Shown: positions 1-64,000 of the stretch, in pieces | How the letters are laid out: every line of letters begins with the position of its first letter | Position numbering within the stretch: position 1 is the stretch's first letter | Source of the DNA: Tardiphaga sp. vice304 | Lineage (GTDB): Bacteria > Pseudomonadota > Alphaproteobacteria > Rhizobiales > Xanthobacteraceae | Direction: 5' to 3' | NCBI RefSeq assembly: GCF_007018905.1 | Contig: NZ_CP041402.1 | Span: 2,344,001 to 2,408,000, forward strand | Length of the DNA: 64,000 nucleotides | Position numbers and translations under genes: made by a program | Notes under the pieces: generated by a model | What the model was told of the DNA's origin: nothing | Databases searched by the model: none | Seen by the model: only the letters and a program-made list of their open reading frames with translations

Positions 1-13
1 CCCTCCCCGCTGT

Positions 14-172
14 TCAGCCCGGAGACATAGCTGACGCCTGTTCGGATACATCACTGACACTTTTGCTGTCGGTCAAGTCGATTTCGCCGACTTGCCGGCT
101 TCCGAAGAACACGCCGTAGTGGCCGTCGCGGTCCTTGGGGCGGATCGCCAAGCGCTCGCCGCGGAAGGCTTT
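14..172 (-). pseudogene. IS481-like transposase, C-terminal remnant
   Basis: The minus-strand frame ending in TGA at 14-16 contains, in its last ~52 codons, the motif series GERLAIRP, GHYGVFF, VSDVSEQ and SAMSPG. I recognise this as the extreme C-terminal tail of IS481-type integrase-core transposases. The DDE catalytic core is absent, and the frame runs without interruption into an MFS transporter fragment (residue ~98/99 of the fused frame), so the piece cannot be functional. The window starts 13 bases beyond the stop, so the terminal inverted repeat of the element cannot be judged. Confidence 0.6.
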
Positions 173-508
173 TGGCATGCGCCAGCCCCAGCTCAGCAGC
201 GCCTCCGGCGAGATGCAATGCAGTAGGATCCAGAACACACCGGACGACAGGAACAGCCCGACCGGCGCGCCGAGTTGCGGAAACATCGCGTACCAGTTGT
301 GCTTGCCAGGAGGCGCATTCTCGGTCGCCAATAGCACCGCGCCGCCCCATTCGCCGCCGAGGCCAAAGCCCTGGCCGAACCGGCACAGCGCCAGCAGCAA
401 GGGGGCCACCACGCCGATCTGGTGATAGGTCGGCAGCAGGCCGATGATCACGGTGGAGATGCCCATCGTCAGCAGCGCCGCAACCAGCGTCGTCTTGCGG
501 CCGAGGCA
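173..508 (-). pseudogene. MHS-family MFS transporter, internal fragment
   Basis: The frame contains a metabolite:H+ symporter signature: LGRKTTLVAALLTMG, then IGLLPTY, then the characteristic RFGQGFGLGGEWGGAV, then an APVGLFLSSG helix. This covers roughly the region from the loop 2-3 motif through TM4-TM5 of a ~430-residue transporter. The upstream part (TM1-2) is replaced by a palindromic repeat beginning near 509, and the downstream part is replaced by the IS481-like tail. Both ends are therefore lost, and any protein starting at 466 would be a non-functional chimera. What the intact transporter carried cannot be inferred. Confidence 0.75.
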
Positions 509-592
509 GGCCCGGAATCCCGAGATGTTTTGAACATGTCGAGGTTCCGGGTTCGCTCGAGCTTTCGCTCTCGCGCCCCGGAACGACAGTGT
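509..592. repeat. family A palindromic repeat, half copy
   Basis: This is the right half of the repeat family seen complete at 7499 and 9792: an inner GAGGTTCCGGGTTCGCTCG arm followed by the outer GCGCCCCGGAACGACA arm. The left outer arm is missing because the element abuts the broken MFS gene at about 508. Confidence 0.8.
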
Positions 593-601
593 GGGGTGTT
601 G

Positions 602-1528
602 TTACACCGGATCCCAGCTGAAAATATCGGCCGAGCGGTCCAGCTTGTAGAACGACGACTTCAGCGCCGGCATGCCGTGTTCGGCGAGGGTCTGCGGGGT
701 CCAGCCGCCGTCGCGGTGGATCGAGCGCAAGGGACGCGACTGGCCCATCAGGAAGATCTCGTTCATGCGCGCGGCAAAAATCTGGCCGGACACTTCCTTC
801 GCCGCATCCGACAGCAGGAACGCCACCAAGGGCGCGATCTTCTCCGGGCCCATGCGCTGCATGCGCTCGACGCGCGCCTTCTCTTCCTCGGTCTCGGTCG
901 GGATCGAGCCGATCATGCGGCTCCAGGCGAATGGCGAGACGCAGTTCGAGTTGACGCCGAAACGCTGCATGTCGAGCGCGATCGACTTTGACAGGCCGAC
1001 GATACCGAGCTTGGCGGCGGAATAGTTGGCCTGGCCGAAATTGCCGATCAGGCCGGAGGTCGAGGTGAAGTGCACGAACGAGCCGGAGTTCTGCTCGCGG
1101 AAATAACGCGCGGCGGCGTGCGAGGTATAGAACGAGCCCATCAGATGGACTTTGATGACCATCTCGAAGGCGTCGATCGACATCTTGTGGAAGATCGCGT
1201 CGCGCAGGATGCCGGCATTGTTCACCACGCCGTCGATGCGGCCCCAGGTATCGACCGCCTGCTGGATTATCTTGCTGGCCGGGATCGCCTCGGCGACGGA
1301 TTCGAAATTGGCGACCGCAGTGCCGCCGGCCTTGCGGATTTCCTCGACGACCTGCTCGGCCGGCGCGCCGCCTTCGCCGCCCGACCCGTCGGTGCCGACG
1401 CCGGGATCGTTGACGACGACTTTCGCGCCCTCGGCGGCGCACAGCAGCGCGATGCCCCGCCCGATGCCGCGCCCGGCGCCGGTGACGACGATGACTTTAT
1501 CCTGCAGTGATTTGGTGGTGTCGGCCAT
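602..1528 (-). CDS. SDR-family (3R)-hydroxyacyl-CoA dehydrogenase-like oxidoreductase
   Basis: This encodes a 308-residue short-chain dehydrogenase. The Rossmann motif TGAGRGIG is at residues 16-23, NNAG at 103-106, and the catalytic set is Ser156, Tyr169, Lys173 (YSAAK). The N-terminal segment with VNDPGVGTDGSGG is typical of the dehydrogenase domain of HSD17B4/multifunctional-enzyme-type SDRs, which oxidise 3-hydroxyacyl-CoA with NAD+. The ATG at 1528 is chosen because it is preceded by AAGGAAAA; upstream in-frame codons lie in a palindromic repeat. It lies on the same strand as the thiolase and DUF35 genes at 1707-3264, so a joint role in acyl-CoA side-chain degradation is likely, although a repeat separates them. 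The exact substrate is unknown. Confidence 0.9.
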   Translation of the reverse strand: MADTTKSLQDKVIVVTGAGRGIGRGIALLCAAEGAKVVVNDPGVGTDGSGGEGGAPAEQVVEEIRKAGGTAVANFESVAEAIPASKIIQQAVDTWGRIDGVVNNAGILRDAIFHKMSIDAFEMVIKVHLMGSFYTSHAAARYFREQNSGSFVHFTSTSGLIGNFGQANYSAAKLGIVGLSKSIALDMQRFGVNSNCVSPFAWSRMIGSIPTETEEEKARVERMQRMGPEKIAPLVAFLLSDAAKEVSGQIFAARMNEIFLMGQSRPLRSIHRDGGWTPQTLAEHGMPALKSSFYKLDRSADIFSWDPV

Positions 1529-1560
1529 CTGGTTTTCCTTGGTGGTGGGTTGTTCTTGAT

Positions 1561-1706
1561 CGTCGTCCCGGGGCGCGAGAGCGCAGCTCGAGCGAACCCG
1601 GGACCCCGACATGGGACGATGAACATTTCGAGGTCCCCCGCCACTCCAATTGGAGTGGCTGAGGTTCGCGATCGCCTCGCGGCGTTTGCGCCCCGGGACG
1701 ACAGTG
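1561..1706. repeat. family A palindromic repeat with nested 18-bp palindrome
   Basis: Outer arms are TCGTCCCGGGGCGCGAG and GCGCCCCGGGACGACA. The inner region carries CCGACATGGGACGATGAAC. A perfect 18-bp palindrome, CCACTCCAATTGGAGTGG, lies at 1641-1658. The repeat sits between the SDR and thiolase genes. Confidence 0.85.
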
Positions 1707-2846
1707 TCACTTCTCGTTCGTGAAGATCACCGTGCCCGACGCCGCGAACATGCCGCCGACGCCGTGGCACACCGAGATTTTCGCACCCGGCACCTGGGCC
1801 GGCGCGATGCCGCGCATCTGCCGCACGCTTTCCTGCAGCGCATACATGCCGTACATGCCGGAATGCATGTAGCTGAGCCCGCCGCCATTGGTGTTCATCG
1901 GCAACTTGCCACCCGGCCTTGTGTTGCCTGCGGCGATGAATGCCCCGGTCTCCTCATGCGGCATGAAGCCGAGGTCGCCGAGGCCGTACAAAGGCAGATG
2001 CGCGAAGGCGTCGTAGATCATCAAATGATCGACGTCGCCGTGCTTGATGCCGGCCTCGCGAAACGCGGTCGGCCCGGCCACCGTGAAAGCGCGCGACGAA
2101 TCGAACGTCTTCATCTGGCTGACCATCGGAGTCTCCACGCTCTCGCCGGTACCGAGGATGTAGACGGGCTTATGCGGAAAGTCTTTGGCGCGCTCCGCCG
2201 ACGTCATGATCAGCGCGCCGCCGCCGTCGGTGACCAGGCAGCATTGCAGGATGCGGAACGGGTAGGCGATCATCTTGGAGTTCAGCACGTCCTCGACCGT
2301 GATCGGCGCCTTCATCATGGCGCGCGGATTTTTCGCCGCCCATTCGCGCTGGAACACGGCGACCGAGGCGATCTGCTCATGCGTGATGCCGTGGGTCTTC
2401 ATGTAGCGCAGCACCGGAATCGGAAACATGCTGGGCGGCCCGTACACGCCAAAGGGCGCCTCGAACTGGCCCTGCAACGAGTCGGCGGGAATCGAGCGCG
2501 GCGCCTTTCCAATCATCGACTTGCCGCTTTCCGCGTGCGTTATCAGCACGGTGTTGCAGAGACCGGCTTCGATGGCTGCGGCCGCGTGGCGGACATGCAG
2601 CATGAACGAGCAGCCGCCGACCGACGTGCCGTCGACCCAGGTGGGCGTGATGCCGAGATAATGTGCGATCTGCTGCGGCGTCTCGACCGCGGTAGCGATG
2701 CCGTCGATGTCCGACAGCTTCAGGCCGGCGTCCCTGATGGCGTTCAGTGCGGCGTCAGCGTGCAACTGCAGCTGCGACATGTTGGGGATGACGCCGAGCT
2801 CGGTGGTTTCGGCGGCGCCGACGACGGCGACTGCGTTCCTGCGCAT
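1707..2846 (-). CDS. thiolase-domain (lipid-transfer/Ltp2-like) protein
   Basis: This 379-residue thiolase-superfamily protein has the N-terminal strand VAVVGAAETTELG, a SVGGCSF segment with Cys79 near the usual nucleophile position, the GGGLSYMHSG region and the C-terminal HGVGGMF loop. The sequence is of the lipid-transfer (SCP2/Ltp) branch rather than a biosynthetic or degradative thiolase with CASG and CxG motifs. Its start is 4 bp from the end of the DUF35 gene on the same strand. Ltp2 thiolases paired with a DUF35 partner are known to catalyse retro-aldol cleavage of steroid side-chain CoA esters, and a similar aldolase on branched acyl-CoA is inferred here. Plain thiolysis cannot be excluded. 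Confidence 0.88.
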   Translation of the reverse strand: MRRNAVAVVGAAETTELGVIPNMSQLQLHADAALNAIRDAGLKLSDIDGIATAVETPQQIAHYLGITPTWVDGTSVGGCSFMLHVRHAAAAIEAGLCNTVLITHAESGKSMIGKAPRSIPADSLQGQFEAPFGVYGPPSMFPIPVLRYMKTHGITHEQIASVAVFQREWAAKNPRAMMKAPITVEDVLNSKMIAYPFRILQCCLVTDGGGALIMTSAERAKDFPHKPVYILGTGESVETPMVSQMKTFDSSRAFTVAGPTAFREAGIKHGDVDHLMIYDAFAHLPLYGLGDLGFMPHEETGAFIAAGNTRPGGKLPMNTNGGGLSYMHSGMYGMYALQESVRQMRGIAPAQVPGAKISVCHGVGGMFAASGTVIFTNEK

Positions 2847-2850
2847 GATG

Positions 2851-3264
2851 CTAGTCCTTGCCCGGGCGGAATTGCGCGAGCGTGATGGCGTCGTCGAGCT
2901 TCTCGAACGCGACTTCGAGCTTCATGTCGAGCACCAGCGCCTCGGGCGTCTGCGGGCAATCGAGGATGTTGCTCATCAGCCGCGGGCCTTCTTCCAGCTC
3001 GACGACGGCGATCGCGTAAGGCGGCGTGAAGCCCGGTGCGGCCGGCCGGTGATTGATGACGTAGGAATACAGCTTGCCGCGGCCGGATGCCTTGAACGTG
3101 CTGACCTTGCGCGAGGCGCAGGCAGGGCAGAACGGGCGCGGTGGAAAATAGACGTTGTCGCAGGCATCGCAGCGCTGCAGGCGGAGTTCGCCGGCTTTCG
3201 TGCCATCCCAGAAATGCTGGGTCTCCGGGGTCGGTTTCGGGCGCGCGCGTGCAGCCTCGGTCAT
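2851..3264 (-). CDS. zinc-ribbon / OB-fold (DUF35) protein, thiolase partner
   Basis: This is a 137-residue protein. A zinc ribbon is formed by Cys32-x2-Cys35 and Cys46-x2-Cys49, followed by an OB-fold with KLYSYVINHR and PYAIAVVELEEGPR. This is the architecture of DUF35 acyl-CoA-binding subunits that accompany lipid-transfer thiolases. The ATG at 3264 is chosen because ACAGGAAAC lies just upstream; a longer frame to 3363 has no such support. It is followed after 4 bp by the thiolase gene, so the two are almost certainly co-translated and probably form one complex. Confidence 0.88.
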   Translation of the reverse strand: MTEAARARPKPTPETQHFWDGTKAGELRLQRCDACDNVYFPPRPFCPACASRKVSTFKASGRGKLYSYVINHRPAAPGFTPPYAIAVVELEEGPRLMSNILDCPQTPEALVLDMKLEVAFEKLDDAITLAQFRPGKD

Positions 3265-3469
3265 CTCGGTGTTTCCTGTGTCCCTCACGCGGGTCGTGCG
3301 CCCGCCTCGTGATCTCCCGACATGCCACGTTCCGGCACGAGCGGTCCAGCGCCGCCGCTGCATGGCCGTATCCGCGCAATGGGCAACGGCCGGCGCGCGG
3401 CTTGTGCTGCCGCAACCTGACGGGGTAGCGTGCCGGCAAATTCAACGGAGTGAACATGGCGGGACTGAT

Positions 3470-4813
3470 TTGCGCCACATAAGGATCGGCTCCGGCGCCG
3501 GCTATTCCGGCGATCGCATCGAGCCTGCGGTCGAACTCGCCGACAAGGGCGACATCGATTATCTGGTGTTCGAATGCCTGGGCGAGCGTACCGTGGCACT
3601 GGCGCAGCAGGCGCGGATGAAGGATCCCGACGGCGGATACGATCCGCTGCTGGAGGACCGTTTTCGCGCGGTGCTGCCGATCTGTGCGGCCAGGGGCATC
3701 AAGCTCGTCACCAATATGGGCGCGGCGAACCCGCTCGCCGCCGCGCAGAAAACCGCGCAGATCGCGCGCTCGCTCGGGCTGGCGCTGAAGGTCGCAGCCG
3801 TGATCGGCGACGACGTGTTCGAGGCCTGCCAGCACAGCGAGCTGCCGTTCATGGAAATCGACGGCACCCTGCAGCAACTCGGCAACCGCGTGCTGTCGGC
3901 CAATGCCTATCTCGGGGCGGCGCCGATGGCGCAGGCGCTGCGCGAGGGGGCCGACGTCGTCATCACCGGCCGCGCGTCGGATCCGGCGCTGTTTCTGGCG
4001 CCGATGATCCACGCCTTCGACTGGGCGATGGACGACTGGAATCTGCTCGGGCAGGGCACCGTCGCCGGCCATCTCCTGGAATGCGCCGGCCAGATCACCG
4101 GCGGCTATTTCGCCGATCCTGGCGTGAAGGACGTCCCCGGCCTGGCGCGGCTGGGCTTTCCGATCGGCGAGGTCGGCGAGGATGGCTCGCTGGTCATCAC
4201 CAAGGTCGAAGGCTCCGGTGGCCGGGTGACGGCGGCGACCTGCAAGGAGCAATTGCTCTACGAGGTGCATGATCCCCGCCGCTATATCCAGCCTGACGTC
4301 ATCGCGGATTTCTCGCAGGTCGCGATCGAGGAGATCGGTCCGGACCGCGTGCGCGTCAGCGGTGGCCGCGGCACCGCGCGGCCGGAGACGCTGAAAGTCT
4401 CGGTCGGCTATCTCGACGGCTTTATCGGCGAGGGCCAGATTTCCTATGCCGGCCCGAATGCGGTCGCGCGCGGAAGGCTGGCGCTGCAGATCGTGCGCGA
4501 GCGCCTGCTGCTCACCGGCGTCGATACCAGCGAGACTCGCTTCGACCTGATCGGCATCGATTCGCTGCATGGCCCCGGCCTGTCGGCCGGCGGCGCCGAG
4601 CCCTACGAGGTCCGCCTCCGCGTCACCGGCCGCACCGAAACGTTGCGCGAGGCGGTTCGCATCGGCAACGAGGTCGAGACGCTGTATACCAACGGCCCGG
4701 CGGGCGGCGGCGGCGCCACCAAATCGGCGCGCGAAGTGGTCGCGGTGGCCTCGGTGCTGCTGCCGCGCGAACGGGCCACGTCGCGCGTGCAGTTCGTGGA
4801 GGCGACATCATGA
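3470..4813 (+). CDS. AtuA-like acyclic terpene utilization family protein (DUF1446)
   Basis: The family signature begins at IRIGSGAGYSGDRIEPAVEL, followed by VFECLGERT, LVTNMGAANP and VITGRASDPALF, up to SVGYLDGFIGEGQISYAG. These are typical of AtuA/DUF1446 proteins (~445-450 residues). The start is uncertain. The TTG at 3470 gives LRHIRIGSG and about 447 residues but has no well-placed ribosome site. The best Shine-Dalgarno/ATG pair (GGAG at 3447, ATG at 3455) is in another frame and stops after eight codons, so a small frameshift near the start is possible. The stop overlaps the next gene (ATGA). AtuA takes part in citronellol/geraniol catabolism in Pseudomonas; its chemistry is not established and the substrate here is unknown. 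Confidence 0.8.
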   Translation: MRHIRIGSGAGYSGDRIEPAVELADKGDIDYLVFECLGERTVALAQQARMKDPDGGYDPLLEDRFRAVLPICAARGIKLVTNMGAANPLAAAQKTAQIARSLGLALKVAAVIGDDVFEACQHSELPFMEIDGTLQQLGNRVLSANAYLGAAPMAQALREGADVVITGRASDPALFLAPMIHAFDWAMDDWNLLGQGTVAGHLLECAGQITGGYFADPGVKDVPGLARLGFPIGEVGEDGSLVITKVEGSGGRVTAATCKEQLLYEVHDPRRYIQPDVIADFSQVAIEEIGPDRVRVSGGRGTARPETLKVSVGYLDGFIGEGQISYAGPNAVARGRLALQIVRERLLLTGVDTSETRFDLIGIDSLHGPGLSAGGAEPYEVRLRVTGRTETLREAVRIGNEVETLYTNGPAGGGGATKSAREVVAVASVLLPRERATSRVQFVEATS

Positions 4814-5142
4814 AGCTGCGCGACATCGCCCACTCCCGCACCGGCGACAAGGGCAACATCTCCAATATTTCCGTAATTGCCTTTGATCCAAAGTTTTATC
4901 CGCTGATATGTTCGCAGGTAACGGCCGAACGCGTGAAAGCGCTGTTCGGTGGAATTGTCGCAGGCGAGGTGGTTCGCTACGAACTGCCGAACCTTGCGGC
5001 ACTGAATTTCGTGATGGATCAGGCGCTTGGCGGCGGCGTAACGCGGTCGCTGGCGCTTGATGCGCATGGCAAATCGCTGAGCTCCGCGCTGCTCGATCTG
5101 GAAATCGAGGGCGGTTTCGGCGATACCGATGCAGCGCCGTGA
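4810..5142 (+). CDS. AtuA-associated small protein (ferredoxin-fold AtuA-like domain)
   Basis: This is a 110-residue protein with the conserved opening KLRDIAHSRTGDKGN and the segment RYELPNLAALNFV. I recognise it as the small domain fused to, or encoded directly after, AtuA proteins. Translation is coupled to the upstream gene by an ATGA overlap at 4810-4813. The C-terminal half (QALGGGVTRSLALD) is typical of this family. It probably forms a complex with the AtuA-like protein. No catalytic residues can be named. Confidence 0.8.
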   Translation: MKLRDIAHSRTGDKGNISNISVIAFDPKFYPLICSQVTAERVKALFGGIVAGEVVRYELPNLAALNFVMDQALGGGVTRSLALDAHGKSLSSALLDLEIEGGFGDTDAAP

Positions 5143-5181
5143 CCGACCGGGTCGGTCCGGCCTGAAACAGGATTTTGCGAC

Positions 5182-6528
5182 ATGACGAAGCCGACCCTCG
5201 CCAGCCTGGCCGCCGACCTCGACGCCGGCCGCACCACCTCCCGCCAACTGGTCGAGGCCTGCCTCACCGCCATCGCCGATCCCAAGGGCGAAGGCGAGCG
5301 CACCTTCCTCCATGTCGACCGCGACGCGGCGCTCGCCGCGGCCGACGCGATGGACGGTCTGCGCAAGGCAGGTGCTGCGCCGTCGGACTTCGCTGGCATT
5401 CCGATCTCGATCAAGGACCTGTTCGACATCAAGGGCCAAGTGACGCGCGCCGGCTCGCGCGCGCTGGAGGATTCGGCGCCGGCCGAGATCGACGCGCCCG
5501 CGGTGGCCCGGCTGCGCGCCGCCGGCTTCGTGGTGATCGGCCGCACCAACATGGTCGAATTCGCCTATTCCGGCATCGGCACCAATCCGCATTACGGCAC
5601 GCCGAAGAGCGCCTGGCAGCGCGAGATCGGCCACGTCCCGGGCGGTTCGTCGTCGGGCGCGGCGGTCTCCGTCGTCGACGGCATGGCGCACGGCGCGCTC
5701 GGCACCGACACCGGCGGCTCATGCCGGATTCCCGCGGCGTTCAACGGCATCGTAGGCTTCAAGCCGACGCAGGCCCGCGTGCCGCTGGACGGCGCGGTGC
5801 CGCTGTCGTTCACGCTCGACAGCATCGGGCCGCTGGCGCGCAGCGTCGCCTGCTGCGCCGTGATGGATGCGGTGCTGGCCGGCGAGCCGATCCGGCCGCT
5901 GTCGAAGCGTTCGATCAAGGGCATGCGGCTGGCGGTGCCGACCACCATCGCGATGGACGATCTGGAGCCGATCGTCGCCGAGACCTTTGCGAAGGCGTTG
6001 AAGAAGCTGGAGGAGCAGGGCGCATCGATCGAGCGCATCGAGGTGCCGGAATTCCTCGACATCGGCCCGATGAGCGTCAAGGGCGGCTTCACCGCGGCGG
6101 AGAGCTATGCCTGGCACCGCTATCTGATCGCTGCCAAGGGCGATGTCTATGATCCCCGCGTTTCGGTCCGCATCCTGCGCGGCGAAGCCATCACCGCCGC
6201 CGATTACATCGACCTGCTGCCGGCGCGGCGCTCGATGATCGCCCGCATCACGACGCGGCTGGCGCCCTATGACGCCATGGTGCTGCCGACCTGCGCGATT
6301 ACGCCGCCCGTCATCGACGACATGATGGACGACAAGGTGTTTGCGAAAGCCAACATCATGAGCTTGCGCAATTGCACGCTGATCAACATGATCGACGGCT
6401 GCGCCATCTCGCTGCCGATCCACCGCGATGGCGAAGCCCCTGTCGGCCTGATGCTGGCAGGCCTGGGCGGCACCGACCGCCGCATCTTCGAACTCGCCGC
6501 CGGCATGGAAGACGCCATCAAGGGGTAA
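5182..6528 (+). CDS. amidase (amidase-signature family)
   Basis: This is a 448-residue amidase-signature enzyme. The Ser-cisSer-Lys triad is visible: Lys78 in SIKDLFD, Ser157 in the GGSSSG stretch and the nucleophile Ser180 in GTDTGGSCR. Length and motif spacing match GatA/6-aminohexanoate-hydrolase-type amidases. No GatB or GatC genes are present, so a catabolic hydrolase is more likely than tRNA amidotransferase. It lies 39 bp after the AtuA-associated gene on the same strand and probably shares its transcript. The substrate is not predictable. Confidence 0.9.
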   Translation: MTKPTLASLAADLDAGRTTSRQLVEACLTAIADPKGEGERTFLHVDRDAALAAADAMDGLRKAGAAPSDFAGIPISIKDLFDIKGQVTRAGSRALEDSAPAEIDAPAVARLRAAGFVVIGRTNMVEFAYSGIGTNPHYGTPKSAWQREIGHVPGGSSSGAAVSVVDGMAHGALGTDTGGSCRIPAAFNGIVGFKPTQARVPLDGAVPLSFTLDSIGPLARSVACCAVMDAVLAGEPIRPLSKRSIKGMRLAVPTTIAMDDLEPIVAETFAKALKKLEEQGASIERIEVPEFLDIGPMSVKGGFTAAESYAWHRYLIAAKGDVYDPRVSVRILRGEAITAADYIDLLPARRSMIARITTRLAPYDAMVLPTCAITPPVIDDMMDDKVFAKANIMSLRNCTLINMIDGCAISLPIHRDGEAPVGLMLAGLGGTDRRIFELAAGMEDAIKG

Positions 6529-6547
6529 TGCTTACGCGACGGCACTT

Positions 6548-6724
6548 CCTTCACCCTCCCCTGGAGGGGGAGGGTCGAGCGTGCCGTCAGGCGCGCTCGG
6601 GGTGGGGTGAAGGCGGTGCGATGGGGGAACGGCCGTGCGTCAGCCGCTGACGCTGTCACCCCACCCCGGTGCCCATCATGCTTCGCATGCTGGGCACCGA
6701 CCCTCCCCCTCCAGGGGAGGGTGG
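6548..6724. repeat. family B-like inverted repeat (variant)
   Basis: CCCTCCCCTGGAGGGGGAGGG at the left is mirrored by CCCTCCCCCTCCAGGGGAGGG at the right, with nested arms GGTGGGGTGA/TCACCCCACC and a GCGAAGCAT-type hairpin (CATGCTTCGCATG). It fills the gap between the amidase and DUF2848 genes and can form a long hairpin. Confidence 0.7.
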
Positions 6725-6798
6725 AGATCCGCATCCCGCGGTGCCAATTTGATTCAAACGGAGATGATCGTTCATCTCGCACGCAAAGGACCATCTCC

Positions 6799-7488
6799 AT
6801 GACCACGACCATCGCGTTCACGCTGGACGCAAGCGGCACGCAGACGCCGTTGAGCCTCACCATTTCGCAAGGCGTGATCGCCGGCTGGACTGGTCGCGAT
6901 CCGGTCGCGCGCGACCACCACATCGCCGAACTCGCCGCCATCGGCATTGCGCCGCCGGCCTCGACGCCGATCTATTATCGCTGTTCGGCCAACCGCTTCA
7001 CCACCGCGGGTGCGATCGAATGCACCGGCGAGGAGTCTTCCGGCGAAGTCGAATTCTGCCTCTTCGCCGCCGGCGGGAAGACCTATGTCGGCGTCGGCTC
7101 CGACCATACCGACCGCAAGGTCGAGACCTATAACATCACCGTCTCGAAGCAGATGTGCGACAAGCCGGTCGCGGCCACGGTGTGGGATCTCGCCGAACTC
7201 GAAGACCACTGGGATCAGATCATCCTGCGCTCTTACGCCACAATCAACGGCACCCGCGTCTTGTACCAGGAAGGCACGCTGAGTGGCATGCTGCCGGTCG
7301 CCGAACTGATCAAGAAGGGGTTTGGCGGCACGATCTTGCCCGACGGCACCGCGATGTTCGGCGGCACCTTTGCCGCCAAGGGCGGCATCCGGCCGGCGAC
7401 GCGGTTCGACTACGAGATCGAGGACCCCGTGCTGAAGCGCAGGATCGCTTCGGGCTACGACATCGTGACGCTGCCGGTGGTGGGCTGA
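6799..7488 (+). CDS. DUF2848 domain-containing protein
   Basis: This is a 229-residue cytoplasmic protein. The motifs VGVGSDHTDRKVE, TVSKQMCDKPVA and the C-terminal FGGTFAAKGGIRPA mark the DUF2848 family, which resembles the fumarylacetoacetate-hydrolase fold by length and context. The ATG at 6799 is preceded by AAAGGACC; longer upstream frames run through the repeat. It follows the amidase on the same strand, and this pairing suggests that an amide hydrolysis product is passed on. The function is unproven. Confidence 0.8.
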   Translation: MTTTIAFTLDASGTQTPLSLTISQGVIAGWTGRDPVARDHHIAELAAIGIAPPASTPIYYRCSANRFTTAGAIECTGEESSGEVEFCLFAAGGKTYVGVGSDHTDRKVETYNITVSKQMCDKPVAATVWDLAELEDHWDQIILRSYATINGTRVLYQEGTLSGMLPVAELIKKGFGGTILPDGTAMFGGTFAAKGGIRPATRFDYEIEDPVLKRRIASGYDIVTLPVVG

Positions 7489-7498
7489 AGCAAAACAC

Positions 7499-7615
7499 TG
7501 TCGTTCCGGGGCGCGAGCGCATCAGCGCGAGCGAACCCGGAATCTCGAACTGTTTTGAACATTTCGGGATTCCGGGCTCGCGCTCGGCTGACGCCGCCCG
7601 CGCCCCGGAATGACA
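7499..7615. repeat. family A palindromic repeat, complete copy
   Basis: The outer arms are TGTCGTTCCGGGGCGCGAG and CGCGCCCCGGAATGACA, with inner arms AACCCGGAATCTCGAA and TTCGGGATTCCGGGCTCG around a short loop. About 117 bp; no coding potential. Confidence 0.85.
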
Positions 7616-7644
7616 GCATTGTCGTTTTCTAATACAATGCTGTC

Positions 7645-8292
7645 ATGTCCGATCTGTTCGCTGCCCTCTCCAACCCGCGCCCCCGCGAAGACATCGCCGA
7701 CGGCGCCGTGCTGCTGCACGGTTTCTTCCGCAACACCGAGGCCGCGCTGATCGCGGATCTGCGCGCGATCGTGCAGCAGGCGCCGTTCCGCCATATGGTG
7801 ACGCCGGGCGGCCACACGATGTCGGTGGCGATGACCAATTGCGGCGCCAAAGGCTGGGTCACCGACCGAAGCGGCTATCGCTATGACGCCCATGATCCGG
7901 ACAGCGGCAAGCCATGGCCGGCGATGCCGGCATCGTTCGCCGATCTCGCGATGCGCGCGGCAGAGCAGGGCGGCTTTCAGAACTTCGCGCCGCAGGCCTG
8001 CCTGATCAATCGCTACAGACCCGGCGCAAAAATGTCGCTGCACCAGGACAGAGACGAGCTCGATCTCGGAGCGCCGATCGTCTCGGTGTCGCTCGGCCTG
8101 CCGGCGACGTTCCTGTTTGGCGGCCTGCAGCGCGCCGACAGACCGCAGAAATTCCGCCTCGAGCACGGCGACATCGCCGTGTGGGGCGGCCCGGCGCGGC
8201 TGGCGTTTCACGGCATCGCGCCGCTCGCCGACGGCGACCATCCGGTGATGGGCCCCCAGCGCATCAACCTGACATTTCGCAAAGTGCAGTAA
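7645..8292 (+). CDS. alkB: DNA oxidative demethylase AlkB
   Basis: This 215-residue Fe(II)/2-oxoglutarate dioxygenase repairs alkylated bases (1-methyladenine, 3-methylcytosine). The metal ligands His133 and Asp135 (LHQDRDE) and His189 (FHGIAPL), and the 2-oxoglutarate-binding arginines 206 and 212 (RINLTFR), keep the spacing of E. coli AlkB (131/133/187/204/210). INRYRPGAKMSLHQD is the typical core. The gene stands alone between repeats, so SOS or Ada control cannot be judged. Confidence 0.95.
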   Translation: MSDLFAALSNPRPREDIADGAVLLHGFFRNTEAALIADLRAIVQQAPFRHMVTPGGHTMSVAMTNCGAKGWVTDRSGYRYDAHDPDSGKPWPAMPASFADLAMRAAEQGGFQNFAPQACLINRYRPGAKMSLHQDRDELDLGAPIVSVSLGLPATFLFGGLQRADRPQKFRLEHGDIAVWGGPARLAFHGIAPLADGDHPVMGPQRINLTFRKVQ

Positions 8293-8311
8293 CAGGCGGC
8301 AGGGCTTCTTA

Positions 8312-8503
8312 CTTCCCTCTCCCCTTGTGGGAGAGGGTGGATCGAACCGCTCTAGCGAAGCTTCGCTTCGCACGGGCGGTTCGAGACGGGTGAGGGGGTG
8401 TGGCAGTCGCCGAGTGCGCCATTACCCCTCATCCGTCCGCGCTGGCGCGCGGCCACCTTCTCCCACCTAGCGAAGCTTTGCTTCGCGCGGGGGAGAAGGA
8501 AGA
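8312..8503. repeat. family B repeat with nested GCGAAGCTTCGC module
   Basis: The left arm CCCTCTCCCCTTGTGGGAGAGGG is followed by GAGACGGGTGAGGGGGTG, then the mirror CCCCTCATCCG and GCCACCTTCTCCCAC, ending GGGGAGAAGGAAG. Two TAGCGAAGCTTCGCTTCGC-like modules are inserted in the arms. Confidence 0.75.
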
Positions 8504-8563
8504 AGAAAGCACGGCTTCCCTTCCTGGCCGTTGCTACTTTATGCTCCGCCCCGGAGCAGCCTC

Positions 8564-9790
8564 ATGACCGACCTCGCCGAAGCCGATGTAACTATCCAGA
8601 CACGCACTCACGCGGGCGTCTATCTCGCGGTGCTGCAGCTCGTCTTCACGCTGCTGTGGACGGTCTACGTCATCTATCTGCCGAAGCTGGCGGCAGACGT
8701 GGGCATCGTACCGTCCGCCGTTATCTTCATCCTGATGCTCGACCAGCTGATCTTCACTGTCACCGACACCGCGATGGGCATTTTCGCCGATCGCATTTCG
8801 CGCGTCGTCGGCCGGCTCGGCCTGATCGTGGGATTGCTCACCGCGATCTCCTGCGCGGCCTTCGTCGCACTGCCCTTCGTGGCGGGGCAGGGGCCCTCGG
8901 CGCAGGCCGCGCTGATCGGCCTGATCGTGGTGTGGGCGATCACCTCGTCGACGCTGCGCGCGCCGCCGCTGACGCTGCTCGGCAAATATGCCGCAAAACC
9001 GTCGCGGCCGTTTCTGGCCGCCCTCGCCATGCTCGGCTACGGCATCGCCGGCGCGGTGTCGCCCTATCTCGGCGTCGTGCTGCGCGACAGCGATGCGCGG
9101 CTGCCGTTCATTCTCTCCAGCGCGGTGCTGCTGGCGGTGACCCTGATGCTGACGCGGGTCGAGCGCGGGCTGGTGTCGGCGCAGGCCGCCGCGCCTTGCG
9201 TGCTGCCGCCGGCCAAGGCGCTGCGCCGCGTGCCGATGCTGTTCATTGCCGCGATGCTGCTGCTGGCGCTCGGCTACCAATTGCATTTCAGCATCAACAG
9301 CGCGCCGTTCTTCCTGCGCTTCGCTAGGCCCGGCGATCTGCAATGGCTGCTGCCGGTGTTCTGGATCGGCTTCAACATCGCGCTGTTTCCGGCCAGCGTG
9401 GTGACGAAGCGGCGCGGCGGGCTGGTGGTGATGGGCGCGGCCGGCCTGCTCGGCGCCGCCGCCATGATCGGTGCGGAAGTCGCCGGCAGCCTCAACGTGC
9501 TGATCGTCACGCAATTTATCGCCGGCGCCGCCTGGGGCTGCATGCTGATGTCGGCGGTGGCCGCGGCCCTTGCCATCGGCGAGACCGGCGCCGAGGGCAA
9601 GGTGGTCGGCCTGGTCTTCTCCGCGCTGGCGCTGGCGACCTTTGCGCGGATGGCGGCGGTGGCCGGTGGCCTGCAGAAGCTGCCGGACTACGCGCCGCTG
9701 CTGCACTGGGCGCCGGTGGCGTGCTGGTCGGTCGCCGGCGCCGGGCTGCTGGTATTGGCCGCGTCGAGGTTGCAGTCGAAGCGCCTATAA
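8564..9790 (+). CDS. MFS transporter
   Basis: This is a 408-residue integral membrane protein with about 12 hydrophobic segments, the first at residues ~20-40 (VYLAVLQLVFTLLWTVYVIY). A degenerate major-facilitator loop (GIFADRISRVVGR) lies between TM2 and TM3. The ATG at 8564 is preceded by GGAGCAGCC at a good distance; the frame upstream to 8531 is in repeat-flanking DNA. It is related to cation/drug-type MFS proteins of rhizobia, and no substrate can be named. It lies downstream of alkB but is separated from it by a repeat. Confidence 0.85.
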   Translation: MTDLAEADVTIQTRTHAGVYLAVLQLVFTLLWTVYVIYLPKLAADVGIVPSAVIFILMLDQLIFTVTDTAMGIFADRISRVVGRLGLIVGLLTAISCAAFVALPFVAGQGPSAQAALIGLIVVWAITSSTLRAPPLTLLGKYAAKPSRPFLAALAMLGYGIAGAVSPYLGVVLRDSDARLPFILSSAVLLAVTLMLTRVERGLVSAQAAAPCVLPPAKALRRVPMLFIAAMLLLALGYQLHFSINSAPFFLRFARPGDLQWLLPVFWIGFNIALFPASVVTKRRGGLVVMGAAGLLGAAAMIGAEVAGSLNVLIVTQFIAGAAWGCMLMSAVAAALAIGETGAEGKVVGLVFSALALATFARMAAVAGGLQKLPDYAPLLHWAPVACWSVAGAGLLVLAASRLQSKRL

Positions 9791-9791
9791 T

Positions 9792-9909
9792 TGTCGTTCC
9801 GGGGCGCGAACGCCGCGAGGCGATCGCGAACCCGGAACCCCGACATGTTCAAAGCAAATCGAGGTTCCGGGCTCGCTCGCGCAAGATGCGCTCGCGCCCC
9901 GGAATGACA
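9792..9909. repeat. family A palindromic repeat, complete copy
   Basis: TGTCGTTCCGGGGCGCGAACG at the left is mirrored by CGCTCGCGCCCCGGAATGACA. Inner arms are GAACCCCGACATG and AAATCGAGGTTCCGGG. It lies between the convergent MFS and ThDP-enzyme genes, where it could act as a bidirectional terminator. Confidence 0.85.
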
Positions 9910-9911
9910 GC

Positions 9912-11540
9912 CTAGCTTGGCATCGGCGGATGGATGAAGGCCCACGGGCTGACCTCGGAATCGCGGGGCACATCGATCGCGATCAGATAGGGCCCGCCAT
10001 GCGCCAGCGCCTTTTCCAGCGCCGGGCGGAACGCCTCGGGTGAGTTGACGCGCGTCGCACCGACGCCGAAGGAATCCGCAAGTTTGACGAAATCCGGATT
10101 GACCAGATCGGAGCCGACGATGCGGCCGTCGAAACCCTGCAACTGGTCGCGTCGCACATTGCCATAGGCATTGTTGTCGAACACCAGAACCACCACGCCG
10201 ATCTTGTACTGCACGGCGGTGGCGAGCTCCTGCACCGCGAACATGAAGCCGCCGTCGCCGGTGATCGCTACCACCGCGCGATCGGGATGCGCCACCTTGG
10301 CGCCGAGCGCGGTCGGGAAGCCGGAACCCAGCGTGCCCTGATAGCCGGAGGTGATAAAGGTGCGCGGCTGGTACACCGGAAAGCCGAACCACGAGGCGAA
10401 GCCGACCTGCGACAGCTCGTCGGTGACGATGGCATCCTCCGGGAGCACCTCGCGCAGGATCGTGAGATAGGACATCTGCGGCTGCACGACCTGGATGTCG
10501 TGCGCCGCCTTCGCCGAGGCGTCGCGGATCGCCTGGCGGCGGCCGGCGGACTTCGCGTAGCCGGCCTTGCGCACCGCGGCCAGCAGCTCACGCGTGCCGG
10601 CGCGGGCGTCGGCGAGGATCGGCGCGTCCACGGTGAGGCGCTGCATCTCCACGGGGTCGATGTCGATGCGGACCGATTTCAGATCGTTCGGGCGGAACGG
10701 CCAGCGAAACGTGGTCGGCAATTCCATCCGCGTGCCGATGCCGATCATCAGGTCGGTGGTCGGCCACAGATTATACGCCGCGGCCATGGTCAGGCCGAGC
10801 TCATGCGCGTTGCTGACGATGCCGCGGCCGGAGCGGAACGCGACCACGGGCGCGTCGATCAGCTCGGCCAGTTCGAGGATCTCGGCGGCCGCCTCGATCG
10901 CGCCGGGGCCGACGAAGATCATCGGGCGCTTGCTGCCGGCAATCAGCGAGGCGGCAAGCTTGATCGACTCGCGATCCGGCTCCGGCGGCTCCGCCGGCGC
11001 CAGCCGGATCGGCGCATCGACCTCAGCGCGTTGGGTGAAGACGTCCCACGGCATTTCCAGCGCGGCGGGCCCGCGCCGGCCCGACATCATCTCGTGGAAT
11101 GCCGCCGAGACTTTCAGCGGCGCTTCCGCGGGCGTGTCGATGCGGTCGGCCCATTTCACGAAGCTGCGCAACGTCGCGAGCTGGTCCGGCATTTCGTGCA
11201 GATGGCCACGGCCTTTCCCCAGATACGCTGATGGCACCTGGCCGGTCAGGCACAGCACCGGCTCGTTGCAGCCGAACGCAGTGAGCATCGCCGCACCCGC
11301 GTTCAGGATACCGGGGCCGGGCACCACGGCGAACACGCCGGGCTTACCCGTCGAGCGCGCATAGCCGAACGCCATGTAGCCGCAGGCCTGTTCGTGCCGC
11401 GCACCGATGACGCGCAGCTTTGCCTGCGCGAAGGCATCGAACATCCCGTAGATCTGCGCGCCCGGCAGGCCGAATACGGTATCCGTGCCGTGGGCGAGCA
11501 GCCCGTCCACAATGGCTTCGCCGCCGGTCTTCATGCCCAT
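9912..11540 (-). CDS. thiamine-diphosphate-binding enzyme (acetolactate synthase-like)
   Basis: This is a 542-residue ThDP enzyme with the three-domain order PYR (1-~165), central (190-320) and PP (~365-530). The activating glutamate is Glu50 in ARHEQACGY. The ThDP/Mg motif starts near residue 427 (ITGDGGFMF ... DNNAYGN). It lacks a regulatory-subunit neighbour and its sequence is of the broad acetolactate-synthase/benzoylformate-decarboxylase-like group, so a catabolic decarboxylase or carboligase is more likely than IlvB. It lies upstream, on the same strand, of no other gene; the hpa-type genes at 11732-13987 precede it and may share its transcript through a repeat. Confidence 0.88.
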   Translation of the reverse strand: MGMKTGGEAIVDGLLAHGTDTVFGLPGAQIYGMFDAFAQAKLRVIGARHEQACGYMAFGYARSTGKPGVFAVVPGPGILNAGAAMLTAFGCNEPVLCLTGQVPSAYLGKGRGHLHEMPDQLATLRSFVKWADRIDTPAEAPLKVSAAFHEMMSGRRGPAALEMPWDVFTQRAEVDAPIRLAPAEPPEPDRESIKLAASLIAGSKRPMIFVGPGAIEAAAEILELAELIDAPVVAFRSGRGIVSNAHELGLTMAAAYNLWPTTDLMIGIGTRMELPTTFRWPFRPNDLKSVRIDIDPVEMQRLTVDAPILADARAGTRELLAAVRKAGYAKSAGRRQAIRDASAKAAHDIQVVQPQMSYLTILREVLPEDAIVTDELSQVGFASWFGFPVYQPRTFITSGYQGTLGSGFPTALGAKVAHPDRAVVAITGDGGFMFAVQELATAVQYKIGVVVLVFDNNAYGNVRRDQLQGFDGRIVGSDLVNPDFVKLADSFGVGATRVNSPEAFRPALEKALAHGGPYLIAIDVPRDSEVSPWAFIHPPMPS

Positions 11541-11580
11541 GGTCTATCCTTGCTTTATATAATTCTCAACAACGCTCGAT

Positions 11581-11720
11581 CACCTCTCCCCGTTGGGGAG
11601 AGGTCGGCCGGGCGAAGCGCAGCGAAGCCTGGCCGGGTGAGGGGGCTGCGCGCCATCGATAGTCCCGAGCCCTTACCCGCCCGGCTTCGCCGATCGACCT
11701 CTCCCCAACGGAGAGAGGTG
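11581..11720. repeat. family B palindromic repeat
   Basis: CACCTCTCCCCGTTGGGGAG at the left is mirrored by CTCCCCAACGGAGAGAGGTG, with inner arms GGTGAGGGGGCT and AGCCCTTACCC. It lies between the FAH-family and ThDP-enzyme genes. Confidence 0.8.
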
Positions 11721-11731
11721 AAGGACCGAGC

Positions 11732-12598
11732 TCAGGTTTCATCTACCACGCCGTTCGTCAGCGTGCCGATGCCGTCTGCGGCGACCTCGATGACATCGCC
11801 GGGCACGAGGTAACGCGGTGGATCGAACCGGGCGCCGGCGCCGGTCGGCGTCCCTGTGACGATGACGTCGCCGGGCACCAGCGTGGTGAAGGTCGAGATG
11901 TAGTGCAGCAGATAGCGGAAGTCGAACATCAGCCGCGACGTGCGATCATCCTGGCGCAATTCGCCGTTGACATGCGTGGTCAGGCGGATGTCGGCGAGTT
12001 GCGCTTCGTTCGTATAGGGCACGATCCACGGCCCGAGGCTGCCGGTGGAATCGAAATTCTTGCCCTGCGTGACGTTGAATTTGGCGTGCCGCACCCAGTC
12101 GCGGATGGTGCCTTCGTTGCACAAGGTCAGCGCGGCGATATGATCCAGCGCGTCGCGCTCGGCGATGTGGCGGCCGGGTTTGCCGATCACCAGCACCACC
12201 TCGCCCTCATAATCGAGTTGCGGTGACGCGCGCGGCCGCACCAAATTTTGCCTGTGGCCGACGAAGGAGCGCGCCGTACGCAGGAACAGGCTGGGATATT
12301 TCGGCGCGTCCTGGCCGTCTTTGTATTCGGCGTTGCGGTCGGGATAGTTGACGCCGACGCAGATGATCTTTTCAGGCTGAGGGATCGGCGGCCGGAAGGT
12401 GACGTCGTCGAGTGCAAAATCCGCTGGCTGGTTTTCCGCGGCATCGGCGAGGCGCTGCAGCGCGCCATGTTCGATCGCCTCGCGCAGCGTCGGATAGTCC
12501 TGGGCATAGCGCGTCGAGAGATCGACGATGCCGCTGTCGGTGACGGCGCCGTATTTTGTCGCGCCGTTGACGGCGAAGGTAGCGAGGCGAGGGGCCAT
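11732..12598 (-). CDS. fumarylacetoacetate hydrolase family protein (HpaG-like)
   Basis: This is a 288-residue FAH-fold protein with ICVGVNYPDR, LDYEGEVVLVIGK (metal-site glutamate), CNEGTIRDWVRH and the C-terminal GDVIVTGTPTGAG. Members include the HpaG decarboxylase/isomerase, which converts 5-oxopent-3-ene-1,2,5-tricarboxylate to 2-oxohept-3-enedioate. This role is favoured because HpaD and HpaF are encoded directly upstream. The ATG at 12598 gives the family-typical N-terminus MAPRLATF; an in-frame ATG at 12616 overlaps the end of the dioxygenase gene (stop at 12606) and is the alternative. Acylpyruvase activity is the other possibility. Confidence 0.85.
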   Translation of the reverse strand: MAPRLATFAVNGATKYGAVTDSGIVDLSTRYAQDYPTLREAIEHGALQRLADAAENQPADFALDDVTFRPPIPQPEKIICVGVNYPDRNAEYKDGQDAPKYPSLFLRTARSFVGHRQNLVRPRASPQLDYEGEVVLVIGKPGRHIAERDALDHIAALTLCNEGTIRDWVRHAKFNVTQGKNFDSTGSLGPWIVPYTNEAQLADIRLTTHVNGELRQDDRTSRLMFDFRYLLHYISTFTTLVPGDVIVTGTPTGAGARFDPPRYLVPGDVIEVAADGIGTLTNGVVDET

Positions 12599-12605
12599 GT
12601 CAGGT

Positions 12606-13589
12606 TCAATCCGCAATCGTCACATCCGCCGTGAACAGCGGCGGGCGCACGTCCTGGCCGGCGAACACCGAGCCCTGCTCGAACCACGAGCGCGGCGCGG
12701 GCGCCCCCCACAGCGTCTGGCGGCGCGGGTCCTTCAGCGACCAGCGCAACGGCTCGTGATCGAAATCCATCGTCTGGTAGTCGCTGGAATAGAGTTCGAG
12801 GCGGTGGCCGTCGGGGTCTCGGACATAGAGGAAGAAGGCGTTTGAAATGCCGTGGCGGCCGGGGCCGCGCTCCATGTTTTTCAGATAGCCCGATGACGCC
12901 ATCACGTCGCAGAGGTGCAGAATGTTCATCGGGTTCGGCACCCAATAGGCGAAATGGTGCAGCCGCGGGCCAATGCCGTTGGTGATCGCGAAATCATGCA
13001 CATTGCCCTTGCGGTGCATCCAGGCCGCGGCGATGCGGCCGTTCTCGCCGTCTTCCTCGGCATATTCGGTGAGCCGGAAGCCGAGCCGCGCGTAGAAATC
13101 GACGGTGGCCTGCAGCTCGGCCGCGAAGACGTTGAAATGGTCGAGCCGCTGCGGGTGGCAGCCCTTGTAGAGGTCGTAGCGCCGCAGCAGATACGGGCGG
13201 CGCTCCATCTGCGCGACCAGTTCGATCCGGTAGCCGAACGGATCGGTCGCCTGCAGCGTGCGGCCCTGATGCGGGCGCTCGACGAAGGCATAGACCATGC
13301 CGTTGGCGGCAAAGAACGCAGCGGCCTTGTCGAGATCGGCGTCATTGCCGACGCGAAAGCCGATCCGCGCGCAGGCCGGCGTCGCCGCCTGGCGCAGCAC
13401 CAGCGAGTGATGCTGATGCTCCTCGAAGCCGCGGAGGTACACCGTATCGTCATCGGCGTCCTCGACGTGCAGCCCGATGGTGATCTCATAAAACGCGCGG
13501 CTGGCGTCGAGGTCGCAGACGTCGAGCACGACATGGCTGGCGCGCAGGATGTTGAACGGCGGATCGAAGATATGCTGTGGAACGGGCAT
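12606..13589 (-). CDS. hpaD: homoprotocatechuate 2,3-dioxygenase (extradiol, VOC fold)
   Basis: This 327-residue type I extradiol dioxygenase has two vicinal-oxygen-chelate modules. The Fe(II) ligands match the Brevibacterium fuscum enzyme: His151 (LDHFNVF), His212 (LHHFAYW) and Glu265 (HRLELY). The second-sphere His198, His246 and Tyr255 are also in place. It opens the ring of 3,4-dihydroxyphenylacetate to 5-carboxymethyl-2-hydroxymuconate semialdehyde. The neighbours HpaF and an HpaG-like protein support this over catechol as substrate. It starts 8 bp after the hpaF stop, so the genes are co-transcribed. Confidence 0.88.
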   Translation of the reverse strand: MPVPQHIFDPPFNILRASHVVLDVCDLDASRAFYEITIGLHVEDADDDTVYLRGFEEHQHHSLVLRQAATPACARIGFRVGNDADLDKAAAFFAANGMVYAFVERPHQGRTLQATDPFGYRIELVAQMERRPYLLRRYDLYKGCHPQRLDHFNVFAAELQATVDFYARLGFRLTEYAEEDGENGRIAAAWMHRKGNVHDFAITNGIGPRLHHFAYWVPNPMNILHLCDVMASSGYLKNMERGPGRHGISNAFFLYVRDPDGHRLELYSSDYQTMDFDHEPLRWSLKDPRRQTLWGAPAPRSWFEQGSVFAGQDVRPPLFTADVTIAD

Positions 13590-13597
13590 GGGGATTC

Positions 13598-13987
13598 CTA
13601 GGCTTTTGCTTTCAGCGCGTCATGAATCGTATTGCGCTTCCAGCTCATCGCGCTGTCGTTGATCTGGATGTCGAACGACAGCGCCAAAGGCTGTTTTGCG
13701 AAGGCCGGATCGAGATGATCCGACAGCGCCTTGAACACATGTGCGCCCGCTTGTTGTCGCGTCGCGAGGTCTCGGCCCTCGCCGATCCGCAGCACCATGT
13801 CGAGAAAGGCGTAGTCAGACCGGCCGTCGGCGATGGCAAAATTGGAGCAGCGGATGGCGCGGACGCGGATGCCGCCGAGCGGGAAGATGCCAGTCGCGAC
13901 CGCCGCCTGCCGCACGACTTCGCAGACCGCCGCGATATCGAGCGTGTCGTCGAGGTTGGCGGAATATTGCAGGGTAAAATGCGGCAT
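13598..13987 (-). CDS. hpaF: 5-carboxymethyl-2-hydroxymuconate delta-isomerase
   Basis: This 129-residue protein of the CHMI branch of the tautomerase superfamily starts MPHFTLQYSANLDD, so Pro2 becomes the catalytic N-terminal proline after methionine removal. It also has GGIRVRAIRCSNFAIADG and the C-terminal SFDIQIND. The start at 13987 is chosen because only that methionine exposes the proline; the longer frame to 14038 is therefore rejected. It converts 5-carboxymethyl-2-hydroxymuconate to the 2-oxo isomer, after the HpaE dehydrogenase step, which is not encoded in the window. It is first gene of the minus-strand set. Confidence 0.9.
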   Translation of the reverse strand: MPHFTLQYSANLDDTLDIAAVCEVVRQAAVATGIFPLGGIRVRAIRCSNFAIADGRSDYAFLDMVLRIGEGRDLATRQQAGAHVFKALSDHLDPAFAKQPLALSFDIQINDSAMSWKRNTIHDALKAKA

Positions 13988-14315
13988 GGCGTCTCGTTGA
14001 CCGAAACTGGTGATTGGCTTGGCGCGAGCTTCTACCAAATATCACGCGATGGGTATAGTACAGTCGTTCGCGCCGCACTGCAGCATGCGCGATTGCATCG
14101 GCTTTAGGCATGTGACGCCAGGGCAATTCGTGCTGCGGAATTAGGGCGGCGCGCGCCGCGTTCTCACACCACGACCTTGCCTCCGCCAAAAGAGAATTTG
14201 ATTGCCTGGAGATCCGCGCCTATCAGTAGAGTCGGTAGACAGCGCAAAAACTTTTCGCTCAACTCGCCACATCAAGAAGGCTGGCGCTCACGACCGGCCT
14301 CTGAGGGAGGATATG
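13988..14315. other. divergent intergenic region, no gene seen
   Basis: These 328 bp separate the hpaF start (minus) from the ABC binding-protein start (plus) and must hold both promoters. No convincing ORF or repeat family is visible. A regulator-binding site is expected but no clear dyad was found. AGGGAGG at 14304-14310 is the ribosome site of the plus-strand gene. Confidence 0.5.
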
Positions 14316-15461
14316 ATGAAGCTCACGAGACGTGGATTCACGGCGGGTCTCGCCGCAGGTATGACGGCACCCTACCTCATCGGCAGCGTGCGCGCGCAAG
14401 GTGCGACCATCAAGATCGGGATGTGCGCGCCGATCACCGGCCCCGCCGCCGAAGCCGGCAAATACGCCACCGGCGGCGCCAAACTCGCCGTGGAGGCGAT
14501 CAACAAGGCCGGCGGCGTGCTCGGCAAGCAGCTCGAACTGATCGTCGAGGACGACCAGACCACCAATCCCGGCATCGTGCTGGCGTTCTCCAAGCTCGCC
14601 GCGCAGTCCGACATCGTCGGCTTCCTCGGCTCGATCCGCTCGACGCAGGTCCATGCGATGGCGCCCGACGTCATGAAGCTCGGCAAGCCGGTGATGTTCG
14701 GCGGCACCGATCCGAATCTCACCAAGCTCGGCAATCCCTGGCTGTTCCGCTTTCGCCCCAACGACACCTATTCCGGCCGCGTGATCGCCGATTACGGCGT
14801 CAAGACGCTCGGCAAGAAGAAGTGGGCCGTGCTGCATTCCACCGACGCCTTCGGCACCGCCGGCGGCAAGGCACTCACAGAGGCTCTCGGCAAGCTCGAC
14901 GCGACGATCGCGATCGACCAGGGCTATGCCAACCAGAGCCAGGATTTCACGCCCGTCGTGCTGGCGATCAAGCAGTCCGGCGCGGATATTCTCGGCTCCT
15001 ACTTCACCTTCGAGAACGACCTCGGCATTTTTGCTCGCCAGCTGCGCCAGCTCGGCGTCACCATTCCGTGGGTCGGCTCGCCCTCGATCGTCAACGTCAC
15101 CGCGCTGAAGCTGGCGGGACCTGCGCTGTACGGGACCTATGGCGTCGCCGATTACGCCGAGGAATCCTCCGAGGCGTCGAAGGCGTTCGGCAAGGCCTAT
15201 CGCGACGCCTACAAGGTGGCGCCCGACAACCAGAGCTCGTGGCCGTATGACGCGGTAACGGTGCTGGCTGCGGCGATCAACAAGGCCGGCTCGACCGATC
15301 CGCAGAAGATCCGCGAGGCGATCGTCGCCATCAAGAAATTCCCCGGCGCCGAAGGCGAGTACAATTTCGACGACAAGGGCGACGGGTTGCACGGCTACAA
15401 CATCGTCCGGAACGAGAAGGGCAATATCGTCTTCGACAAGCACATCGAGTTTGCAGACTAA
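14316..15461 (+). CDS. ABC transporter substrate-binding protein (LivJ type)
   Basis: This is a 381-residue periplasmic type I binding protein. The signal has a twin-arginine-like RRGF followed by a hydrophobic stretch ending SVRAQ. The mature part has IKIGMCAPITGPAAEAGKY and the repeated Rossmann halves of the amide/branched-chain amino acid receptor family. Two adjacent ATGs (14313, 14316) follow GGGAGG; the second is chosen for its 5-bp spacing. The permease and ATPase genes follow, so this provides substrate specificity. Aromatic acids or amides rather than leucine are plausible given the adjacent hpa genes. Confidence 0.9.
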   Translation: MKLTRRGFTAGLAAGMTAPYLIGSVRAQGATIKIGMCAPITGPAAEAGKYATGGAKLAVEAINKAGGVLGKQLELIVEDDQTTNPGIVLAFSKLAAQSDIVGFLGSIRSTQVHAMAPDVMKLGKPVMFGGTDPNLTKLGNPWLFRFRPNDTYSGRVIADYGVKTLGKKKWAVLHSTDAFGTAGGKALTEALGKLDATIAIDQGYANQSQDFTPVVLAIKQSGADILGSYFTFENDLGIFARQLRQLGVTIPWVGSPSIVNVTALKLAGPALYGTYGVADYAEESSEASKAFGKAYRDAYKVAPDNQSSWPYDAVTVLAAAINKAGSTDPQKIREAIVAIKKFPGAEGEYNFDDKGDGLHGYNIVRNEKGNIVFDKHIEFAD

Positions 15462-15469
15462 CCTCACAC

Positions 15470-15671
15470 TGTCGTCCCGGGGCGCGAGAGCGAAAGCTCG
15501 AGCGAACCTCAGCCACTCCAATTGGAGTGAATTGGAGTGGCGGGGGACCTCGACATGGGACGATGAACATTTCGAGGTTCCGGGTTCGCCCGCCAGACGG
15601 CTTCGCCGCTGTCGTCCGCCCCGGAATGACATGGTGGTGCCGCCGCTGACGCGCTCGCGCCCCGGAATGAC
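15470..15671. repeat. family A palindromic repeat, expanded copy
   Basis: TGTCGTCCCGGGGCGCGAG begins the copy. The nested CCACTCCAATTGGAGTG palindrome starts at 15513, and its right half is duplicated (ATTGGAGTG twice, to 15540). The right outer arm is also doubled: GCCCCGGAATGACA near 15618 and again near 15659. It separates the binding-protein gene from livH. Confidence 0.8.
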
Positions 15672-15703
15672 CGCCTAACTGCCCTCCTACCGAGTCCCTT
15701 TCA

Positions 15704-16579
15704 ATGGATCTTGTCCTGCAACTTCTCTTCACCGGCATCGGGATCGGCGCGGTCTATGCGCTGGTGGCGCTCGGTTTCGTGCTGATCTTCCGCGCCACCA
15801 ACGTCGTCAATTTCGCGCAAGGCGAATTCTCGATGGTGGCGGCCTATCTGATGGTGGTGTTCGCCGTCGACCTGGCGCTGCCATACTGGCTGTCGTTCCT
15901 GCTGGCGCTGGCCGGCATGGCGATCCTCGGCGCGGTGTTCAATCTCGGTGTCTATTATCCGCTGCGCCACCGCACCTATCTGCCGGTCATCATCGCCACC
16001 ATCGGCGCCTCCATCCTGATGGCGAACGGCGTGCTGGCGTTGTACGGCCCGCAGCCGCAGGTGCTGGAGGGCTGGTTCGAGACCCCCGGCATCCAGCTCG
16101 GCCCGGTCTATCTCGACAGCCAGTATCTGCTCATCATCGTGGTGACGATGATCCTGGTCGCGTTCAATTACTGGTTCTTCGAAAAGACCATGCTCGGCAA
16201 GAAGCTGCAGGCCACCTCGCAGGACAAGGAGATGGCGTCATTGCTCGGCATCTCCGTCTCCACCATGATCATGATCACCTTCATCTATTCGGCCGTGCTC
16301 GGCGGCCTCGCCGGCATTCTGGTGGCGCCGATCCTGTTCGTCTCGATCCAGATGGGCTCGACCATCGCGCTGAAGGCCTTCGCCGCCACCATCATCGGCG
16401 GCTTCGGCGACGTCACCGGCGCGATCATCGGCGGTCTGTCGCTCGGCATCATCGAGACCTTTGGTGCAGCCTATATATCCGTTCCGTACAAGGACGCCTT
16501 CGCCTTCCTGGTGCTGGTGATGTTCCTGGTGTTCCGCCCGCAGGGCATCTTTGGCGAGCGCGTGGCGGAAAAAGCATGA
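15704..16579 (+). CDS. livH: branched-chain amino acid-type ABC permease LivH
   Basis: This is a 291-residue inner-membrane permease with about eight hydrophobic helices. Family marks are YALVALGFVLIFRATNVVNFAQGEF at the N-terminus and the cytoplasmic loop QDKEMASLLGISV, which contacts the ATPases. GGFGDVTGAIIGG near the C-terminus is typical of LivH. The stop overlaps the start of the next gene (ATGA at 16576). Confidence 0.92.
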   Translation: MDLVLQLLFTGIGIGAVYALVALGFVLIFRATNVVNFAQGEFSMVAAYLMVVFAVDLALPYWLSFLLALAGMAILGAVFNLGVYYPLRHRTYLPVIIATIGASILMANGVLALYGPQPQVLEGWFETPGIQLGPVYLDSQYLLIIVVTMILVAFNYWFFEKTMLGKKLQATSQDKEMASLLGISVSTMIMITFIYSAVLGGLAGILVAPILFVSIQMGSTIALKAFAATIIGGFGDVTGAIIGGLSLGIIETFGAAYISVPYKDAFAFLVLVMFLVFRPQGIFGERVAEKA

Positions 16580-18354
16580 GCAGCACCGAACACGTCCAGA
16601 CCATCGAACAGCTCGCACGTCCGACGCCGCTGCTGATCCGGCACTCGCCGTATTTCATCGGCGCGGCCATCGTGGTGGCGCTGGCAGCCTCCGCTTCGTT
16701 CGATGGCTATATCCTCAACATCCTGATGCAGGCGACGACCTTTGCGATCGCCGTGTTCGGCCTCTCGGTGGTGCTCGGCCTGTGCGGCCAGATCAATCTG
16801 GCGCAGGCGGCGTTCTTCGGCTTCGGCGCCTATGCCGTCGGCATCGGCACCGCGGACTACCAGATCAGCTACTGGCTGTGCCTCGTGGCCGGCTGCATCA
16901 TGGCGCTGCTCGCCGGCGCCGTGCTGGGCATGTCCACCTTGCGGCTCGGCGGGCATTACCTCGCGATGGTGACGATCTCGTTCCAGCAGATCGTGACCCT
17001 GGTGATGATCAACGCGATCTGGCTGACGCACGGGCCGGACGGCGTCGGCAAGATCGGCCGTCCCGCTTTGTTCCAGTCGTCGCAATCCTATCTCGCCTTC
17101 TGCGTCGCGATGCTGGCGCTGGTCGGTTACCTCGTCTGGCACCTGCCGGATACAAGGCTCGGCCGGGCCATGCGCGCGGTGCGCGACAACGAACTCGCCG
17201 CCGGCGTCAACGGCATCGACGTGTTTCGTACCAAGATCTATGCCTTTGCGATTTGCGCCGTACTCGGCGGCCTGGGCGGCGGGCTGTTCGCCGGCGGCTT
17301 CGCCTATATCAGCCCGGACCAGTTCTCGTTCGCGGAATCCATCGTATTCCTGACCATGTCGCTACTCGGCGGGGTGGCCTCTCCAATCGGCTCGGCAATC
17401 GGCACCGGCCTGCTGATCCTGATCCCGGAATGGCTGCGCTTTCTCAAGAGCGTCCCCGGCCTGTATCTCGCCATCTACGGCCTGTCGGTGATCCTGATCA
17501 TCCGTTACATGCCGGACGGAATCTGGGGCTTCGTCACCACCTTCTTCGACCGCTTCCGCCGCAAGGTGAAGCTGCCGGCTGAGGGCCTGCCTTTGGTGCT
17601 GGCGCCGGCCAAGACCGGCGGCGAGATGGTGCTGGAAGTCACCGGCCTCGCCAAGCATTTCGGCGGCCTCAAGGCCGTGGACGATGTCGATATCGCGGTG
17701 CGCCGCGGCGGCGTGCATGCGCTGATCGGGCCGAACGGCTCCGGGAAGACCACCACGCTCAACGTGTTGTCCGGCCTCTATGAGGCGACCGCCGGCCGCG
17801 TGCTGCTAGACGGCACCGACGTCACGACCATGCCGCCGCACTTGCGCGCCGCGGCGGGGCTCGGGCGCACCTTCCAGAACATCCGGTTGTTCCGCTCGAT
17901 GACCGCGCTGGAGAACGTTATCATCGGCGCCGAGCGGCCGGGCAACACGCTGATCGGCAATGGCGGCGAAGCCGCGCTGACGCTGCGGGCGATGGCGGCG
18001 CTGGCCTTCGTCGGCCTCGGCCCGCGCGCTAATGAGTTAATCTCCAGCTTCTCCTACGGCCACCAGCGGCTGATCGAGATTGCCCGCGCGCTCGCCGCCA
18101 ACCCCACGCTGTTGCTGCTCGACGAGCCCGCCGCGGGCCTCAACTCGACCGAGAAGCTCGAACTGCACGAGCTGCTCAAGCGCATCGCGGCGCAGGGGCT
18201 GACCATCCTGATCATCGACCACGACATGACGCTGGTGTCGGAGGCCGCCCAGCACATTACCGTGCTCAACTTCGGGCGCCGCATCGCGGACGGCGAATCG
18301 ATGGCGGTGCTGCGGCATCCCGACGTCGTCTCCGCCTATCTCGGGACAGACTGA
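16576..18354 (+). CDS. LivM-LivG fusion: ABC permease and ATP-binding protein
   Basis: This is a 592-residue fusion. Residues ~1-325 form a LivM permease (VVLGLCGQINLAQAAFFGFGAYAVG and a following loop RAMRAVRDNELAA). Residues ~350-592 form a LivG ATPase with Walker A GPNGSGKTT near 385, the LivG-typical signature SYGHQRL near 493, Walker B LLLLDEP near 512 and the switch histidine in IIDHDM. Fusion of these subunits is known in proteobacterial Liv systems. It is coupled to livH by ATGA and to livF by a one-base TGATG overlap, so the transporter is made from one operon. Confidence 0.93.
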   Translation: MSSTEHVQTIEQLARPTPLLIRHSPYFIGAAIVVALAASASFDGYILNILMQATTFAIAVFGLSVVLGLCGQINLAQAAFFGFGAYAVGIGTADYQISYWLCLVAGCIMALLAGAVLGMSTLRLGGHYLAMVTISFQQIVTLVMINAIWLTHGPDGVGKIGRPALFQSSQSYLAFCVAMLALVGYLVWHLPDTRLGRAMRAVRDNELAAGVNGIDVFRTKIYAFAICAVLGGLGGGLFAGGFAYISPDQFSFAESIVFLTMSLLGGVASPIGSAIGTGLLILIPEWLRFLKSVPGLYLAIYGLSVILIIRYMPDGIWGFVTTFFDRFRRKVKLPAEGLPLVLAPAKTGGEMVLEVTGLAKHFGGLKAVDDVDIAVRRGGVHALIGPNGSGKTTTLNVLSGLYEATAGRVLLDGTDVTTMPPHLRAAAGLGRTFQNIRLFRSMTALENVIIGAERPGNTLIGNGGEAALTLRAMAALAFVGLGPRANELISSFSYGHQRLIEIARALAANPTLLLLDEPAAGLNSTEKLELHELLKRIAAQGLTILIIDHDMTLVSEAAQHITVLNFGRRIADGESMAVLRHPDVVSAYLGTD

Positions 18355-19106
18355 TGGCGCTTCTGGAAATCAACGACCTCCATGTCCGCTACGGCGAGAT
18401 CGTGGCCTTGCGCGGCGTCTCCTTCAGCGTCGATGAAGGCCAGGTGGTGACGCTGCTCGGCGCCAACGGCGCCGGCAAGTCGACCACCTTGCGCGCGATC
18501 TCCGGCCTTGCCCGGCCGGCGCAGGGCGACATTCTATTTGACGGAAAAAGCATCGCCGGCCTCGGTCCCGAAGCGATCGTGCGGATGGGCATCAGCCACG
18601 TGCCGGAGGGGAGGCGGGTGTTTCCCGGCCTCACCGTGAAAGAGAACATCATGCTCGGCGGCTCCAACCGCCGGGCGTCGAAGGCCGAGCTGTCGAAAGA
18701 GGCCGACGCGATGTTCGACCTGTTTCCGGACATCCGCAAATTCACCGACGCGCTGGGCTGGACGCTGTCCGGCGGCCAGCTACAGATGGTCGCAGTGGCG
18801 CGCGGCCTGATGGCCAAGCCGCGGCTGCTGCTGCTGGACGAGCCTTCGCTGGGACTGGCGCCGGTGATCGTGCAGGCGGTGTTCCGCATTGTCAGCGAGA
18901 TACGCATGCAAACCACGGTCTTGCTTGTCGAGCAGAACGCGCGCATGGGACTGTCGGTCGCCGATCAGGGCTACGTGCTGGAAACGGGACGGATTGTACT
19001 TGGCGGCAAACCGGATGAATTATGGGGCAACGAGGCGATCGCCGCCGCCTATCTCGGCGGCCACGCCAAGCCTTCTGACGAAAAGCCGCTCGCAACCAAC
19101 GTATAA
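18354..19106 (+). CDS. livF: branched-chain amino acid-type ABC ATPase LivF
   Basis: This 250-residue ATPase has Walker A GANGAGKST near residue 37, the signature SGGQLQMVAVARGL, Walker B LLLLDEPSLGL and VEQNARMGLSVADQGYVLETG, which is diagnostic for LivF. It is last of the four transporter genes. The Ldh-family dehydrogenase starts 16 bp downstream and is probably on the same transcript. Confidence 0.93.
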   Translation: MALLEINDLHVRYGEIVALRGVSFSVDEGQVVTLLGANGAGKSTTLRAISGLARPAQGDILFDGKSIAGLGPEAIVRMGISHVPEGRRVFPGLTVKENIMLGGSNRRASKAELSKEADAMFDLFPDIRKFTDALGWTLSGGQLQMVAVARGLMAKPRLLLLDEPSLGLAPVIVQAVFRIVSEIRMQTTVLLVEQNARMGLSVADQGYVLETGRIVLGGKPDELWGNEAIAAAYLGGHAKPSDEKPLATNV

Positions 19107-19122
19107 GGGCGAATGTCCACCC

Positions 19123-20208
19123 ATGGTTACAGTTCCAGTCACCAAGCTCATCGACTTCGTCGCCGACGTGTTCGCGCATGCCGGCTCCTCCGCCGAAGAG
19201 GCGAAGCGCATCGCCACCTACCTCACCACGGCCAACCTCACCGGCCATGACAGCCACGGCGTCATCCGCGTGCCGGTCTACATCCGCTGGAAGAACAGCG
19301 GCATGATCGTGCCGAACCAGACCATCGAAGTGCCGGTCGACACGCCGTCGCTGGCGGTGGTCGATGGCCGCTTCGGCTATGGCCAGACGGTGGGGCCGCA
19401 GGCGGTCAGGATCGGCATCGAGAAGTGCAAGGCCACGGGCCTCGCCGCGATCGCCACGCGCAACTCCGGTCATATCGGCCGCATCGGCGACTGGGCCGAG
19501 ATGGCGGCGGAGGAGGGGCTGATCTCGATCCACTTCGTCAACGCCGCGGGCTCGGTGCTGGTGGCGCCCTATGGCGGCGTCGAGCGAAGGCTTTCGACAG
19601 CGCCGTATTGCGTCGGCATTCCGCGCCCCGGCATGGCGCCGGTGGTGCTGGATTTCGCCACCTCGATCGTCGCCGAAGGCAAGGTGCTGGTCGCCAGCCG
19701 CGGCGGCAAGAAGCTGCCGGACGGCGCGCTGATCGATCTCGACGGCACGCTGAGCGAGGACCCCACCTCGCTCTACGGCCCGCATGAGGCCAACGGCCCG
19801 CGCGACCATTCCAAGGGCACGGGCGCGATCCGCGCCTTCGGCGAGCACAAGGGCTCCGGCCTCGCGTTGATGTGCGAGTTGCTGGGCGGCGCGCTGACCG
19901 GCAACGGCGCCACCAAGCCGAACCGCCCCTTCGCCAATGGCATGTTCGCGATCTATGTCGATCCGAAGCGGATCGATCCTGCGAACTTCTTCGACGGCGA
20001 GGTGACGCGCTACATCGACTACTTCAAGGACACAAAGCCGGCGGCCGGCACCGACCATGTGCTGATCCCCGGCGACAAGGAGGCCATGACGCGCGCCGAT
20101 CGCACGGCGAACGGCGTGCCCTTGCCCGACGAGACCTGGAGCGCCATCGTGCAGACCGCCCGTGAAGTCGGCGTCAGCGAAGAGGCGGTTCGCAACGCTA
20201 CCAATTAG
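19123..20208 (+). CDS. Ldh-family (malate/L-lactate/ureidoglycolate dehydrogenase) oxidoreductase
   Basis: This is a 361-residue NAD(P)-dependent 2-hydroxyacid dehydrogenase of the type II malate/lactate dehydrogenase family (not Rossmann). Motifs: TANLTGHDSHGVIRVP (catalytic His), ATRNSGHIGRIGDWAE, VLDFATSIVAEGKV and GEHKGSGLALMCELLGG. The ATG at 19123 lies just beyond the livF stop; frames extending upstream overlap livF. Its place after the transporter and before an HpaI-type aldolase suggests oxidation of a 2-hydroxyacid intermediate. The substrate is unknown. Confidence 0.9.
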   Translation: MVTVPVTKLIDFVADVFAHAGSSAEEAKRIATYLTTANLTGHDSHGVIRVPVYIRWKNSGMIVPNQTIEVPVDTPSLAVVDGRFGYGQTVGPQAVRIGIEKCKATGLAAIATRNSGHIGRIGDWAEMAAEEGLISIHFVNAAGSVLVAPYGGVERRLSTAPYCVGIPRPGMAPVVLDFATSIVAEGKVLVASRGGKKLPDGALIDLDGTLSEDPTSLYGPHEANGPRDHSKGTGAIRAFGEHKGSGLALMCELLGGALTGNGATKPNRPFANGMFAIYVDPKRIDPANFFDGEVTRYIDYFKDTKPAAGTDHVLIPGDKEAMTRADRTANGVPLPDETWSAIVQTAREVGVSEEAVRNATN

Positions 20209-20225
20209 AGCGCTTCACCATCACC

Positions 20226-20344
20226 CGTCATTGCGAGGAGCGAAGCGACGCGGCAATCCAGAGCCACAAGCGAAAGAAGACTGGATTGCTTCGTCGCAAG
20301 GGCTAAGGGGAAAGCCAATTGGCTTTCCCTGACCTCGCAATGAC
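20226..20344. repeat. family C repeat (CGTCATTGCGAGG type) with 22-bp palindrome
   Basis: CGTCATTGCGAGG at the left is mirrored by CCTCGCAATGACG at the right. GCAATCCAG/CTGGATTGC forms the inner stem. A perfect 22-bp palindrome, GGGAAAGCC-AATT-GGCTTTCCC, occupies 20308-20329. Confidence 0.85.
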
Positions 20345-20376
20345 GCATTCTGAAATCGAGTGGAAAAGGAAAAACA

Positions 20377-21153
20377 ATGGCAAACCGAGTCAAGGAAATC
20401 TGGGCATCCGGAAAAGTTGTCGTCAACGCCTGGCTGGCGATCCCGTCGGGATTCTCCGCCGAGGTGATGGCGCAATGCGGCTTCGACAGCGTCACGGTCG
20501 ATATCCAGCACGGCGTGCAGGACTATCAGTCGATGGTGACATGCTTCCAGGCGATGAGCGGCCAGCCGGTGACGCCGATGGTCCGGGTGCCGTGGAACGA
20601 GCCCGGCATCATCGGCAAGGTGCTGGACGGCGGCGCCTATGGCGTGATCTGCCCGATGGTGAATACCCGCGAGGAAGCCGAGAACTTCGTGCAATACGCC
20701 AAATATCCGCCGCTCGGCACCCGCTCCAACGGCCCGATCCGCTCCGGCCTTTATGGTGGCGCCGGCGACTACCAGAAGACCGCGAATGACGAGACGCTGT
20801 GCATTCCGATGCTGGAAACCCGCACCGCGGTCGACAATATGGAATCGATTCTCGACGTGGAAGGCATTGCCGGCGTCTATGTCGGCCCCTCCGATCTCGG
20901 CTTCTCCTATGGCCTGGTGCCGAAGCTCGACCGCGAGGAGCCGGAGATCCTGAAGATCTACGAGAAGCTGGTGAAGGAATGCGGCACCCGCGGCATCTAT
21001 CCCGGCATCCACTGCTCGGGCCCCGCCGGCGCCAAGCGTGCGATCGACATGGGCTTCAAGCTGGTGACGCTGCTTAACGACAGCGGCATCCTCGCCATCG
21101 GCGCGAGGAACTGGGTCGCCGAGACGCGCCAGGGATCCGGCGGCAAGGCGTAA
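20377..21153 (+). CDS. HpcH/HpaI-family aldolase
   Basis: This is a 258-residue class II (metal-dependent) aldolase. Marks are VTVDIQHGVQDYQSM, GGAYGVICPMVNT, IPMLETRTAV (metal-site glutamate) and the YVGPSDLGFSYGL loop. HpaI cleaves 4-hydroxy-2-oxoheptanedioate to pyruvate and succinate semialdehyde, the last step of homoprotocatechuate meta-cleavage. This fits with hpaD/hpaF/hpaG-like genes 7 kb away, but the family also includes 2-keto-3-deoxysugar aldolases. The start has AAAAGGAAAAAC upstream. Confidence 0.87.
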   Translation: MANRVKEIWASGKVVVNAWLAIPSGFSAEVMAQCGFDSVTVDIQHGVQDYQSMVTCFQAMSGQPVTPMVRVPWNEPGIIGKVLDGGAYGVICPMVNTREEAENFVQYAKYPPLGTRSNGPIRSGLYGGAGDYQKTANDETLCIPMLETRTAVDNMESILDVEGIAGVYVGPSDLGFSYGLVPKLDREEPEILKIYEKLVKECGTRGIYPGIHCSGPAGAKRAIDMGFKLVTLLNDSGILAIGARNWVAETRQGSGGKA

Positions 21154-21158
21154 CTTAT

Positions 21159-21302
21159 TGTCGTTCCGGGGCGGGAGCGGCGCGAGCCGCTACCGAACCT
21201 CAGCCACTCCAATTGGAGTGGTGGGGAACCCCGACATGGGACGATGAACACTTCGAGATTCCGGGTTCGCTCGCGCTGGTGCGCTCGCGCCCCGGAATGA
21301 CA
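21159..21302. repeat. family A palindromic repeat with nested 18-bp palindrome
   Basis: TGTCGTTCCGGGGCGGGAG at the left is mirrored by GCTCGCGCCCCGGAATGACA at the right. The nested CCACTCCAATTGGAGTGG palindrome lies at 21204-21221. Confidence 0.85.
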
Positions 21303-21347
21303 CGTTAATCGACGCACTCGTCCGCAGAGATGAGGCCAACCCCTGGG

Positions 21348-22352
21348 ATGACGACCATGCGAAACCGCTCGCTTCTGCTCAACCGACGCCAGCTCATCGG
21401 TGCCGGCGCCGGAGCCGCCGCGCTGCTTTCCGCGCCGTCGCTGCTGCGTGCCAGCACCTGGCCGACCAAGCCGATCCGCATGCTGGCGGGCTCCGCCGCG
21501 GGCGGCCAGACCGACCAGTTCGCGCGGGTCTATGGCGAGTATCTGTCGCGCGAGCTCGGCCAGACCGTGGTGGTCGAGAACAAGGCCGGCGCCGGCGGCG
21601 CGGTCGCGGCGATGGAGCTGAAGCGCGCCGAGCCCGACGGCCACACCTTGATGATCTGCAATACCACCGCTTACATGCTCAATCCGGTGGTCATCAAAGA
21701 CATCAAGTACAACGTCGCCGAGGATTTTGCCTGGGTCTCGGTGATGCCGGGCGGCAGCCTGCCGCTCGTGGTCAATGAGAAGGTCGGTGCGAAGACGCTG
21801 GCCGAGTTCATCGCCTATGCGCGCCGCACCGAGAAAGTGAATGTCGGCACCTATGCCAGCGGCTCGTTCGCGCACATGGTGATCGTCGAACTCAACAAGC
21901 AATACGGCCTCAAGATGGAGGCGGTGCATTACCGCGGCGAGGCGCCGATGTGGACGGATCTCGCCGGTGGCTCGATCGATGCCGGCATCGGCAGCTATGC
22001 CGCGGCCTTGCCGGTGCTGCAGACCGGGCGCGCCCGCGCGGTGGCGGTCTCGCGCCGCCGCATCAAGGATCTGCCCGATGTGGCGACCTTCGTGGAGCAA
22101 GGCGCCACCTCGCGCGGGCATTCGCTTCTGACGTTTCAGGGCTGCGTTGCCCCGGCGAAGACGCCACCGGAGATCATTGCCAAACTCTCCGAGCTGTTCG
22201 TCAACGCCGGCAAGAGCGACCGCGTGCGTGAGCTGCTGAAGAGCCAGGGCATCGACGAAGGCCCGATGACGCTGGCCGCCAGCCAGGCGCATTACGCGAC
22301 GGAGGCGCCGATCTGGGCCGAGCTGGCCGCGGGCCTGGGATCGCCGCAATAG
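21348..22352 (+). CDS. Bug-family (tripartite tricarboxylate transporter type) substrate-binding protein
   Basis: This is a ~334-residue periplasmic binding protein. It has a twin-arginine-like NRRQLIG, a hydrophobic Ala-rich signal and cleavage near LRAST. The mature protein opens WPTKPIRMLAGSAAGGQTD and has ENKAGAGGAVAAMELKRAEPDGHTLM, which is typical of Bug/TctC receptors for dicarboxylates and aromatic acids. Starts at 21348 or 21357 are both possible. No TctA/TctB membrane genes are present, as is common for orphan Bug receptors. Flanking repeats isolate it from its neighbours. Confidence 0.9.
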   Translation: MTTMRNRSLLLNRRQLIGAGAGAAALLSAPSLLRASTWPTKPIRMLAGSAAGGQTDQFARVYGEYLSRELGQTVVVENKAGAGGAVAAMELKRAEPDGHTLMICNTTAYMLNPVVIKDIKYNVAEDFAWVSVMPGGSLPLVVNEKVGAKTLAEFIAYARRTEKVNVGTYASGSFAHMVIVELNKQYGLKMEAVHYRGEAPMWTDLAGGSIDAGIGSYAAALPVLQTGRARAVAVSRRRIKDLPDVATFVEQGATSRGHSLLTFQGCVAPAKTPPEIIAKLSELFVNAGKSDRVRELLKSQGIDEGPMTLAASQAHYATEAPIWAELAAGLGSPQ

Positions 22353-22398
22353 GTGCAGTACGCAGCGACGCTGAAACTCCGCGACATCGCCTCCGCGA

Positions 22399-22512
22399 GT
22401 CGTCCTCGCGAAAGCGGGGACCCATAGCCTCCGTCGTTGTGATAATTGACGAGATCTGCCGCGCGTCGAGGCCACTGCACGGCGTATGGGTCCCCGCTTT
22501 CGCGGGGACGAC
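22399..22512. repeat. family D inverted repeat
   Basis: GTCGTCCTCGCGAAAGCGGG followed by GACCCATA is mirrored ~60 bp later by TATGGGTC and CCCGCTTTCGCGGGGACGAC. A 28-bp near-perfect inverted repeat; no coding potential. Confidence 0.85.
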
Positions 22513-22625
22513 ATGCGGAAAGGCTACCGCGTCATTTCCGACAGGGGTGACGCGCGGGTCGCCACCTTGCGTTCGAGCGGCGAAGCCGCGACGATCCTGA
22601 CAAGACGGTTCACTGGGGAAACACC

Positions 22626-23303
22626 ATGCTTTACGACGACGTCATTCGCGGCCGCCGCTCGATCCGTGGCTACAAGCCCGATCCGGTGCCCCGCAAACTG
22701 ATCGAGGAAATCATTGCTTTGGCGATGCGCGCGCCGTCGTCGATGAACGTCCAGCCGTGGAATTTCTACGTCATCACCGGCGAACCGCTCGACCGCATCC
22801 GCGCCGGCAATACCGAGCGGATGCTGGCCGGCGTGCCGCAGTCGCGCGAATTCCGCACCGGCCAGGCCTTCGCCGGACCGCACCGCGATCGCCAGGTCGG
22901 CGTCGCCAAGCAATTATTCTCCGCCATGGGCATCGCGCGCGACGACAAGGAGATGCGGCAGGACTGGGTGCTGCGCGGCTTTCGCCAGTTCGACGCGCCG
23001 GTGTGCGTGATCGTGACCTACGACCGCGCGCTCGACGGCAGCGACGACACGCCGTTCGATTGCGGCGCGGTGGCGACCGCATTGGTCAATGCTGCCTGGT
23101 CGCGCGGGCTGGGCTGCGTCATCAACAGCCAGGGCATCATGCAGTCGCCGGTGGTGCGCGAACACGCGGGCATCGCCGACGACCAGGTGATCATGAAAAG
23201 CATCGCGCTGGGCTGGCCGGACGACAGCTTCCCGGCGAATGCGGTGGTGTCCGAGCGCCGATCGGTCGAGGAAGCCACCGTGTTCGTCGGCTTCGACGAG
23301 TAA
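22626..23303 (+). CDS. nitroreductase family protein
   Basis: This is a 225-residue FMN-dependent nitroreductase-fold protein: GRRSIRGYKPDPVPRKLI, AMRAPSSMNVQPWNFYV and the C-terminal SIALGWPDDSFPAN. GGGGAAACACC precedes the start. It reduces nitro or quinone-type substrates with NAD(P)H, and the physiological substrate is unknown. The RNA-ligase-like gene begins 24 bp downstream on the same strand. Confidence 0.9.
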   Translation: MLYDDVIRGRRSIRGYKPDPVPRKLIEEIIALAMRAPSSMNVQPWNFYVITGEPLDRIRAGNTERMLAGVPQSREFRTGQAFAGPHRDRQVGVAKQLFSAMGIARDDKEMRQDWVLRGFRQFDAPVCVIVTYDRALDGSDDTPFDCGAVATALVNAAWSRGLGCVINSQGIMQSPVVREHAGIADDQVIMKSIALGWPDDSFPANAVVSERRSVEEATVFVGFDE

Positions 23304-23327
23304 ACCTGGACCGACTGATCTGTCGCC

Positions 23328-23828
23328 ATGAACGACAAGACCTACATTCTCACCGCCGAGCTGGACGATGCCAGTTTCGATTGGCTCGACGCGCTGCGCC
23401 GTGAACATTTTCCGCCCGAGCGTAACGTGTTGTCGGCGCATCTCACGATGTTTCATCGCCTGTCCGGCGCGCAGATCGAGCGGCTGCCGCTGGTTGCCAT
23501 ACCGGACCAGCCGATCGACCTCGATGTCGACGGCTTGCGCTTTCTGGGCGGCGGCGTGGCCTTCAATCTGCGATCACCGGGGCTGGCGCGCCTGCGCGAA
23601 GCGATCATCGCCGCGATGGCAGGCGAGTTGTCGCGACAGGACGCCCAGAAATGGACGCCGCATGTGACGGTGCAGAACAAGGTGAAAACGGAAATCGCCC
23701 GCGATCTGTTCGTGACGCTCAGTGAAGACTTCGCCGGCCGCGCCGGCCACGCCACGGCATTGCTGGTCTGGGAGTATCTGGGCGGACCCTGGCGGTTGGT
23801 CCGGCGCCTGCCGTTCGCGCCCGGCTGA
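23328..23828 (+). CDS. 2'-5' RNA ligase / 2H phosphoesterase family protein
   Basis: This is a 166-residue protein with the two HxT motifs of the 2H phosphoesterase superfamily, His38-Leu-Thr40 (AHLTMF) and His112-Val-Thr114 (PHVTVQNK), at the expected ~75-residue spacing. Members hydrolyse or form 2'-5' or cyclic phosphodiester bonds, and biological roles are mostly unknown. It probably shares a transcript with the nitroreductase gene. It is convergent with the diguanylate cyclase gene. Confidence 0.85.
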   Translation: MNDKTYILTAELDDASFDWLDALRREHFPPERNVLSAHLTMFHRLSGAQIERLPLVAIPDQPIDLDVDGLRFLGGGVAFNLRSPGLARLREAIIAAMAGELSRQDAQKWTPHVTVQNKVKTEIARDLFVTLSEDFAGRAGHATALLVWEYLGGPWRLVRRLPFAPG

Positions 23829-23880
23829 AGCGGGCGCGCAGAGCCGATCCACACCCTTCAGCCCAGAGCGGGGCGAGCCC

Positions 23881-25158
23881 TCATGCCGCCGCCACGGCGC
23901 TTGCCGCCTTGTGCACGCGGTTGCGGCCGGTGTGTTTGGCGACGTAAAGCGCTGCGTCGGCGACACGCAGCAAATCCTCGCCAATGCGCGCGGTGGCGCA
24001 GCCGAGGCTGACCGTGATCGACAATTCGCCCTGCGGCGTCGCCACCCGCATGGCGGCGACCGCCAGCCGCAGCCGTTCGGCCATCTCGCTGGCGTCGGAC
24101 AGGGTCCCGGTCAGCAGCACCGCGAACTCTTCGCCGCCAAGACGCGCAAATACGTCCTTCGGACGGATCGTCTGGCTAATCGTTTCGGCAAAGGCCGTCA
24201 GAACCATATCGCCGGCAACATGTCCGTGGCTATCATTGACCCGTTTGAAATGATCGATGTCGAGCATGATCAGCGACAGCGGCGTGCCGTGTTCACTCCA
24301 GGCCTGCTGCGCGCGCTCGAACAGATGCTGGAAGCGGGCGCGGTTGGCCGCGCCGGTCAGATGGTCCTGCGTCAGCAGGCGGCGCAGGTCGCCGGTGTCA
24401 TAGGCCGGCCGCGCGATATCGCGCAACACCACGGTGTAGCCGACGAGATCGCCTTGGCTGCCGACGCGTGCGGCAAGCAGGCGCTGGCACCAGTAGCGCG
24501 AGCCGTCGGCCCGCACATGCGACATTTCGTCGAGATGCCAGCCGTCGCGCGCACAGCCCCGCAGCAGCTCGGCCATGCCGACAGCGTCGTCGTCGGTGGA
24601 CGGAAAGATATCGGCGAGCGTCTGTCCGAGCACCCGCTCGCGGGCTTCGCCGGTCTGCGCCGTCCATGAATCATTGACGGCATCGACCAAGCCATCGGAG
24701 GTGATCGAAAGCACGGCATAGTCGTTGATGTCGTTCATCAGCGACGAGAACCAGGTCTCGGCCTGTTTCAGCCGCCGCTCCTGGGCGACCTGCTGGGTGA
24801 TGTCCGAAATGCAGGCAATGGCGCGGTCGGGGTCCAGCTTGACCAGCGTGCAGGCCAGTACCTTGGGCTCCGGGCCGTCGCGATCGCGCCCGATGTCGAC
24901 CGTGATGCGGTGACCGTCGCAGACGGTGCCACGCTCGCCGTCAAAGCCATCGAGCAGATTGCGCAATTCCGGCGCGGAGTTTTCCAGCATGGCAAACAGA
25001 TTGCCGGAATCGCGTGCGCCGGTCAGCGGCAGCAGGTGTTTCATCGCATAGGGGTTGATCATCATGATCGCTCCCAACGCATTGATCTCCACCAGCCCGG
25101 TCGGCGCTGCATAGAGGAACTCAAGCAGTCTCTCTTCGTCGCTTACGATCTGCGCCAT
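23881..25158 (-). CDS. PAS-PAS-GGDEF diguanylate cyclase
   Basis: This 425-residue soluble protein has an N-terminal PAS-like domain (~8-120), a second PAS domain (~133-250; ITSDGLVDAVNDSW, VRADGSRYWCQ) and a GGDEF domain (~265-420). The active site is GGEEF at 341-345, with an inhibitory I-site RPKD at 332-335, so c-di-GMP synthesis with product feedback is expected. The first in-frame ATG is at 25158; an upstream TTG at 25173 overlaps the previous gene and is rejected. It starts 4 bp after the PYP-like gene, indicating co-translation, and no membrane segment is seen. The input signal is probably relayed from, or shared with, that photoreceptor-like protein. Confidence 0.92.
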   Translation of the reverse strand: MAQIVSDEERLLEFLYAAPTGLVEINALGAIMMINPYAMKHLLPLTGARDSGNLFAMLENSAPELRNLLDGFDGERGTVCDGHRITVDIGRDRDGPEPKVLACTLVKLDPDRAIACISDITQQVAQERRLKQAETWFSSLMNDINDYAVLSITSDGLVDAVNDSWTAQTGEARERVLGQTLADIFPSTDDDAVGMAELLRGCARDGWHLDEMSHVRADGSRYWCQRLLAARVGSQGDLVGYTVVLRDIARPAYDTGDLRRLLTQDHLTGAANRARFQHLFERAQQAWSEHGTPLSLIMLDIDHFKRVNDSHGHVAGDMVLTAFAETISQTIRPKDVFARLGGEEFAVLLTGTLSDASEMAERLRLAVAAMRVATPQGELSITVSLGCATARIGEDLLRVADAALYVAKHTGRNRVHKAASAVAAA

Positions 25159-25162
25159 CGCT

Positions 25163-25528
25163 TCACCGTGCAATGAGAATGTAGCGCAACGGGGCGGACG
25201 GGCTGGCGAGCAGACGCATCCGCACCTGCGTCGGCCGCATCCGCAGCGTCAGCACGTAAGGGATGATCGTATCGAGTTCCGCCTCGTCCTCGAAGCGCTG
25301 CGCGACCAGATAGTTGTTCATGCACTGCGCGACAGCGCCGAAGAAATCCGAGCCGATTACCTTGTCCGGTGACAGCCCTGCCATCCGCGATTCGGTAGCG
25401 TTGTAGAGCTTGGCGATGCCGGAGCGATCCAGGCCGATGACGCCGAAGGGAAGCTGGTTGCAATCGTCGGGCCGCATCGCCTGCAGGTCTCCCAGCGTCA
25501 TCGTCTCGATCGTCGTGTCGGTCGTCAT
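25163..25528 (-). CDS. photoactive-yellow-protein-like PAS protein
   Basis: This 121-residue single-PAS protein has nearly the length of photoactive yellow protein (125). Counted from the ATG at 25528, Tyr42 and Glu46 (LYNATES) and Cys69 (VAQCM) occupy the same numbers as the PYP chromophore-pocket residues. The N-terminal cap (LPFGVIGLD) and MRPTQVRM strand also align with PYP. Thr50 and Arg52 are replaced by Ala and Leu, and Pro68 by Gln. The longer frame to 25639 is rejected because it breaks this alignment. If p-coumarate is attached to Cys69 it would be a blue-light sensor. No tyrosine ammonia lyase or coumaryl ligase gene is in the window, so a chromophore-less PAS protein is the alternative. 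Confidence 0.75.
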   Translation of the reverse strand: MTTDTTIETMTLGDLQAMRPDDCNQLPFGVIGLDRSGIAKLYNATESRMAGLSPDKVIGSDFFGAVAQCMNNYLVAQRFEDEAELDTIIPYVLTLRMRPTQVRMRLLASPSAPLRYILIAR

Positions 25529-25757
25529 ATCAGCCAAAATAATCTCCATCGCATCAAGCTGCCACGCTAGGCCACAACCATTAATAGAGTAATAGGATAC
25601 GCATAAAAAACGTCCGCGGCGTGACGGGCCGACTGCCATGTTCCGGACTGCGAGACCGCGCGGGCCGACGTCTCACCGGGCAGCGCCACACAATGGCGCC
25701 TCAATCGCAAGCGTTTACGGATTAAATCGAATGGGCGGCGGGCGGCTGCGCTGCTGG

Positions 25758-25982
25758 TTACGACGCCAGTGACAGCTTGGAACGGCGGTCATCCCGCATC
25801 CAGGCTTCGAGCTGATCGGTCTCGAGCGGTCGCGCGATGAAATAGCCCTGCGCCTCGTCGCACTGCATCTCGCAGAGCCACTGCTGGATAATGGCGGTCT
25901 CCACGCCTTCGCCGACCACGCGGTAGCCGAGGTCGTGCGACAGCTGGATCATCGCCCGCACCAGCAGGCGTTCCTTCTCGGC
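25758..25982 (-). pseudogene. EAL-domain phosphodiesterase, C-terminal relic
   Basis: The last 74 codons before TAA at 25758 are a clear EAL C-terminus: EKERLLVRAMIQLSHDLGYR, then VVGEGVET and the CDEAQGYFIARPL loop with a trailing QLEAWM. Everything upstream of EKER, including the EAL motif and most catalytic residues, is gone. At 25981-25982 the frame runs into antisense of a broken amidohydrolase. It lies on the same strand as, and 230 bp upstream of, the PYP-like gene, so a c-di-GMP hydrolase may once have belonged to that module. Confidence 0.85.
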
Positions 25983-26592
25983 CCATGTGCATCTGATGTT
26001 CAGTTCGCTGCCGCAGATTGCCTTGCTCACCTCCGACATCGGCTTGGTCAATATCGTCGCATCCAGGGCGGCAACCGACATGCTGATGCGCGGCTTCACC
26101 AGCGTCCGCGATCTCGGCGGCCCGTCCTTCGGGCTGAAAAGGCGATCGATAGCGGCGTGGTGGCCGGCCCGCGCATCTGACCGTCGGGGGCCCTGATTTC
26201 CCAGACCGGCGGCCATGGCGATTTCCGGTTGCCGACCGAATTGCCGGCGGCGCCCGAGGCGTTCGGCTACACGGACCGGATCGGCGCTGCCGCCATCGCG
26301 GACGACGAGGCCACCGTGCGCAAGCGCGCGCGAGGCCCGGGTGGTCAAGTGGTATACGCCGGCCGAAACATTGCAGATCGCGACCTACAACAACGGACAG
26401 CTTCTCGCGCTGTCAGGTCCGCGCTCGCCCTATCCGGGAAAACTTGGCGTGATCGAAGCGGGCGCGCTGGCCGACCTGCTGCTCGTCGATGGCGATCCGA
26501 CGAAGGATCTCACGCTGGTGGCGGACGCGGCGAAGAACTTTCTTGTGATCATGAAGGACGGCAAGATCTACAAGAACGTAGTGGCTAAGTAA
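25981..26592 (+). pseudogene. amidohydrolase (imidazolonepropionase-like), degraded
   Basis: Pieces of one metal-dependent amidohydrolase lie in order in different frames. AHVHLMFSSLPQ (metal HxH) starts at 25981 and continues to MRGFTSVRDLGGPSFGLK. A one-base loss near 26143 shifts the frame to AIDSGVVAGPRI, which meets TGA at 26178. The same frame then reads SQTGGHGDFRLPTELP to ATVRKRAR. After a deletion near 26335 the C-terminus follows: VVKWYTPAETLQIATYNNGQ, GALADLLLVDGDP, IMKDGKIYKN. The N-terminal ~70 residues and the central barrel are missing. Four lesions make function impossible. Confidence 0.88.
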
Positions 26593-26621
26593 CAAGCCCG
26601 GGCTACACAACGAAGCCGAAT

Positions 26622-26690
26622 TTGCGCGACATCGCCTCCGCGAGTAGTCCCCGCGAACGCGGGGACCCATAGCCTCCGTCAGGTGTGATA
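26622..26690. repeat. family D repeat, half copy
   Basis: GCGACATCGCCTCCGCGAGT, then a CCCCGCGAACGCGGGG hairpin (26649-26664) and GACCCATAGCCTCCGTC. This matches the left half of the 22381-22440 repeat; the right half is missing. Confidence 0.85.
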
Positions 26691-26699
26691 CCAAGACGT

Positions 26700-27286
26700 C
26701 TGCCGCACGCCCAAGTCTTTTCAGGACGCCGGATTGTGTCGCTTGACAATATCCCTAACAGGACTATTATCCGTATCGTCCCGCTCCACTGGGAGGGGCG
26801 GCTCGCGATCGTCACGATACGCGGGGCGGGATGCGGTGACGCGACAGCGTCAGGCGCAGAGGTTGGTGGCTGGGCGGCACCCACAAGGGCCGTGAACCAT
26901 CGATCGAAGCGCTGACGAACCACGCTGTCGCGCCGGCCCAAGTCGTGTGGTTTCTCGATGCCGAACGGGGCATCGCGGATCGGAGAGTTCGCAACGCCTA
27001 CCGGCCTGCGAGCCGCATCCTCAGTTCCGGGCGTCGACCATTCCGCCGGAAAGAGCACGAAGCAAGCCGGAGCCTCATCGCGTGCGGAACGCCGGGTGAT
27101 ACCCCGGTGAATCCGGAAGTTTCCGGGCGCATTCCCCTTGCCGAATACGGCATCGGCGCCTGGACCATGGGTGCATCGGGCACTCGGCGTTCCGCGCGCC
27201 CTCTCGAGAGGGCAGGGAATGCAAGACGAGACGACGGCGTCCCCGCGCCGCAAACAACAGGGGCGATGTCGCATGTCTGTCGATCG
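26700..27286. other. 587-bp non-genic stretch, probable dispersed-repeat remnant
   Basis: Between the decayed amidohydrolase and the palindrome at 27287 no frame shows protein-family features; the longest minus-strand frame (27274 to 26603) is rich in Arg/Pro/Ser without domain marks. The sequence from about 26777 (CCGCTCCACTGGGAGGGGCG, then GCGGGGCGGGATGCGGTG and AAGTCGTGTGGTTTCTCGAT) resembles, from memory, a dispersed bradyrhizobial element often mis-annotated as ORFs. This recollection could not be verified here. Confidence 0.4.
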
Positions 27287-27408
27287 GTAGCCCGGATGGA
27301 GCCACCGGGTCGCGCGAAGCGCGCCCGATGATGAACTCTACGAAATCCGGGGGCGGCGTTTCAGCAGGTCGGGCATCCCCGGATTTCGCTTCGCTCCATC
27401 CGGGCTAC
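27287..27408. repeat. family F inverted repeat (GTAGCCCGGATGGAG)
   Basis: GTAGCCCGGATGGAG at 27287-27301 is mirrored by CTCCATCCGGGCTAC at 27394-27408, with internal GAAATCCGGGG/CCCCGGATTTC arms. It sits directly upstream of the UxaA-family gene. Confidence 0.85.
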
Positions 27409-27449
27409 GGGCTAGACTCGTTCCAAACAAAAATAACCGAGGAAACAAC

Positions 27450-28973
27450 ATGGCCGCATCTCCCGTCATCCGCCTGCATGCCAACGACGCCGTGCTGATC
27501 GCCCGCGCCAGCCTGATGCCGGGCGTCGAGGTCTCGCCGGGTGTCGTCACGTCGGAGCGGATTCCGGCCGGCCACAAGGTCGCGATCCGGCCGATCGCGG
27601 TCGGCGAAGAGGTGCGCCGCTACGGCCAGATCATCGGCTTCGCGACGCAGCCGATCGCGCCCGGCCAGCACGTGCATACGCAGAATTTGGGCATGGGCGA
27701 TTTCGCGCGCGACTATGCCTATGGCGTCGATGTCAAGCCGACGCCGAATTTCGATCTGCCGGCGTCCTTCATGGGCATCCGCCGCGACGACGGCCGCATC
27801 GCCACGCGCAATTACATCGGCATTCTCACATCGGTGAATTGCAGCGCGCATGTCGCCTCGATGGTCGCCGACGTGTTCAAGAAGAATCCGTTCACCGGCC
27901 ACAATCCGCTCGAAAACTATCCGAACGTCGACGGCGTCGTCGCGCTGACCCACAAGACTGGCTGCGGCATGACGCAGGACGAGCCGCTGCGGCTGCTGCG
28001 CCGGACGCTCGGCGGCTATGCGCGCCACGTCAACTTCTCGCATGTCATCGTGCTGGGGCTGGGCTGCGAGATCAACCAGATCGGCGGGCTGATGGAGGAG
28101 CAGAAGCTCGCCGGCCGCCTGCGCGAAATGCAGATCCAGGAAGTCGGCGGCACCCGCAAGACCACCGAGGCCGGCGTCGCTTTCGTGCGCGAAGTGCTGG
28201 AAGATTCCAACAAGGCAAAACGCGAGGAAGTCGCGGCCAGCGAGTTGATTGTCGCCCTGCAATGCGGCGGCTCCGACGGCTATTCCGGCATCTCCGCCAA
28301 TCCGGCGCTGGGGGCGGCGAGCGACATCCTGGTGCGCCACGGCGGCACCGTGATCCTGTCGGAGACGCCGGAGACCTACGGCGCCGAGCATCTTCTCACG
28401 CGCCGTGCGGTGTCGCGCGAGGTCGGCGAGAAGCTGGTCGGGCTGATGCGCTGGTGGGACGCCTATTGCGAGCGCGAGGGTGCCGAGATGAACGCCAATC
28501 CCTCGCCCGGCAACAAGGTCGGCGGCCTCACCACGATCCTGGAGAAGTCGCTCGGCGCGATGGCCAAGGCCGGCTCGACCAATCTGGTCGACGTGCTGAA
28601 CTACGCCGAGGCCGTCACCAAGAAGGGTTTTGTGTTCATGGACACGCCGGGATACGACCCGGTGGCCGCGACCGGGCAGGTCGCCGGCGGCGCCAATCTG
28701 GTGTGCTTCACCACCGGCCGCGGCTCGGTGTTCGGCTGTAAGCCCGCGCCCTCGATCAAGCTCGCGACCAACACGCCGATGTTCCGGCGGATGGAAGACG
28801 ACATGGACATCAACTGCGGCACCATCCTCGACGGCGACGAGAGCGTGGAGGCGTGCGGCCAGCGCATCTTCGCGCAGATGCTGAAAACGGCGTCCGGCGC
28901 GCCGACCAAGAGCGAGAGTTTTGATTTCGGCGGCGCCGAGTTCGCGCCCTGGGTGTTAGGGGCGACGATGTAA
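27450..28973 (+). CDS. UxaA/GarD-family sugar-acid dehydratase
   Basis: This 507-residue protein has an N-terminal SAF domain (VLIARASLMPGVEVSPG ... HKVAIRPIAVGEEVRRYGQ, ~1-95) and a large altronate/galactarate dehydratase domain (GIRRDDGRIATRNYIGI, HKTGCGMTQDE, ALQCGGSDGYSGISANPALG). Length matches full-length two-domain UxaA. It dehydrates a sugar acid such as altronate or galactarate to a 2-keto-3-deoxy acid; which one cannot be said. GAGGAAACAAC precedes the ATG. It stands alone, flanked by repeats. Confidence 0.92.
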   Translation: MAASPVIRLHANDAVLIARASLMPGVEVSPGVVTSERIPAGHKVAIRPIAVGEEVRRYGQIIGFATQPIAPGQHVHTQNLGMGDFARDYAYGVDVKPTPNFDLPASFMGIRRDDGRIATRNYIGILTSVNCSAHVASMVADVFKKNPFTGHNPLENYPNVDGVVALTHKTGCGMTQDEPLRLLRRTLGGYARHVNFSHVIVLGLGCEINQIGGLMEEQKLAGRLREMQIQEVGGTRKTTEAGVAFVREVLEDSNKAKREEVAASELIVALQCGGSDGYSGISANPALGAASDILVRHGGTVILSETPETYGAEHLLTRRAVSREVGEKLVGLMRWWDAYCEREGAEMNANPSPGNKVGGLTTILEKSLGAMAKAGSTNLVDVLNYAEAVTKKGFVFMDTPGYDPVAATGQVAGGANLVCFTTGRGSVFGCKPAPSIKLATNTPMFRRMEDDMDINCGTILDGDESVEACGQRIFAQMLKTASGAPTKSESFDFGGAEFAPWVLGATM

Positions 28974-28994
28974 CCAACTGTCATTGCCACAAAC

Positions 28995-29115
28995 TGTCAT
29001 TCCGGGGCGCGAGCGCGTAAGCCGCGAGCGAACCCGGAACCTCGACATGGGACGATGAACATGTCGAGGTTCCGGGTTCGCGTTCGGCTGACGCCGCCCG
29101 CGCCCCGGAACGACA
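28995..29115. repeat. family A palindromic repeat, complete copy
   Basis: TGTCATTCCGGGGCGCGAGC is mirrored by GCCCGCGCCCCGGAACGACA; inner arms GAACCCGGAACCTCGACATG and CATGTCGAGGTTCCGGGTTC form a 20-bp perfect stem around a GGACGATGAA loop. Confidence 0.88.
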
Positions 29116-29212
29116 AATGGACGCCCCCACAACAGGCAGCGCGTGCCAATTGTTAGGCCTTGATCCAACCCGCCAGCAATGTTCTGCTTAAAAAAGCTGC
29201 TGGAGTTGCCCA

Positions 29213-32200
29213 TTGTCGATCTTCGTCGCGCTACATCACGTCACGCATTACAAATACGACCGTCCGATCGATCTCGGCCCGCAAACCATCCGGCTGCGGC
29301 CGGCGCCGCATACGCGGACGCCGATTCCGGCCTATTCGCTGAAGGTCACGCCGTCGAACCATTTCGTGAACTGGCAGCAGGATCCGCAGGGCAACTGGCT
29401 GGCGCGCTTCGTGTTTCCGGAGAAGGCGACCGAACTCAAGATCGAGGTCGATTTCACCGCCGAGATGACGGTCATCAATCCGTTCGACTTCTTCGTCGAG
29501 CCCTATGCCGAGAAATTCCCGTTCGCCTATCCCGACGATCTGAAGTCCGAGCTTGAGCCCTATCTGGCGACCACGCCGTCGGGCCCGCGCTTCAAAGCGT
29601 ACATGGAGGAGATCGCCAGGGAAGCGCCGAGCACGGTCAACTTCCTGGTCGACCTCAACGCCAGCTTGCGCGAGAAGGTCAACTACATCATCCGCATGGA
29701 AGCGGGCATCCAGACCCCGGAAGAGACGTTGGCGCTGGGCTCCGGCTCGTGCCGAGATTCCGCCTGGCTGCTGATCGAGACGGTGCGCCATCTCGGCCTC
29801 GCCGCGCGATTTGTCTCCGGCTATCTGATCCAGTTGCGCCCCGACATCGATCCGCTGGAAGGCCCGCGCGAGGTCGAGAACGATTTCACCGACCTGCACG
29901 CCTGGGCCGAAGTCTATATCCCCGGCGCCGGCTGGATCGGCTTCGACGCGACCTCGGGCATGTTGACCGGCGAGGGCCATATCCCGGTGGCGGCCACGCC
30001 GCATTTCCGCTCGGCCGCGCCGATCTCCGGCATGGCGGGCTTTGCCGAAGTCGAGTTCGGCTTCGAGATGAAGGTCACTCGCGTCCGCGAGGCGCCGCGC
30101 ATCACCAAGCCGTTTTCGGAAGCTGCCTGGCAGAAGCTCGATGCGCTGGGCGAAACGGTCGATGCCGATCTGGCCGCCGGCGACGTGCGCCTCACGATGG
30201 GCGGCGAGCCGACTTTCGTGTCGATGGACGATCTCGAAGGCGCGGAGTGGAACATCTCGGCGGTGGGTCCCACCAAGCGCGGGCTCGGCGACGACCTGAT
30301 CCGGCGTCTGCGCACGCGCTTTGCGCCCGGAGGCCTGCTGCATTATGGCCAAGGCAAGTGGTATCCCGGCGAGAGCCTGCCGCGCTGGGCTTTCGGCCTG
30401 TACTGGCGGAAAGACGGCGTGCCGATCTGGAAGAACGACGCGCTGATCGCGCGCGTCGAAGGCCCGCGCAAGGCCGCGGTCAGCGACGCCGAGAAATTCG
30501 CCAAGCGCGCCGCGCAGCGCCTCGGCGTGCCGCTCGACTTCATCATTCCGGCGTTCGAGGACCCCTCGCACTGGCTGCAGAAGGAAGCCGGCCTGCCGCA
30601 CAATGTCGATCCCAGCGATTCCAAGCTGGCCGATCCCGAAGAGCGCTCGCGGATGGCCAAAGTGTTCGACGAGGGGCTGAACACGCCGAAGGGTTTCGTG
30701 CTGCCGATCCAGCGTTGGAACGCGGAGGCCGAGCCGGACCTGCGCTGGCGCTCCGAGCACTGGCAGTTGCGCCGCGGCAATTTGTTTCTCACCCCCGGCG
30801 ATTCCCCGCTCGGCCTGCGGCTGCCGATCGCCTCCCTGCCGCATGTCCCGGAAGACGACTTTCCCTACATCGTCGAGCGGGACCCGATGGAGCCGCGCGG
30901 CGATCTGTCGGCGGAGGATGTCGAGGCGACCGCGCGGGCGAAAGCTGCGGCCGACAAGATTCAGCAGGATCGGCGCAACCGCGGCCCGGTGCGGACCGCG
31001 ATGTCGATCGAGGTGCGCGACGGCATATTGTGCGCCTTCATGCCGCCGGTGGAGAAGCTGGAGGACTATCTCGAACTGGTCTCGGTGCTGGAAGCGACCG
31101 CCGAAGAGATGCAGCTGCAGGTTCACGTCGAGGGCTATCCGCCGCCCTACGATCCGCGCGTCGAGGTGATCAAGGTGACGCCCGATCCCGGCGTGCTGGA
31201 GATCAACATCCATCCCGCCGCGACCTGGCGCGAGGCCGTCAACACCACGACGTTCCTGTATGAAGACGCCGCGCGCACGCGGCTCGGCGCCAACCGTTTT
31301 CTGGTCGATGGCCGCCACACTGGCACCGGCGGCGGCAACCACGTCGTGGTCGGCGGCAGCACGCCCGCGGATTCGCCGTTCCTGCGCCGGCCCGATCTGT
31401 TGAAGAGCCTGGTGCTGTACTGGCAGCGCCATCCCTGCCTGTCCTATCTGTTCTCCGGCATGTTCATCGGCCCGACAAGCCAGGCGCCGCGCATCGACGA
31501 GGCGCGTCATGACGGTCTGTATGAATTGGAGATCGCGCTGGCGCAGGTGCCGCCACCCGGCGTGAAGGCGCCGCTGTGGCTGGTCGATCGGCTGTTCCGG
31601 CACATCCTGGTCGACATCACCGGCAACACCCATCGCTCCGAGATCTGCATCGACAAGCTCTATTCGCCGGACGGCACCACCGGCCGCCTCGGGCTGGTCG
31701 AATTCCGTGCGCTGGAGATGCCGCCCGATCCTCGGATGAGCCTCGCGCAGCAGCTCCTGATCCGCGCGCTGATCGCAAAGATGTGGCGCGAGCCGCAGCA
31801 GGGCGGCTTCACGCGCTGGGGCACCACGCTGCATGACCGCTTCATGCTGCCGCATTATCTCTGGGAGGATTTCCAGGACATCCTCGCCGAGCTCGGCCAC
31901 GCCGGCTACGAATTCTCGAAGGAATGGTACGAGGCGCAGCTCGAGTTCCGCTTCCCGGTGTTCGGCCAGGTCACCAATGGCGGCGTCACGCTGGAAGTCC
32001 GTCAGGCGCTGGAGCCGTGGCACGTGCTGGGCGAGGAAAGCTCGGCCGGTGGCACGGTTCGCTACGTCGACTCCTCCGTGGAGCGGCTGCAGCTCAAGGC
32101 CAACGGCTTCGTGCCGGGCCGGCACATGATTACCTGCAACGGCCGCGCTTTGCCGATGACCGAGACCGGCCGCTCCGGCGAGACGGTGGCGGGAGTGCGC

Positions 32201-32500
32201 TTCAAGGCCTGGCAGCCGGCGTCTGGCCTGCATCCGACGATCCCGGTGCACGCGCCATTGACGTTCGATATCGTCGATACCTGGAACCGGCGGTCGCTGG
32301 GCGGCTGCGTCTATCATGTCGGCCATCCCGGCGGCCGCAGCTACGAGACCAAGCCGGTCAATTCCTACGAGGCCGAAGCCCGCCGGCTGGCGCGCTTCGA
32401 GGCGATCGGCCACACCCCCGGCGAAATGGACCCGCCGAAGCCCGAACGCACACTTGAATTCCCCTTGACCCTCGACTTGAGGACGCCGCTCCTGCATTGA
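29213..32500 (+). CDS. transglutaminase-like and DUF2126 two-domain protein
   Basis: This is a 1095-residue cytoplasmic protein. Residues 1-~85 form a transglutaminase N-terminal domain, and ~150-260 a transglutaminase-like core with Cys180 (SGSCRDSAW), His229 (DLHAWAEVY) and Asp245 (GFDATSG). Residues ~300-1095 are DUF2126 ([57 protein letters not shown]). The start is a TTG with GGAG 7 bp upstream (29202-29205). It is the first gene of a conserved set with an ATP-grasp/alpha-E protein and a second transglutaminase. Such sets have been proposed in comparative genomics to build or modify peptides by amide ligation; no product is known. Confidence 0.9.
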
Positions 32501-32530
32501 GGTGCCAATCGTGTTGGCAGGAGAGTCGGG

Positions 32531-35038
32531 ATGACGTCACAGACCGGCCAGGGGAGAAAACCCCGTCCGGGGCATCGCAAGGTTGCGCGGTGGACCCGCG
32601 ACTACGAGCGGCTGCCCGGAATTCCCGACGAATATCTCAAGGCTGACGGCACGCCGCGCGAGGTCTGGACGCGGTTCTTCGATGCCTTTGGTGACCTCCC
32701 GGCCGCCGATATCGAGCGCCGCTTCGGCTCGGCCGACCGCCATCTGCGCGAGGCCGGCGTCACCTACCGGGCGCCGGGCGACGTTGCGGACCGGGTCTGG
32801 CCGCTCAGCCATGTGCCGCTTTTGATCGACGAGACCGAGTGGAAGCAGATCTCGGTCGCGATGATCCAGCGCGCGCAACTGCACGAGCTGGTGCTGACCG
32901 ATTTGTACGGCCGCGGCCGGCTGGTCGCGGACGGCGCCGTGCCGGCGGCGGCGATCGCGGGCAGCGCAGAATATCTGCGCGCGATGTGCGGCGTGGCCCC
33001 CCCCGGTGGCCGCTATCTGAATTTCTATGCCGCCGATCTCGGCCGCGGCCCCGACGGCCGCTGGTGGGTGCTCGGCGACCGCACCCAGGCGCCGTCCGGC
33101 ATGGGCTATGCGCTGGAAAACCGCCTGGTGCTGTCGCGCGCCTTCACCGATCTCTACAAGTCGATGAATGTCGAGCGCGTGGCGCCGTTCTTCGAGGCGT
33201 TTCGCGACAATCTGCGCGGCTCCGCCGACCGCGACGAGCCGCGCATCGGCCTGCTCACGCCGGGGCCGTTCAGCGAGACCTATTTCGAACACGCCACGCT
33301 GGCGCGCTATCTCGGCTTCCTGCTGGTCGAGGGCGACGATCTCGCGGTGTCCGGCGACCGCATCCACATCCGCACCGTGGCCGGCCTGAAGCGGCTCGAC
33401 GTGCTGCTGCGCCGCGTCGATTCCAATTCGCTCGATCCGCTTGAGCTCGATGCCTCGTCGCAGCTCGGCATCCCCGGCCTGCTCGACGTGATCCGCAAGA
33501 ACGGCGTGGTCGTCGCCAACATGCCCGGCACCGGCGTGATGGAAGCGCGCGCGCTGCTCGGTTTCATGCCGAGCCTGTGCGAAAAGCTGCTCGGCGAAAA
33601 GCTGCAGATGCCGCATATCGCGACCTGGTGGTGCGGCCAGAAGGCGGCGCGCGAGGAAGTGCTGGACCGGCTCGACGACTTCGTCATCGAGAGCGCCTAC
33701 GGCCAGTCGGTGCCGGGCTTCCCGGGTCCCGGCCCGGTGCTCGCCGCCAATTTGTCGCCGGCCGATCGCGACCGGCTGCGCGCCGCGATCCAGAACCGCG
33801 GCATCGATTATGTCGGCCAGGAGCTGGTGCAGCTCTCGACCACGCCGGTGTGGGACAACGGCCGCCTCGCGCCGCGCCCGTTCGTGCTGCGGGTGTTCGC
33901 CGCCGCCACGCCGCAAGGCTGGACCATCATGCCCGGCGGCTTCTGCCGCATCGCCGACCAGCCCGATGCGCGTGCGGTATCGATGGGCGCGGGTGCCCGT
34001 GCCGCCGACGTCTGGGTCGTCGCCGACCGGGCGGTGCCGACCACCACGCTGCTGCCGGCGGTCGAGACCGTCCGCATCCGCCGCATTGCGGGCTGGGTGC
34101 CGAGCCGGGCTGCCGACAATCTGTTCTGGCTCGGCCGCTACCTGGAGCGCGCCGAGGCGACCTTGCGTCTGGTGCGCGCGCTCGGCGTGCCGCAGCGCGA
34201 CCCCGGCAAGGGCGGCGCCTCGGCGCAGCATTCGGTCGAACGCATCCAGCGCCTGCTGGTGGCCTGGGGCGCGACCTCCGGGACCGCGCGCTCGCAGCCC
34301 GCTAAGGTCGCCGCGCAAGCCCTGCAAAGCGAGGAGAAGTTCGGCTCCGCGCTGTCATTAGTGCGCTCAGCGCAACGCACCGCGACGTCGCTGCGCGAAC
34401 GGCTGTCGCCGGACGCCTGGCAGGTCATCACAGAGATGGCCGACCGGCTCGGCAAGGAGGTCGAGGACGATGACGGCGTGGTCAGCGCCGCCGAACTCAC
34501 ATTGCAGGAGCTGGCGAGCTTCGCCGGTCTGGCGCAGGAAAATATGAACCGCGCCGCCGGCTGGCGTTTTCTCGAGATGGGCCGCCGCGCCGAACGCGCC
34601 ATCAACACCACGCGCTTTGCCCGGCAGTTTGCCTATGACGAAGCCAGCGCCGACGATCTCGATATTCTTTTGACGCTGGTGGATTGCCAGATCACCTACC
34701 GCTCGCGCTATCTGGTCGGCCCGTTGCTGGCGCCGGTGCGCGATCTCGTGATGCTCGACCCCTATAATCCGCGCTCGGTCGCGTTCCAGGTGTCGGCGCT
34801 CAACGATCACATCGCCAATCTCCCGGCGCTGAAAGAGGACGGTCTGATGGAGCGTCCGCAGCGGCTGGCGATGGCGCTGCAGACATCGCTCACCACCGGG
34901 GAAGCCTCGGAGCTGAATACCAAATCGCTATTCGTGCTGGAGCAGGACCTGCTCAGTCTTTCCAGCGCGATCGGCTCGCATTATTTCCCGCACGCCTCCA
35001 GCGCGACGCGGCCGGAAAAACTGACGGGGCTGGCGTGA
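32531..35038 (+). CDS. circularly permuted ATP-grasp / alpha-E fusion protein
   Basis: This is an 835-residue fusion. Residues ~1-500 are a circularly permuted type 2 ATP-grasp domain (DUF404/DUF407; PRIGLLTPGPFSETYFEH, DVLLRRVDSNSLDP, GLLDVIRKNGVVVANMPGTG). Residues ~515-835 are the helical alpha-E domain (DUF403; AADNLFWLGRYLERAEATLR, GWRFLEMGRRAERA, DPYNPRSVAFQ). It starts 30 bp after the DUF2126 gene with GGAGAGTC upstream, and its TGA overlaps the next GTG start. The ATP-grasp part is predicted to form amide or peptide bonds with ATP; the alpha-E part is of unknown function. Confidence 0.92.
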   Translation: MTSQTGQGRKPRPGHRKVARWTRDYERLPGIPDEYLKADGTPREVWTRFFDAFGDLPAADIERRFGSADRHLREAGVTYRAPGDVADRVWPLSHVPLLIDETEWKQISVAMIQRAQLHELVLTDLYGRGRLVADGAVPAAAIAGSAEYLRAMCGVAPPGGRYLNFYAADLGRGPDGRWWVLGDRTQAPSGMGYALENRLVLSRAFTDLYKSMNVERVAPFFEAFRDNLRGSADRDEPRIGLLTPGPFSETYFEHATLARYLGFLLVEGDDLAVSGDRIHIRTVAGLKRLDVLLRRVDSNSLDPLELDASSQLGIPGLLDVIRKNGVVVANMPGTGVMEARALLGFMPSLCEKLLGEKLQMPHIATWWCGQKAAREEVLDRLDDFVIESAYGQSVPGFPGPGPVLAANLSPADRDRLRAAIQNRGIDYVGQELVQLSTTPVWDNGRLAPRPFVLRVFAAATPQGWTIMPGGFCRIADQPDARAVSMGAGARAADVWVVADRAVPTTTLLPAVETVRIRRIAGWVPSRAADNLFWLGRYLERAEATLRLVRALGVPQRDPGKGGASAQHSVERIQRLLVAWGATSGTARSQPAKVAAQALQSEEKFGSALSLVRSAQRTATSLRERLSPDAWQVITEMADRLGKEVEDDDGVVSAAELTLQELASFAGLAQENMNRAAGWRFLEMGRRAERAINTTRFARQFAYDEASADDLDILLTLVDCQITYRSRYLVGPLLAPVRDLVMLDPYNPRSVAFQVSALNDHIANLPALKEDGLMERPQRLAMALQTSLTTGEASELNTKSLFVLEQDLLSLSSAIGSHYFPHASSATRPEKLTGLA

Positions 35039-35913
35039 TCTACGATATTCGCCACGTCACCACCTACAATTACGAAAGCCCGGTCAGCTTCGCGCGCTGC
35101 TCGCTGCGGCTGGAGCCAATAACCAGCCCGGGCCAGCATCTGGTCTCGCACCATGTCGAGATCAAGCCGACCCCGGCGAGCCGCACGACGCGCACCGATT
35201 TTTTCGGCACCGCGACCGAGACCGTGCTAATCGAGACCCCGCACCGCACGCTGCGGATCGACAGCCGCTCCCGCGTCTATGTCGAGCGCACGGTGCCTGT
35301 CCGCAGCGACGACAGTCCGGCGTGGGAGAACGTGCGCGAGGCGTCGTATAAATCGGCCGATCTTGGTGCGGCGTCGCCGATCGGCTATGTCTTTGCCAGC
35401 CCGCTGGTGCCGCTGCTGGCCGATGTTACCGCCTATGCCGCGGTGAGTTTCACGCCGGGCCGCGGCATGCTGGAAGCGACGATCGACCTGATGCACCGCA
35501 TTCGAACCGAGTTCAGATATGATCCGAAGGCCACAGTGATTTCCACCCCGCTGCAGGAGGTGCTGGAAAAGCGCCACGGCGTCTGCCAGGACTTCGCCCA
35601 CATCATGATCTCCGGCCTGCGCGGGCTCGGCCTGCCGGCGGCCTATGTCTCCGGCTATCTGCGCACCATCCCGCCACCGGGGCAGCCGCGGCTGCAGGGC
35701 GCCGACGCCACGCATGCCTGGGCTTCGGTGTGGTGCGGCAAGCAACTCGGCTGGGTCGGCTTCGACCCGACCAACGACATTCTGGTGGAGAACGACCACA
35801 TCATCCTCGCTGTCGCCCGTGACTTCTCCGACGTGTCGCCGGTCGATGGCGTCATCATCGGCGCGCGCAAGCAGAAGCTCGCCGTCGGCGTCGACGTATT
35901 GCTGGTCGAATGA
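35035..35913 (+). CDS. bacterial transglutaminase-like cysteine peptidase family protein
   Basis: This is a 292-residue protein with an N-terminal beta domain (IYDIRHVTTYNYESPVSFAR) and a transglutaminase core with Cys184 (HGVCQDFAH), His227 (DATHAWASV) and Asp244 (VGFDPTND). It starts with GTG overlapping the TGA of the upstream gene (GTGA), so translation is coupled, and overlaps the next gene by ATGA. It has no signal peptide. It is the third member of the DUF2126/ATP-grasp/transglutaminase set, and a peptidase or amidase acting on the product of the ligase is a reasonable inference. Confidence 0.9.
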   Translation: MIYDIRHVTTYNYESPVSFARCSLRLEPITSPGQHLVSHHVEIKPTPASRTTRTDFFGTATETVLIETPHRTLRIDSRSRVYVERTVPVRSDDSPAWENVREASYKSADLGAASPIGYVFASPLVPLLADVTAYAAVSFTPGRGMLEATIDLMHRIRTEFRYDPKATVISTPLQEVLEKRHGVCQDFAHIMISGLRGLGLPAAYVSGYLRTIPPPGQPRLQGADATHAWASVWCGKQLGWVGFDPTNDILVENDHIILAVARDFSDVSPVDGVIIGARKQKLAVGVDVLLVE

Positions 35914-37106
35914 GCACGCCCCGCACGTTCAACACCTATGACGTCATCATCCTCGGCGCCGGCGCTGCAGGCTTGATGTGCGCCGGTACAGCCTCCCAGC
36001 GCGGCCGTTCGGTGCTGCTGCTGGAGCAGGCGAGGGCGCCCGGCGAAAAGATCCGCATCTCCGGCGGCGGCCGCTGCAATTTCACCAATTTGCACACCTC
36101 GCCGGCGAATTTCCTGTCGAACAATCCGCAGTTCTGCAAATCGGCGCTGAAGAGCTACACCCAACAGGATTTCATCGCGCTGGTCGACAAGTATCGCATC
36201 GCCTATCACGAGAAGACGAAAGGCCAATTGTTCTGCGACGGCTCGGCGCAGCAGATCATCGACATGCTGCTGTCGGAAAGCCGGCGCGGCGACGCGCAGA
36301 TGCGGCTCGGCGTCCAGATCCTCGGCGTGTCGAAGAACGAATCCGGCTTCGTCGTCGGGACCGACCAGGGCGAGTATCGCAGCCGCTCGCTGGTGGTCGC
36401 CACCGGTGGGCCGTCGATTCCGAAAATGGGCGCCAGCGCGTTCGGCTACAAGACGGCGCAGCAATTCGGCCACAAGATGGTGCCGCCGCGCGCTGGCCTC
36501 GTCCCGCTGACCTTCGACGTCGGCCAACTCGCGCAGTTCAAGGAGCTGGCGGGGCTGGCGGTAGATGCCGCGGTCAGCACCGGCAAGGCGCGCTTCGAGG
36601 AGGCTCTGCTGTTCACCCATCGCGGGCTGAGCGGGCCCGCGGTGCTGCAGATCTCGTCGTACTGGCGCGACGGCCAGGACGTCATGATCGACATGGCGCC
36701 GGATGTCGATGTGCTGGCCGGGCTGAAGCAGGCGCGCCGCGAACGGCCGCGCCAGGAGCTGGCGACGGTACTGACCGAGCTGCTGCCGAAGCGACTGGCG
36801 CAGATGGCGTCGGAGCGCGTGGCCGGCCCGCCGCGGCTGGCGGACTATTCCGACAAGTTTCTCGCGGCAGCGACGGCGGCGGTCAAGGAATGGCGGGTGC
36901 GCCCGAACGGTACCGAGGGGTATCGCACGGCTGAAGTCACGCTCGGCGGCGTCGATACCACCGAACTATCCTCGAAGACGTTCGAATCGAAATTGGTGCC
37001 GGGATTGTACTTCATCGGCGAAGTCGTCGATGTCACCGGCCATCTCGGCGGATTTAATTTTCAGTGGGCGTGGTCGTCCGGCTTCGCGGCCGGTAACGGA
37101 ATCTAG
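35910..37106 (+). CDS. BaiN/YhiN (HI0933) family FAD-dependent oxidoreductase
   Basis: This is a 398-residue flavoprotein. It has the FAD Rossmann motif IILGAGAAGLMCAG near residues 11-24, then the family mark RISGGGRCNFTNLH, ATGGPSIPKMGASAFGY and the C-terminal GEVVDVTGHLGGFNFQWAWSSG. The role of this family is poorly defined. Its ATGA overlap with the transglutaminase gene places it as fourth gene of the operon, which is of interest since a flavoenzyme could modify the predicted peptide product, though it may be incidental. Confidence 0.92.
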   Translation: MSTPRTFNTYDVIILGAGAAGLMCAGTASQRGRSVLLLEQARAPGEKIRISGGGRCNFTNLHTSPANFLSNNPQFCKSALKSYTQQDFIALVDKYRIAYHEKTKGQLFCDGSAQQIIDMLLSESRRGDAQMRLGVQILGVSKNESGFVVGTDQGEYRSRSLVVATGGPSIPKMGASAFGYKTAQQFGHKMVPPRAGLVPLTFDVGQLAQFKELAGLAVDAAVSTGKARFEEALLFTHRGLSGPAVLQISSYWRDGQDVMIDMAPDVDVLAGLKQARRERPRQELATVLTELLPKRLAQMASERVAGPPRLADYSDKFLAAATAAVKEWRVRPNGTEGYRTAEVTLGGVDTTELSSKTFESKLVPGLYFIGEVVDVTGHLGGFNFQWAWSSGFAAGNGI

Positions 37107-37142
37107 TAAAAGCGCGCACCGGCGTCGCCGCCGGGCCACCTT

Positions 37143-37156
37143 CCGTAAAATTACGG
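37143..37156. promoter_or_regulatory. short dyad CCGTAAAATTACGG in receptor upstream region
   Basis: A six-base inverted repeat around AA lies 37 bp after the flavoprotein stop and ~180 bp before the chemotaxis receptor start. It could be an operator or a weak hairpin. Only the symmetry supports it. Confidence 0.25.
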
Positions 37157-37338
37157 TTTGCCGCAGAGACCCTAATTTAACTATGCCGCGACATTGTTGT
37201 CGTGCGGATATCAAACTCAGGCTAGCGAAAAAATCCTGATGTCCTGGCCGCGTTCACCGCCCTCTCGATGGAGGGATCCGCACCGAGATAAACGCAGCTG
37301 AATACCGCTTCAAGCCTGCGATTGACACAGGAGCTCCC

Positions 37339-38688
37339 ATGAGCAGCAATAATTCACTGTCTGAGCGCCTTCGTTTCAATCTGATCGACCAGGAGACCAT
37401 GGCGGCCCTGCGTGAAGCCAAGACGTTTGTGCTCGGCGAACTTCCCGGGGTGCTCGACGCCTTCTACGATCACATCGGAAAGTTTTCCGACACCGCGAAA
37501 TTCTTCAAGAGCCGTGATCACATGATGCACGCCAAGAAGATGCAGATCCAGCACTGGTCGGTGATCCTGGATGCGCGGTTCGACGATACGTACTCTGCGT
37601 CGGTCACCAAGATCGGCGAGGTTCACAACAAGCTCGGGCTCGAGCCGCGCTGGTACATCGGCGGCTATAACGCGCTGGCAGCCGGGCTGGTGCACGCCAT
37701 CGCCACCAAGATGCCATTCGGCAGGTTCGACTCCAGCGCGAAGAAGAAACGCGCGGCGTTCCAGACCGCGATTATCAAGGCTGCGATGCTCGACATGGAT
37801 CTGGCGATCTCGGTCTATGTCGAGGGAGGTCGCCGCGAACGTCGCGAGATGCTGGATCGCCTGGCCGTGGATTTCGAACGAACCGTGGGCGGCGTGGTTG
37901 GGATCGTGGCGTCGGCCTCCACCGAATTGCAGACCGCGGCGCAGATGCTCACCTCTTCGGCGAGCACGGCGACGGCGCAGTCGCAGGTGGTCGATAACGC
38001 ATCGCGCGAAGCGTCGTCGAGCGTGCAGGCGGTCGCCGTGGCGACGGAAGAACTCACCAGCTCGATCAGCGAGATTTCCCGTCAGGTCAATGAATCCTCG
38101 CGGATTGCAAGTGCCGCCGTGCGCGATGCGGATGAAACCGCGGTGAAGATGAACCGGCTCGCCGAAGGCGCTCAGAAGATCGGAACGGTGGTCGAACTGA
38201 TCAACAACATCGCGGCGCAGACCAATTTGCTGGCGCTGAACGCGACCATCGAAGCGGCACGCGCCGGCGAGGCCGGCCGCGGCTTTGCGGTCGTGGCACA
38301 GGAGGTCAAGTCGCTGGCCGAACAGACCGCCAAGGCGACGGCGGAGATCGCCGAACAGGTCGGCGACATCCAGAGCTCGACCACGGAATCGGTCGCGGCG
38401 ATCGGTACCATCACCAAGGTCATCGGTGCGCTGAGCGAGATCTCCACCGCCATCTCGGCTGCGGTCGAGCAGCAGGGCGCCGCGACCAACGAGATCTCGC
38501 GCAGCGTCCAGCAAGCGTCGCGCGGCACCAGTACGGTGTCGTCCAATATCGCCGGCATCACGGCGTCTGCCGGTGAAACCGGTGCCGCCGCCTCGCAGGT
38601 GCTGGCTTCGGCGTCCGAATTGTCACGCCAGTCCGAGCAGTTGCGCGGGGAGGTCGACAAGTTCCTCGCCACCGTCAAGGCTGCGTAA
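37339..38688 (+). CDS. globin-coupled methyl-accepting chemotaxis protein (HemAT-like)
   Basis: This is a 449-residue soluble receptor. Residues ~10-170 form a globin-coupled-sensor domain with proximal His96 ([13 protein letters not shown]) and the following RWYIGGY. Residues ~190-449 are a coiled-coil signalling domain with the hairpin tip ending [34 protein letters not shown]. No membrane segments are present. It probably senses oxygen through haem and signals to CheA/CheW; no che genes are in the window. ACAGGAGCTCCC precedes the start. It stands as a single gene. Confidence 0.93.
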
Positions 38689-38715
38689 CGCGGCTTCCAT
38701 GCTAGTCTGCGCCGT

Positions 38716-38750
38716 GGCCGGCCTCCCGGAACGTTCGGGAGCAGCCGGCC
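38716..38750 (+). promoter_or_regulatory. strong stem-loop directly upstream of the eutB ribosome site
   Basis: GGCCGGC (38716-38722) pairs with GCCGGCC (38744-38750), and CTCCCG pairs with CGGGAG inside, giving a 13-bp stem with a 2-nt bulge and a 7-nt loop. No U tract follows. The eutB Shine-Dalgarno GGAG (38753-38756) begins 3 nt later, so it could terminate the receptor transcript or shape eutB translation. Confidence 0.5.
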
Positions 38751-38762
38751 CCGGAGTTTGCC

Positions 38763-40142
38763 ATGATCTATCGCCACGCCATCGCCGCGCAGACCCATGT
38801 CTTTGCCGACCTGCGCGACCTGATGGCCAAGGCGACGCCGCCGCGCTCCGGCGACCGGCTGGCCGGCGTCGCCGCCGACAGCGCCGAGCAGATGATCGCC
38901 GCCCGCATGGCGCTGGCGAACGTGCCGCTGTCGCAATTCCTGCAGGAGACCGTCGTGCCTTACGAGGACGATGAGGTCACGCGGCTGATCATCGACAGCC
39001 ATGACGCCCCGGCCTTTGCCCCGATTGCGTCGCTGACCGTCGGCGGCTTGCGCGACTGGCTGCTGTCGGAGGCCGCGACGCCGCAGGTTCTGCGGCGGCT
39101 CGCGCCGGGCATCACGCCGGAAATGGCCGCCGCGGTCTCCAAGCTGATGCGCAACCAGGACCTGATCCTGGTGGCGAAGAAATGCGAGGTGATCACCCGC
39201 TTCCGCAACACCATCGGCCTGCGCGGCCGGATGAGTGTGCGGCTGCAGCCCAACCATCCGTTCGACGATATTCGCGGCATCACCGCTTCGGTGCTCGATG
39301 GCCTGATGCTCGGCGCCGGCGATGCCTGCATCGGCATCAACCCTGCGAGCGACGATCCCGCGGTGCTGGGCGGCCTGGTGCGGCTGCTCGACGAGGTCAT
39401 CGGCAAGCTGCAGATCCCGACGCAGAGCTGCGTGCTGGCTCATGTCACGACCTCGCTCGATCTTATCGACCAGGGCTTTCCCGTCGATCTCGTGTTCCAG
39501 TCGATTGCGGGCACCCAAGCCGCCAACAAGAGTTTCGGCATCGATCTGGCCATCCTGAAGGAGGCGCATCAGGCCGGGCTTTCGCTGAAGCGCGGCACCG
39601 TGGGCGACAATGTGATGTATTTCGAGACCGGGCAGGGCAGTGCGCTATCCGCCAATGCCCATCACGGCGTCGACCAGCAGACGCTGGAGGCGCGCGCCTA
39701 TGCCGTGGCCCGCGCCTTTAATCCCCTGCTGGTCAACAGCGTGGTCGGCTTCATCGGCCCGGAATATCTCTATGACGGCAAGGAGATCATCCGCGCCGGG
39801 CTGGAGGATCATTGCTGCGGCAAGCTGCTCGGCCTGCCGCTCGGCATCGACGTCTGTTACACCAACCATGCCGAGGCCGACCAGGACGACATGGACAATC
39901 TTCTGACGCTACTGGCAGCGGCTGGCGTGACTTTCATCATGGGCGTGCCCGGCGCCGACGACGTGATGCTGAATTATCAGTCGACGTCGTTCCACGACGC
40001 GCTCTATGTCCGTGATCTGTTCGGATTGAAGCGGGCGCCGGAATTCGACGACTGGCTGGTGCGCGCCGGCCTGACGGACAGGGATTTCCGCATCGACGGC
40101 CATGACGGCCTGCTGCCGGAGCTGGCACGGCTGATCGCCTGA
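38763..40142 (+). CDS. eutB: ethanolamine ammonia-lyase large subunit
   Basis: This 459-residue protein (usual length 453-467) is the catalytic TIM-barrel subunit of adenosylcobalamin-dependent ethanolamine ammonia-lyase, which converts ethanolamine to acetaldehyde and ammonia. Marks: GITPEMAAAVSKLMRNQDL, FRNTIGLRGRMSVRLQPNHP, VFQSIAGTQAANKSFG, YFETGQGSALSANAHHGVDQ and CYTNHAEADQDDMDNLL. The small subunit gene eutC is not adjacent: hpnP lies between them. No microcompartment genes are present, so this is a simple catabolic system for envelope-derived ethanolamine. Confidence 0.96.
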   Translation: MIYRHAIAAQTHVFADLRDLMAKATPPRSGDRLAGVAADSAEQMIAARMALANVPLSQFLQETVVPYEDDEVTRLIIDSHDAPAFAPIASLTVGGLRDWLLSEAATPQVLRRLAPGITPEMAAAVSKLMRNQDLILVAKKCEVITRFRNTIGLRGRMSVRLQPNHPFDDIRGITASVLDGLMLGAGDACIGINPASDDPAVLGGLVRLLDEVIGKLQIPTQSCVLAHVTTSLDLIDQGFPVDLVFQSIAGTQAANKSFGIDLAILKEAHQAGLSLKRGTVGDNVMYFETGQGSALSANAHHGVDQQTLEARAYAVARAFNPLLVNSVVGFIGPEYLYDGKEIIRAGLEDHCCGKLLGLPLGIDVCYTNHAEADQDDMDNLLTLLAAAGVTFIMGVPGADDVMLNYQSTSFHDALYVRDLFGLKRAPEFDDWLVRAGLTDRDFRIDGHDGLLPELARLIA

Positions 40143-40260
40143 TGTCATCGCCGCGTCATGCGCCTGCTGTCACCTAATCGTCAAAGCACGCCACAATCTT
40201 GAAGAATTTGTAGCCCAGCCTTAAGCACCATGATTAGATCGGCTTTTACCCGGCGGGAGT

Positions 40261-40287
40261 GGAACCGCTTGAACCTTAAGACATTAG
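40261..40287 (+). promoter_or_regulatory. candidate EcfG-type (general stress) promoter of hpnP
   Basis: GGAAC at 40261-40265 is followed after 16 bp by CATTAG (40282-40287). The alphaproteobacterial EcfG consensus is GGAAC-N16/17-CGTT, so the -35 is exact and the -10 has one mismatch. It lies ~60 bp before the hpnP ATG. hpnP is known to be under EcfG control in Rhodopseudomonas palustris TIE-1. Confidence 0.5.
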
Positions 40288-40344
40288 TCCCTGCGCCGAG
40301 TATGACCAGCGGGGGGCATCCGGCGAATCCACAAAGGAAAATTG

Positions 40345-41925
40345 ATGCGAGCTGAGGGCAGGCAGACGGCACGGCGCATATTGTGTGTCTTTCCGCGATA
40401 CACATCTTCATTCGGCACGTTCGAATATGCCTACCCTCTCACCGACGGCGTGCAGGCGTTCATGCCGCCGCAGGGGCTGTTGCTGATCGCTGCCTACATG
40501 CCCGAGGACTGGGACGTTCGCTTCATCGACGAGAACATCCGCGTCGCGACCGACGAGGATTTCCGCTGGGCCGAAGCCGTGTTCGTCAGCGGCATGCACA
40601 TCCAGCGCAGCCAGATGAACGACATCTGCCACCGCGCCCACGCCCATGACCTGGCGGTGGCGATCGGCGGTCCGTCGGTGTCGTCGTGCCCGGAATACTA
40701 TCCGGCATTCGATTATCTGCATTGCGGCGAACTCGGCGACGCCACCGATCGGCTGATCGACATTCTGGCCGCCGATGTCACAAGGCCGGATTGTCAGGTC
40801 GTTCTGAAGACCGACGAACGCCTCGACATGACCAAGTTTCCAATCCCGGCCTATGAGCTGGCCGAGATCCCGCGCTACTTCCTGGGCTCGATCCAGTATT
40901 CCTCGGGCTGTCCGTATCAGTGCGAGTTCTGCGACATCCCCGGCCTCTATGGCCGCAATCCGCGGCTGAAGTCGCCGCAGCAGATCACCGCGGAACTCGA
41001 CAAGCTGCTCGAATGCGGCATCATGGGCTCGGTCTATTTCGTCGATGATAATTTCATCGGCAACCGCAAGGCCGCGCTCGACCTGCTGCCGCATCTTGTC
41101 GAATGGCAGAAGAAGACCGGCTACGTGCTGCGGCTGTCCTGCGAAGCCACGCTGAACATCGCCAAGCGCCCGGAAATCCTCGCCTTGATGCGCGATTCGC
41201 TGTTCGGCACCATCTTCTGCGGCATCGAGACGCCCGATCCGGTGGCATTGAAGGCAATGAAGAAGGACCACAACATGGTCCTGCCGATCATGGAATCGAT
41301 CGAAGTGCTGAACTCGTTCGGCATGGAAGTGGTGTCGGGCATCATTCTCGGCCTTGACACCGACCGTCCGGAAACCGGCCAGTCGCTGCTCGACTTCGTC
41401 GATGCCTCGCAGATCCCGCTGCTCACCATCAACCTGCTGCAGGCATTGCCGCAGACGCCGTTGTGGGACCGACTGAAGAAGGCCGACCGCCTCAACGAGG
41501 AGGAGGGCCGCGATTCCAACGTCGAGTTCCTGCTGCCGTATCATGACGTGGTCAGTTCGTGGCGCGCCTGCATGGGCGCGGCCTATCAGCCGCAGAAGCT
41601 GCTCGATCGGTACGAGTACCAGATCACCCACACCTATCCGAACCGCATCATGCCGCGCACCAAAGAGCAGATGTCCTGGAAGAATATCCGGATGGGTCTG
41701 ATCATGTTGCGTAACATCTTCTGGAAGGTCGGCGTGCTCGGCGACTACAAGGCGGCGTTCTGGAAGTTCGCCTTCCGTCGCCTGAAGCGCGGCGAGATCG
41801 AATATCTGATCTCCTCGATCATGGTCGCGCAGCACCTCATCATGTTCTCGCGCGATGCCTCGCAGGGCACCACCAGCGCATCGTATTATTCAATGAAGCT
41901 GCCGGACGCGGTTCCGGCCGAATAA
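40345..41925 (+). CDS. hpnP: hopanoid C-2 methylase HpnP (B12-binding radical SAM)
   Basis: This is a 526-residue class B radical SAM methyltransferase. The N-terminal part (~10-150) is a cobalamin-binding-type domain. The iron-sulfur cluster ligands are Cys189, Cys193 and Cys196 (GCPYQCEFC), followed by [19 protein letters not shown] and [10 protein letters not shown]. Length and sequence match HpnP, which methylates C-2 of the hopanoid A ring using SAM and methylcobalamin. The ATG at 40345 has AAGGAAA 7 bp upstream. It is unusual in lying between eutB and eutC; its TAA overlaps the eutC ATG (TAATG). The main hpn cluster starts 4.7 kb downstream. Confidence 0.9.
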
Positions 41926-42707
41926 TGGCCGGCGTGGCCGACGACAATACGCCCCGTCCGCTTCGGCGGACGGTGGCCGACCTGAAAGCGCTGACGCCGG
42001 CGCGGATCGGGCTGGGCCGTAGCGGTGCCAGCCTGACGACACGGGCGCTGCTCGACTTCACGCTGGACCATGCCCGCGCGCGCGATGCCGTTCATTCGTC
42101 GTTCGACACGGAGGCGATCGCCCATGCTCTGGTCGCGCTCGGGCTGGAGACGGTGGTGGTTTTGAGCCAGGCGTTGGCGCGTGCCGACTACCTCAAGCGC
42201 CCCGATCTCGGCCGCAAGCTCGATGAAGCATCGCAAATTCAACTTGCGGCACGCGACGCCGCGCCCTGCGACATCGCCTTGATGGTCGGAGACGGCCTGT
42301 CGCCGGCGGCCGCCAACGCGCATGTTGCGGAGCTGATCGGAACCTTGCTGCCAAAGCTCGCGGGATTGCGGATCGGTCCGGTGGTGATCGCTTGCGGCGC
42401 CCGCGTGGCACTCGGGGACGAGATCGGCGCGCTTCTGCAGGCGCGGATGACCGTGCTGCTGATCGGCGAGCGACCGGGGCTATCGTCGCCGCACAGCCTC
42501 GGCGCCTACCTCACGCTGGGTCCGACACCGGGCCTGACCGACGAGCGACGCAATTGCGTGTCCAACATCCAGTCCGCCGGTCTGCGCTACGACGAAGCCG
42601 CTACCAAGATCGCGTGGCTGGTGCGCGAGGGCCTGTCCCGCGGCGTCACCGGCGTTGCGTTGAAGGATGAGAGTGGGCTGCGCGCACTCGGCACGATGCC
42701 GACATGA
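41925..42707 (+). CDS. eutC: ethanolamine ammonia-lyase small subunit
   Basis: This is a 260-residue EutC. Marks are [62 protein letters not shown] and [15 protein letters not shown]. It forms the adenosylcobalamin-binding dimer interface with EutB. Its ATG overlaps the hpnP stop by one base, so it is translationally coupled to hpnP rather than to eutB. The transcript must therefore include hpnP. Confidence 0.95.
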
Positions 42708-42876
42708 CGTGCCTCGCCACCGCCTTGCGAGGTGTCACACTCACCTGCTACACCAGTTCCCGATGGAATTTGCCCATGTTTTCAACAGTTAGGCCTGTTC
42801 GGTCCTGTTGAACGCCGCCTCATTGATGCCCCGGAGGTGTGCGACGCGAGCCGCCTTCGACAGAACTGGACAGACG

Positions 42877-45246
42877 ATGCACGACAAGAGTTCGCACGAC
42901 GCCGATATTGCAAAGCTTGGGAAAGGACCCGTCAGCATCGCCTTCGGCCTCGAGCGACTTGGCCTGATCGCCGTCAAGGCGCCGGTCGTGTCCTGCCTGA
43001 TCCTGCTGGCGCTGGTGATCGGCGCGATCTTCGGCATCCAGCGCATCAAGATCGACGATTCGCTGAGCCAGCTGTTCCGCTCCGACTCCAAGGAGTATCG
43101 GCAGTATGAGGAAGTGACGAAGCGCTTCCCGTCGAGCGAGTTCGACGTGCTGGTGGTCGTCGAAGGCAAGACGCTGCTGGCCCGCGAGAATCTCGAAAAG
43201 ATCCGCGACCTCGTCACCGATTTGCAGCTGGTCGACGGCACCCGCGGACTGATCTCGCTATTCTCCGCCCGGCAGACGCCGGCGCCGGGCAAGCTGCCGG
43301 CGGCATTGTTTCCCGCCGAGCTGCCCGAAGGCGCGGCCTACGACCAGTTCATCGAAACCGTGAAGACCAACGAACTGATCCGCGGCAAGCTGTTGTCCGA
43401 AGACGGCACGCTGGCGCTGGTGGTGCTGTCGCTCGATCCCGAGGTCGTCAGCAACAACAAGCTCACCAAGGTCGTCGGCGAGATCCGCAAGATCATGAAC
43501 GACGATCTCGCCGACTCCAACCTGACCAAGCAGCTCTCCGGCGTGCCGGTAATGCAGCTCGAGATCCGCAACGCCGTAGAACGCGACGGGTTGATCTACA
43601 ACGTCGCCGGCATCCTCGCCGGCTGCATCATCGCGATCATCTTTTTCCGCAAAGTGTCGTTCATGATCGTGGCGGCGTTCCCGCCGCTGCTGGCGATTCT
43701 GCTGGCACTGGGCGCGCTCGGCTGGGCCGGCTTCAGCCTCAACATGTTCCTCAACGTGATGACGCCGCTGATCATGGTGATCAGCTTCGCCGACTCCATG
43801 CAGCTCACCTTCGCGGCGCGTGACCGGCTGATCGCCGGCGAGGACAAGTACTCCGCATTCAAGAACGCGGTGCTCGTTGTCGGGCCCGCTTGCGTGCTGA
43901 CCCACGCCACCGCAGGCATCTCGTTTCTGGCGCTGCAATTCTCCGATTCCGACCTGATCCGCGCCTTCGGCGAGGCCGGCCTGGCCGCCACCATCATTGC
44001 GCTGGTCGCGGTGCTGTCGCTGGTGCCGGTGTTCGGCGTGCTGCTGGTGCGCAACGAGGAGAAGTTCGCCGCCAAGTTCCAGAAGGCGGATTCCGGCGTC
44101 AAGGCGCTGCGCGATTTCTGCTACTGGATCGCGGTGCGGATGGTCGGCCGTCCCGGCCTGTTCAGCCTGATTTCGGTGGTGGTCGTCGTCGGCCTCGGCA
44201 TCGTCTACGCCAATCTGGAGCCGCGCTATCGCCTCGCCGACCAGGTACCTGACAAGGAGCAGGCGGTCGCCGCCTCGAGCCGGTTAGATGCCAAGCTGAC
44301 CGGCGCCAATCCGATCGACGTGCTGATCGAATTCCCCAAGGGCCAGGACCTGTATTCGCCAGAGACGCTGGCGACCATTGCCGACGTGCATTCGCTGGTC
44401 GAGAAGTCGGCCGGCGTCGGCAACGTCTGGTCGATCGAGACGCTGCGCCGCTGGCTCGCCGAAAAAGCCGGTGCCACGGACGTCGGCACGCTGAAGGAAT
44501 ATGTCGACGTTATTCCCGAGCATCTGGCACGCCGCTTCATCTCCGCGGACAAGACCGCGGTCGTGGTATCCGGCCGCGTCGCGGATCTGGATTCCAGCCA
44601 GATCCTGCCGGTAGTCGACAAGCTCGACGGCCTTTTGCAGGACGTCCGCGCCAGGCATCCCGGCTACGAGATCGCGGTCACGGGTCTGTCGGCGATCGCG
44701 GCACGCAATTCGGCCAGCATGATCGAGAAGCTCAACCACGGCCTGACCATCGAATTCGTGCTGGTCGCGGTGTTCATCGGGCTCGCCTTCCGCTCCTGGG
44801 TGGTCGGGCTGGCGTGCATTCTGCCGGGCATCTTCCCGGTGGTGCTGTCCGGCTTCGTGCTGTGGCTGCTGGGAGAGGGGCTGCAATTCGCTAGCGTGGT
44901 GGCGCTCACGGTGTCGTTCGGCCTCGGCCTCAGCGCCACCATCCACTTCCTCAACCGCTTGCGGCTGGAGGATACGCCGGGGACCGATCCCGCTGTCGCG
45001 GTGGAGCGCGCCACGGTGCTGGTCGGCCCGGCACTGATCCTGACCACGGTAGTGCTGGCCTGCGGCCTGATCGTCACGGTGTTCTCCGACCTGCCGTCGC
45101 TGCGGCTGTTCGGCTGGCTGTCGGCCTTCTCGATGGTCGCAGCCCTGGTCGCGGACTTGTTCATCCTGCGCCCGACCTCGATGTGGCTGATCCAGTTGCA
45201 ACAGAAGCTGACCAGCCGATCGACACTGACCAAGCCGGCGGAGTAG
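42877..45246 (+). CDS. MMPL/RND-family transporter, HpnN-like paralogue
   Basis: This is a ~789-residue inner-membrane protein with two repeats of one helix, a large periplasmic loop and a five-helix bundle (first TM ~40-60; IIAIIFFRKVSFMIVAAFPPLLAILLALG and LTHATAGISFLALQFSD in repeat one, FVLVAVFIGLAFRSWVVGLA in repeat two). It is of the hydrophobe-exporter branch like HpnN at 56779 but only distantly similar. The ATG at 42877 is preferred over a TTG at 42808 for the position of the first helix. It follows eutC by 169 bp, and a lipid cargo related to 2-methylhopanoids is a guess from context. Confidence 0.85.
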   Translation: MHDKSSHDADIAKLGKGPVSIAFGLERLGLIAVKAPVVSCLILLALVIGAIFGIQRIKIDDSLSQLFRSDSKEYRQYEEVTKRFPSSEFDVLVVVEGKTLLARENLEKIRDLVTDLQLVDGTRGLISLFSARQTPAPGKLPAALFPAELPEGAAYDQFIETVKTNELIRGKLLSEDGTLALVVLSLDPEVVSNNKLTKVVGEIRKIMNDDLADSNLTKQLSGVPVMQLEIRNAVERDGLIYNVAGILAGCIIAIIFFRKVSFMIVAAFPPLLAILLALGALGWAGFSLNMFLNVMTPLIMVISFADSMQLTFAARDRLIAGEDKYSAFKNAVLVVGPACVLTHATAGISFLALQFSDSDLIRAFGEAGLAATIIALVAVLSLVPVFGVLLVRNEEKFAAKFQKADSGVKALRDFCYWIAVRMVGRPGLFSLISVVVVVGLGIVYANLEPRYRLADQVPDKEQAVAASSRLDAKLTGANPIDVLIEFPKGQDLYSPETLATIADVHSLVEKSAGVGNVWSIETLRRWLAEKAGATDVGTLKEYVDVIPEHLARRFISADKTAVVVSGRVADLDSSQILPVVDKLDGLLQDVRARHPGYEIAVTGLSAIAARNSASMIEKLNHGLTIEFVLVAVFIGLAFRSWVVGLACILPGIFPVVLSGFVLWLLGEGLQFASVVALTVSFGLGLSATIHFLNRLRLEDTPGTDPAVAVERATVLVGPALILTTVVLACGLIVTVFSDLPSLRLFGWLSAFSMVAALVADLFILRPTSMWLIQLQQKLTSRSTLTKPAE

Positions 45247-45337
45247 GGCGGGGTCCAAGGCGCACAAACCCGGCTGTCATCGACCGGTCAATCCGGGGCG
45301 ATGGCAGCGGGAGAGCGTGGCCGGTGGCGCGGTCGCC

Positions 45338-45835
45338 TCAGCCCTTGACCATGTTGATCCGCACGTCGCGGATTTCACCCTTGGAATTGATAGATACCGA
45401 CTGCCGGTTGCCGCGCGTCGTCAGCGTGATGCTGGCGGCGAAGCCCGCGGCTTCGACGAACACGTCGATCTGGCCTCCGCCGGCGCGGCCGTTGAGGTTG
45501 CCGTTGATGCCGCGGCTAGCTTCACTCCAGTTGCCCGAGACGTTGTCGCCTTGGCTGGTCACGTTGCTGGAGAGATCGAACTTATAGCTGTCGCTGGCGC
45601 AGCGCAGGGTTTGCGACAGGGCGTTGCCGCCATTGATCCGGTAGGTCGCCCGGCAGCGGATCCGTTCCGACGAGCCATCCGACAGGGTGACCGTGCCGCT
45701 GCCGTTCCAGGAGCCGTCGAACCCGGCAAACGGGCCGGACTGTGCCTGGCCGGCCGAGACCGACAGCATCAGCATGGCGCCGATACCGGCGCCCTTGACC
45801 GCCAAACGTGAAAAAAACAGAGCAGATCGTTTCAT
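45338..45835 (-). CDS. secreted hypothetical protein
   Basis: This is a 165-residue protein with a signal peptide (MKRSALFFSRLAVKG, hydrophobic core, cleavage near GQAQ). The mature part is a beta-rich Gly/Asn/Ser protein: FDGSWNGSGTVTLSDG, CRATYRINGG, ASITLTTRGN. Two cysteines (CRA, RCAS) may form a disulfide. It looks like a small periplasmic beta-barrel, conserved in rhizobia as far as I recall, with no assigned function. The ATG at 45835 follows TAGGGAAGACG. Single gene. Confidence 0.8.
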   Translation of the reverse strand: MKRSALFFSRLAVKGAGIGAMLMLSVSAGQAQSGPFAGFDGSWNGSGTVTLSDGSSERIRCRATYRINGGNALSQTLRCASDSYKFDLSSNVTSQGDNVSGNWSEASRGINGNLNGRAGGGQIDVFVEAAGFAASITLTTRGNRQSVSINSKGEIRDVRINMVKG

Positions 45836-46215
45836 ATCGTCTTCCCTACCCATGCGCCTCCGGCGCGGCCGCGTCGAATTGGTATTGCTGCGTTCCGTAA
45901 GGTTCAACTTAATTAGATTTCACCGCCTTGAGCCAGAAGTACCCCGTCACCTCCCGCGGGTAAGATTTTGCAGCAGCGTGCGGCGCAAGTTCACAGCCCC
46001 GGAACCTGTCTGTCGGTCGAGCTTTATTCAGCGAGGCGGCGCGTTTTTGCCGCATTTGTCAGGTGTCTCGGTTCGGTCGGCGCTGTGTCCGGATTGCATC
46101 CATTTTTGCCAATCTGCTGCGGAGCCTGAAGATATGCCGTCCCCCTCGATGCGACAACGCAGCGTTATGCTAAATAGCTGACGAGCTGAATTTGTCCCCA
46201 CCCTGAAGGAAGACA
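45836..46215. other. divergent intergenic region, no gene seen
   Basis: These 380 bp lie between two divergent small secreted-protein genes. The sequence includes an AT-rich stretch (AAGGTTCAACTTAATTAGAT near 45900) that could hold the minus-strand promoter. No repeat family, RNA gene or ORF with protein-family features is visible. Confidence 0.4.
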
Positions 46216-46449
46216 ATGCGTAGATTTCTCTTGGTTCTGTCCGTGCTTTCCGTGTCCGCGACGACGGGCGCGTTGGCGCAGCAGCGCAGTGGTACGGAGG
46301 CCGAACAGAAGGCCTGTACGCGCGACGTGCAGCGTTTTTGCCGCCCCCTGATGGATCAGGGCGATCTCACGATCCTGTCCTGCCTGAAGGAAAACCGCCC
46401 GAAGCTGACCAAGGCCTGCGGCAACGTGCTGATCAGCCACGGCCAGTAA
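46216..46449 (+). CDS. small secreted cysteine-rich-repeat protein
   Basis: This is a 77-residue protein with a signal peptide (MRRFLLVLSVLSVSATTGALAQ) and a mature domain of ~55 residues with four cysteines in the pattern C-x7-C-x13-C-x11-C (ACTRDVQRFC, LSCLKENRPKLTKACG). This resembles a single Golgi-apparatus-protein-type cysteine-rich repeat found in many rhizobial periplasmic proteins. GAAGGAAGACA precedes the ATG. Function unknown. It lies upstream of hpnC but with a hairpin between. Confidence 0.8.
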   Translation: MRRFLLVLSVLSVSATTGALAQQRSGTEAEQKACTRDVQRFCRPLMDQGDLTILSCLKENRPKLTKACGNVLISHGQ

Positions 46450-46467
46450 GCCGGCTGCGCGATCGGA

Positions 46468-46494
46468 CCGGCCCGGCGGTCTGCCGCGGGCCGG
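46468..46494 (+). terminator. GC-rich stem-loop after the cysteine-rich protein gene
   Basis: CCGGCCCG (46468-46475) pairs with CGGGCCGG (46487-46494), and the stem extends inward by three pairs past a one-base bulge. It starts 19 bp after the stop codon. There is no U tract, so intrinsic termination is only likely, not certain. Confidence 0.4.
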
Positions 46495-46658
46495 CCTTGT
46501 CGCGCAGGGCCTCGGGGTGGGCAGCCGTATCCGGGCATTTGGCATTGGTTTAGCCGGGCGATTTCCCCTATATGGGGGCTCGCGACCGACCAGCCCGCCG
46601 AATTCAGGTGGGCGATGGGCGGGCCATCCCTGTTTGTCACCAATGTAGCCCTTTTTGA

Positions 46659-47537
46659 ATGACCCCTGCGAGCGACCTGCGATCGGGCAAAACCCACAAG
46701 GACGAGAATTTCCCGGTGGCGTCGTGGATCATCCATCCGCGCCACCGGGCGCTGATTCTTTCCTTCTACAATTTCGTCCGCACGGCCGACGACATTGCCG
46801 ACCACGCCACGCTGGATGCTGCGGCCAAGCTCGCGCTGCTCGATGAGCTGGAAGCCAATCTGCTGGGGCAAAGCGATGCCCAGCGCGAGGGCGTGGTACT
46901 GCGCGCCGCTCTGGCCGAGCGCGGCATGGCGCCGCGCCATGCCCAGGACGTGCTCACCGCGTTCCGGATGGACGTCAACCGCCGTCGCTACGGCAATTGG
47001 GATGAGTTGATCCATTATTGTTCGTATTCGGCGATGCCGGTCGGCCGCTTCATGCTGGACGTGCACGGCGAGAGCAGGGCCACCTGGCCGGCCTCTGACG
47101 CGCTGTGTGCGGCTCTACAGATCAACAACCATCTGCAGGATTGCGGCGAGGATTTCCGCGAGCTCGACCGCGTCTACATTCCCGACGACACGCTGGCCCG
47201 CTTCGGCGCGACGCGGGCTGAGCTGGGTCAGCGCACGGCCTCGCCTGCTCTGCTGGCCTGCATCCGTGAGCTCGCCGACAAGACCGACACGCTGCTGCGC
47301 GAAAGCGATGTATTGACGGTGCAGGTCGCCGATATCCGGCTCGGCTGCGAGGTCGCGGTGATCGACACCTATGCCCGCGAAATCCTGAAATTGCTGAAAC
47401 TGCGCGATCCGCTCAGCGAGCGTGTCCATTTGTCGAAGATGCAACTGGTCAGCTTTGGCCTCAGCGGGCTGTTCGGCGGGTTGTGGCGCCGCGCCACCGG
47501 CGGCGCGCCGCTGTCGCGCTCGACACCGGGCGCTTGA
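46659..47537 (+). CDS. hpnC: hydroxysqualene synthase HpnC
   Basis: This is a 292-residue trans-isoprenyl-diphosphate synthase (squalene/phytoene synthase family). The first aspartate-rich motif is at residues 44-48 (RTADDIADH), and the second region is NHLQDCGEDFRELDRVYIPDD near 157. It converts presqualene diphosphate to hydroxysqualene, and the first step in the cluster is done by HpnD just downstream. The start at 46659 has no strong ribosome site. It opens the hpnCDE-shc-hpnG operon; hpnD follows after 4 bp. Confidence 0.95.
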   Translation: MTPASDLRSGKTHKDENFPVASWIIHPRHRALILSFYNFVRTADDIADHATLDAAAKLALLDELEANLLGQSDAQREGVVLRAALAERGMAPRHAQDVLTAFRMDVNRRRYGNWDELIHYCSYSAMPVGRFMLDVHGESRATWPASDALCAALQINNHLQDCGEDFRELDRVYIPDDTLARFGATRAELGQRTASPALLACIRELADKTDTLLRESDVLTVQVADIRLGCEVAVIDTYAREILKLLKLRDPLSERVHLSKMQLVSFGLSGLFGGLWRRATGGAPLSRSTPGA

Positions 47538-47541
47538 TCCC

Positions 47542-48387
47542 ATGAACAGCGCACCGAATATCGAAGAGGCCCGCGACGAGGCCCAGGGGATCGCGGTCGG
47601 CAGCTCGTTCTATGCCGCGATGCGGATTCTGCCGCGCGCGCAGCGCGACGCCATGTTCCAGGTCTATAGTTTCTGCCGCCAGGTCGACGACATCGCCGAT
47701 TCCGACGGTCCGCGCGATGAGCGCCTCGAAGCCCTGCAGCAGTGGCGCGAGGATATCGACGCGCTCTATGCCGGAAATCCACCGGCGCGGGTGCAATCCT
47801 ACGCGGCGCCGATCGCGCAATTCGGCATGCGCCGCGAGGATTTCATCGCCGTCATCGACGGCATGGAGATGGACGTGCCGGCCGATATCCGCGCGCCGGA
47901 CGAGGCCACGCTCGATCTGTACTGCGACCGCGTCGCCAGCGCCGTCGGCCGGCTGTCGGTCAAGATATTCGGCCTGCCGGACGACGACGGCATCCTGCTG
48001 GCGCACCACCTCGGCCGCGCGCTGCAGCTCACCAACATCCTGCGCGACATCGACGAGGACGCCGATATCGGCCGTCTCTATCTGCCGCGCGAACTGTTGT
48101 TTCACGCCGGCATCACCTCGAGCGACCCGGACACCGTGATCGCCAGCCCGGCGGTGCCGAAGGTCGCGGCTCCCCTCGTGAAGCGCGCCCGCGCGCATTA
48201 CGACAAGGCCGACGAGATCATGTCGCGCAACCGCCGAAGCACCGTGAAGGCGCCGCGCATCATGTCGAAATACTATCGCAAGATTCTCGAACTGCTGGTT
48301 GAGCGTGGCTTCGCGCTGCGGCGCGATCCGGTCCGCCTCGGCCGCGCGTCGAAAATCGCGATCCTGCTGCAATACGGCATCGTGTGA
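47542..48387 (+). CDS. hpnD: presqualene diphosphate synthase HpnD
   Basis: This is a 281-residue squalene/phytoene-synthase-family enzyme with DD-x2-D at residues 49-53 (CRQVDDIAD) and the second motif RDIDEDADIG near 170. It condenses two farnesyl diphosphates to presqualene diphosphate. The ATG at 47542 is chosen since frames running further upstream overlap hpnC. The TGA overlaps the hpnE ATG (TGATG). Confidence 0.95.
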   Translation: MNSAPNIEEARDEAQGIAVGSSFYAAMRILPRAQRDAMFQVYSFCRQVDDIADSDGPRDERLEALQQWREDIDALYAGNPPARVQSYAAPIAQFGMRREDFIAVIDGMEMDVPADIRAPDEATLDLYCDRVASAVGRLSVKIFGLPDDDGILLAHHLGRALQLTNILRDIDEDADIGRLYLPRELLFHAGITSSDPDTVIASPAVPKVAAPLVKRARAHYDKADEIMSRNRRSTVKAPRIMSKYYRKILELLVERGFALRRDPVRLGRASKIAILLQYGIV

Positions 48388-49658
48388 TGACCAAGACTCC
48401 TCCTACCAAGACTGCTCACATCATCGGCGCCGGAATTTCCGGCCTCGCTGCCGCCGTCAGGTTAGCCAATGCCGGCTTCCAGGTGCATGTCCATGAGGCC
48501 ACGCAGCAGGCCGGCGGCCGCTGCCGCTCTTATTTCGACGCGCAGACCCAGCTGGTGATCGACAACGGCAACCATCTGCTGCTGTCGGGCAACCACCACG
48601 CCATCGCCTATGCGAAGTCGATCGGCACCGAGGCCGGCCTGGTCGGTCCTGCGCGCGCGCAGTTTCCCTTCTTCGATCTGAAGACCGGAAAACGCTGGCA
48701 GCTCGACCTCGGCAATGGTCGCATTCCGACCTGGTTGTTCGACAAGACGCGCCGCGTACCGGATACCAGTATCAAAGACTATCTGGCATTGGCGCCGCTG
48801 ATCTGGGCGAAGCCGAGCCAGCTGGTTGGCGACGTCATCCCGTGCAAGGGCGTACTGTACGACCGGCTGGTGCAGCCGTTGCTGCTCGCCGCGCTCAATG
48901 TCGATCCGCCGGAAGGCTCGGCCGGTCTCGCCGGCGCGATCGTGCGTGAGACGCTGCTCGCCGGCGGCCACGCCTGCCGGCCGCTGATTGCGCGCGATGG
49001 CCTGAGCGCCGTGCTGGTCGAACCCGCGATCGAGCTGCTGCGCAGCAAAGGCGCAGGTATCCATTTCGGACATGAACTGCGCGGCTTCACGAACAACGGC
49101 GGTCGCGCCGGCGAACTGAACTTCGGCGCCGACGACGTGGTGACCCTCGGCCCCGACGACGTCGTGGTGATGGCCGTGCCGCCGCGCGCGGCGATGTCGA
49201 TGCTGCCTGGGCTGACGGCGCCGACCAAATTCCGCGCCATCGTCAACGCGCATTTCCGTTTTGACCCGCCGGCCGGCCTGCCGGATCTCACCGGCGTGGT
49301 CGGCGGCCTGATCGAATGGCTGTTCGCGTTTCCGCAGCGGCTCTCGATCACCATCTCCGGCGCTGACCGGCTGATCGACATGCCGCGCGAACAATTGGCG
49401 CAGGCGATCTGGGACGATATCTGCAAGACCGCCGGCATTACCGCCGAGCTGCCGCCGTGGCAGATCGTGCGCGAGCGCCGCGCCACCTTCGAAGCCACGC
49501 CCGAGCAGAACGCGCTGCGGCCGGGTCCGGTGACAGCGTTCAAGAACCTGTTCCTCGCCGGCGACTGGACCGACACCGGGCTGCCGGCGACCATCGAGGG
49601 CTCGGTGCGCTCCGGCGACCGCGCCGCCGATCTCGTTCTGGCGATGTCGCAGGCGTAA
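48387..49658 (+). CDS. hpnE: hydroxysqualene dehydroxylase HpnE
   Basis: This is a 423-residue FAD-dependent amine-oxidase-superfamily protein: the dinucleotide motif HIIGAGISGLAAAVRLA at residues 11-27, the HEATQQAGGRCRS loop, and the C-terminal FAD contact LFLAGDWTDTGLPATIEGS. It reduces hydroxysqualene to squalene. It starts at the ATG overlapping the hpnD stop, and shc follows 27 bp after its end. Confidence 0.95.
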   Translation: MTKTPPTKTAHIIGAGISGLAAAVRLANAGFQVHVHEATQQAGGRCRSYFDAQTQLVIDNGNHLLLSGNHHAIAYAKSIGTEAGLVGPARAQFPFFDLKTGKRWQLDLGNGRIPTWLFDKTRRVPDTSIKDYLALAPLIWAKPSQLVGDVIPCKGVLYDRLVQPLLLAALNVDPPEGSAGLAGAIVRETLLAGGHACRPLIARDGLSAVLVEPAIELLRSKGAGIHFGHELRGFTNNGGRAGELNFGADDVVTLGPDDVVVMAVPPRAAMSMLPGLTAPTKFRAIVNAHFRFDPPAGLPDLTGVVGGLIEWLFAFPQRLSITISGADRLIDMPREQLAQAIWDDICKTAGITAELPPWQIVRERRATFEATPEQNALRPGPVTAFKNLFLAGDWTDTGLPATIEGSVRSGDRAADLVLAMSQA

Positions 49659-49684
49659 CCACTAGTTCACGACGAGTACACATC

Positions 49685-51658
49685 ATGCCGAACCAGATGC
49701 AGTCCGATCATGCGGAGGCCACCGTTTCGAATGCGGCGCTGGAAAGCAGCATCGACGCGGCGCGGCAGGGCCTGCTCGGATTCCGCCAGCCTGACGGCCA
49801 CTGGGTGTTCGAGCTTGAGGCGGACGTCACGATCCCCTCCGAATACGCTCTGCTGCGTCACTATCTCGCCGAGCCCGTCGATCACGAGCTGGAGCGCAAG
49901 ATCGGCAACTACATTCGCCGCACCCAGGGCACGCATGGCGGCTGGGCGCTGGTGCAGGACGGCCCGTTCGACATGAGCGCCAGCGTGAAAGCATACTTCG
50001 CGCTGAAGATGATGGGCGTCGATCCCAACGAGCCCTATATGGCGAAAGCGCGCGAGGCGATCCGTTCGCGCGGCGGAGCGATCCATAGCAACGTGTTCAC
50101 GCGCTTCATGCTGTCGATGTTCGGTGTGCTGACCTGGAAGAGCGTGCCGGTGCTGCCGGTCGAGATCATGTTTCTGCCGTTCTGGTTTCCGTTTCACCTC
50201 AACAAGATGTCGTATTGGGCCCGCGCCACCATCGTGCCATTGATGGTGCTGACTGCGAAAAAGCCGCGTGCGCAGAATCTTGGCGAGATCGATATCCGCG
50301 AACTTTTCCTGCAGGATCCCAAGCTGATCGGCCGCACCGCGCGCGCGCCGCACCAGAGCCGCGCGCTGTTCGCCTTCTTCACCGGCATCGACATGCTGCT
50401 GCGCGCTGCCGAACCGTTCTTCCCCAAGAAGCTGCGGCAGCGCGCGATCGACAAGGCGGTGGCCTTTGTCGAGGAGCGGCTGAACGGCGAGGACGGGCTC
50501 GGCGCGATCTATCCGCCGATGGCCAATACCGTGATGATGTACGAGGTGCTGGGCTTTCCCGCGGACCATCCGCCGCGCGCCACTACCCGCCGCGGCATCG
50601 ACAAGCTCCTGGTGATCGGCGAGGTCGAAGCCTATTGCCAGCCCTGCGTCTCACCGGTGTGGGACACCTCATTGACGGCGCATGCCATGCTTGAGGCCGG
50701 CGGCGATGCCGCCTTCGATGCCGCGAAGGGTGGCCTCGACTGGCTGGTGCCGAAGCAGGTGCTGGACGTCAAGGGCGACTGGGCGGTGAAGCGACCCGAT
50801 CTGCGGCCGGGCGGCTGGGCTTTCCAATACAACAACGCCCATTATCCCGATCTCGACGATACCGCCGTGGTGATGATGGCGATGGACCGCGCGCGCAAGC
50901 ACGCTGGCATCACCGACTATGACCACGCGATCGACCGCGGCCGGGAGTGGATCCTGGGCATGCAGAGTCGCGATGGCGGCTTCGCGGCGTTCGACGTCGA
51001 TAATCTCGAACATTATCTCAACCACATCCCGTTTTCGGACCACGGCGCGTTGCTCGACCCGCCGACCGAGGATGTCACGGCGCGCTGCGTCTCGATGCTG
51101 GCGCAGCTCGGCGAGACCGTCCAGACCAGCAGGCCGATGGCCGATGCCGTCGAATATCTGCGCCGTACCCAGCTCGCCGACGGCTCCTGGTATGGCCGTT
51201 GGGGCCTCAATTACATCTATGGCACCTGGTCGGTGCTTTGTGCTCTCAACGCCGCCGGGATCGACCACCAGGACCCGATGATGCGCCGGGCCGTGACTTG
51301 GCTGCTGTCGGTCCAGAACGCCGATGGCGGCTGGGGCGAGGACGCCGTCAGCTACCGGCTCGACTACAAGGGCTACGAGCAGGCGCCGACCACGGCGTCG
51401 CAGACCTCATGGGCCTTGCTGGCCCTGATGGCGGCCGGCGAGGTCGAGCATCCGGCGGTGGCGCGGGGAATGCGATACTTAATTGACACACAGACCGAAA
51501 AAGGCCTGTGGGATGAGGCGCGCTACACCGCAACAGGCTTCCCGCGCGTATTTTATTTGCGTTATCATGGATATGCGAAGTTTTTCCCGCTCTGGGCGCT
51601 GGCCCGGTTCCGCAATTTGAAGAGCACCAACAGCAAGACGGTAAGGGTCGGGATGTGA
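49685..51658 (+). CDS. shc: squalene-hopene cyclase
   Basis: This is a 657-residue class II triterpene cyclase (also called HpnF). The protonating DxDD motif is at 389-392 (YPDLDDTAVV). Several QW repeats are visible (LGFRQPDGHWVFELE near 31, QSRDGGFAAF, QLADGSWYGRWG, QNADGGWGED). It cyclises squalene to hopene and diplopterol at the inner membrane. The ATG at 49685 gives the normal N-terminus; frames extending upstream overlap hpnE. Its TGA overlaps the GTG of hpnG. Confidence 0.97.
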   Translation: MPNQMQSDHAEATVSNAALESSIDAARQGLLGFRQPDGHWVFELEADVTIPSEYALLRHYLAEPVDHELERKIGNYIRRTQGTHGGWALVQDGPFDMSASVKAYFALKMMGVDPNEPYMAKAREAIRSRGGAIHSNVFTRFMLSMFGVLTWKSVPVLPVEIMFLPFWFPFHLNKMSYWARATIVPLMVLTAKKPRAQNLGEIDIRELFLQDPKLIGRTARAPHQSRALFAFFTGIDMLLRAAEPFFPKKLRQRAIDKAVAFVEERLNGEDGLGAIYPPMANTVMMYEVLGFPADHPPRATTRRGIDKLLVIGEVEAYCQPCVSPVWDTSLTAHAMLEAGGDAAFDAAKGGLDWLVPKQVLDVKGDWAVKRPDLRPGGWAFQYNNAHYPDLDDTAVVMMAMDRARKHAGITDYDHAIDRGREWILGMQSRDGGFAAFDVDNLEHYLNHIPFSDHGALLDPPTEDVTARCVSMLAQLGETVQTSRPMADAVEYLRRTQLADGSWYGRWGLNYIYGTWSVLCALNAAGIDHQDPMMRRAVTWLLSVQNADGGWGEDAVSYRLDYKGYEQAPTTASQTSWALLALMAAGEVEHPAVARGMRYLIDTQTEKGLWDEARYTATGFPRVFYLRYHGYAKFFPLWALARFRNLKSTNSKTVRVGM

Positions 51659-52386
51659 TTTTGACGGCTGGGGGCATTGCGACCGGGAGCGCTTCTCAGG
51701 ACCCGCGTCCTGTATTGATCGTCACGGGACTGGTTCAGGAAGCCAAGATCGCAGCCGGCCCCGGCATGACCGTCATCTGCAGTTCCAGCGACCCCGCCCA
51801 GCTCCGCGCTTTGTTGGCTGGCTTCGATCCCACCACCATCCGCGGCGTGATCTCGTTCGGCGTTGCCGGCGGTCTCGATCCGCAGCTCAAGTCCGGCGCC
51901 GTGATCGTGGCGACCGAAGTCATGGCTGGCGAGCGCTGCTGGCAGGCCTGCGAAACCCTGAGCGAGGAGTTGATCGCCGGCGCCGGCATCGGCCAGAAAG
52001 TGTTCCGCGGCGGGCTTGCCGGTGTCGAGAAGGTCGTCACCGGACAGGTCGGCAAGGCTGCCCTGCGCTCCGGCACGGGCGCTGCCGCGGTCGATATGGA
52101 AAGCCACATTGCCGCCGGCTACGCCGCGGCTGCCGGATTGCCGTTTGCCGCCCTGCGCGTCGTCTCCGATCCCGCCCACCGGGCGCTGCCGGAACTGGCG
52201 ACCACCGCGATCAAGCCGAATGGCGACATCGACCTCGCCAAGGTGATGCGCGGCATCGCCCGCAACCCGCTGGTGATCCGCGCGCTGGTCTCGACCGGCC
52301 GCGACTTCAACCGCGCGCTGCGCAGCCTGCGCGACTGCCGCAGCTTCTTCCTCGGCGAAACCAGCCTGGTGTCGGCGGAAGTCTAG
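51655..52386 (+). CDS. hpnG: adenosylhopane nucleosidase HpnG
   Basis: This is a 243-residue protein of the purine-nucleoside-phosphorylase/MTA-SAH nucleosidase fold: GVISFGVAGGLDPQLKSGAVIVATEV and AAAVDMESHIAAGYAAAAGLPFAALRVVSDPAH with the substrate-site glutamate. It releases adenine from adenosylhopane to give ribosylhopane. GTG start overlapping the shc stop (GTGA). In many genomes hpnH is adjacent; here it is 2.5 kb away on the opposite strand. Confidence 0.93.
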   Translation: MILTAGGIATGSASQDPRPVLIVTGLVQEAKIAAGPGMTVICSSSDPAQLRALLAGFDPTTIRGVISFGVAGGLDPQLKSGAVIVATEVMAGERCWQACETLSEELIAGAGIGQKVFRGGLAGVEKVVTGQVGKAALRSGTGAAAVDMESHIAAGYAAAAGLPFAALRVVSDPAHRALPELATTAIKPNGDIDLAKVMRGIARNPLVIRALVSTGRDFNRALRSLRDCRSFFLGETSLVSAEV

Positions 52387-52412
52387 TTCTTCCCGAACCG
52401 CGACGTTCTATT

Positions 52413-52600
52413 CTTCCCCTCTCCCCCGCGCGAAGCGAAGCTTCGCTAGGTGGGAGAGGGTGGATCGAACCGCGAAGCGGTTCGAGACGGGTGAGGGCGG
52501 CAACAAACTCCGAGCCAGTAACCCCGCATCCGACGCGGACTTCGTCCGCGCCACCTTCTCCCACCTAGCGAAGCTTCGCTTCGCGCGGGGGAGAAGGAAG
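52413..52600. repeat. family B repeat with nested GCGAAGCTTCGC modules
   Basis: The left arm (CCCTCTCCCCCGCGCGAAGC ... GGTGGGAGAGGG) is mirrored by CACCTTCTCCCACCTAGCG ... GGGGGAGAAGGAAG. Both arms carry the CTAGCGAAGCTTCGC module. It separates hpnG from the regulator gene (convergent), where it may terminate both. Confidence 0.8.
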
Positions 52601-52619
52601 ATCGACAGCGCTCGTCGGC

Positions 52620-53168
52620 TCAAAATGACGGTGGCGTGCAGGCGCTGATGATTTCGCAAGGCGCGTCGCCGACGCAGCGGAATCGGTGAGGACGTCGGCT
52701 TTCGAAATAATAGGCATCGCCGGGATTGAGAATGCGGCGCTCGTCATCGACCGTGACTTCAAGCCGGCCGCTCACCACGATGCCGCCTTCCTCGCCGTCA
52801 TGCACCAGCGGCACCCGGCCTGTGTCGCTGCCCGGCTCGTAGCGCTCCTTCAGGATTTGCAGGCTGCGGCCGAAAAGATTGTCGCCGATCTGACGGTAGG
52901 AAATCGGCTTCTCGCCGATCTCGGTCAGTTCGTCCGATCGATAGAAGGCCTTCTGCCGTGTCTCCGGTTGCATGGCGAAGAATTCGGCCAACCCCATCGG
53001 GATGCCATCGAGAATACGCTTGAGCGCGCCGACCGACGGATTCATCTGGTTGGACTCGATCAGCGAAATCGTCGAATTGGTCACGCCCGAGCGCTTGGCC
53101 AACTCGCGCTGCGACAGCTTGTGTCGGCCACGAACGAACCTCAGCCGCTCGCCCAGATCGATGGTCAT
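52620..53168 (-). CDS. XRE-family regulator with C-terminal cupin domain (PuuR-like)
   Basis: This is a 182-residue protein with a helix-turn-helix of the XRE type at residues ~6-60 (LSQRELAKRSGVTNSTISLIE) and a cupin ligand domain at ~105-175 (VPLVHDGEEGGIVVSGRLEV, LNPGDAYYFESRRPHRFRC). The architecture matches PuuR and related repressors of polyamine or amino-acid catabolism. The ATG at 53168 is taken because it starts the HTH domain; longer frames on this strand run antisense to the aminotransferase. It is divergent from that aminotransferase with 144 bp between, so it is probably its regulator. Confidence 0.9.
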   Translation of the reverse strand: MTIDLGERLRFVRGRHKLSQRELAKRSGVTNSTISLIESNQMNPSVGALKRILDGIPMGLAEFFAMQPETRQKAFYRSDELTEIGEKPISYRQIGDNLFGRSLQILKERYEPGSDTGRVPLVHDGEEGGIVVSGRLEVTVDDERRILNPGDAYYFESRRPHRFRCVGDAPCEIISACTPPSF

Positions 53169-53312
53169 AGCCAATGCCTGTTGGAAGTGTTTCGGATCCG
53201 GCAAATATGCGCCGTTGAGCAGAAATAAATCAATGGCTTGCGCCACCCAAGAAAAGGACTTGTTGCGCCTTGGGCGAACGTGATCTGGTGCGTTCAGCCA
53301 GAGGAGCGCCCC

Positions 53313-54644
53313 TTGTCCATTCATCAGATTCCGAACAGCCTGCAACTCGAATCGTTTTGGATGCCGTTTACGGCCAACCGCCAGTTCAAGTCGGCGCCGC
53401 GCATGTTCGCCGCCGCGGAGGGCATGCACTACACGACCGAAGACGGCCGCAAGGTAATAGACGCATCGGCGGGCCTGTGGTGCACCAATGCCGGCCATGG
53501 CCGCCGCGAGATCGCCGCGGCCGTCGAACGCCAGCTCACGACCCTCGATTTTGCACCAGCGTTCCAGATGGGCCATCCGCTGGCCTTCGAGTTCGCCAAC
53601 CGGCTGGCCGAGATCGCCCCCGAAGGCCTCGATCGCATCTTCTTTACTAATTCCGGTTCGGAATCGATGGATACCGCGCTCAAGATCGCGCTGGCCTATC
53701 ACCGGGCCAACGGCCAAGCCGCGCGCACGCGCCTGATCGGCCGCGAGCGCGGCTATCACGGCGTCGGCTTCGGCGGCACGTCGGTGGGCGGCATGCTCAA
53801 CAACCGCCGCGCCTTCTCGTCCGCCCAGCTGCCGGGCGTCGATCACATCCGCCACACCTATGATCTGGCTCGCAACGCCTTCTCGAAGGACCTGCCGGAG
53901 CACGGCGTCGAACTCGCCGACGACGTTGAACGGATGGTCGCGCTGCATGGCGCCGAAACCATCGCCGCCGTCATCGTCGAGCCGGTGCCCGGCTCGACCG
54001 GCGTGCTGCCGCCGCCGAAAGGCTACCTCAAGCGGCTGCGCGAACTGTGTACCAAGCACGGCATCCTGCTGATCTTCGACGAAGTCATCAGCGGCTTCGG
54101 TCGCCTCGGCACCCCGTTCGCCGCGCAGCATTTCGGCGTCACCCCGGACATCATGACCACCGCGAAGGGCATCACCAACGGCACCGTGCCGTGCGGCGCG
54201 GTGTTCGCCAGCCGCACGATCTACGACGGGCTGATGAACGGACCGGAAGGCCAGATCGAGCTGTTCCACGGCTACACCTACTCGGCGCATCCGGTAGCCT
54301 GCGCCGCCGGTATCGCCACGCTGGACATCTACAAGGCCGAGGGACTGCTGACCCGCGTCGCTTCGATCGCCGAGTACTGGCGCGATGCCCTGCACCGGCT
54401 CAGGGAATTCCCGAACGTCATCGACATCCGCAATTGCGGCCTGATGGGCGCCGTCGAATTGGCCCCCCGCAAGGATGCGCCGTATGCGCGCGGCTATGAC
54501 GTGATGGTCGACTGCTTCAACAGCGGCGTCTACCTGCGCCAGAGTGGCGATTCGTTTGCGATGTCGCCGCCGCTGATCGTCGAGAAGAGCCACATCGACG
54601 ATATCGTCTCGATCCTCGGCGACGCCATCAAGCGGGTCGCTTAG
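53313..54644 (+). CDS. class III aminotransferase (omega-amino acid:pyruvate type)
   Basis: This is a 443-residue PLP enzyme, close in sequence to beta-alanine/omega-amino acid:pyruvate aminotransferases: ASAGLWCTNAGHGRREI, FFTNSGSESMDTALKIAL, RERGYHGVGFGGTSVGG, IFDEVISGFGRLG and the PLP lysine near 285 in TTAKGITNG. A TTG at 53313 preceded by GAGGAG (6 bp spacing) is the likely start; the next in-frame ATG (53360) would cut the conserved N-terminus. The divergent PuuR-like gene suggests induction by an amine or amino acid. It interrupts the hopanoid region and has no known hopanoid role. Confidence 0.9.
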   Translation: MSIHQIPNSLQLESFWMPFTANRQFKSAPRMFAAAEGMHYTTEDGRKVIDASAGLWCTNAGHGRREIAAAVERQLTTLDFAPAFQMGHPLAFEFANRLAEIAPEGLDRIFFTNSGSESMDTALKIALAYHRANGQAARTRLIGRERGYHGVGFGGTSVGGMLNNRRAFSSAQLPGVDHIRHTYDLARNAFSKDLPEHGVELADDVERMVALHGAETIAAVIVEPVPGSTGVLPPPKGYLKRLRELCTKHGILLIFDEVISGFGRLGTPFAAQHFGVTPDIMTTAKGITNGTVPCGAVFASRTIYDGLMNGPEGQIELFHGYTYSAHPVACAAGIATLDIYKAEGLLTRVASIAEYWRDALHRLREFPNVIDIRNCGLMGAVELAPRKDAPYARGYDVMVDCFNSGVYLRQSGDSFAMSPPLIVEKSHIDDIVSILGDAIKRVA

Positions 54645-54675
54645 AATCGGATTCGACGGACCGCGACGCTCGCTT

Positions 54676-54821
54676 TCTTCCCTCTCCCCCTGTGGGAGAG
54701 GGTGGATCGGCCGCGAAGCGGTCGAGACGGGTGAGGGGTGCCACGAGCTCCGAACCCAGTGCCCCCTCATCCGACGCCGACTTCGTCGGCGCCACCTTCT
54801 CCCACAAGGGGAGAAGGAAGA
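54676..54821. repeat. family B repeat, simple form
   Basis: CTTCCCTCTCCCCCTGTGGG at the left is mirrored by CACCTTCTCCCACAAGGGGA at the right, with GACGGGTGAGGGG/CCCCCTCATCCG inner arms. It lacks the GCGAAGCTTCGC module seen in the copies at 8312 and 52413. Confidence 0.8.
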
Positions 54822-54856
54822 GGGCGCGTCACGTATGTTTGCTTGATCTAACTACA

Positions 54857-54891
54857 ACAAAAAAGGGCGCGATTTGCATCGCGCCCTTTTT
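54857..54891 (-). terminator. intrinsic terminator of hpnH
   Basis: On the minus strand GGGCGCGAT-GCAA-ATCGCGCCC is followed by TTTTTT, a textbook Rho-independent terminator 20 bp after the hpnH stop. The plus strand also ends in TTTTT, so it may stop the aminotransferase transcript too. Confidence 0.9.
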
Positions 54892-54910
54892 CGTATCTGA
54901 AGAGTTCGAC

Positions 54911-56080
54911 CTACGCCGCGGTCGATGCCTTCTCGGCCTTGGCCTGCGCCTTGAGGGCGGCGGCTTCGGCTTCTTCCTTGCGGATGTCGGACAGGCGCTT
55001 CTGGACTTCCGACGAGAAGATATACTGCGCCGGGCGCTGATGGGTCATGTCGATTTCCGGCGCCATCGGGCCCGAGGTCTTGACGCCACGCATCGCCACC
55101 CACAGGGCCTTGAACGGATTGCTGATCGCGGCATCCGCGGCGGTCGGCTCGTAACCGCAATGCGCCATGCAGTCGGCGCACTTTTCGTACTTGCCGGTGC
55201 CGTAGGTGTCCCAGTCGGTGGTGTCCATCAATTCCTTGAAGGTCTGGGTGTAACCCTCGCCGAGCAGGTAGCACGGCTTCTGCCAGCCGAAGATGTTGCG
55301 CGCCGGCATGCCCCAGGGCTTGCACTCGTATTCCTGGTTGCCGGCCAGGAAGTCCAAGAAAAGTCCGGAATGCATGATGTTCCACTTCTTGCCCTTGCCG
55401 AGCGCGAAGACGTCGCGGAACAGCTTCTTGGTCTTGCTGCGGTTCAGGAAGTGCTCCTGATCGGGCGCGCGCTCATAGGCGTAGCCCGGCGACATCGAGA
55501 CGCCGACGCCCAGCTCCACGGTGTAGTCGAGGAACTTGGCGATGTCCTCGGCAGCGTGACCGTCGAAGATCGTCGCATTGACGTTGACGGCGAAGCCCTT
55601 CGCCTTGGCGGCCTTGATCGCGGAGATCGCGCGGTCGAACACGCCTTCCTGCGACACGGCCTTGTCGTGGTGCTCCCTGAGGCCGTCGAGATGCACCGAG
55701 AAGAACAAATAGGGCGACGGCGTGAACAGATCGAGCTTCTTCTCCAGCAGCAGCGCGTTGGTGCACAGCGAGACGAACTTCTTGCGCTCCACCAGACCGC
55801 GGACGATCTCGCCGATCTCCTTGTGGATCAGCGGCTCGCCGCCGGGAATCGCAACCATCGGCGCGCCGCACTCGTCGGCCGCGTCCCAGCACTCCTGCGC
55901 GGACATGCGCCGATTGAGAATGGCATTGGGGTAGTCGATCTTGCCGCAGCCGACGCAGGCCAGATTGCAGCGAAACAGCGGCTCCAGCATGAGCACCAGC
56001 GGATACCGCTTCCGGCCAAGCAATTTCTGCTTCACCAGATAGCCGCCGATTTTCATTTCTTTGAAGAACGGAATAGCCAT
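54911..56080 (-). CDS. hpnH: adenosylhopane synthase HpnH (radical SAM)
   Basis: This is a 389-residue radical SAM protein with the cluster ligands Cys38, Cys42 and Cys45 (CNLACVGCGK). It adds the 5'-deoxyadenosyl radical to hopene to form adenosylhopane, the first step of side-chain elongation. VAIPGGEPLIHKEIG and VFDRAISAIKAAKAKGF are typical of HpnH. The ATG at 56080 (MAIPFFKEMKIGGYL) is chosen as the family-typical start, with a GAAAGAAACTTG stretch just upstream. It lies opposite to the rest of the hpn genes and has its own terminator. Confidence 0.95.
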   Translation of the reverse strand: MAIPFFKEMKIGGYLVKQKLLGRKRYPLVLMLEPLFRCNLACVGCGKIDYPNAILNRRMSAQECWDAADECGAPMVAIPGGEPLIHKEIGEIVRGLVERKKFVSLCTNALLLEKKLDLFTPSPYLFFSVHLDGLREHHDKAVSQEGVFDRAISAIKAAKAKGFAVNVNATIFDGHAAEDIAKFLDYTVELGVGVSMSPGYAYERAPDQEHFLNRSKTKKLFRDVFALGKGKKWNIMHSGLFLDFLAGNQEYECKPWGMPARNIFGWQKPCYLLGEGYTQTFKELMDTTDWDTYGTGKYEKCADCMAHCGYEPTAADAAISNPFKALWVAMRGVKTSGPMAPEIDMTHQRPAQYIFSSEVQKRLSDIRKEEAEAAALKAQAKAEKASTAA

Positions 56081-56144
56081 TTCAAGTTTCTTTCTGCACA
56101 CACGTCGAAAGTGGTCCGGCAAGTTTATCCGGAAATTTTGTCTT

Positions 56145-56181
56145 GGATCAAACCGTCCCGGGTCAAACTCCGGTCTGATCC
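56145..56181 (-). promoter_or_regulatory. 11-bp inverted repeat upstream of hpnH
   Basis: GGATCAAACCG (56145-56155) and CGGTCTGATCC (56171-56181) match in 10 of 11 positions around a 15-bp spacer that contains CCCGGG. It is 65-100 bp upstream of the hpnH start and could be an operator or leader hairpin. Confidence 0.35.
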
Positions 56182-56499
56182 GGTGATAGCCTGAGTACGA
56201 TCGTCTCTTCGTGGCCCGTCAGATCGACGCCGCAATAAGGATAGCTCTGACTTCAATCTCTAGCGCCATGCCGACGGTGCAAAACTTCTCAATGACTTGA
56301 AGTTCGACCGTCGTCCGCTCCCCACCCTGATGTTAACGAGCCGGGCAGGGTCTCTTACCGCAGATTGGCGGTTTTGTGTCGCAAAGCAGATATACTGGGC
56401 GTTCAGACCCCTGAATAACGTTAAATTGCTTGCCCTGTGCTGCAAATATATCACTCGTTGGAGGGGCTTATAGGGCCTGCCAACAATACGAACCGTTTC

Positions 56500-56517
56500 T
56501 GTGACATAAATATCACA
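56500..56517. promoter_or_regulatory. TGTGACATAAATATCACA palindrome, candidate operator
   Basis: TGTGA and TCACA arms flank an AT-rich 8-bp centre, giving an 18-bp dyad with one mismatched pair inside. It resembles CRP/FNR-type half-sites, but the spacing is 8 rather than 6 for CRP. It lies midway between hpnH and hpnN. Confidence 0.35.
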
Positions 56518-56778
56518 TCAGCCGCGCCGCCGAACGGTACATCAGGCAGGGGATACGCACGGCAAAACTTGCGGCTTGAGACAGTTGGGCTAAACAAAGC
56601 CGGAAACCTCCGCGGTTCGTCACGCTGCTGCCCTATATCCCGGGCTGAACGTGGGCGCCGGGGCGGCGTTCGGGGCGAGCCGCCGCCGATACAGCTTTAG
56701 TTTTGAGATCCCGAGACGCGGTACAAGCTGTCGCGCCCCTGCAGTCTTCGCAAGCTCCGTGGAACAGAAAGAAAAAGT

Positions 56779-59367
56779 GTGCTGACCAGTTTTGTTGTTT
56801 CCGTCGTGAAGGCTTGCACCCGTTTTGCGTCGCTGACGGTGCTGATTTCATTCATCCTCACAGCCGGCGCGGCGTACTACACTTACGAACACTTCGGCAT
56901 CAACACCGATATGAACAAGCTGATCTCGCCTGATCTGGATTGGCGCAAGCGCGATATTGCTTTCGACAAGGCCTTCGATCAGGAACGGCTGATCATCACG
57001 GTGGTCGAGGCGCCGACCCCGGAATTCGCCAATGCCGCCACCGCGGCGCTGGAGAAGAAGCTGCTCGAGAACAAGAAGGAATTCGATTCGGTGCGCCGCC
57101 TTGGCGCCGGCGCGTTCTTTGAAAAGAACGGCCTGCTGTTCCTGCCGACCGCTCAGGTCGCCGAGATGACCGGCCAGTTCCAGTCGGCCGCGCCGCTCCT
57201 GGAAATCATGACCGGCGATCCCAGCCTGCGCGGCCTGACCGGCGCGCTGGAGACCGGATTGACCGGCGTGCGCCGCGGCGAACTCAAGCTCGACGCCACT
57301 GCGCCGACCTTCAACACGGTCGCGCAGACCATCGAGGATGTGCTGAAGAACGGCACGGCTGCGTTCTCCTGGCGCGGCCTTGCCAGCCCGGAGCCGTTGA
57401 CCGCATCGGACAAGCGCGGCTTCATCGAGGTCAAGCCGGTGCTGGACTTCCAGGCGCTGGAGCCCGGCAAGGTCGCGACCGACGCGATCCGCAAGGCCGC
57501 CGTCGATCTCGACATTGCCGGTAATTACGGCGCCAAGGTGCGGCTGACCGGACCGGTGCCGATCGCCAACGAGGAATTCGCCACCGTCCAGGACGGTGTC
57601 GTGATCAACAGCGTCGTTACGATCCTGATCGTTCTGCTGATCCTGTGGCTGGCGCTGCACTCGGCCAAGATCATCTTCGCCGTGTTCGCGACGCTGATCG
57701 TCGGCCTCTCGATCACCACCGCGGTCGGTCTGATGATGGTCGGATCGCTCAATCTCTTGTCGATCGCCTTCGCCGTGCTGTTCGTCGGCCTCGGCGTCGA
57801 TTTCGGCATCCAGTTCAGCGTGCGCTATCGCTCCGAGCGCTACAAGAACAACAACCTGCCGCTGGCGCTGGAAAATGCCGCGCATTACTGCGCGATTCCG
57901 TTGTCGCTCGCCGCGATGGCGACCGCCGCCGGCTTCCTGTCGTTCCTGCCGACCGATTATGAGGGCGTCTCCGAACTCGGCAAGATCGCCGGCGCCGGCA
58001 TGGTGTTCGCGTTCCTGGCCTGCATCACCACCTTGCCGGCGCTGCTCGACCTGCTCAATCCTGCCGGCGAGAAGGAGCCGCTCGGCTATGCCTTCCTGGC
58101 GCCGGTGGATGATTTCCTCGAAAAGCAGCGCTACTGGGTGATAGGCGGCACGCTGCTGCTGACCGTGGCCGGCCTGCCGCTGTTGTACTTCCTGAAGTTC
58201 GACTTCAACCCGATCAACCTGCGCAACCCGAACGTCGAATCGATCGCGACCTATCTCGACCTGCGCAAGGATCCCAACACCGGCGCCAACGCGGTCAACG
58301 TGATGTCGCCGAACGAGGCCGAGGCCAAGAAGGTCGAGGAACGCCTCGCCAAGGTGCCCGAAGTGGCGCGCACGATTTCGCTGAACAGCTTCGTGCCGGA
58401 GGAACAGCCGGCCAAGCTGAAACTGATCGGCGACGGCGCCAAGATCCTGGAGCCCGCGCTCAATCCCGAATCGATTGATGCCGCACCGACCGACGCCGAA
58501 AACGTCACGGCGCTGAAAGACTCCGCCGACAGCCTGCGCAAGGTCGCGAGTACCCAAACCGGGCCGGGCGCAATCGCTGCCAAACGTCTGGCGGATGCGC
58601 TGGTGAAGACCGCGGAGGCCAATCAGGCAACCCGCGACAAGGTGCAGTCGACTTTCGTCGTGCCACTGCAGCTGGCGCTGGCGCAGCTACGCGGCCTGCT
58701 GCAGGCGGCTCCGGTCAGCCTGGAGACGCTGCCGCCGGATCTGGTGAAGTCGTGGACCACCAAGGATGGCCAGGTTCGCGTCGAGGTGCAGCCCGCCGGC
58801 GATCCCAACGACAACGACACGCTGCGCAAGTTCGCCGGCGCCGTACTGGCCTCCGAGCCGCTCGCGGTCGGCGGTCCGATCTCGATCCTGAAGTCCGGCG
58901 ACACCATCGTCACCGCCTTCATCCATGCCGGTATCTGGGCGCTGCTGTCGATCTCGCTGCTGCTGTGGCTGGCGCTGCGGCGCATCAGCGACGTGCTGCT
59001 CACGGTGGTGCCATTGCTGGTGGCCGGCACGGTGACGCTGGAGATCTGCGTGCTGATTGGCCTGCCGCTGAACTTCGCCAACATCATCGCGCTGCCGCTG
59101 CTGCTCGGCGTCGGTGTGGCGTTCAAGATCTATTACGTGACGGCGTGGCGCGCCGGCCACAAGAACCTGCTGCAGTCGTCGCTGACGCGCGCGATCTTCT
59201 TCAGCGCGCTGACCACCGCCACCGCGTTCGGCAGCCTGTGGTTCTCCAACCACCCCGGCACCGCCAGCATGGGCAAGCTGCTCGCACTGTCATTCGTCGT
59301 GACGCTGGCCGCCGTGCTGCTGTTCCAGCCTGCCCTGATGGGCAAGCCGCGGGAGCCAGGGGAATAG
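56779..59367 (+). CDS. hpnN: hopanoid transporter HpnN (RND family)
   Basis: This 862-residue inner-membrane RND protein is built from two repeats, each with one helix, a large periplasmic domain and a helical bundle (first helix ~13-33; FVGLGVDFGIQFSVRYRSERY in repeat one, ILVLLILWLALHSAKIIFAVF; LLLGVGVAFKIYYVTAWRAGH in repeat two). HpnN carries hopanoids from the inner to the outer membrane. It starts at a GTG (GTGCTGACC) with a weak A/G-rich site upstream. Its place next to hpnH and hpnO supports the assignment over the paralogue at 42877. Confidence 0.92.
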   Translation: MLTSFVVSVVKACTRFASLTVLISFILTAGAAYYTYEHFGINTDMNKLISPDLDWRKRDIAFDKAFDQERLIITVVEAPTPEFANAATAALEKKLLENKKEFDSVRRLGAGAFFEKNGLLFLPTAQVAEMTGQFQSAAPLLEIMTGDPSLRGLTGALETGLTGVRRGELKLDATAPTFNTVAQTIEDVLKNGTAAFSWRGLASPEPLTASDKRGFIEVKPVLDFQALEPGKVATDAIRKAAVDLDIAGNYGAKVRLTGPVPIANEEFATVQDGVVINSVVTILIVLLILWLALHSAKIIFAVFATLIVGLSITTAVGLMMVGSLNLLSIAFAVLFVGLGVDFGIQFSVRYRSERYKNNNLPLALENAAHYCAIPLSLAAMATAAGFLSFLPTDYEGVSELGKIAGAGMVFAFLACITTLPALLDLLNPAGEKEPLGYAFLAPVDDFLEKQRYWVIGGTLLLTVAGLPLLYFLKFDFNPINLRNPNVESIATYLDLRKDPNTGANAVNVMSPNEAEAKKVEERLAKVPEVARTISLNSFVPEEQPAKLKLIGDGAKILEPALNPESIDAAPTDAENVTALKDSADSLRKVASTQTGPGAIAAKRLADALVKTAEANQATRDKVQSTFVVPLQLALAQLRGLLQAAPVSLETLPPDLVKSWTTKDGQVRVEVQPAGDPNDNDTLRKFAGAVLASEPLAVGGPISILKSGDTIVTAFIHAGIWALLSISLLLWLALRRISDVLLTVVPLLVAGTVTLEICVLIGLPLNFANIIALPLLLGVGVAFKIYYVTAWRAGHKNLLQSSLTRAIFFSALTTATAFGSLWFSNHPGTASMGKLLALSFVVTLAAVLLFQPALMGKPREPGE

Positions 59368-59408
59368 AAGCTAACGCTCCGAACTCAAGCGAGGCCGCGA
59401 CGCTCCGT

Positions 59409-59537
59409 CACCTCTCCCCACCGGGGAGAGGTCGGATTGCGCAGCAATCCGGGTGAGGGGGCCGCGCGTCGCCGATACTGCATAGCCCCTCACCCGACCG
59501 GCTCTGCCGGTCGACCTCTCCCCGGTGGGGAGAGGTG
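59409..59537. repeat. family B palindromic repeat
   Basis: CACCTCTCCCCACCGGGGAG at the left is mirrored by CTCCCCGGTGGGGAGAGGTG, with nested GGTGAGGGGG/CCCCTCACCC arms and a CCGGCTCTGCCGG hairpin. It lies between convergent hpnN and DUF2147 genes. Confidence 0.85.
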
Positions 59538-59560
59538 TCCCAGCGTTACGGTTGGTCGCG

Positions 59561-60322
59561 TTACTTGGCTGCCGTACTCGGCGCCGCCTTGGCGATTTCC
59601 GGGAGCAGGCAGATATCGCCGATGTCGCCGGTCTGGCCAGTGGCCGCGGCGGTCTTCTGACCGGCAGGAGCCTTGCCGGCCGCGGCAACCGGGGCGGCAG
59701 CCTTCGGCGCGCCGGTGGCAGGAGCAGGGGCCGTTGTGGCGGCCTGAGCAGGCGCTGCGCCCGGCGCAGGTTTCGGCGCGGTGCCGGTAATCCGCGCGAT
59801 GATGCCGGGCTTCGCCGGCGCCGGTGCTGCGGTGCCCTTGGCCATGCTGTTGGTCGGGCTGGAGGGGATCGGCGGGCCGACCCGGGTCCAGGTCTGGCTG
59901 CCGCAGAGCGGCCAGACCAGACAGCCCTCGATTTCGAGCTCGTTCGGTCCCTTGGGCTTGATGCTGGCGCTGTAAAGCTTGCCCGAATCCCGGGCGTCAT
60001 AGACCTTGCCGTTCCACTCGTCGGCCTTGGCCTTCTTTTTCATGTCGAACAGGGTCACCATACCCAGCGTTGGCCTGGTCCGTTTCGACACGTCCGGGTT
60101 GTTCTTGTCGACGCCGCCGGGGATTTTCTCCCACGTTACGGCGCCCCACATGCTGCCATTGCATTCGGCGACGCGGATCACAGCTACAGCATCCTCGACC
60201 TGCCAATCCCCGGTCGGGTCCAATGCGCGGGCGGGCGACAGACCTGCGGAAACAAAACCGGCCGATAAAACTAATCCGCAATAAACTAGATGGCGCGTGG
60301 TATTGCTGGAGCGCTGCAACAT
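59561..60322 (-). CDS. DUF2147 protein with long Ala/Pro-rich tail
   Basis: This is a 253-residue secreted protein. A signal peptide (HLVYCGLVLSAGFVSAGL, cleavage near ARAL) precedes a DUF2147 domain (~35-140: DPTGDWQVEDAVAVIRVAEC, WGAVTWEK, LEIEGCLVWPLCGSQTWTRV). The last ~110 residues are a low-complexity Ala/Pro/Lys/Thr tail that ends in DICLLPEIAKAAPS. DUF2147 proteins are small periplasmic beta-barrels of unknown function; the tail is not part of the usual domain. The ATG at 60322 starts the signal peptide. It sits between hpnN and hpnO on the opposite strand. Confidence 0.85.
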   Translation of the reverse strand: MLQRSSNTTRHLVYCGLVLSAGFVSAGLSPARALDPTGDWQVEDAVAVIRVAECNGSMWGAVTWEKIPGGVDKNNPDVSKRTRPTLGMVTLFDMKKKAKADEWNGKVYDARDSGKLYSASIKPKGPNELEIEGCLVWPLCGSQTWTRVGPPIPSSPTNSMAKGTAAPAPAKPGIIARITGTAPKPAPGAAPAQAATTAPAPATGAPKAAAPVAAAGKAPAGQKTAAATGQTGDIGDICLLPEIAKAAPSTAAK

Positions 60323-60422
60323 GTGATGACCTGTGCTTAAGTAGCGGTTTTCGGCGATGGCAAATCGCCGCATTTGAGTTTTCTAGTTGACGTATCGACC
60401 ATCAACCGACGTAAGTAACTTC

Positions 60423-61814
60423 ATGTTATATCCCAATATAGACGTTTCCGAGATGTTTGTTGAACGCGAGGCGCAGCGCGGTGCGATGCATACCCGCCAC
60501 CTCAACGAGCAACTCGTGCGAGTCCTCAAAACCATCGGTTACGACGTTGGCTTCCAGCGCGGAACCGGCCAATATCTGTTCGATCGCGACGGCGCCCGCT
60601 ATCTCGATCTACTCAGCGGATTTGGCGTTTTTGCGATTGGCCGGAACCATCCGGTATTGCGAAACGCGCTGAAGAGCGTGCTCGATGCGGATCTGGCCAA
60701 TCTGGTGCAGATGGATGTTTCCACGCTCGCCGGTATTCTGGCTGAGCGCCTTTTGGAACACGCGCCTTACATGGACAAGGTGTTCTTCGCCAATTCGGGT
60801 GCGGAGACGGTCGAGGCGGCGATGAAGTTCGCCCGCAACGCGACCGGCCGCAACGAGATCCTGTATTGCGACTACGGCTATCACGGCCTGTCCTATGGCG
60901 CCTTGTCGATCACCGACGATTCGAATTTCCGCGGCGGCTTCGGTTCCCTGCTGCCGGGCTGCTCCTCGGTTCCCTTCAATGATCTGGTAGCACTGGAAAA
61001 GGCGCTGTCGACCAGGCAGGTCGCGGCCTTCATCGTCGAGCCGATCCAGGGCAAGGGCGTCAACATGCCGAGCGACGAGTTCCTGCCCGGCGCGCTGGCG
61101 TTGTGCCGCAAATACGGCACGCTGTTCATCGCCGACGAGATCCAGACCGGTCTCGGCCGCACCGGTAAATTCCTCGCCATCGAGCACTGGAACGTCGAGC
61201 CCGATATGATCCTGCTCGCCAAGGCGCTGTCGGGCGGTCACGTCCCGGTCGGTGCGCTGCTGACGCGCAAGAGCATCTTCGACAAGATATTCAACCGCAT
61301 GGACCGCTCCTTGGTGCATGGTTCGACGTTCGGCAAGAACGATCTGGCGATGGCCGCCGGCATCGCTACGCTGGAAGTCATGAAGCACGAGCGACTGGTC
61401 GAGAACGCTGCCCAGCGCGGCGCGCAGATTCAGCTGGCGCTGAAGGGCATGATTCCCGGTTTCGAGTTGCTGAAGGAAGTGCGCGGCAAGGGCCTGATGA
61501 TCGGCGTCGAATTCGGCCCGCCGAAGTCGCTGCGGCTGAAGGCGTCTTGGAACATTCTGGAGTCGGCCAACAAGGGCCTGTTCTGCCAGTTGATCACGGT
61601 GCCTCTGTTCAAGGAACAGAAGATCCTGACCCAGGTATCGGGCCACGGCAGCCATACCATCAAGCTGTTGCCGCCGCTGACCATCACGGAAGAAGACGGC
61701 ACCTGGATCGAGAACTCGTTCCGCACCGTGATTGCCGACAGCCACCGTGTCCCCGGCGCGATCTGGTCGCTCGGCAAGACGCTGGTGGATAACGCCGTGC
61801 GGAAGTCGGCGTAG
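60423..61814 (+). CDS. hpnO: hopanoid aminotransferase HpnO
   Basis: This is a 463-residue class III PLP aminotransferase needed for aminobacteriohopanetriol. Marks: LLSGFGVFAIGRNHPVLRNAL, FFANSGAETVEAAMKFAR, FIADEIQTGLGRTGKF and the PLP lysine near 267 (LLAKALSGGHVPVG), followed by HGSTFGKNDLAMAAG. A TTG at 60387 is an alternative start, but the ATG at 60423 gives the family N-terminus. It is divergent from the DUF2147 gene with a ~100-bp shared promoter region. Confidence 0.92.
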   Translation: MLYPNIDVSEMFVEREAQRGAMHTRHLNEQLVRVLKTIGYDVGFQRGTGQYLFDRDGARYLDLLSGFGVFAIGRNHPVLRNALKSVLDADLANLVQMDVSTLAGILAERLLEHAPYMDKVFFANSGAETVEAAMKFARNATGRNEILYCDYGYHGLSYGALSITDDSNFRGGFGSLLPGCSSVPFNDLVALEKALSTRQVAAFIVEPIQGKGVNMPSDEFLPGALALCRKYGTLFIADEIQTGLGRTGKFLAIEHWNVEPDMILLAKALSGGHVPVGALLTRKSIFDKIFNRMDRSLVHGSTFGKNDLAMAAGIATLEVMKHERLVENAAQRGAQIQLALKGMIPGFELLKEVRGKGLMIGVEFGPPKSLRLKASWNILESANKGLFCQLITVPLFKEQKILTQVSGHGSHTIKLLPPLTITEEDGTWIENSFRTVIADSHRVPGAIWSLGKTLVDNAVRKSA

Positions 61815-61823
61815 CCTGCATCG

Positions 61824-61909
61824 GGTAGGTTGGGCAAAGGCGCTCTTGCGCCGTGCCCACCAACTTGTGCATTTGACGCGGTGGGCACGCTTCGCTTTGC
61901 CCACCCTAC
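61824..61909. repeat. family E inverted repeat (GTAGGTTGGGCAAAGGCGC type)
   Basis: GTAGGTTGGGCAAAG ... GTGCCCACC is mirrored by GGTGGGCACGCTTCGCTTTG followed by CCCACCCTAC. It lies between the convergent hpnO and GMC oxidoreductase genes. Confidence 0.8.
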
Positions 61910-61912
61910 GAA

Positions 61913-63532
61913 CTACCTCGCATCCTCGATAATCATCCGCGCGCCTTTTTCCGCGATCATCGCGGTTGGCGTGTTGGTATTGCCCGAGGTGATGGTCGGC
62001 ATCACCGAGGCATCCACCACGCGCAGGCCTTTGATCCCGTAGAGCCGCAGCCGCGCATCGACCACCGCGAACGCATCGGACTCCACGCCCATCTTCGCCG
62101 TGCCGACCGGATGGAAGATCGTGGTGCCGATGTCGCCCGCGGCTTTCGCCAGCGAGGCGGCGTCGTCGCCGACCGAGGGCCCCGGCAGATATTCTTCCGG
62201 ATGATACTTCGCCAGAACCGGTTGCTTCATCAGCCGTCGCGTCACGCGGATCGCGTCGGCGGCGACCTGGCGGTCCTCGTCGGTGGAGAGATAATGCGGC
62301 GCGATGGCGGGCGCTTCGTCGGGGCGGTTCGAGCGTAGCCGCACGGTGCCGCGCGAGGTCGGCTGCAAATTGCAGGCGCTGACGGTGATCGCGGGGAAAC
62401 GATGCAAGGGATCGCCGAACTTGTCGAGCGACAGCGGTTGCACATGGAACTGGATGTTGGCGCGCTCGCGGTGCGGATCGGAGCGCGTGAAGATTCCGAG
62501 CTGCGACGGCGCCATGGTGAGCGGGCCGCGCCGCCGCAGCGCATAGTCGACGCCCATCCAGCCGCGGCGGAAGAGGTTGTAGTAGGTCTCGTTCAGCGTG
62601 CGGACGCCGGAGACCTTGTAGATCGCGCGCTGCTGCAGATGGTCCTGCAGATTGTGGCCGACGCCCGGCCGGTCCAGCGCGACATCGATGCCGGCCTCAT
62701 GGAGCCAGTCGGCCGGCCCGATGCCGGAGCGCTGCAACAGATGTGGCGAGCCGATCGCGCCGGCGCACAGGATCACTTCGCCCTTGGCCCGCGCTTCCAT
62801 CGCCTGGCCATTCTGCAGGTAGCGCACGCCGACCGCGCGGCCGTTGTCCAGGATCAGCCGGTCGACCATCACGCCGGTTTCCAGACGCAGGTTCGGCCGC
62901 TTCAGTACCGGCTTGAGGAACCCCCGCGCGGAAGACCAGCGCCGGCCGCGCTTCTGGTTGACGTGGAAATAGCCGATGCCTTCATTGTCGCCGGTGTTGA
63001 AATCCGAGGTCTTGCGGATTCCCATTTCGGCTGCGGCGTTGCCGACAGCGTCCAGCACCGGCCATGACAGCCGGGGCGCCTCAATGCGCCAGCCGCCGCC
63101 GGTGCCGTGATGCTCGCTTGCGCCGAGGAAATGATCTTCCAGATGCTTGAACGCCGGCAGCACGTCGCCCCAGCCCCAGCCGGTGAGGCCGAGCTGGCGC
63201 CAGTGATCGTAATCGGCGGCCTGGCCGCGCATCGAGATCATCGCATTGATCGCCGAGGAACCGCCGATCACCCTGCCGCGCGGGTAGGCCAGCGAGCGTC
63301 CATTGAGGCCGGGCTCCGGCTCGGTCCGAAACATCCAGTCGGCGCGCGGATTGCCGATCGCAAACAGATAGCCGACCGGGATGTGAAACCAGATCCAGTT
63401 GTCGCGACCGCCGGCTTCCAGCAGCAACACGCGTTTGGCGGGATCGGCCGACAGCCGGTTGGCGACGATGCAGCCGGCCGTGCCGGCGCCGACAACGATA
63501 TAATCGAAATCCCCATCAAGCCGTGTCGCCAT
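61913..63532 (-). CDS. GMC-family (choline dehydrogenase-like) oxidoreductase
   Basis: This is a 539-residue FAD enzyme with the dinucleotide motif VVGAGTAGCIVANRL at residues 13-27, the GMC signature GRVIGGSSAINAMI, the second signature GAIGSPHLLQRSGIGP and the active-site histidine in HPVGTAKMG near 475. It oxidises an alcohol to an aldehyde with transfer to an acceptor. The family is broad, and no betaine genes are nearby, so the substrate is unknown. It is divergent from the M20 gene. Confidence 0.93.
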   Translation of the reverse strand: MATRLDGDFDYIVVGAGTAGCIVANRLSADPAKRVLLLEAGGRDNWIWFHIPVGYLFAIGNPRADWMFRTEPEPGLNGRSLAYPRGRVIGGSSAINAMISMRGQAADYDHWRQLGLTGWGWGDVLPAFKHLEDHFLGASEHHGTGGGWRIEAPRLSWPVLDAVGNAAAEMGIRKTSDFNTGDNEGIGYFHVNQKRGRRWSSARGFLKPVLKRPNLRLETGVMVDRLILDNGRAVGVRYLQNGQAMEARAKGEVILCAGAIGSPHLLQRSGIGPADWLHEAGIDVALDRPGVGHNLQDHLQQRAIYKVSGVRTLNETYYNLFRRGWMGVDYALRRRGPLTMAPSQLGIFTRSDPHRERANIQFHVQPLSLDKFGDPLHRFPAITVSACNLQPTSRGTVRLRSNRPDEAPAIAPHYLSTDEDRQVAADAIRVTRRLMKQPVLAKYHPEEYLPGPSVGDDAASLAKAAGDIGTTIFHPVGTAKMGVESDAFAVVDARLRLYGIKGLRVVDASVMPTITSGNTNTPTAMIAEKGARMIIEDAR

Positions 63533-63675
63533 ATTTTTTGCACCCCGCCGCGGTCTGCTTGCCGCGCCGGATGGCCATAGCCGTGCCGCGGCCTTTAGTA
63601 CAGCCGCCGGATTGGGCGGCTGGCACGGGACGTGCTAGATAACCCATTCTTGAACTCCCCTGACCGAGATCTTCC

Positions 63676-64000
63676 ATGCCCATCATCCCCCGCGTCGCCG
63701 AGCTGCAGCCGGACATCCAGGCCTGGCGCCGCGACCTCCATGCCCACCCCGAAGTGATGTACGACGTGCACCGCACCGCGGCCTTCGTCGCCGAACGGCT
63801 GCGCGCCTTCGGTTGTGACGAGGTGGTGACGGGGTTGGGCCAGACCGGCGTGGTCGGCGTCATCAAGGGCCGCCGGCCCGGCGGCGTGATCGGGCTGCGC
63901 GCCGATATGGACGCGCTGCCGATCGAGGAGGAGACCAATCTGTCTTATGCCTCGAAGACGCCCGGCAAGATGCACGCCTGTGGCCATGACGGCCACACCG
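63676..64000 (+). CDS. M20-family amidohydrolase / hippurate hydrolase-like, 5' part
   Basis: The frame opens at the ATG at 63676 and stays open to the window edge (108 codons seen). WRRDLHAHPEVMYDVHRTA is the M20D N-terminal signature, followed by GVIGLRADMDALPIEEE and KMHACGHDGHT, which carries metal-binding residues (Cys, His). These match IAA-amino acid and hippurate hydrolases, of which the remaining ~280 residues lie outside the window. The substrate is undetermined. Confidence 0.92.
   Translation, partial: MPIIPRVAELQPDIQAWRRDLHAHPEVMYDVHRTAAFVAERLRAFGCDEVVTGLGQTGVVGVIKGRRPGGVIGLRADMDALPIEEETNLSYASKTPGKMHACGHDGHT

Follow-up and report, generated by a model that had tools for sequence, protein, structure and literature searches.

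A clade C photoactive yellow protein gene beside a diguanylate cyclase gene in Tardiphaga sp. vice304, and a candidate receiver domain in the cyclase

Known PYP systems and the Tardiphaga gene pair

The pairing of photoactive yellow protein (PYP) with GGDEF proteins is already in print. Clade C of Xing, Gumerov and Zhulin 2022, as set out in the open-access part of that paper (PMC9664959), keeps Tyr42, Glu46, Cys69 and Met100, does not keep Phe92, Phe96 and Trp119, and, like the group described here, has an adjacent GGDEF gene and Burkholderiales members. Action of PYP on c-di-GMP is likewise a general idea in Dohmen et al. 2025 (PMC12826048), whose accessible text reports GGDEF in 29, pCL in 42, and TAL in 7 of the pyp operons analyzed. 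In Idiomarina loihiensis, blue light reduces biofilm in a PYP-dependent manner (PMC12826048), and its single-domain PYP, a member of clade A, is thought to act on a neighboring GGDEF protein (PMC9664959, PMC12826048, both in their open-access parts). Ppd of Thermochromatium tepidum, as described in the accessible text of PMC12826048, couples PYP to c-di-GMP output within one fused PYP-phytochrome-GGDEF-EAL chain.

The locus analyzed here lies in a 64,000-nucleotide stretch of the Tardiphaga sp. vice304 genome (the window; NZ_CP041402.1, positions 2,344,001 to 2,408,000) and comprises a pyp gene followed by a gene for a predicted diguanylate cyclase. It has the clade C residues, a single-domain PYP beside a GGDEF protein as in I. 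loihiensis, and a predicted c-di-GMP output as in Ppd. However, its PYP belongs to clade C rather than clade A, the two proteins are encoded by separate genes with no phytochrome, and it differs from the operons of Dohmen et al. in having no ligase. The N-terminal domain of its cyclase partner is named in neither PMC9664959 nor PMC12826048 as far as their open-access text goes, supplements aside, and the same text names no receiver domain (PMC12826048) and no group of PYPs with Gln68 (PMC9664959). The Gln68 group, the loss of the ligase, and the receiver-like domain are thus what we add to the published pairing. We consider it probable that the clade C PYP and its partner cyclase are the two-gene remains of a module that has spread by horizontal transfer and that usually consists, in alphaproteobacteria, of pyp, cyclase, and PYP-type p-coumarate:CoA ligase. 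An earlier note on this DNA, which had proposed a split blue-light to c-di-GMP switch, is partly supported.

The pyp gene and its chromophore pocket

Both genes are on the minus strand, separated by 4 bp between the pyp stop codon (25163-25165) and the cyclase start, as the earlier note had it. The pyp gene is best read as 25163..25537 from a TTG codon, giving a 124-residue product, with GGAG 6 nt upstream of that codon (15 nt before ATG 25528) and with homologues including P0007 starting at the matching codon; the alternatives are ATG 25528 (121 aa) and ATG 25549 (128 aa). The earlier statement that Tyr42, Glu46, and Cys69 fall on the exact PYP numbers is borne out by the alignment, which is gapless against 1otd and 1mzu from residue 17 to beyond all three, although the numbers themselves hold only for the 121-residue reading and the TTG start is better. 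A promoter and terminator scan near pyp gave only chance-level hits on the upstream minus strand.

Judged by sequence, the product is a genuine PYP relative, as the earlier note had supposed. Its sole family match is NCBIfam TIGR02373 (photo_yellow, E 2.6e-19), where its score of 69.5 bits is below the curated cut-off (143.05), so that it is not filed under the equivalog; the same model is described in the accessible part of PMC9664959 as matching 155 RefSeq PYPs, or 20% coverage. All 33 solved-structure matches at E <= 0.1 are named PYP, PPR, or PYP-derived FAST, the best being 1mzu (E 5.4e-15) and 1otd (E 2.6e-11), and, compared with Halorhodospira halophila PYP, the protein lacks three residues after residue 80. 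The features by which PMC9664959, in its open-access part, defines the family (a conserved Cys69 and a PYP-like domain) are present, as are Tyr42, Glu46, and the PYP fold. Pfam returns only a subthreshold PAS match (21.2 versus 22.6 bits), as would be expected were this a generic single-PAS protein that carries Tyr, Glu, and Cys beside a cyclase by chance; given the TIGR02373 match, the exclusively PYP structural matches, and the PYP fold, we reject that idea and give it next to no credence.

Residues Ile92, Leu96, Tyr119, and Met100 are those published for clade C (PMC9664959, open-access part), and by these traits the window protein is a genuine clade C PYP. Among the 121 closest proteins (the query and the best 120 of 2214 matches), the invariant positions include Tyr42, Asn43, Glu46, Leu52, Phe62, Phe63, Gln68, Cys69, Met70, Leu96, Met100, and Pro102. 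We also assembled 80 loci (L021-L100, the top-ranking 80 among 120 confirmed matches) using the peptide patterns QCMNN[FY][ML]V and P[FY]VLTLRMR; here Tyr42, Glu46, Cys69, Met70, Leu96, Thr97, and Met100 are invariant, with residues 69-75 and 90-98 partly selected by the patterns. Position 68 is Gln in 62 of these loci and Pro in 18, and in the latter the conservation of Cys69 is free of this selection, because the scan pattern could not pick Cys69 there. The chromophore pocket of the window protein is intact by sequence and predicted fold.

Three substitutions had been put forward as likely to alter the pocket. Ala50 and Leu52 are not unusual, since both agree with the consensus reported for 984 PYPs (PMC12826048, accessible text), which, with a Foldseek search, settles the question for these two positions. 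At position 68 the family conserves Pro, and Gln68 is a true departure from it, but one found in all 121 of the closest listed proteins and in 62 of the 80 loci. The exchange of Pro68 for Gln68 beside the attachment cysteine nonetheless lends something to the idea that the window PYP no longer binds p-coumarate and instead regulates the cyclase as a PAS protein blind to light, possibly with a different ligand. Against this, Tyr42, Glu46, Cys69, and every position invariant in the subfamily are kept, and Gln68 accompanies the chromophore enzyme: a TIGR02372-type p-coumarate:CoA ligase lies within the fetched stretch at 54 of 62 Gln68 loci versus 2 of 18 Pro68 loci, one of those two being a weak partial match 3 kb away. 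We regard a light-blind PYP as rather unlikely, and return to it below with the chromophore supply.

The cyclase and its N-terminal domain as a candidate PYP receiver

The cyclase gene (23881..25158, minus strand) encodes 425 residues, modeled with pLDDT 84.6 and pTM 0.53. From the C-terminal end, these comprise a GGDEF domain (residues 264-414, 23917..24369; PF00990, E 2.6e-41), a second PAS (residues 142-250, 24409..24735; Pfam PAS_4/PAS_9), and an N-terminal PAS-like domain (residues 1-122, 24793..25158), all on the minus strand. Both motifs of the earlier note are present, GGEEF at residues 341-345 (24124..24138, minus strand), which is invariant in alignment A3, and RPKD, resembling an inhibitory site, at residues 332-335 (24154..24165, minus strand). 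With a GGDEF domain and a GG(D/E)EF site, diguanylate cyclase activity is predicted. RxxD at the RPKD spacing, five residues before GGEEF, occurs in 37 of 80 relatives' partners and is missing from most Sphingomonas partners, so that product inhibition may differ between branches.

Residues 1-122 have no Pfam match over cut-off in any of the eight members scanned (the window protein and seven others), and a sequence search returned no solved relative. In the model, strands and helices come in a PAS-like order, and a helix at residues 121-141 comes next. At all 80 loci, a same-strand copy of this domain starts between -40 and +200 bp relative to where the PYP domain ends; the loci were fetched by PYP, such that the N-terminal domain itself was not part of the selection, and the earlier proposal of a functional pairing with the cyclase is strengthened by this neighborhood survey. 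The loci span Alpha-, Beta-, and Gammaproteobacteria, Acidobacteriota, and Myxococcota, with many leaf or lichen organisms by name.

What follows the N-terminal domain varies. GGEEF or GGDEF is present in 74 of the 80 frames that carry the domain beside PYP, and of the other six, three are histidine kinases (L084, from Sphaerotilus hippei, L087, and L093), one is cut by the contig end inside GGDEF (L091), and two are broken (L073, L074). In L073, some 2.1 kb separates the halves of a split cyclase, which looks like the effect of an insertion. The three histidine kinases and two GGDEF-EAL proteins (L075, L098) carry the N-terminal domain at 59-130 bits and score at most 3 bits for the second PAS, leaving the N-terminal domain as the sole part common to cyclase, histidine kinase, and GGDEF-EAL partners. 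A search for cyclase-sized proteins with the domain gave 242 matches at E <= 1e-5, and among the 120 listed most have GGDEF and none is listed with another output domain. Additionally, at some PYP loci (L072, L083, L089, L090, L187, L194-L197) this N-terminal domain recurs in another protein 1.3-2.7 kb further on, as if a single PYP served two outputs.

The linkage is also seen genome-wide. In 50 PYP-bearing genomes, the domain profile finds 61 places at E <= 1e-8, and all 61 are at a clade C PYP, with 56 within the genome's fetched PYP locus and five at further PYP loci (L046, L190-L193). Across 398 genomes of the phylum, where at most 11 candidates per genome were scored and absences are accordingly less firm, the domain exceeds 100 bits only in the window genome (166.6) and in G581 (151.4 and 124.9, adjoining its PYP), the third match being weak (G455, 29.6 bits); the PYP profile is strong in the same two genomes only, both of which have a clade C-type PYP, with three distant matches at 33-58 bits. 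No copy was found around 22 stretches with other PYP-like genes, searched about 1.5 kb to each side.

Two further analyses bear on contact between the proteins. The partial distance correlation of PYP is 0.44 with the N-terminal domain, 0.13 with the second PAS, and -0.04 with GGDEF, and 88-89% of bootstraps rank the N-terminal domain first; without four long rows the values are 0.31, 0.14, and 0.18, so the correlation weakly favors the N-terminal domain. No natural PYP-cyclase fusion of clade C type was found among 213 candidates (about 300-955 aa, E <= 1e-6), which speaks against a simple fusion argument for contact. We count the absence of fusions, the weak distance correlation, and the TIGR02373 score below cut-off against our preferred explanation. 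On balance, there is good evidence that the N-terminal domain is a dedicated partner of clade C PYP, with contact between them a plausible extension. The exclusive genome-wide linkage, together with its place at the head of histidine kinases and GGDEF-EAL proteins as well as cyclases, makes it a probable PYP receiver, and we lean toward viewing residues 1-122 as a PAS family that reads only clade C PYP and is joined to GGDEF, GGDEF-EAL, and histidine kinase outputs.

The signaling path would then run as follows. Cys69 of PYP would carry p-coumarate as a thioester, with Tyr42 and Glu46 holding the chromophore, and PYP, if it behaves as its family does, would change shape in light. The exclusive linkage and the swapping of the rest of the partner suggest that PYP docks on the N-terminal PAS-like domain, from which the signal would pass through a coiled coil and the second PAS to the GGEEF active site and so alter the c-di-GMP level.

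Arrival of the pair and chromophore supply

The gene pair lies in a 3.4-kb stretch (about 23305-26742) that is absent from the congener G155, where about 211 bp takes its place; apart from this, the two genomes are collinear from 14.9 to 37.1 kb of the window and beyond. In four other congeners, the nitroreductase preceding the stretch is conserved and the surroundings are different. PYP is absent from 17 of 17 congeners (E <= 1e-5), with weaker matches (28-47 bits) in 18 other genomes of the 296 in the family. The GC content of the stretch is unremarkable (0.641 versus 0.649 for the window) and no long flanking repeat was found around it. With composition and repeats giving no mobile-element signature, the case for transfer rests on absence from congeners and on the tree (see below), and deletion in the congeners is conceivable. 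Dispersed, short, REP-like intergenic repeats that are also present in the congener occur elsewhere in the window (1562-1702, 7495-7614, 9790-9910, 20225-20304, 21160-21302, 28994-29115).

Upstream of pyp is an EAL fragment (25761-26348, minus strand), which overlaps an amidohydrolase fragment on the opposite strand (26215-26589, plus strand); the EAL match, at 25827..25979 on the minus strand, covers the last 51 positions of PF00563 (profile 186-236 of 236, E 9.7e-13). A whole EAL gene is upstream of pyp in Methylobacterium relatives. The two fragments, the missing PYP in the congeners, and the missing 3.4 kb in a collinear one would all fit a recently acquired island that came without the ligase and is drifting, functionless, toward decay. 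We think this improbable, because neither reading frame is interrupted and the catalytic and pocket motifs are complete, and because other samples contain proteins at 95% and 83-86% identity, which argues that the pair has been retained in the lineage for a while. The closest named homologues come from Tardiphaga metagenome-assembled genomes.

The remnant reading that we favor draws on the distribution of the ligase. A TIGR02372-type ligase is present within the stretch at 56 of 80 loci, directly after the cyclase at 53 and elsewhere at three; of all NCBIfam models, TIGR02372 fits the four ligases tested best by a wide margin, with scores (286-319 bits) below its 334.7 cut-off. In a PYP-plus-cyclase tree of 70 rows, with the 69 of 80 loci whose partner ORF is 390-470 aa, the window joins two ligase-bearing Sphingomonas rows (99*) within a larger ligase-bearing group; this is a quick tree with long branches, in which L083 and L087 meet. 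Loss of the ligase in the window lineage is the simple reading of this nesting. We note that PYP also matches 13 plasmid records, 12 of them at 52.8-65.7% identity, and that on a Sphingomonas insulae plasmid the genes for PYP (labeled 'phosphonate transporter'), the cyclase, an AMP-binding protein, and an EAL protein follow one another. Clade C PYPs in plasmid records are annotated 'phosphonate transporter' or 'hypothetical protein' (NZ_CP048421.1, 8728-9090, and others).

At the place of the relatives' ligase, the window has a convergent gene for a 2'-5' RNA ligase/2H-type phosphoesterase (23328..23828, plus strand; PF13563, E 2.2e-16). A tblastn search of the window with the relatives' ligase ORFs found no ligase remnant between 22.5 and 24 kb; its matches are to alternative-frame ORFs overlapping the cyclase (23.9-25.1 kb) or have E > 0.001. 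Two strong matches (E 4e-25 and 3e-20) were rejected as ligase, being the cyclase frame. Elsewhere in the window genome, the best TIGR02372 match is 45.4 bits over the C-terminal third only, and PF00221 (TAL/HAL/PAL) has no match, with a 14-genome control positive in five. Neither component of a complete pyp operon, a TIGR02372 ligase nearby or in the genome and a PF00221 lyase, was thus found. There are 26 AMP-binding matches, and in the 19 scanned NCBIfam names no p-coumarate ligase. A p-hydroxycinnamoyl-CoA hydratase/lyase model (NF006588, PRK09120.1) reaches 180.3 bits at best, against a cut-off of 276.

The earlier note had named missing tal and pCCL genes as evidence against its reading, and here no PF00221 lyase and no TIGR02372-type ligase was found. 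The light to c-di-GMP switch that it proposed is a fair inference for the ligase-bearing relatives, but the window genome has neither the lyase nor the PYP-type ligase, which we count against our own explanation as well. The same double absence, and that of a ligase from an operon where relatives keep it, would suit a PYP that has stopped binding p-coumarate. The relatives soften the argument, however. PF00221 covers histidine ammonia-lyase too. In the 50 of 80 relatives' genomes searched for PF00221, the ligase, and the N-terminal domain, a ligase at E <= 1e-50 was found in 34 (with at most 30 candidates per genome scored, such that absences are less firm) and PF00221 in 23. Because 23 of the 34 ligase-bearing genomes have no PF00221 lyase, its absence is common among presumably working modules and is a weaker objection than had been supposed; p-coumarate uptake may be common among these relatives. 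Absence of the ligase is the rarer state, and four of the 50 genomes (L040, L082, L084, L096) have neither enzyme family yet keep the pocket. For the Tardiphaga strain, with its ligase gene lost and no ammonia-lyase, the remnant module might take p-coumarate from plants or the environment and have it activated by a broad acyl-CoA ligase, as a generic ligase could do the work of the PYP-type enzyme, or its PYP may be in the apo form.

The signal chain from PYP to cellular responses is described as an important knowledge gap in the accessible text of PMC12826048. An N-terminal domain that tracks clade C PYP and heads varied output enzymes offers a tangible candidate for that chain's opening step. 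If the receiver reading is correct, it would give PYP a generic signaling partner definable from sequence, and one sensor with one adaptor would drive several kinds of signaling. The window copy, with its pocket intact and both usual chromophore enzymes missing, is a natural case for asking if a PYP of this kind can be loaded with p-coumarate from outside or has gone dark.
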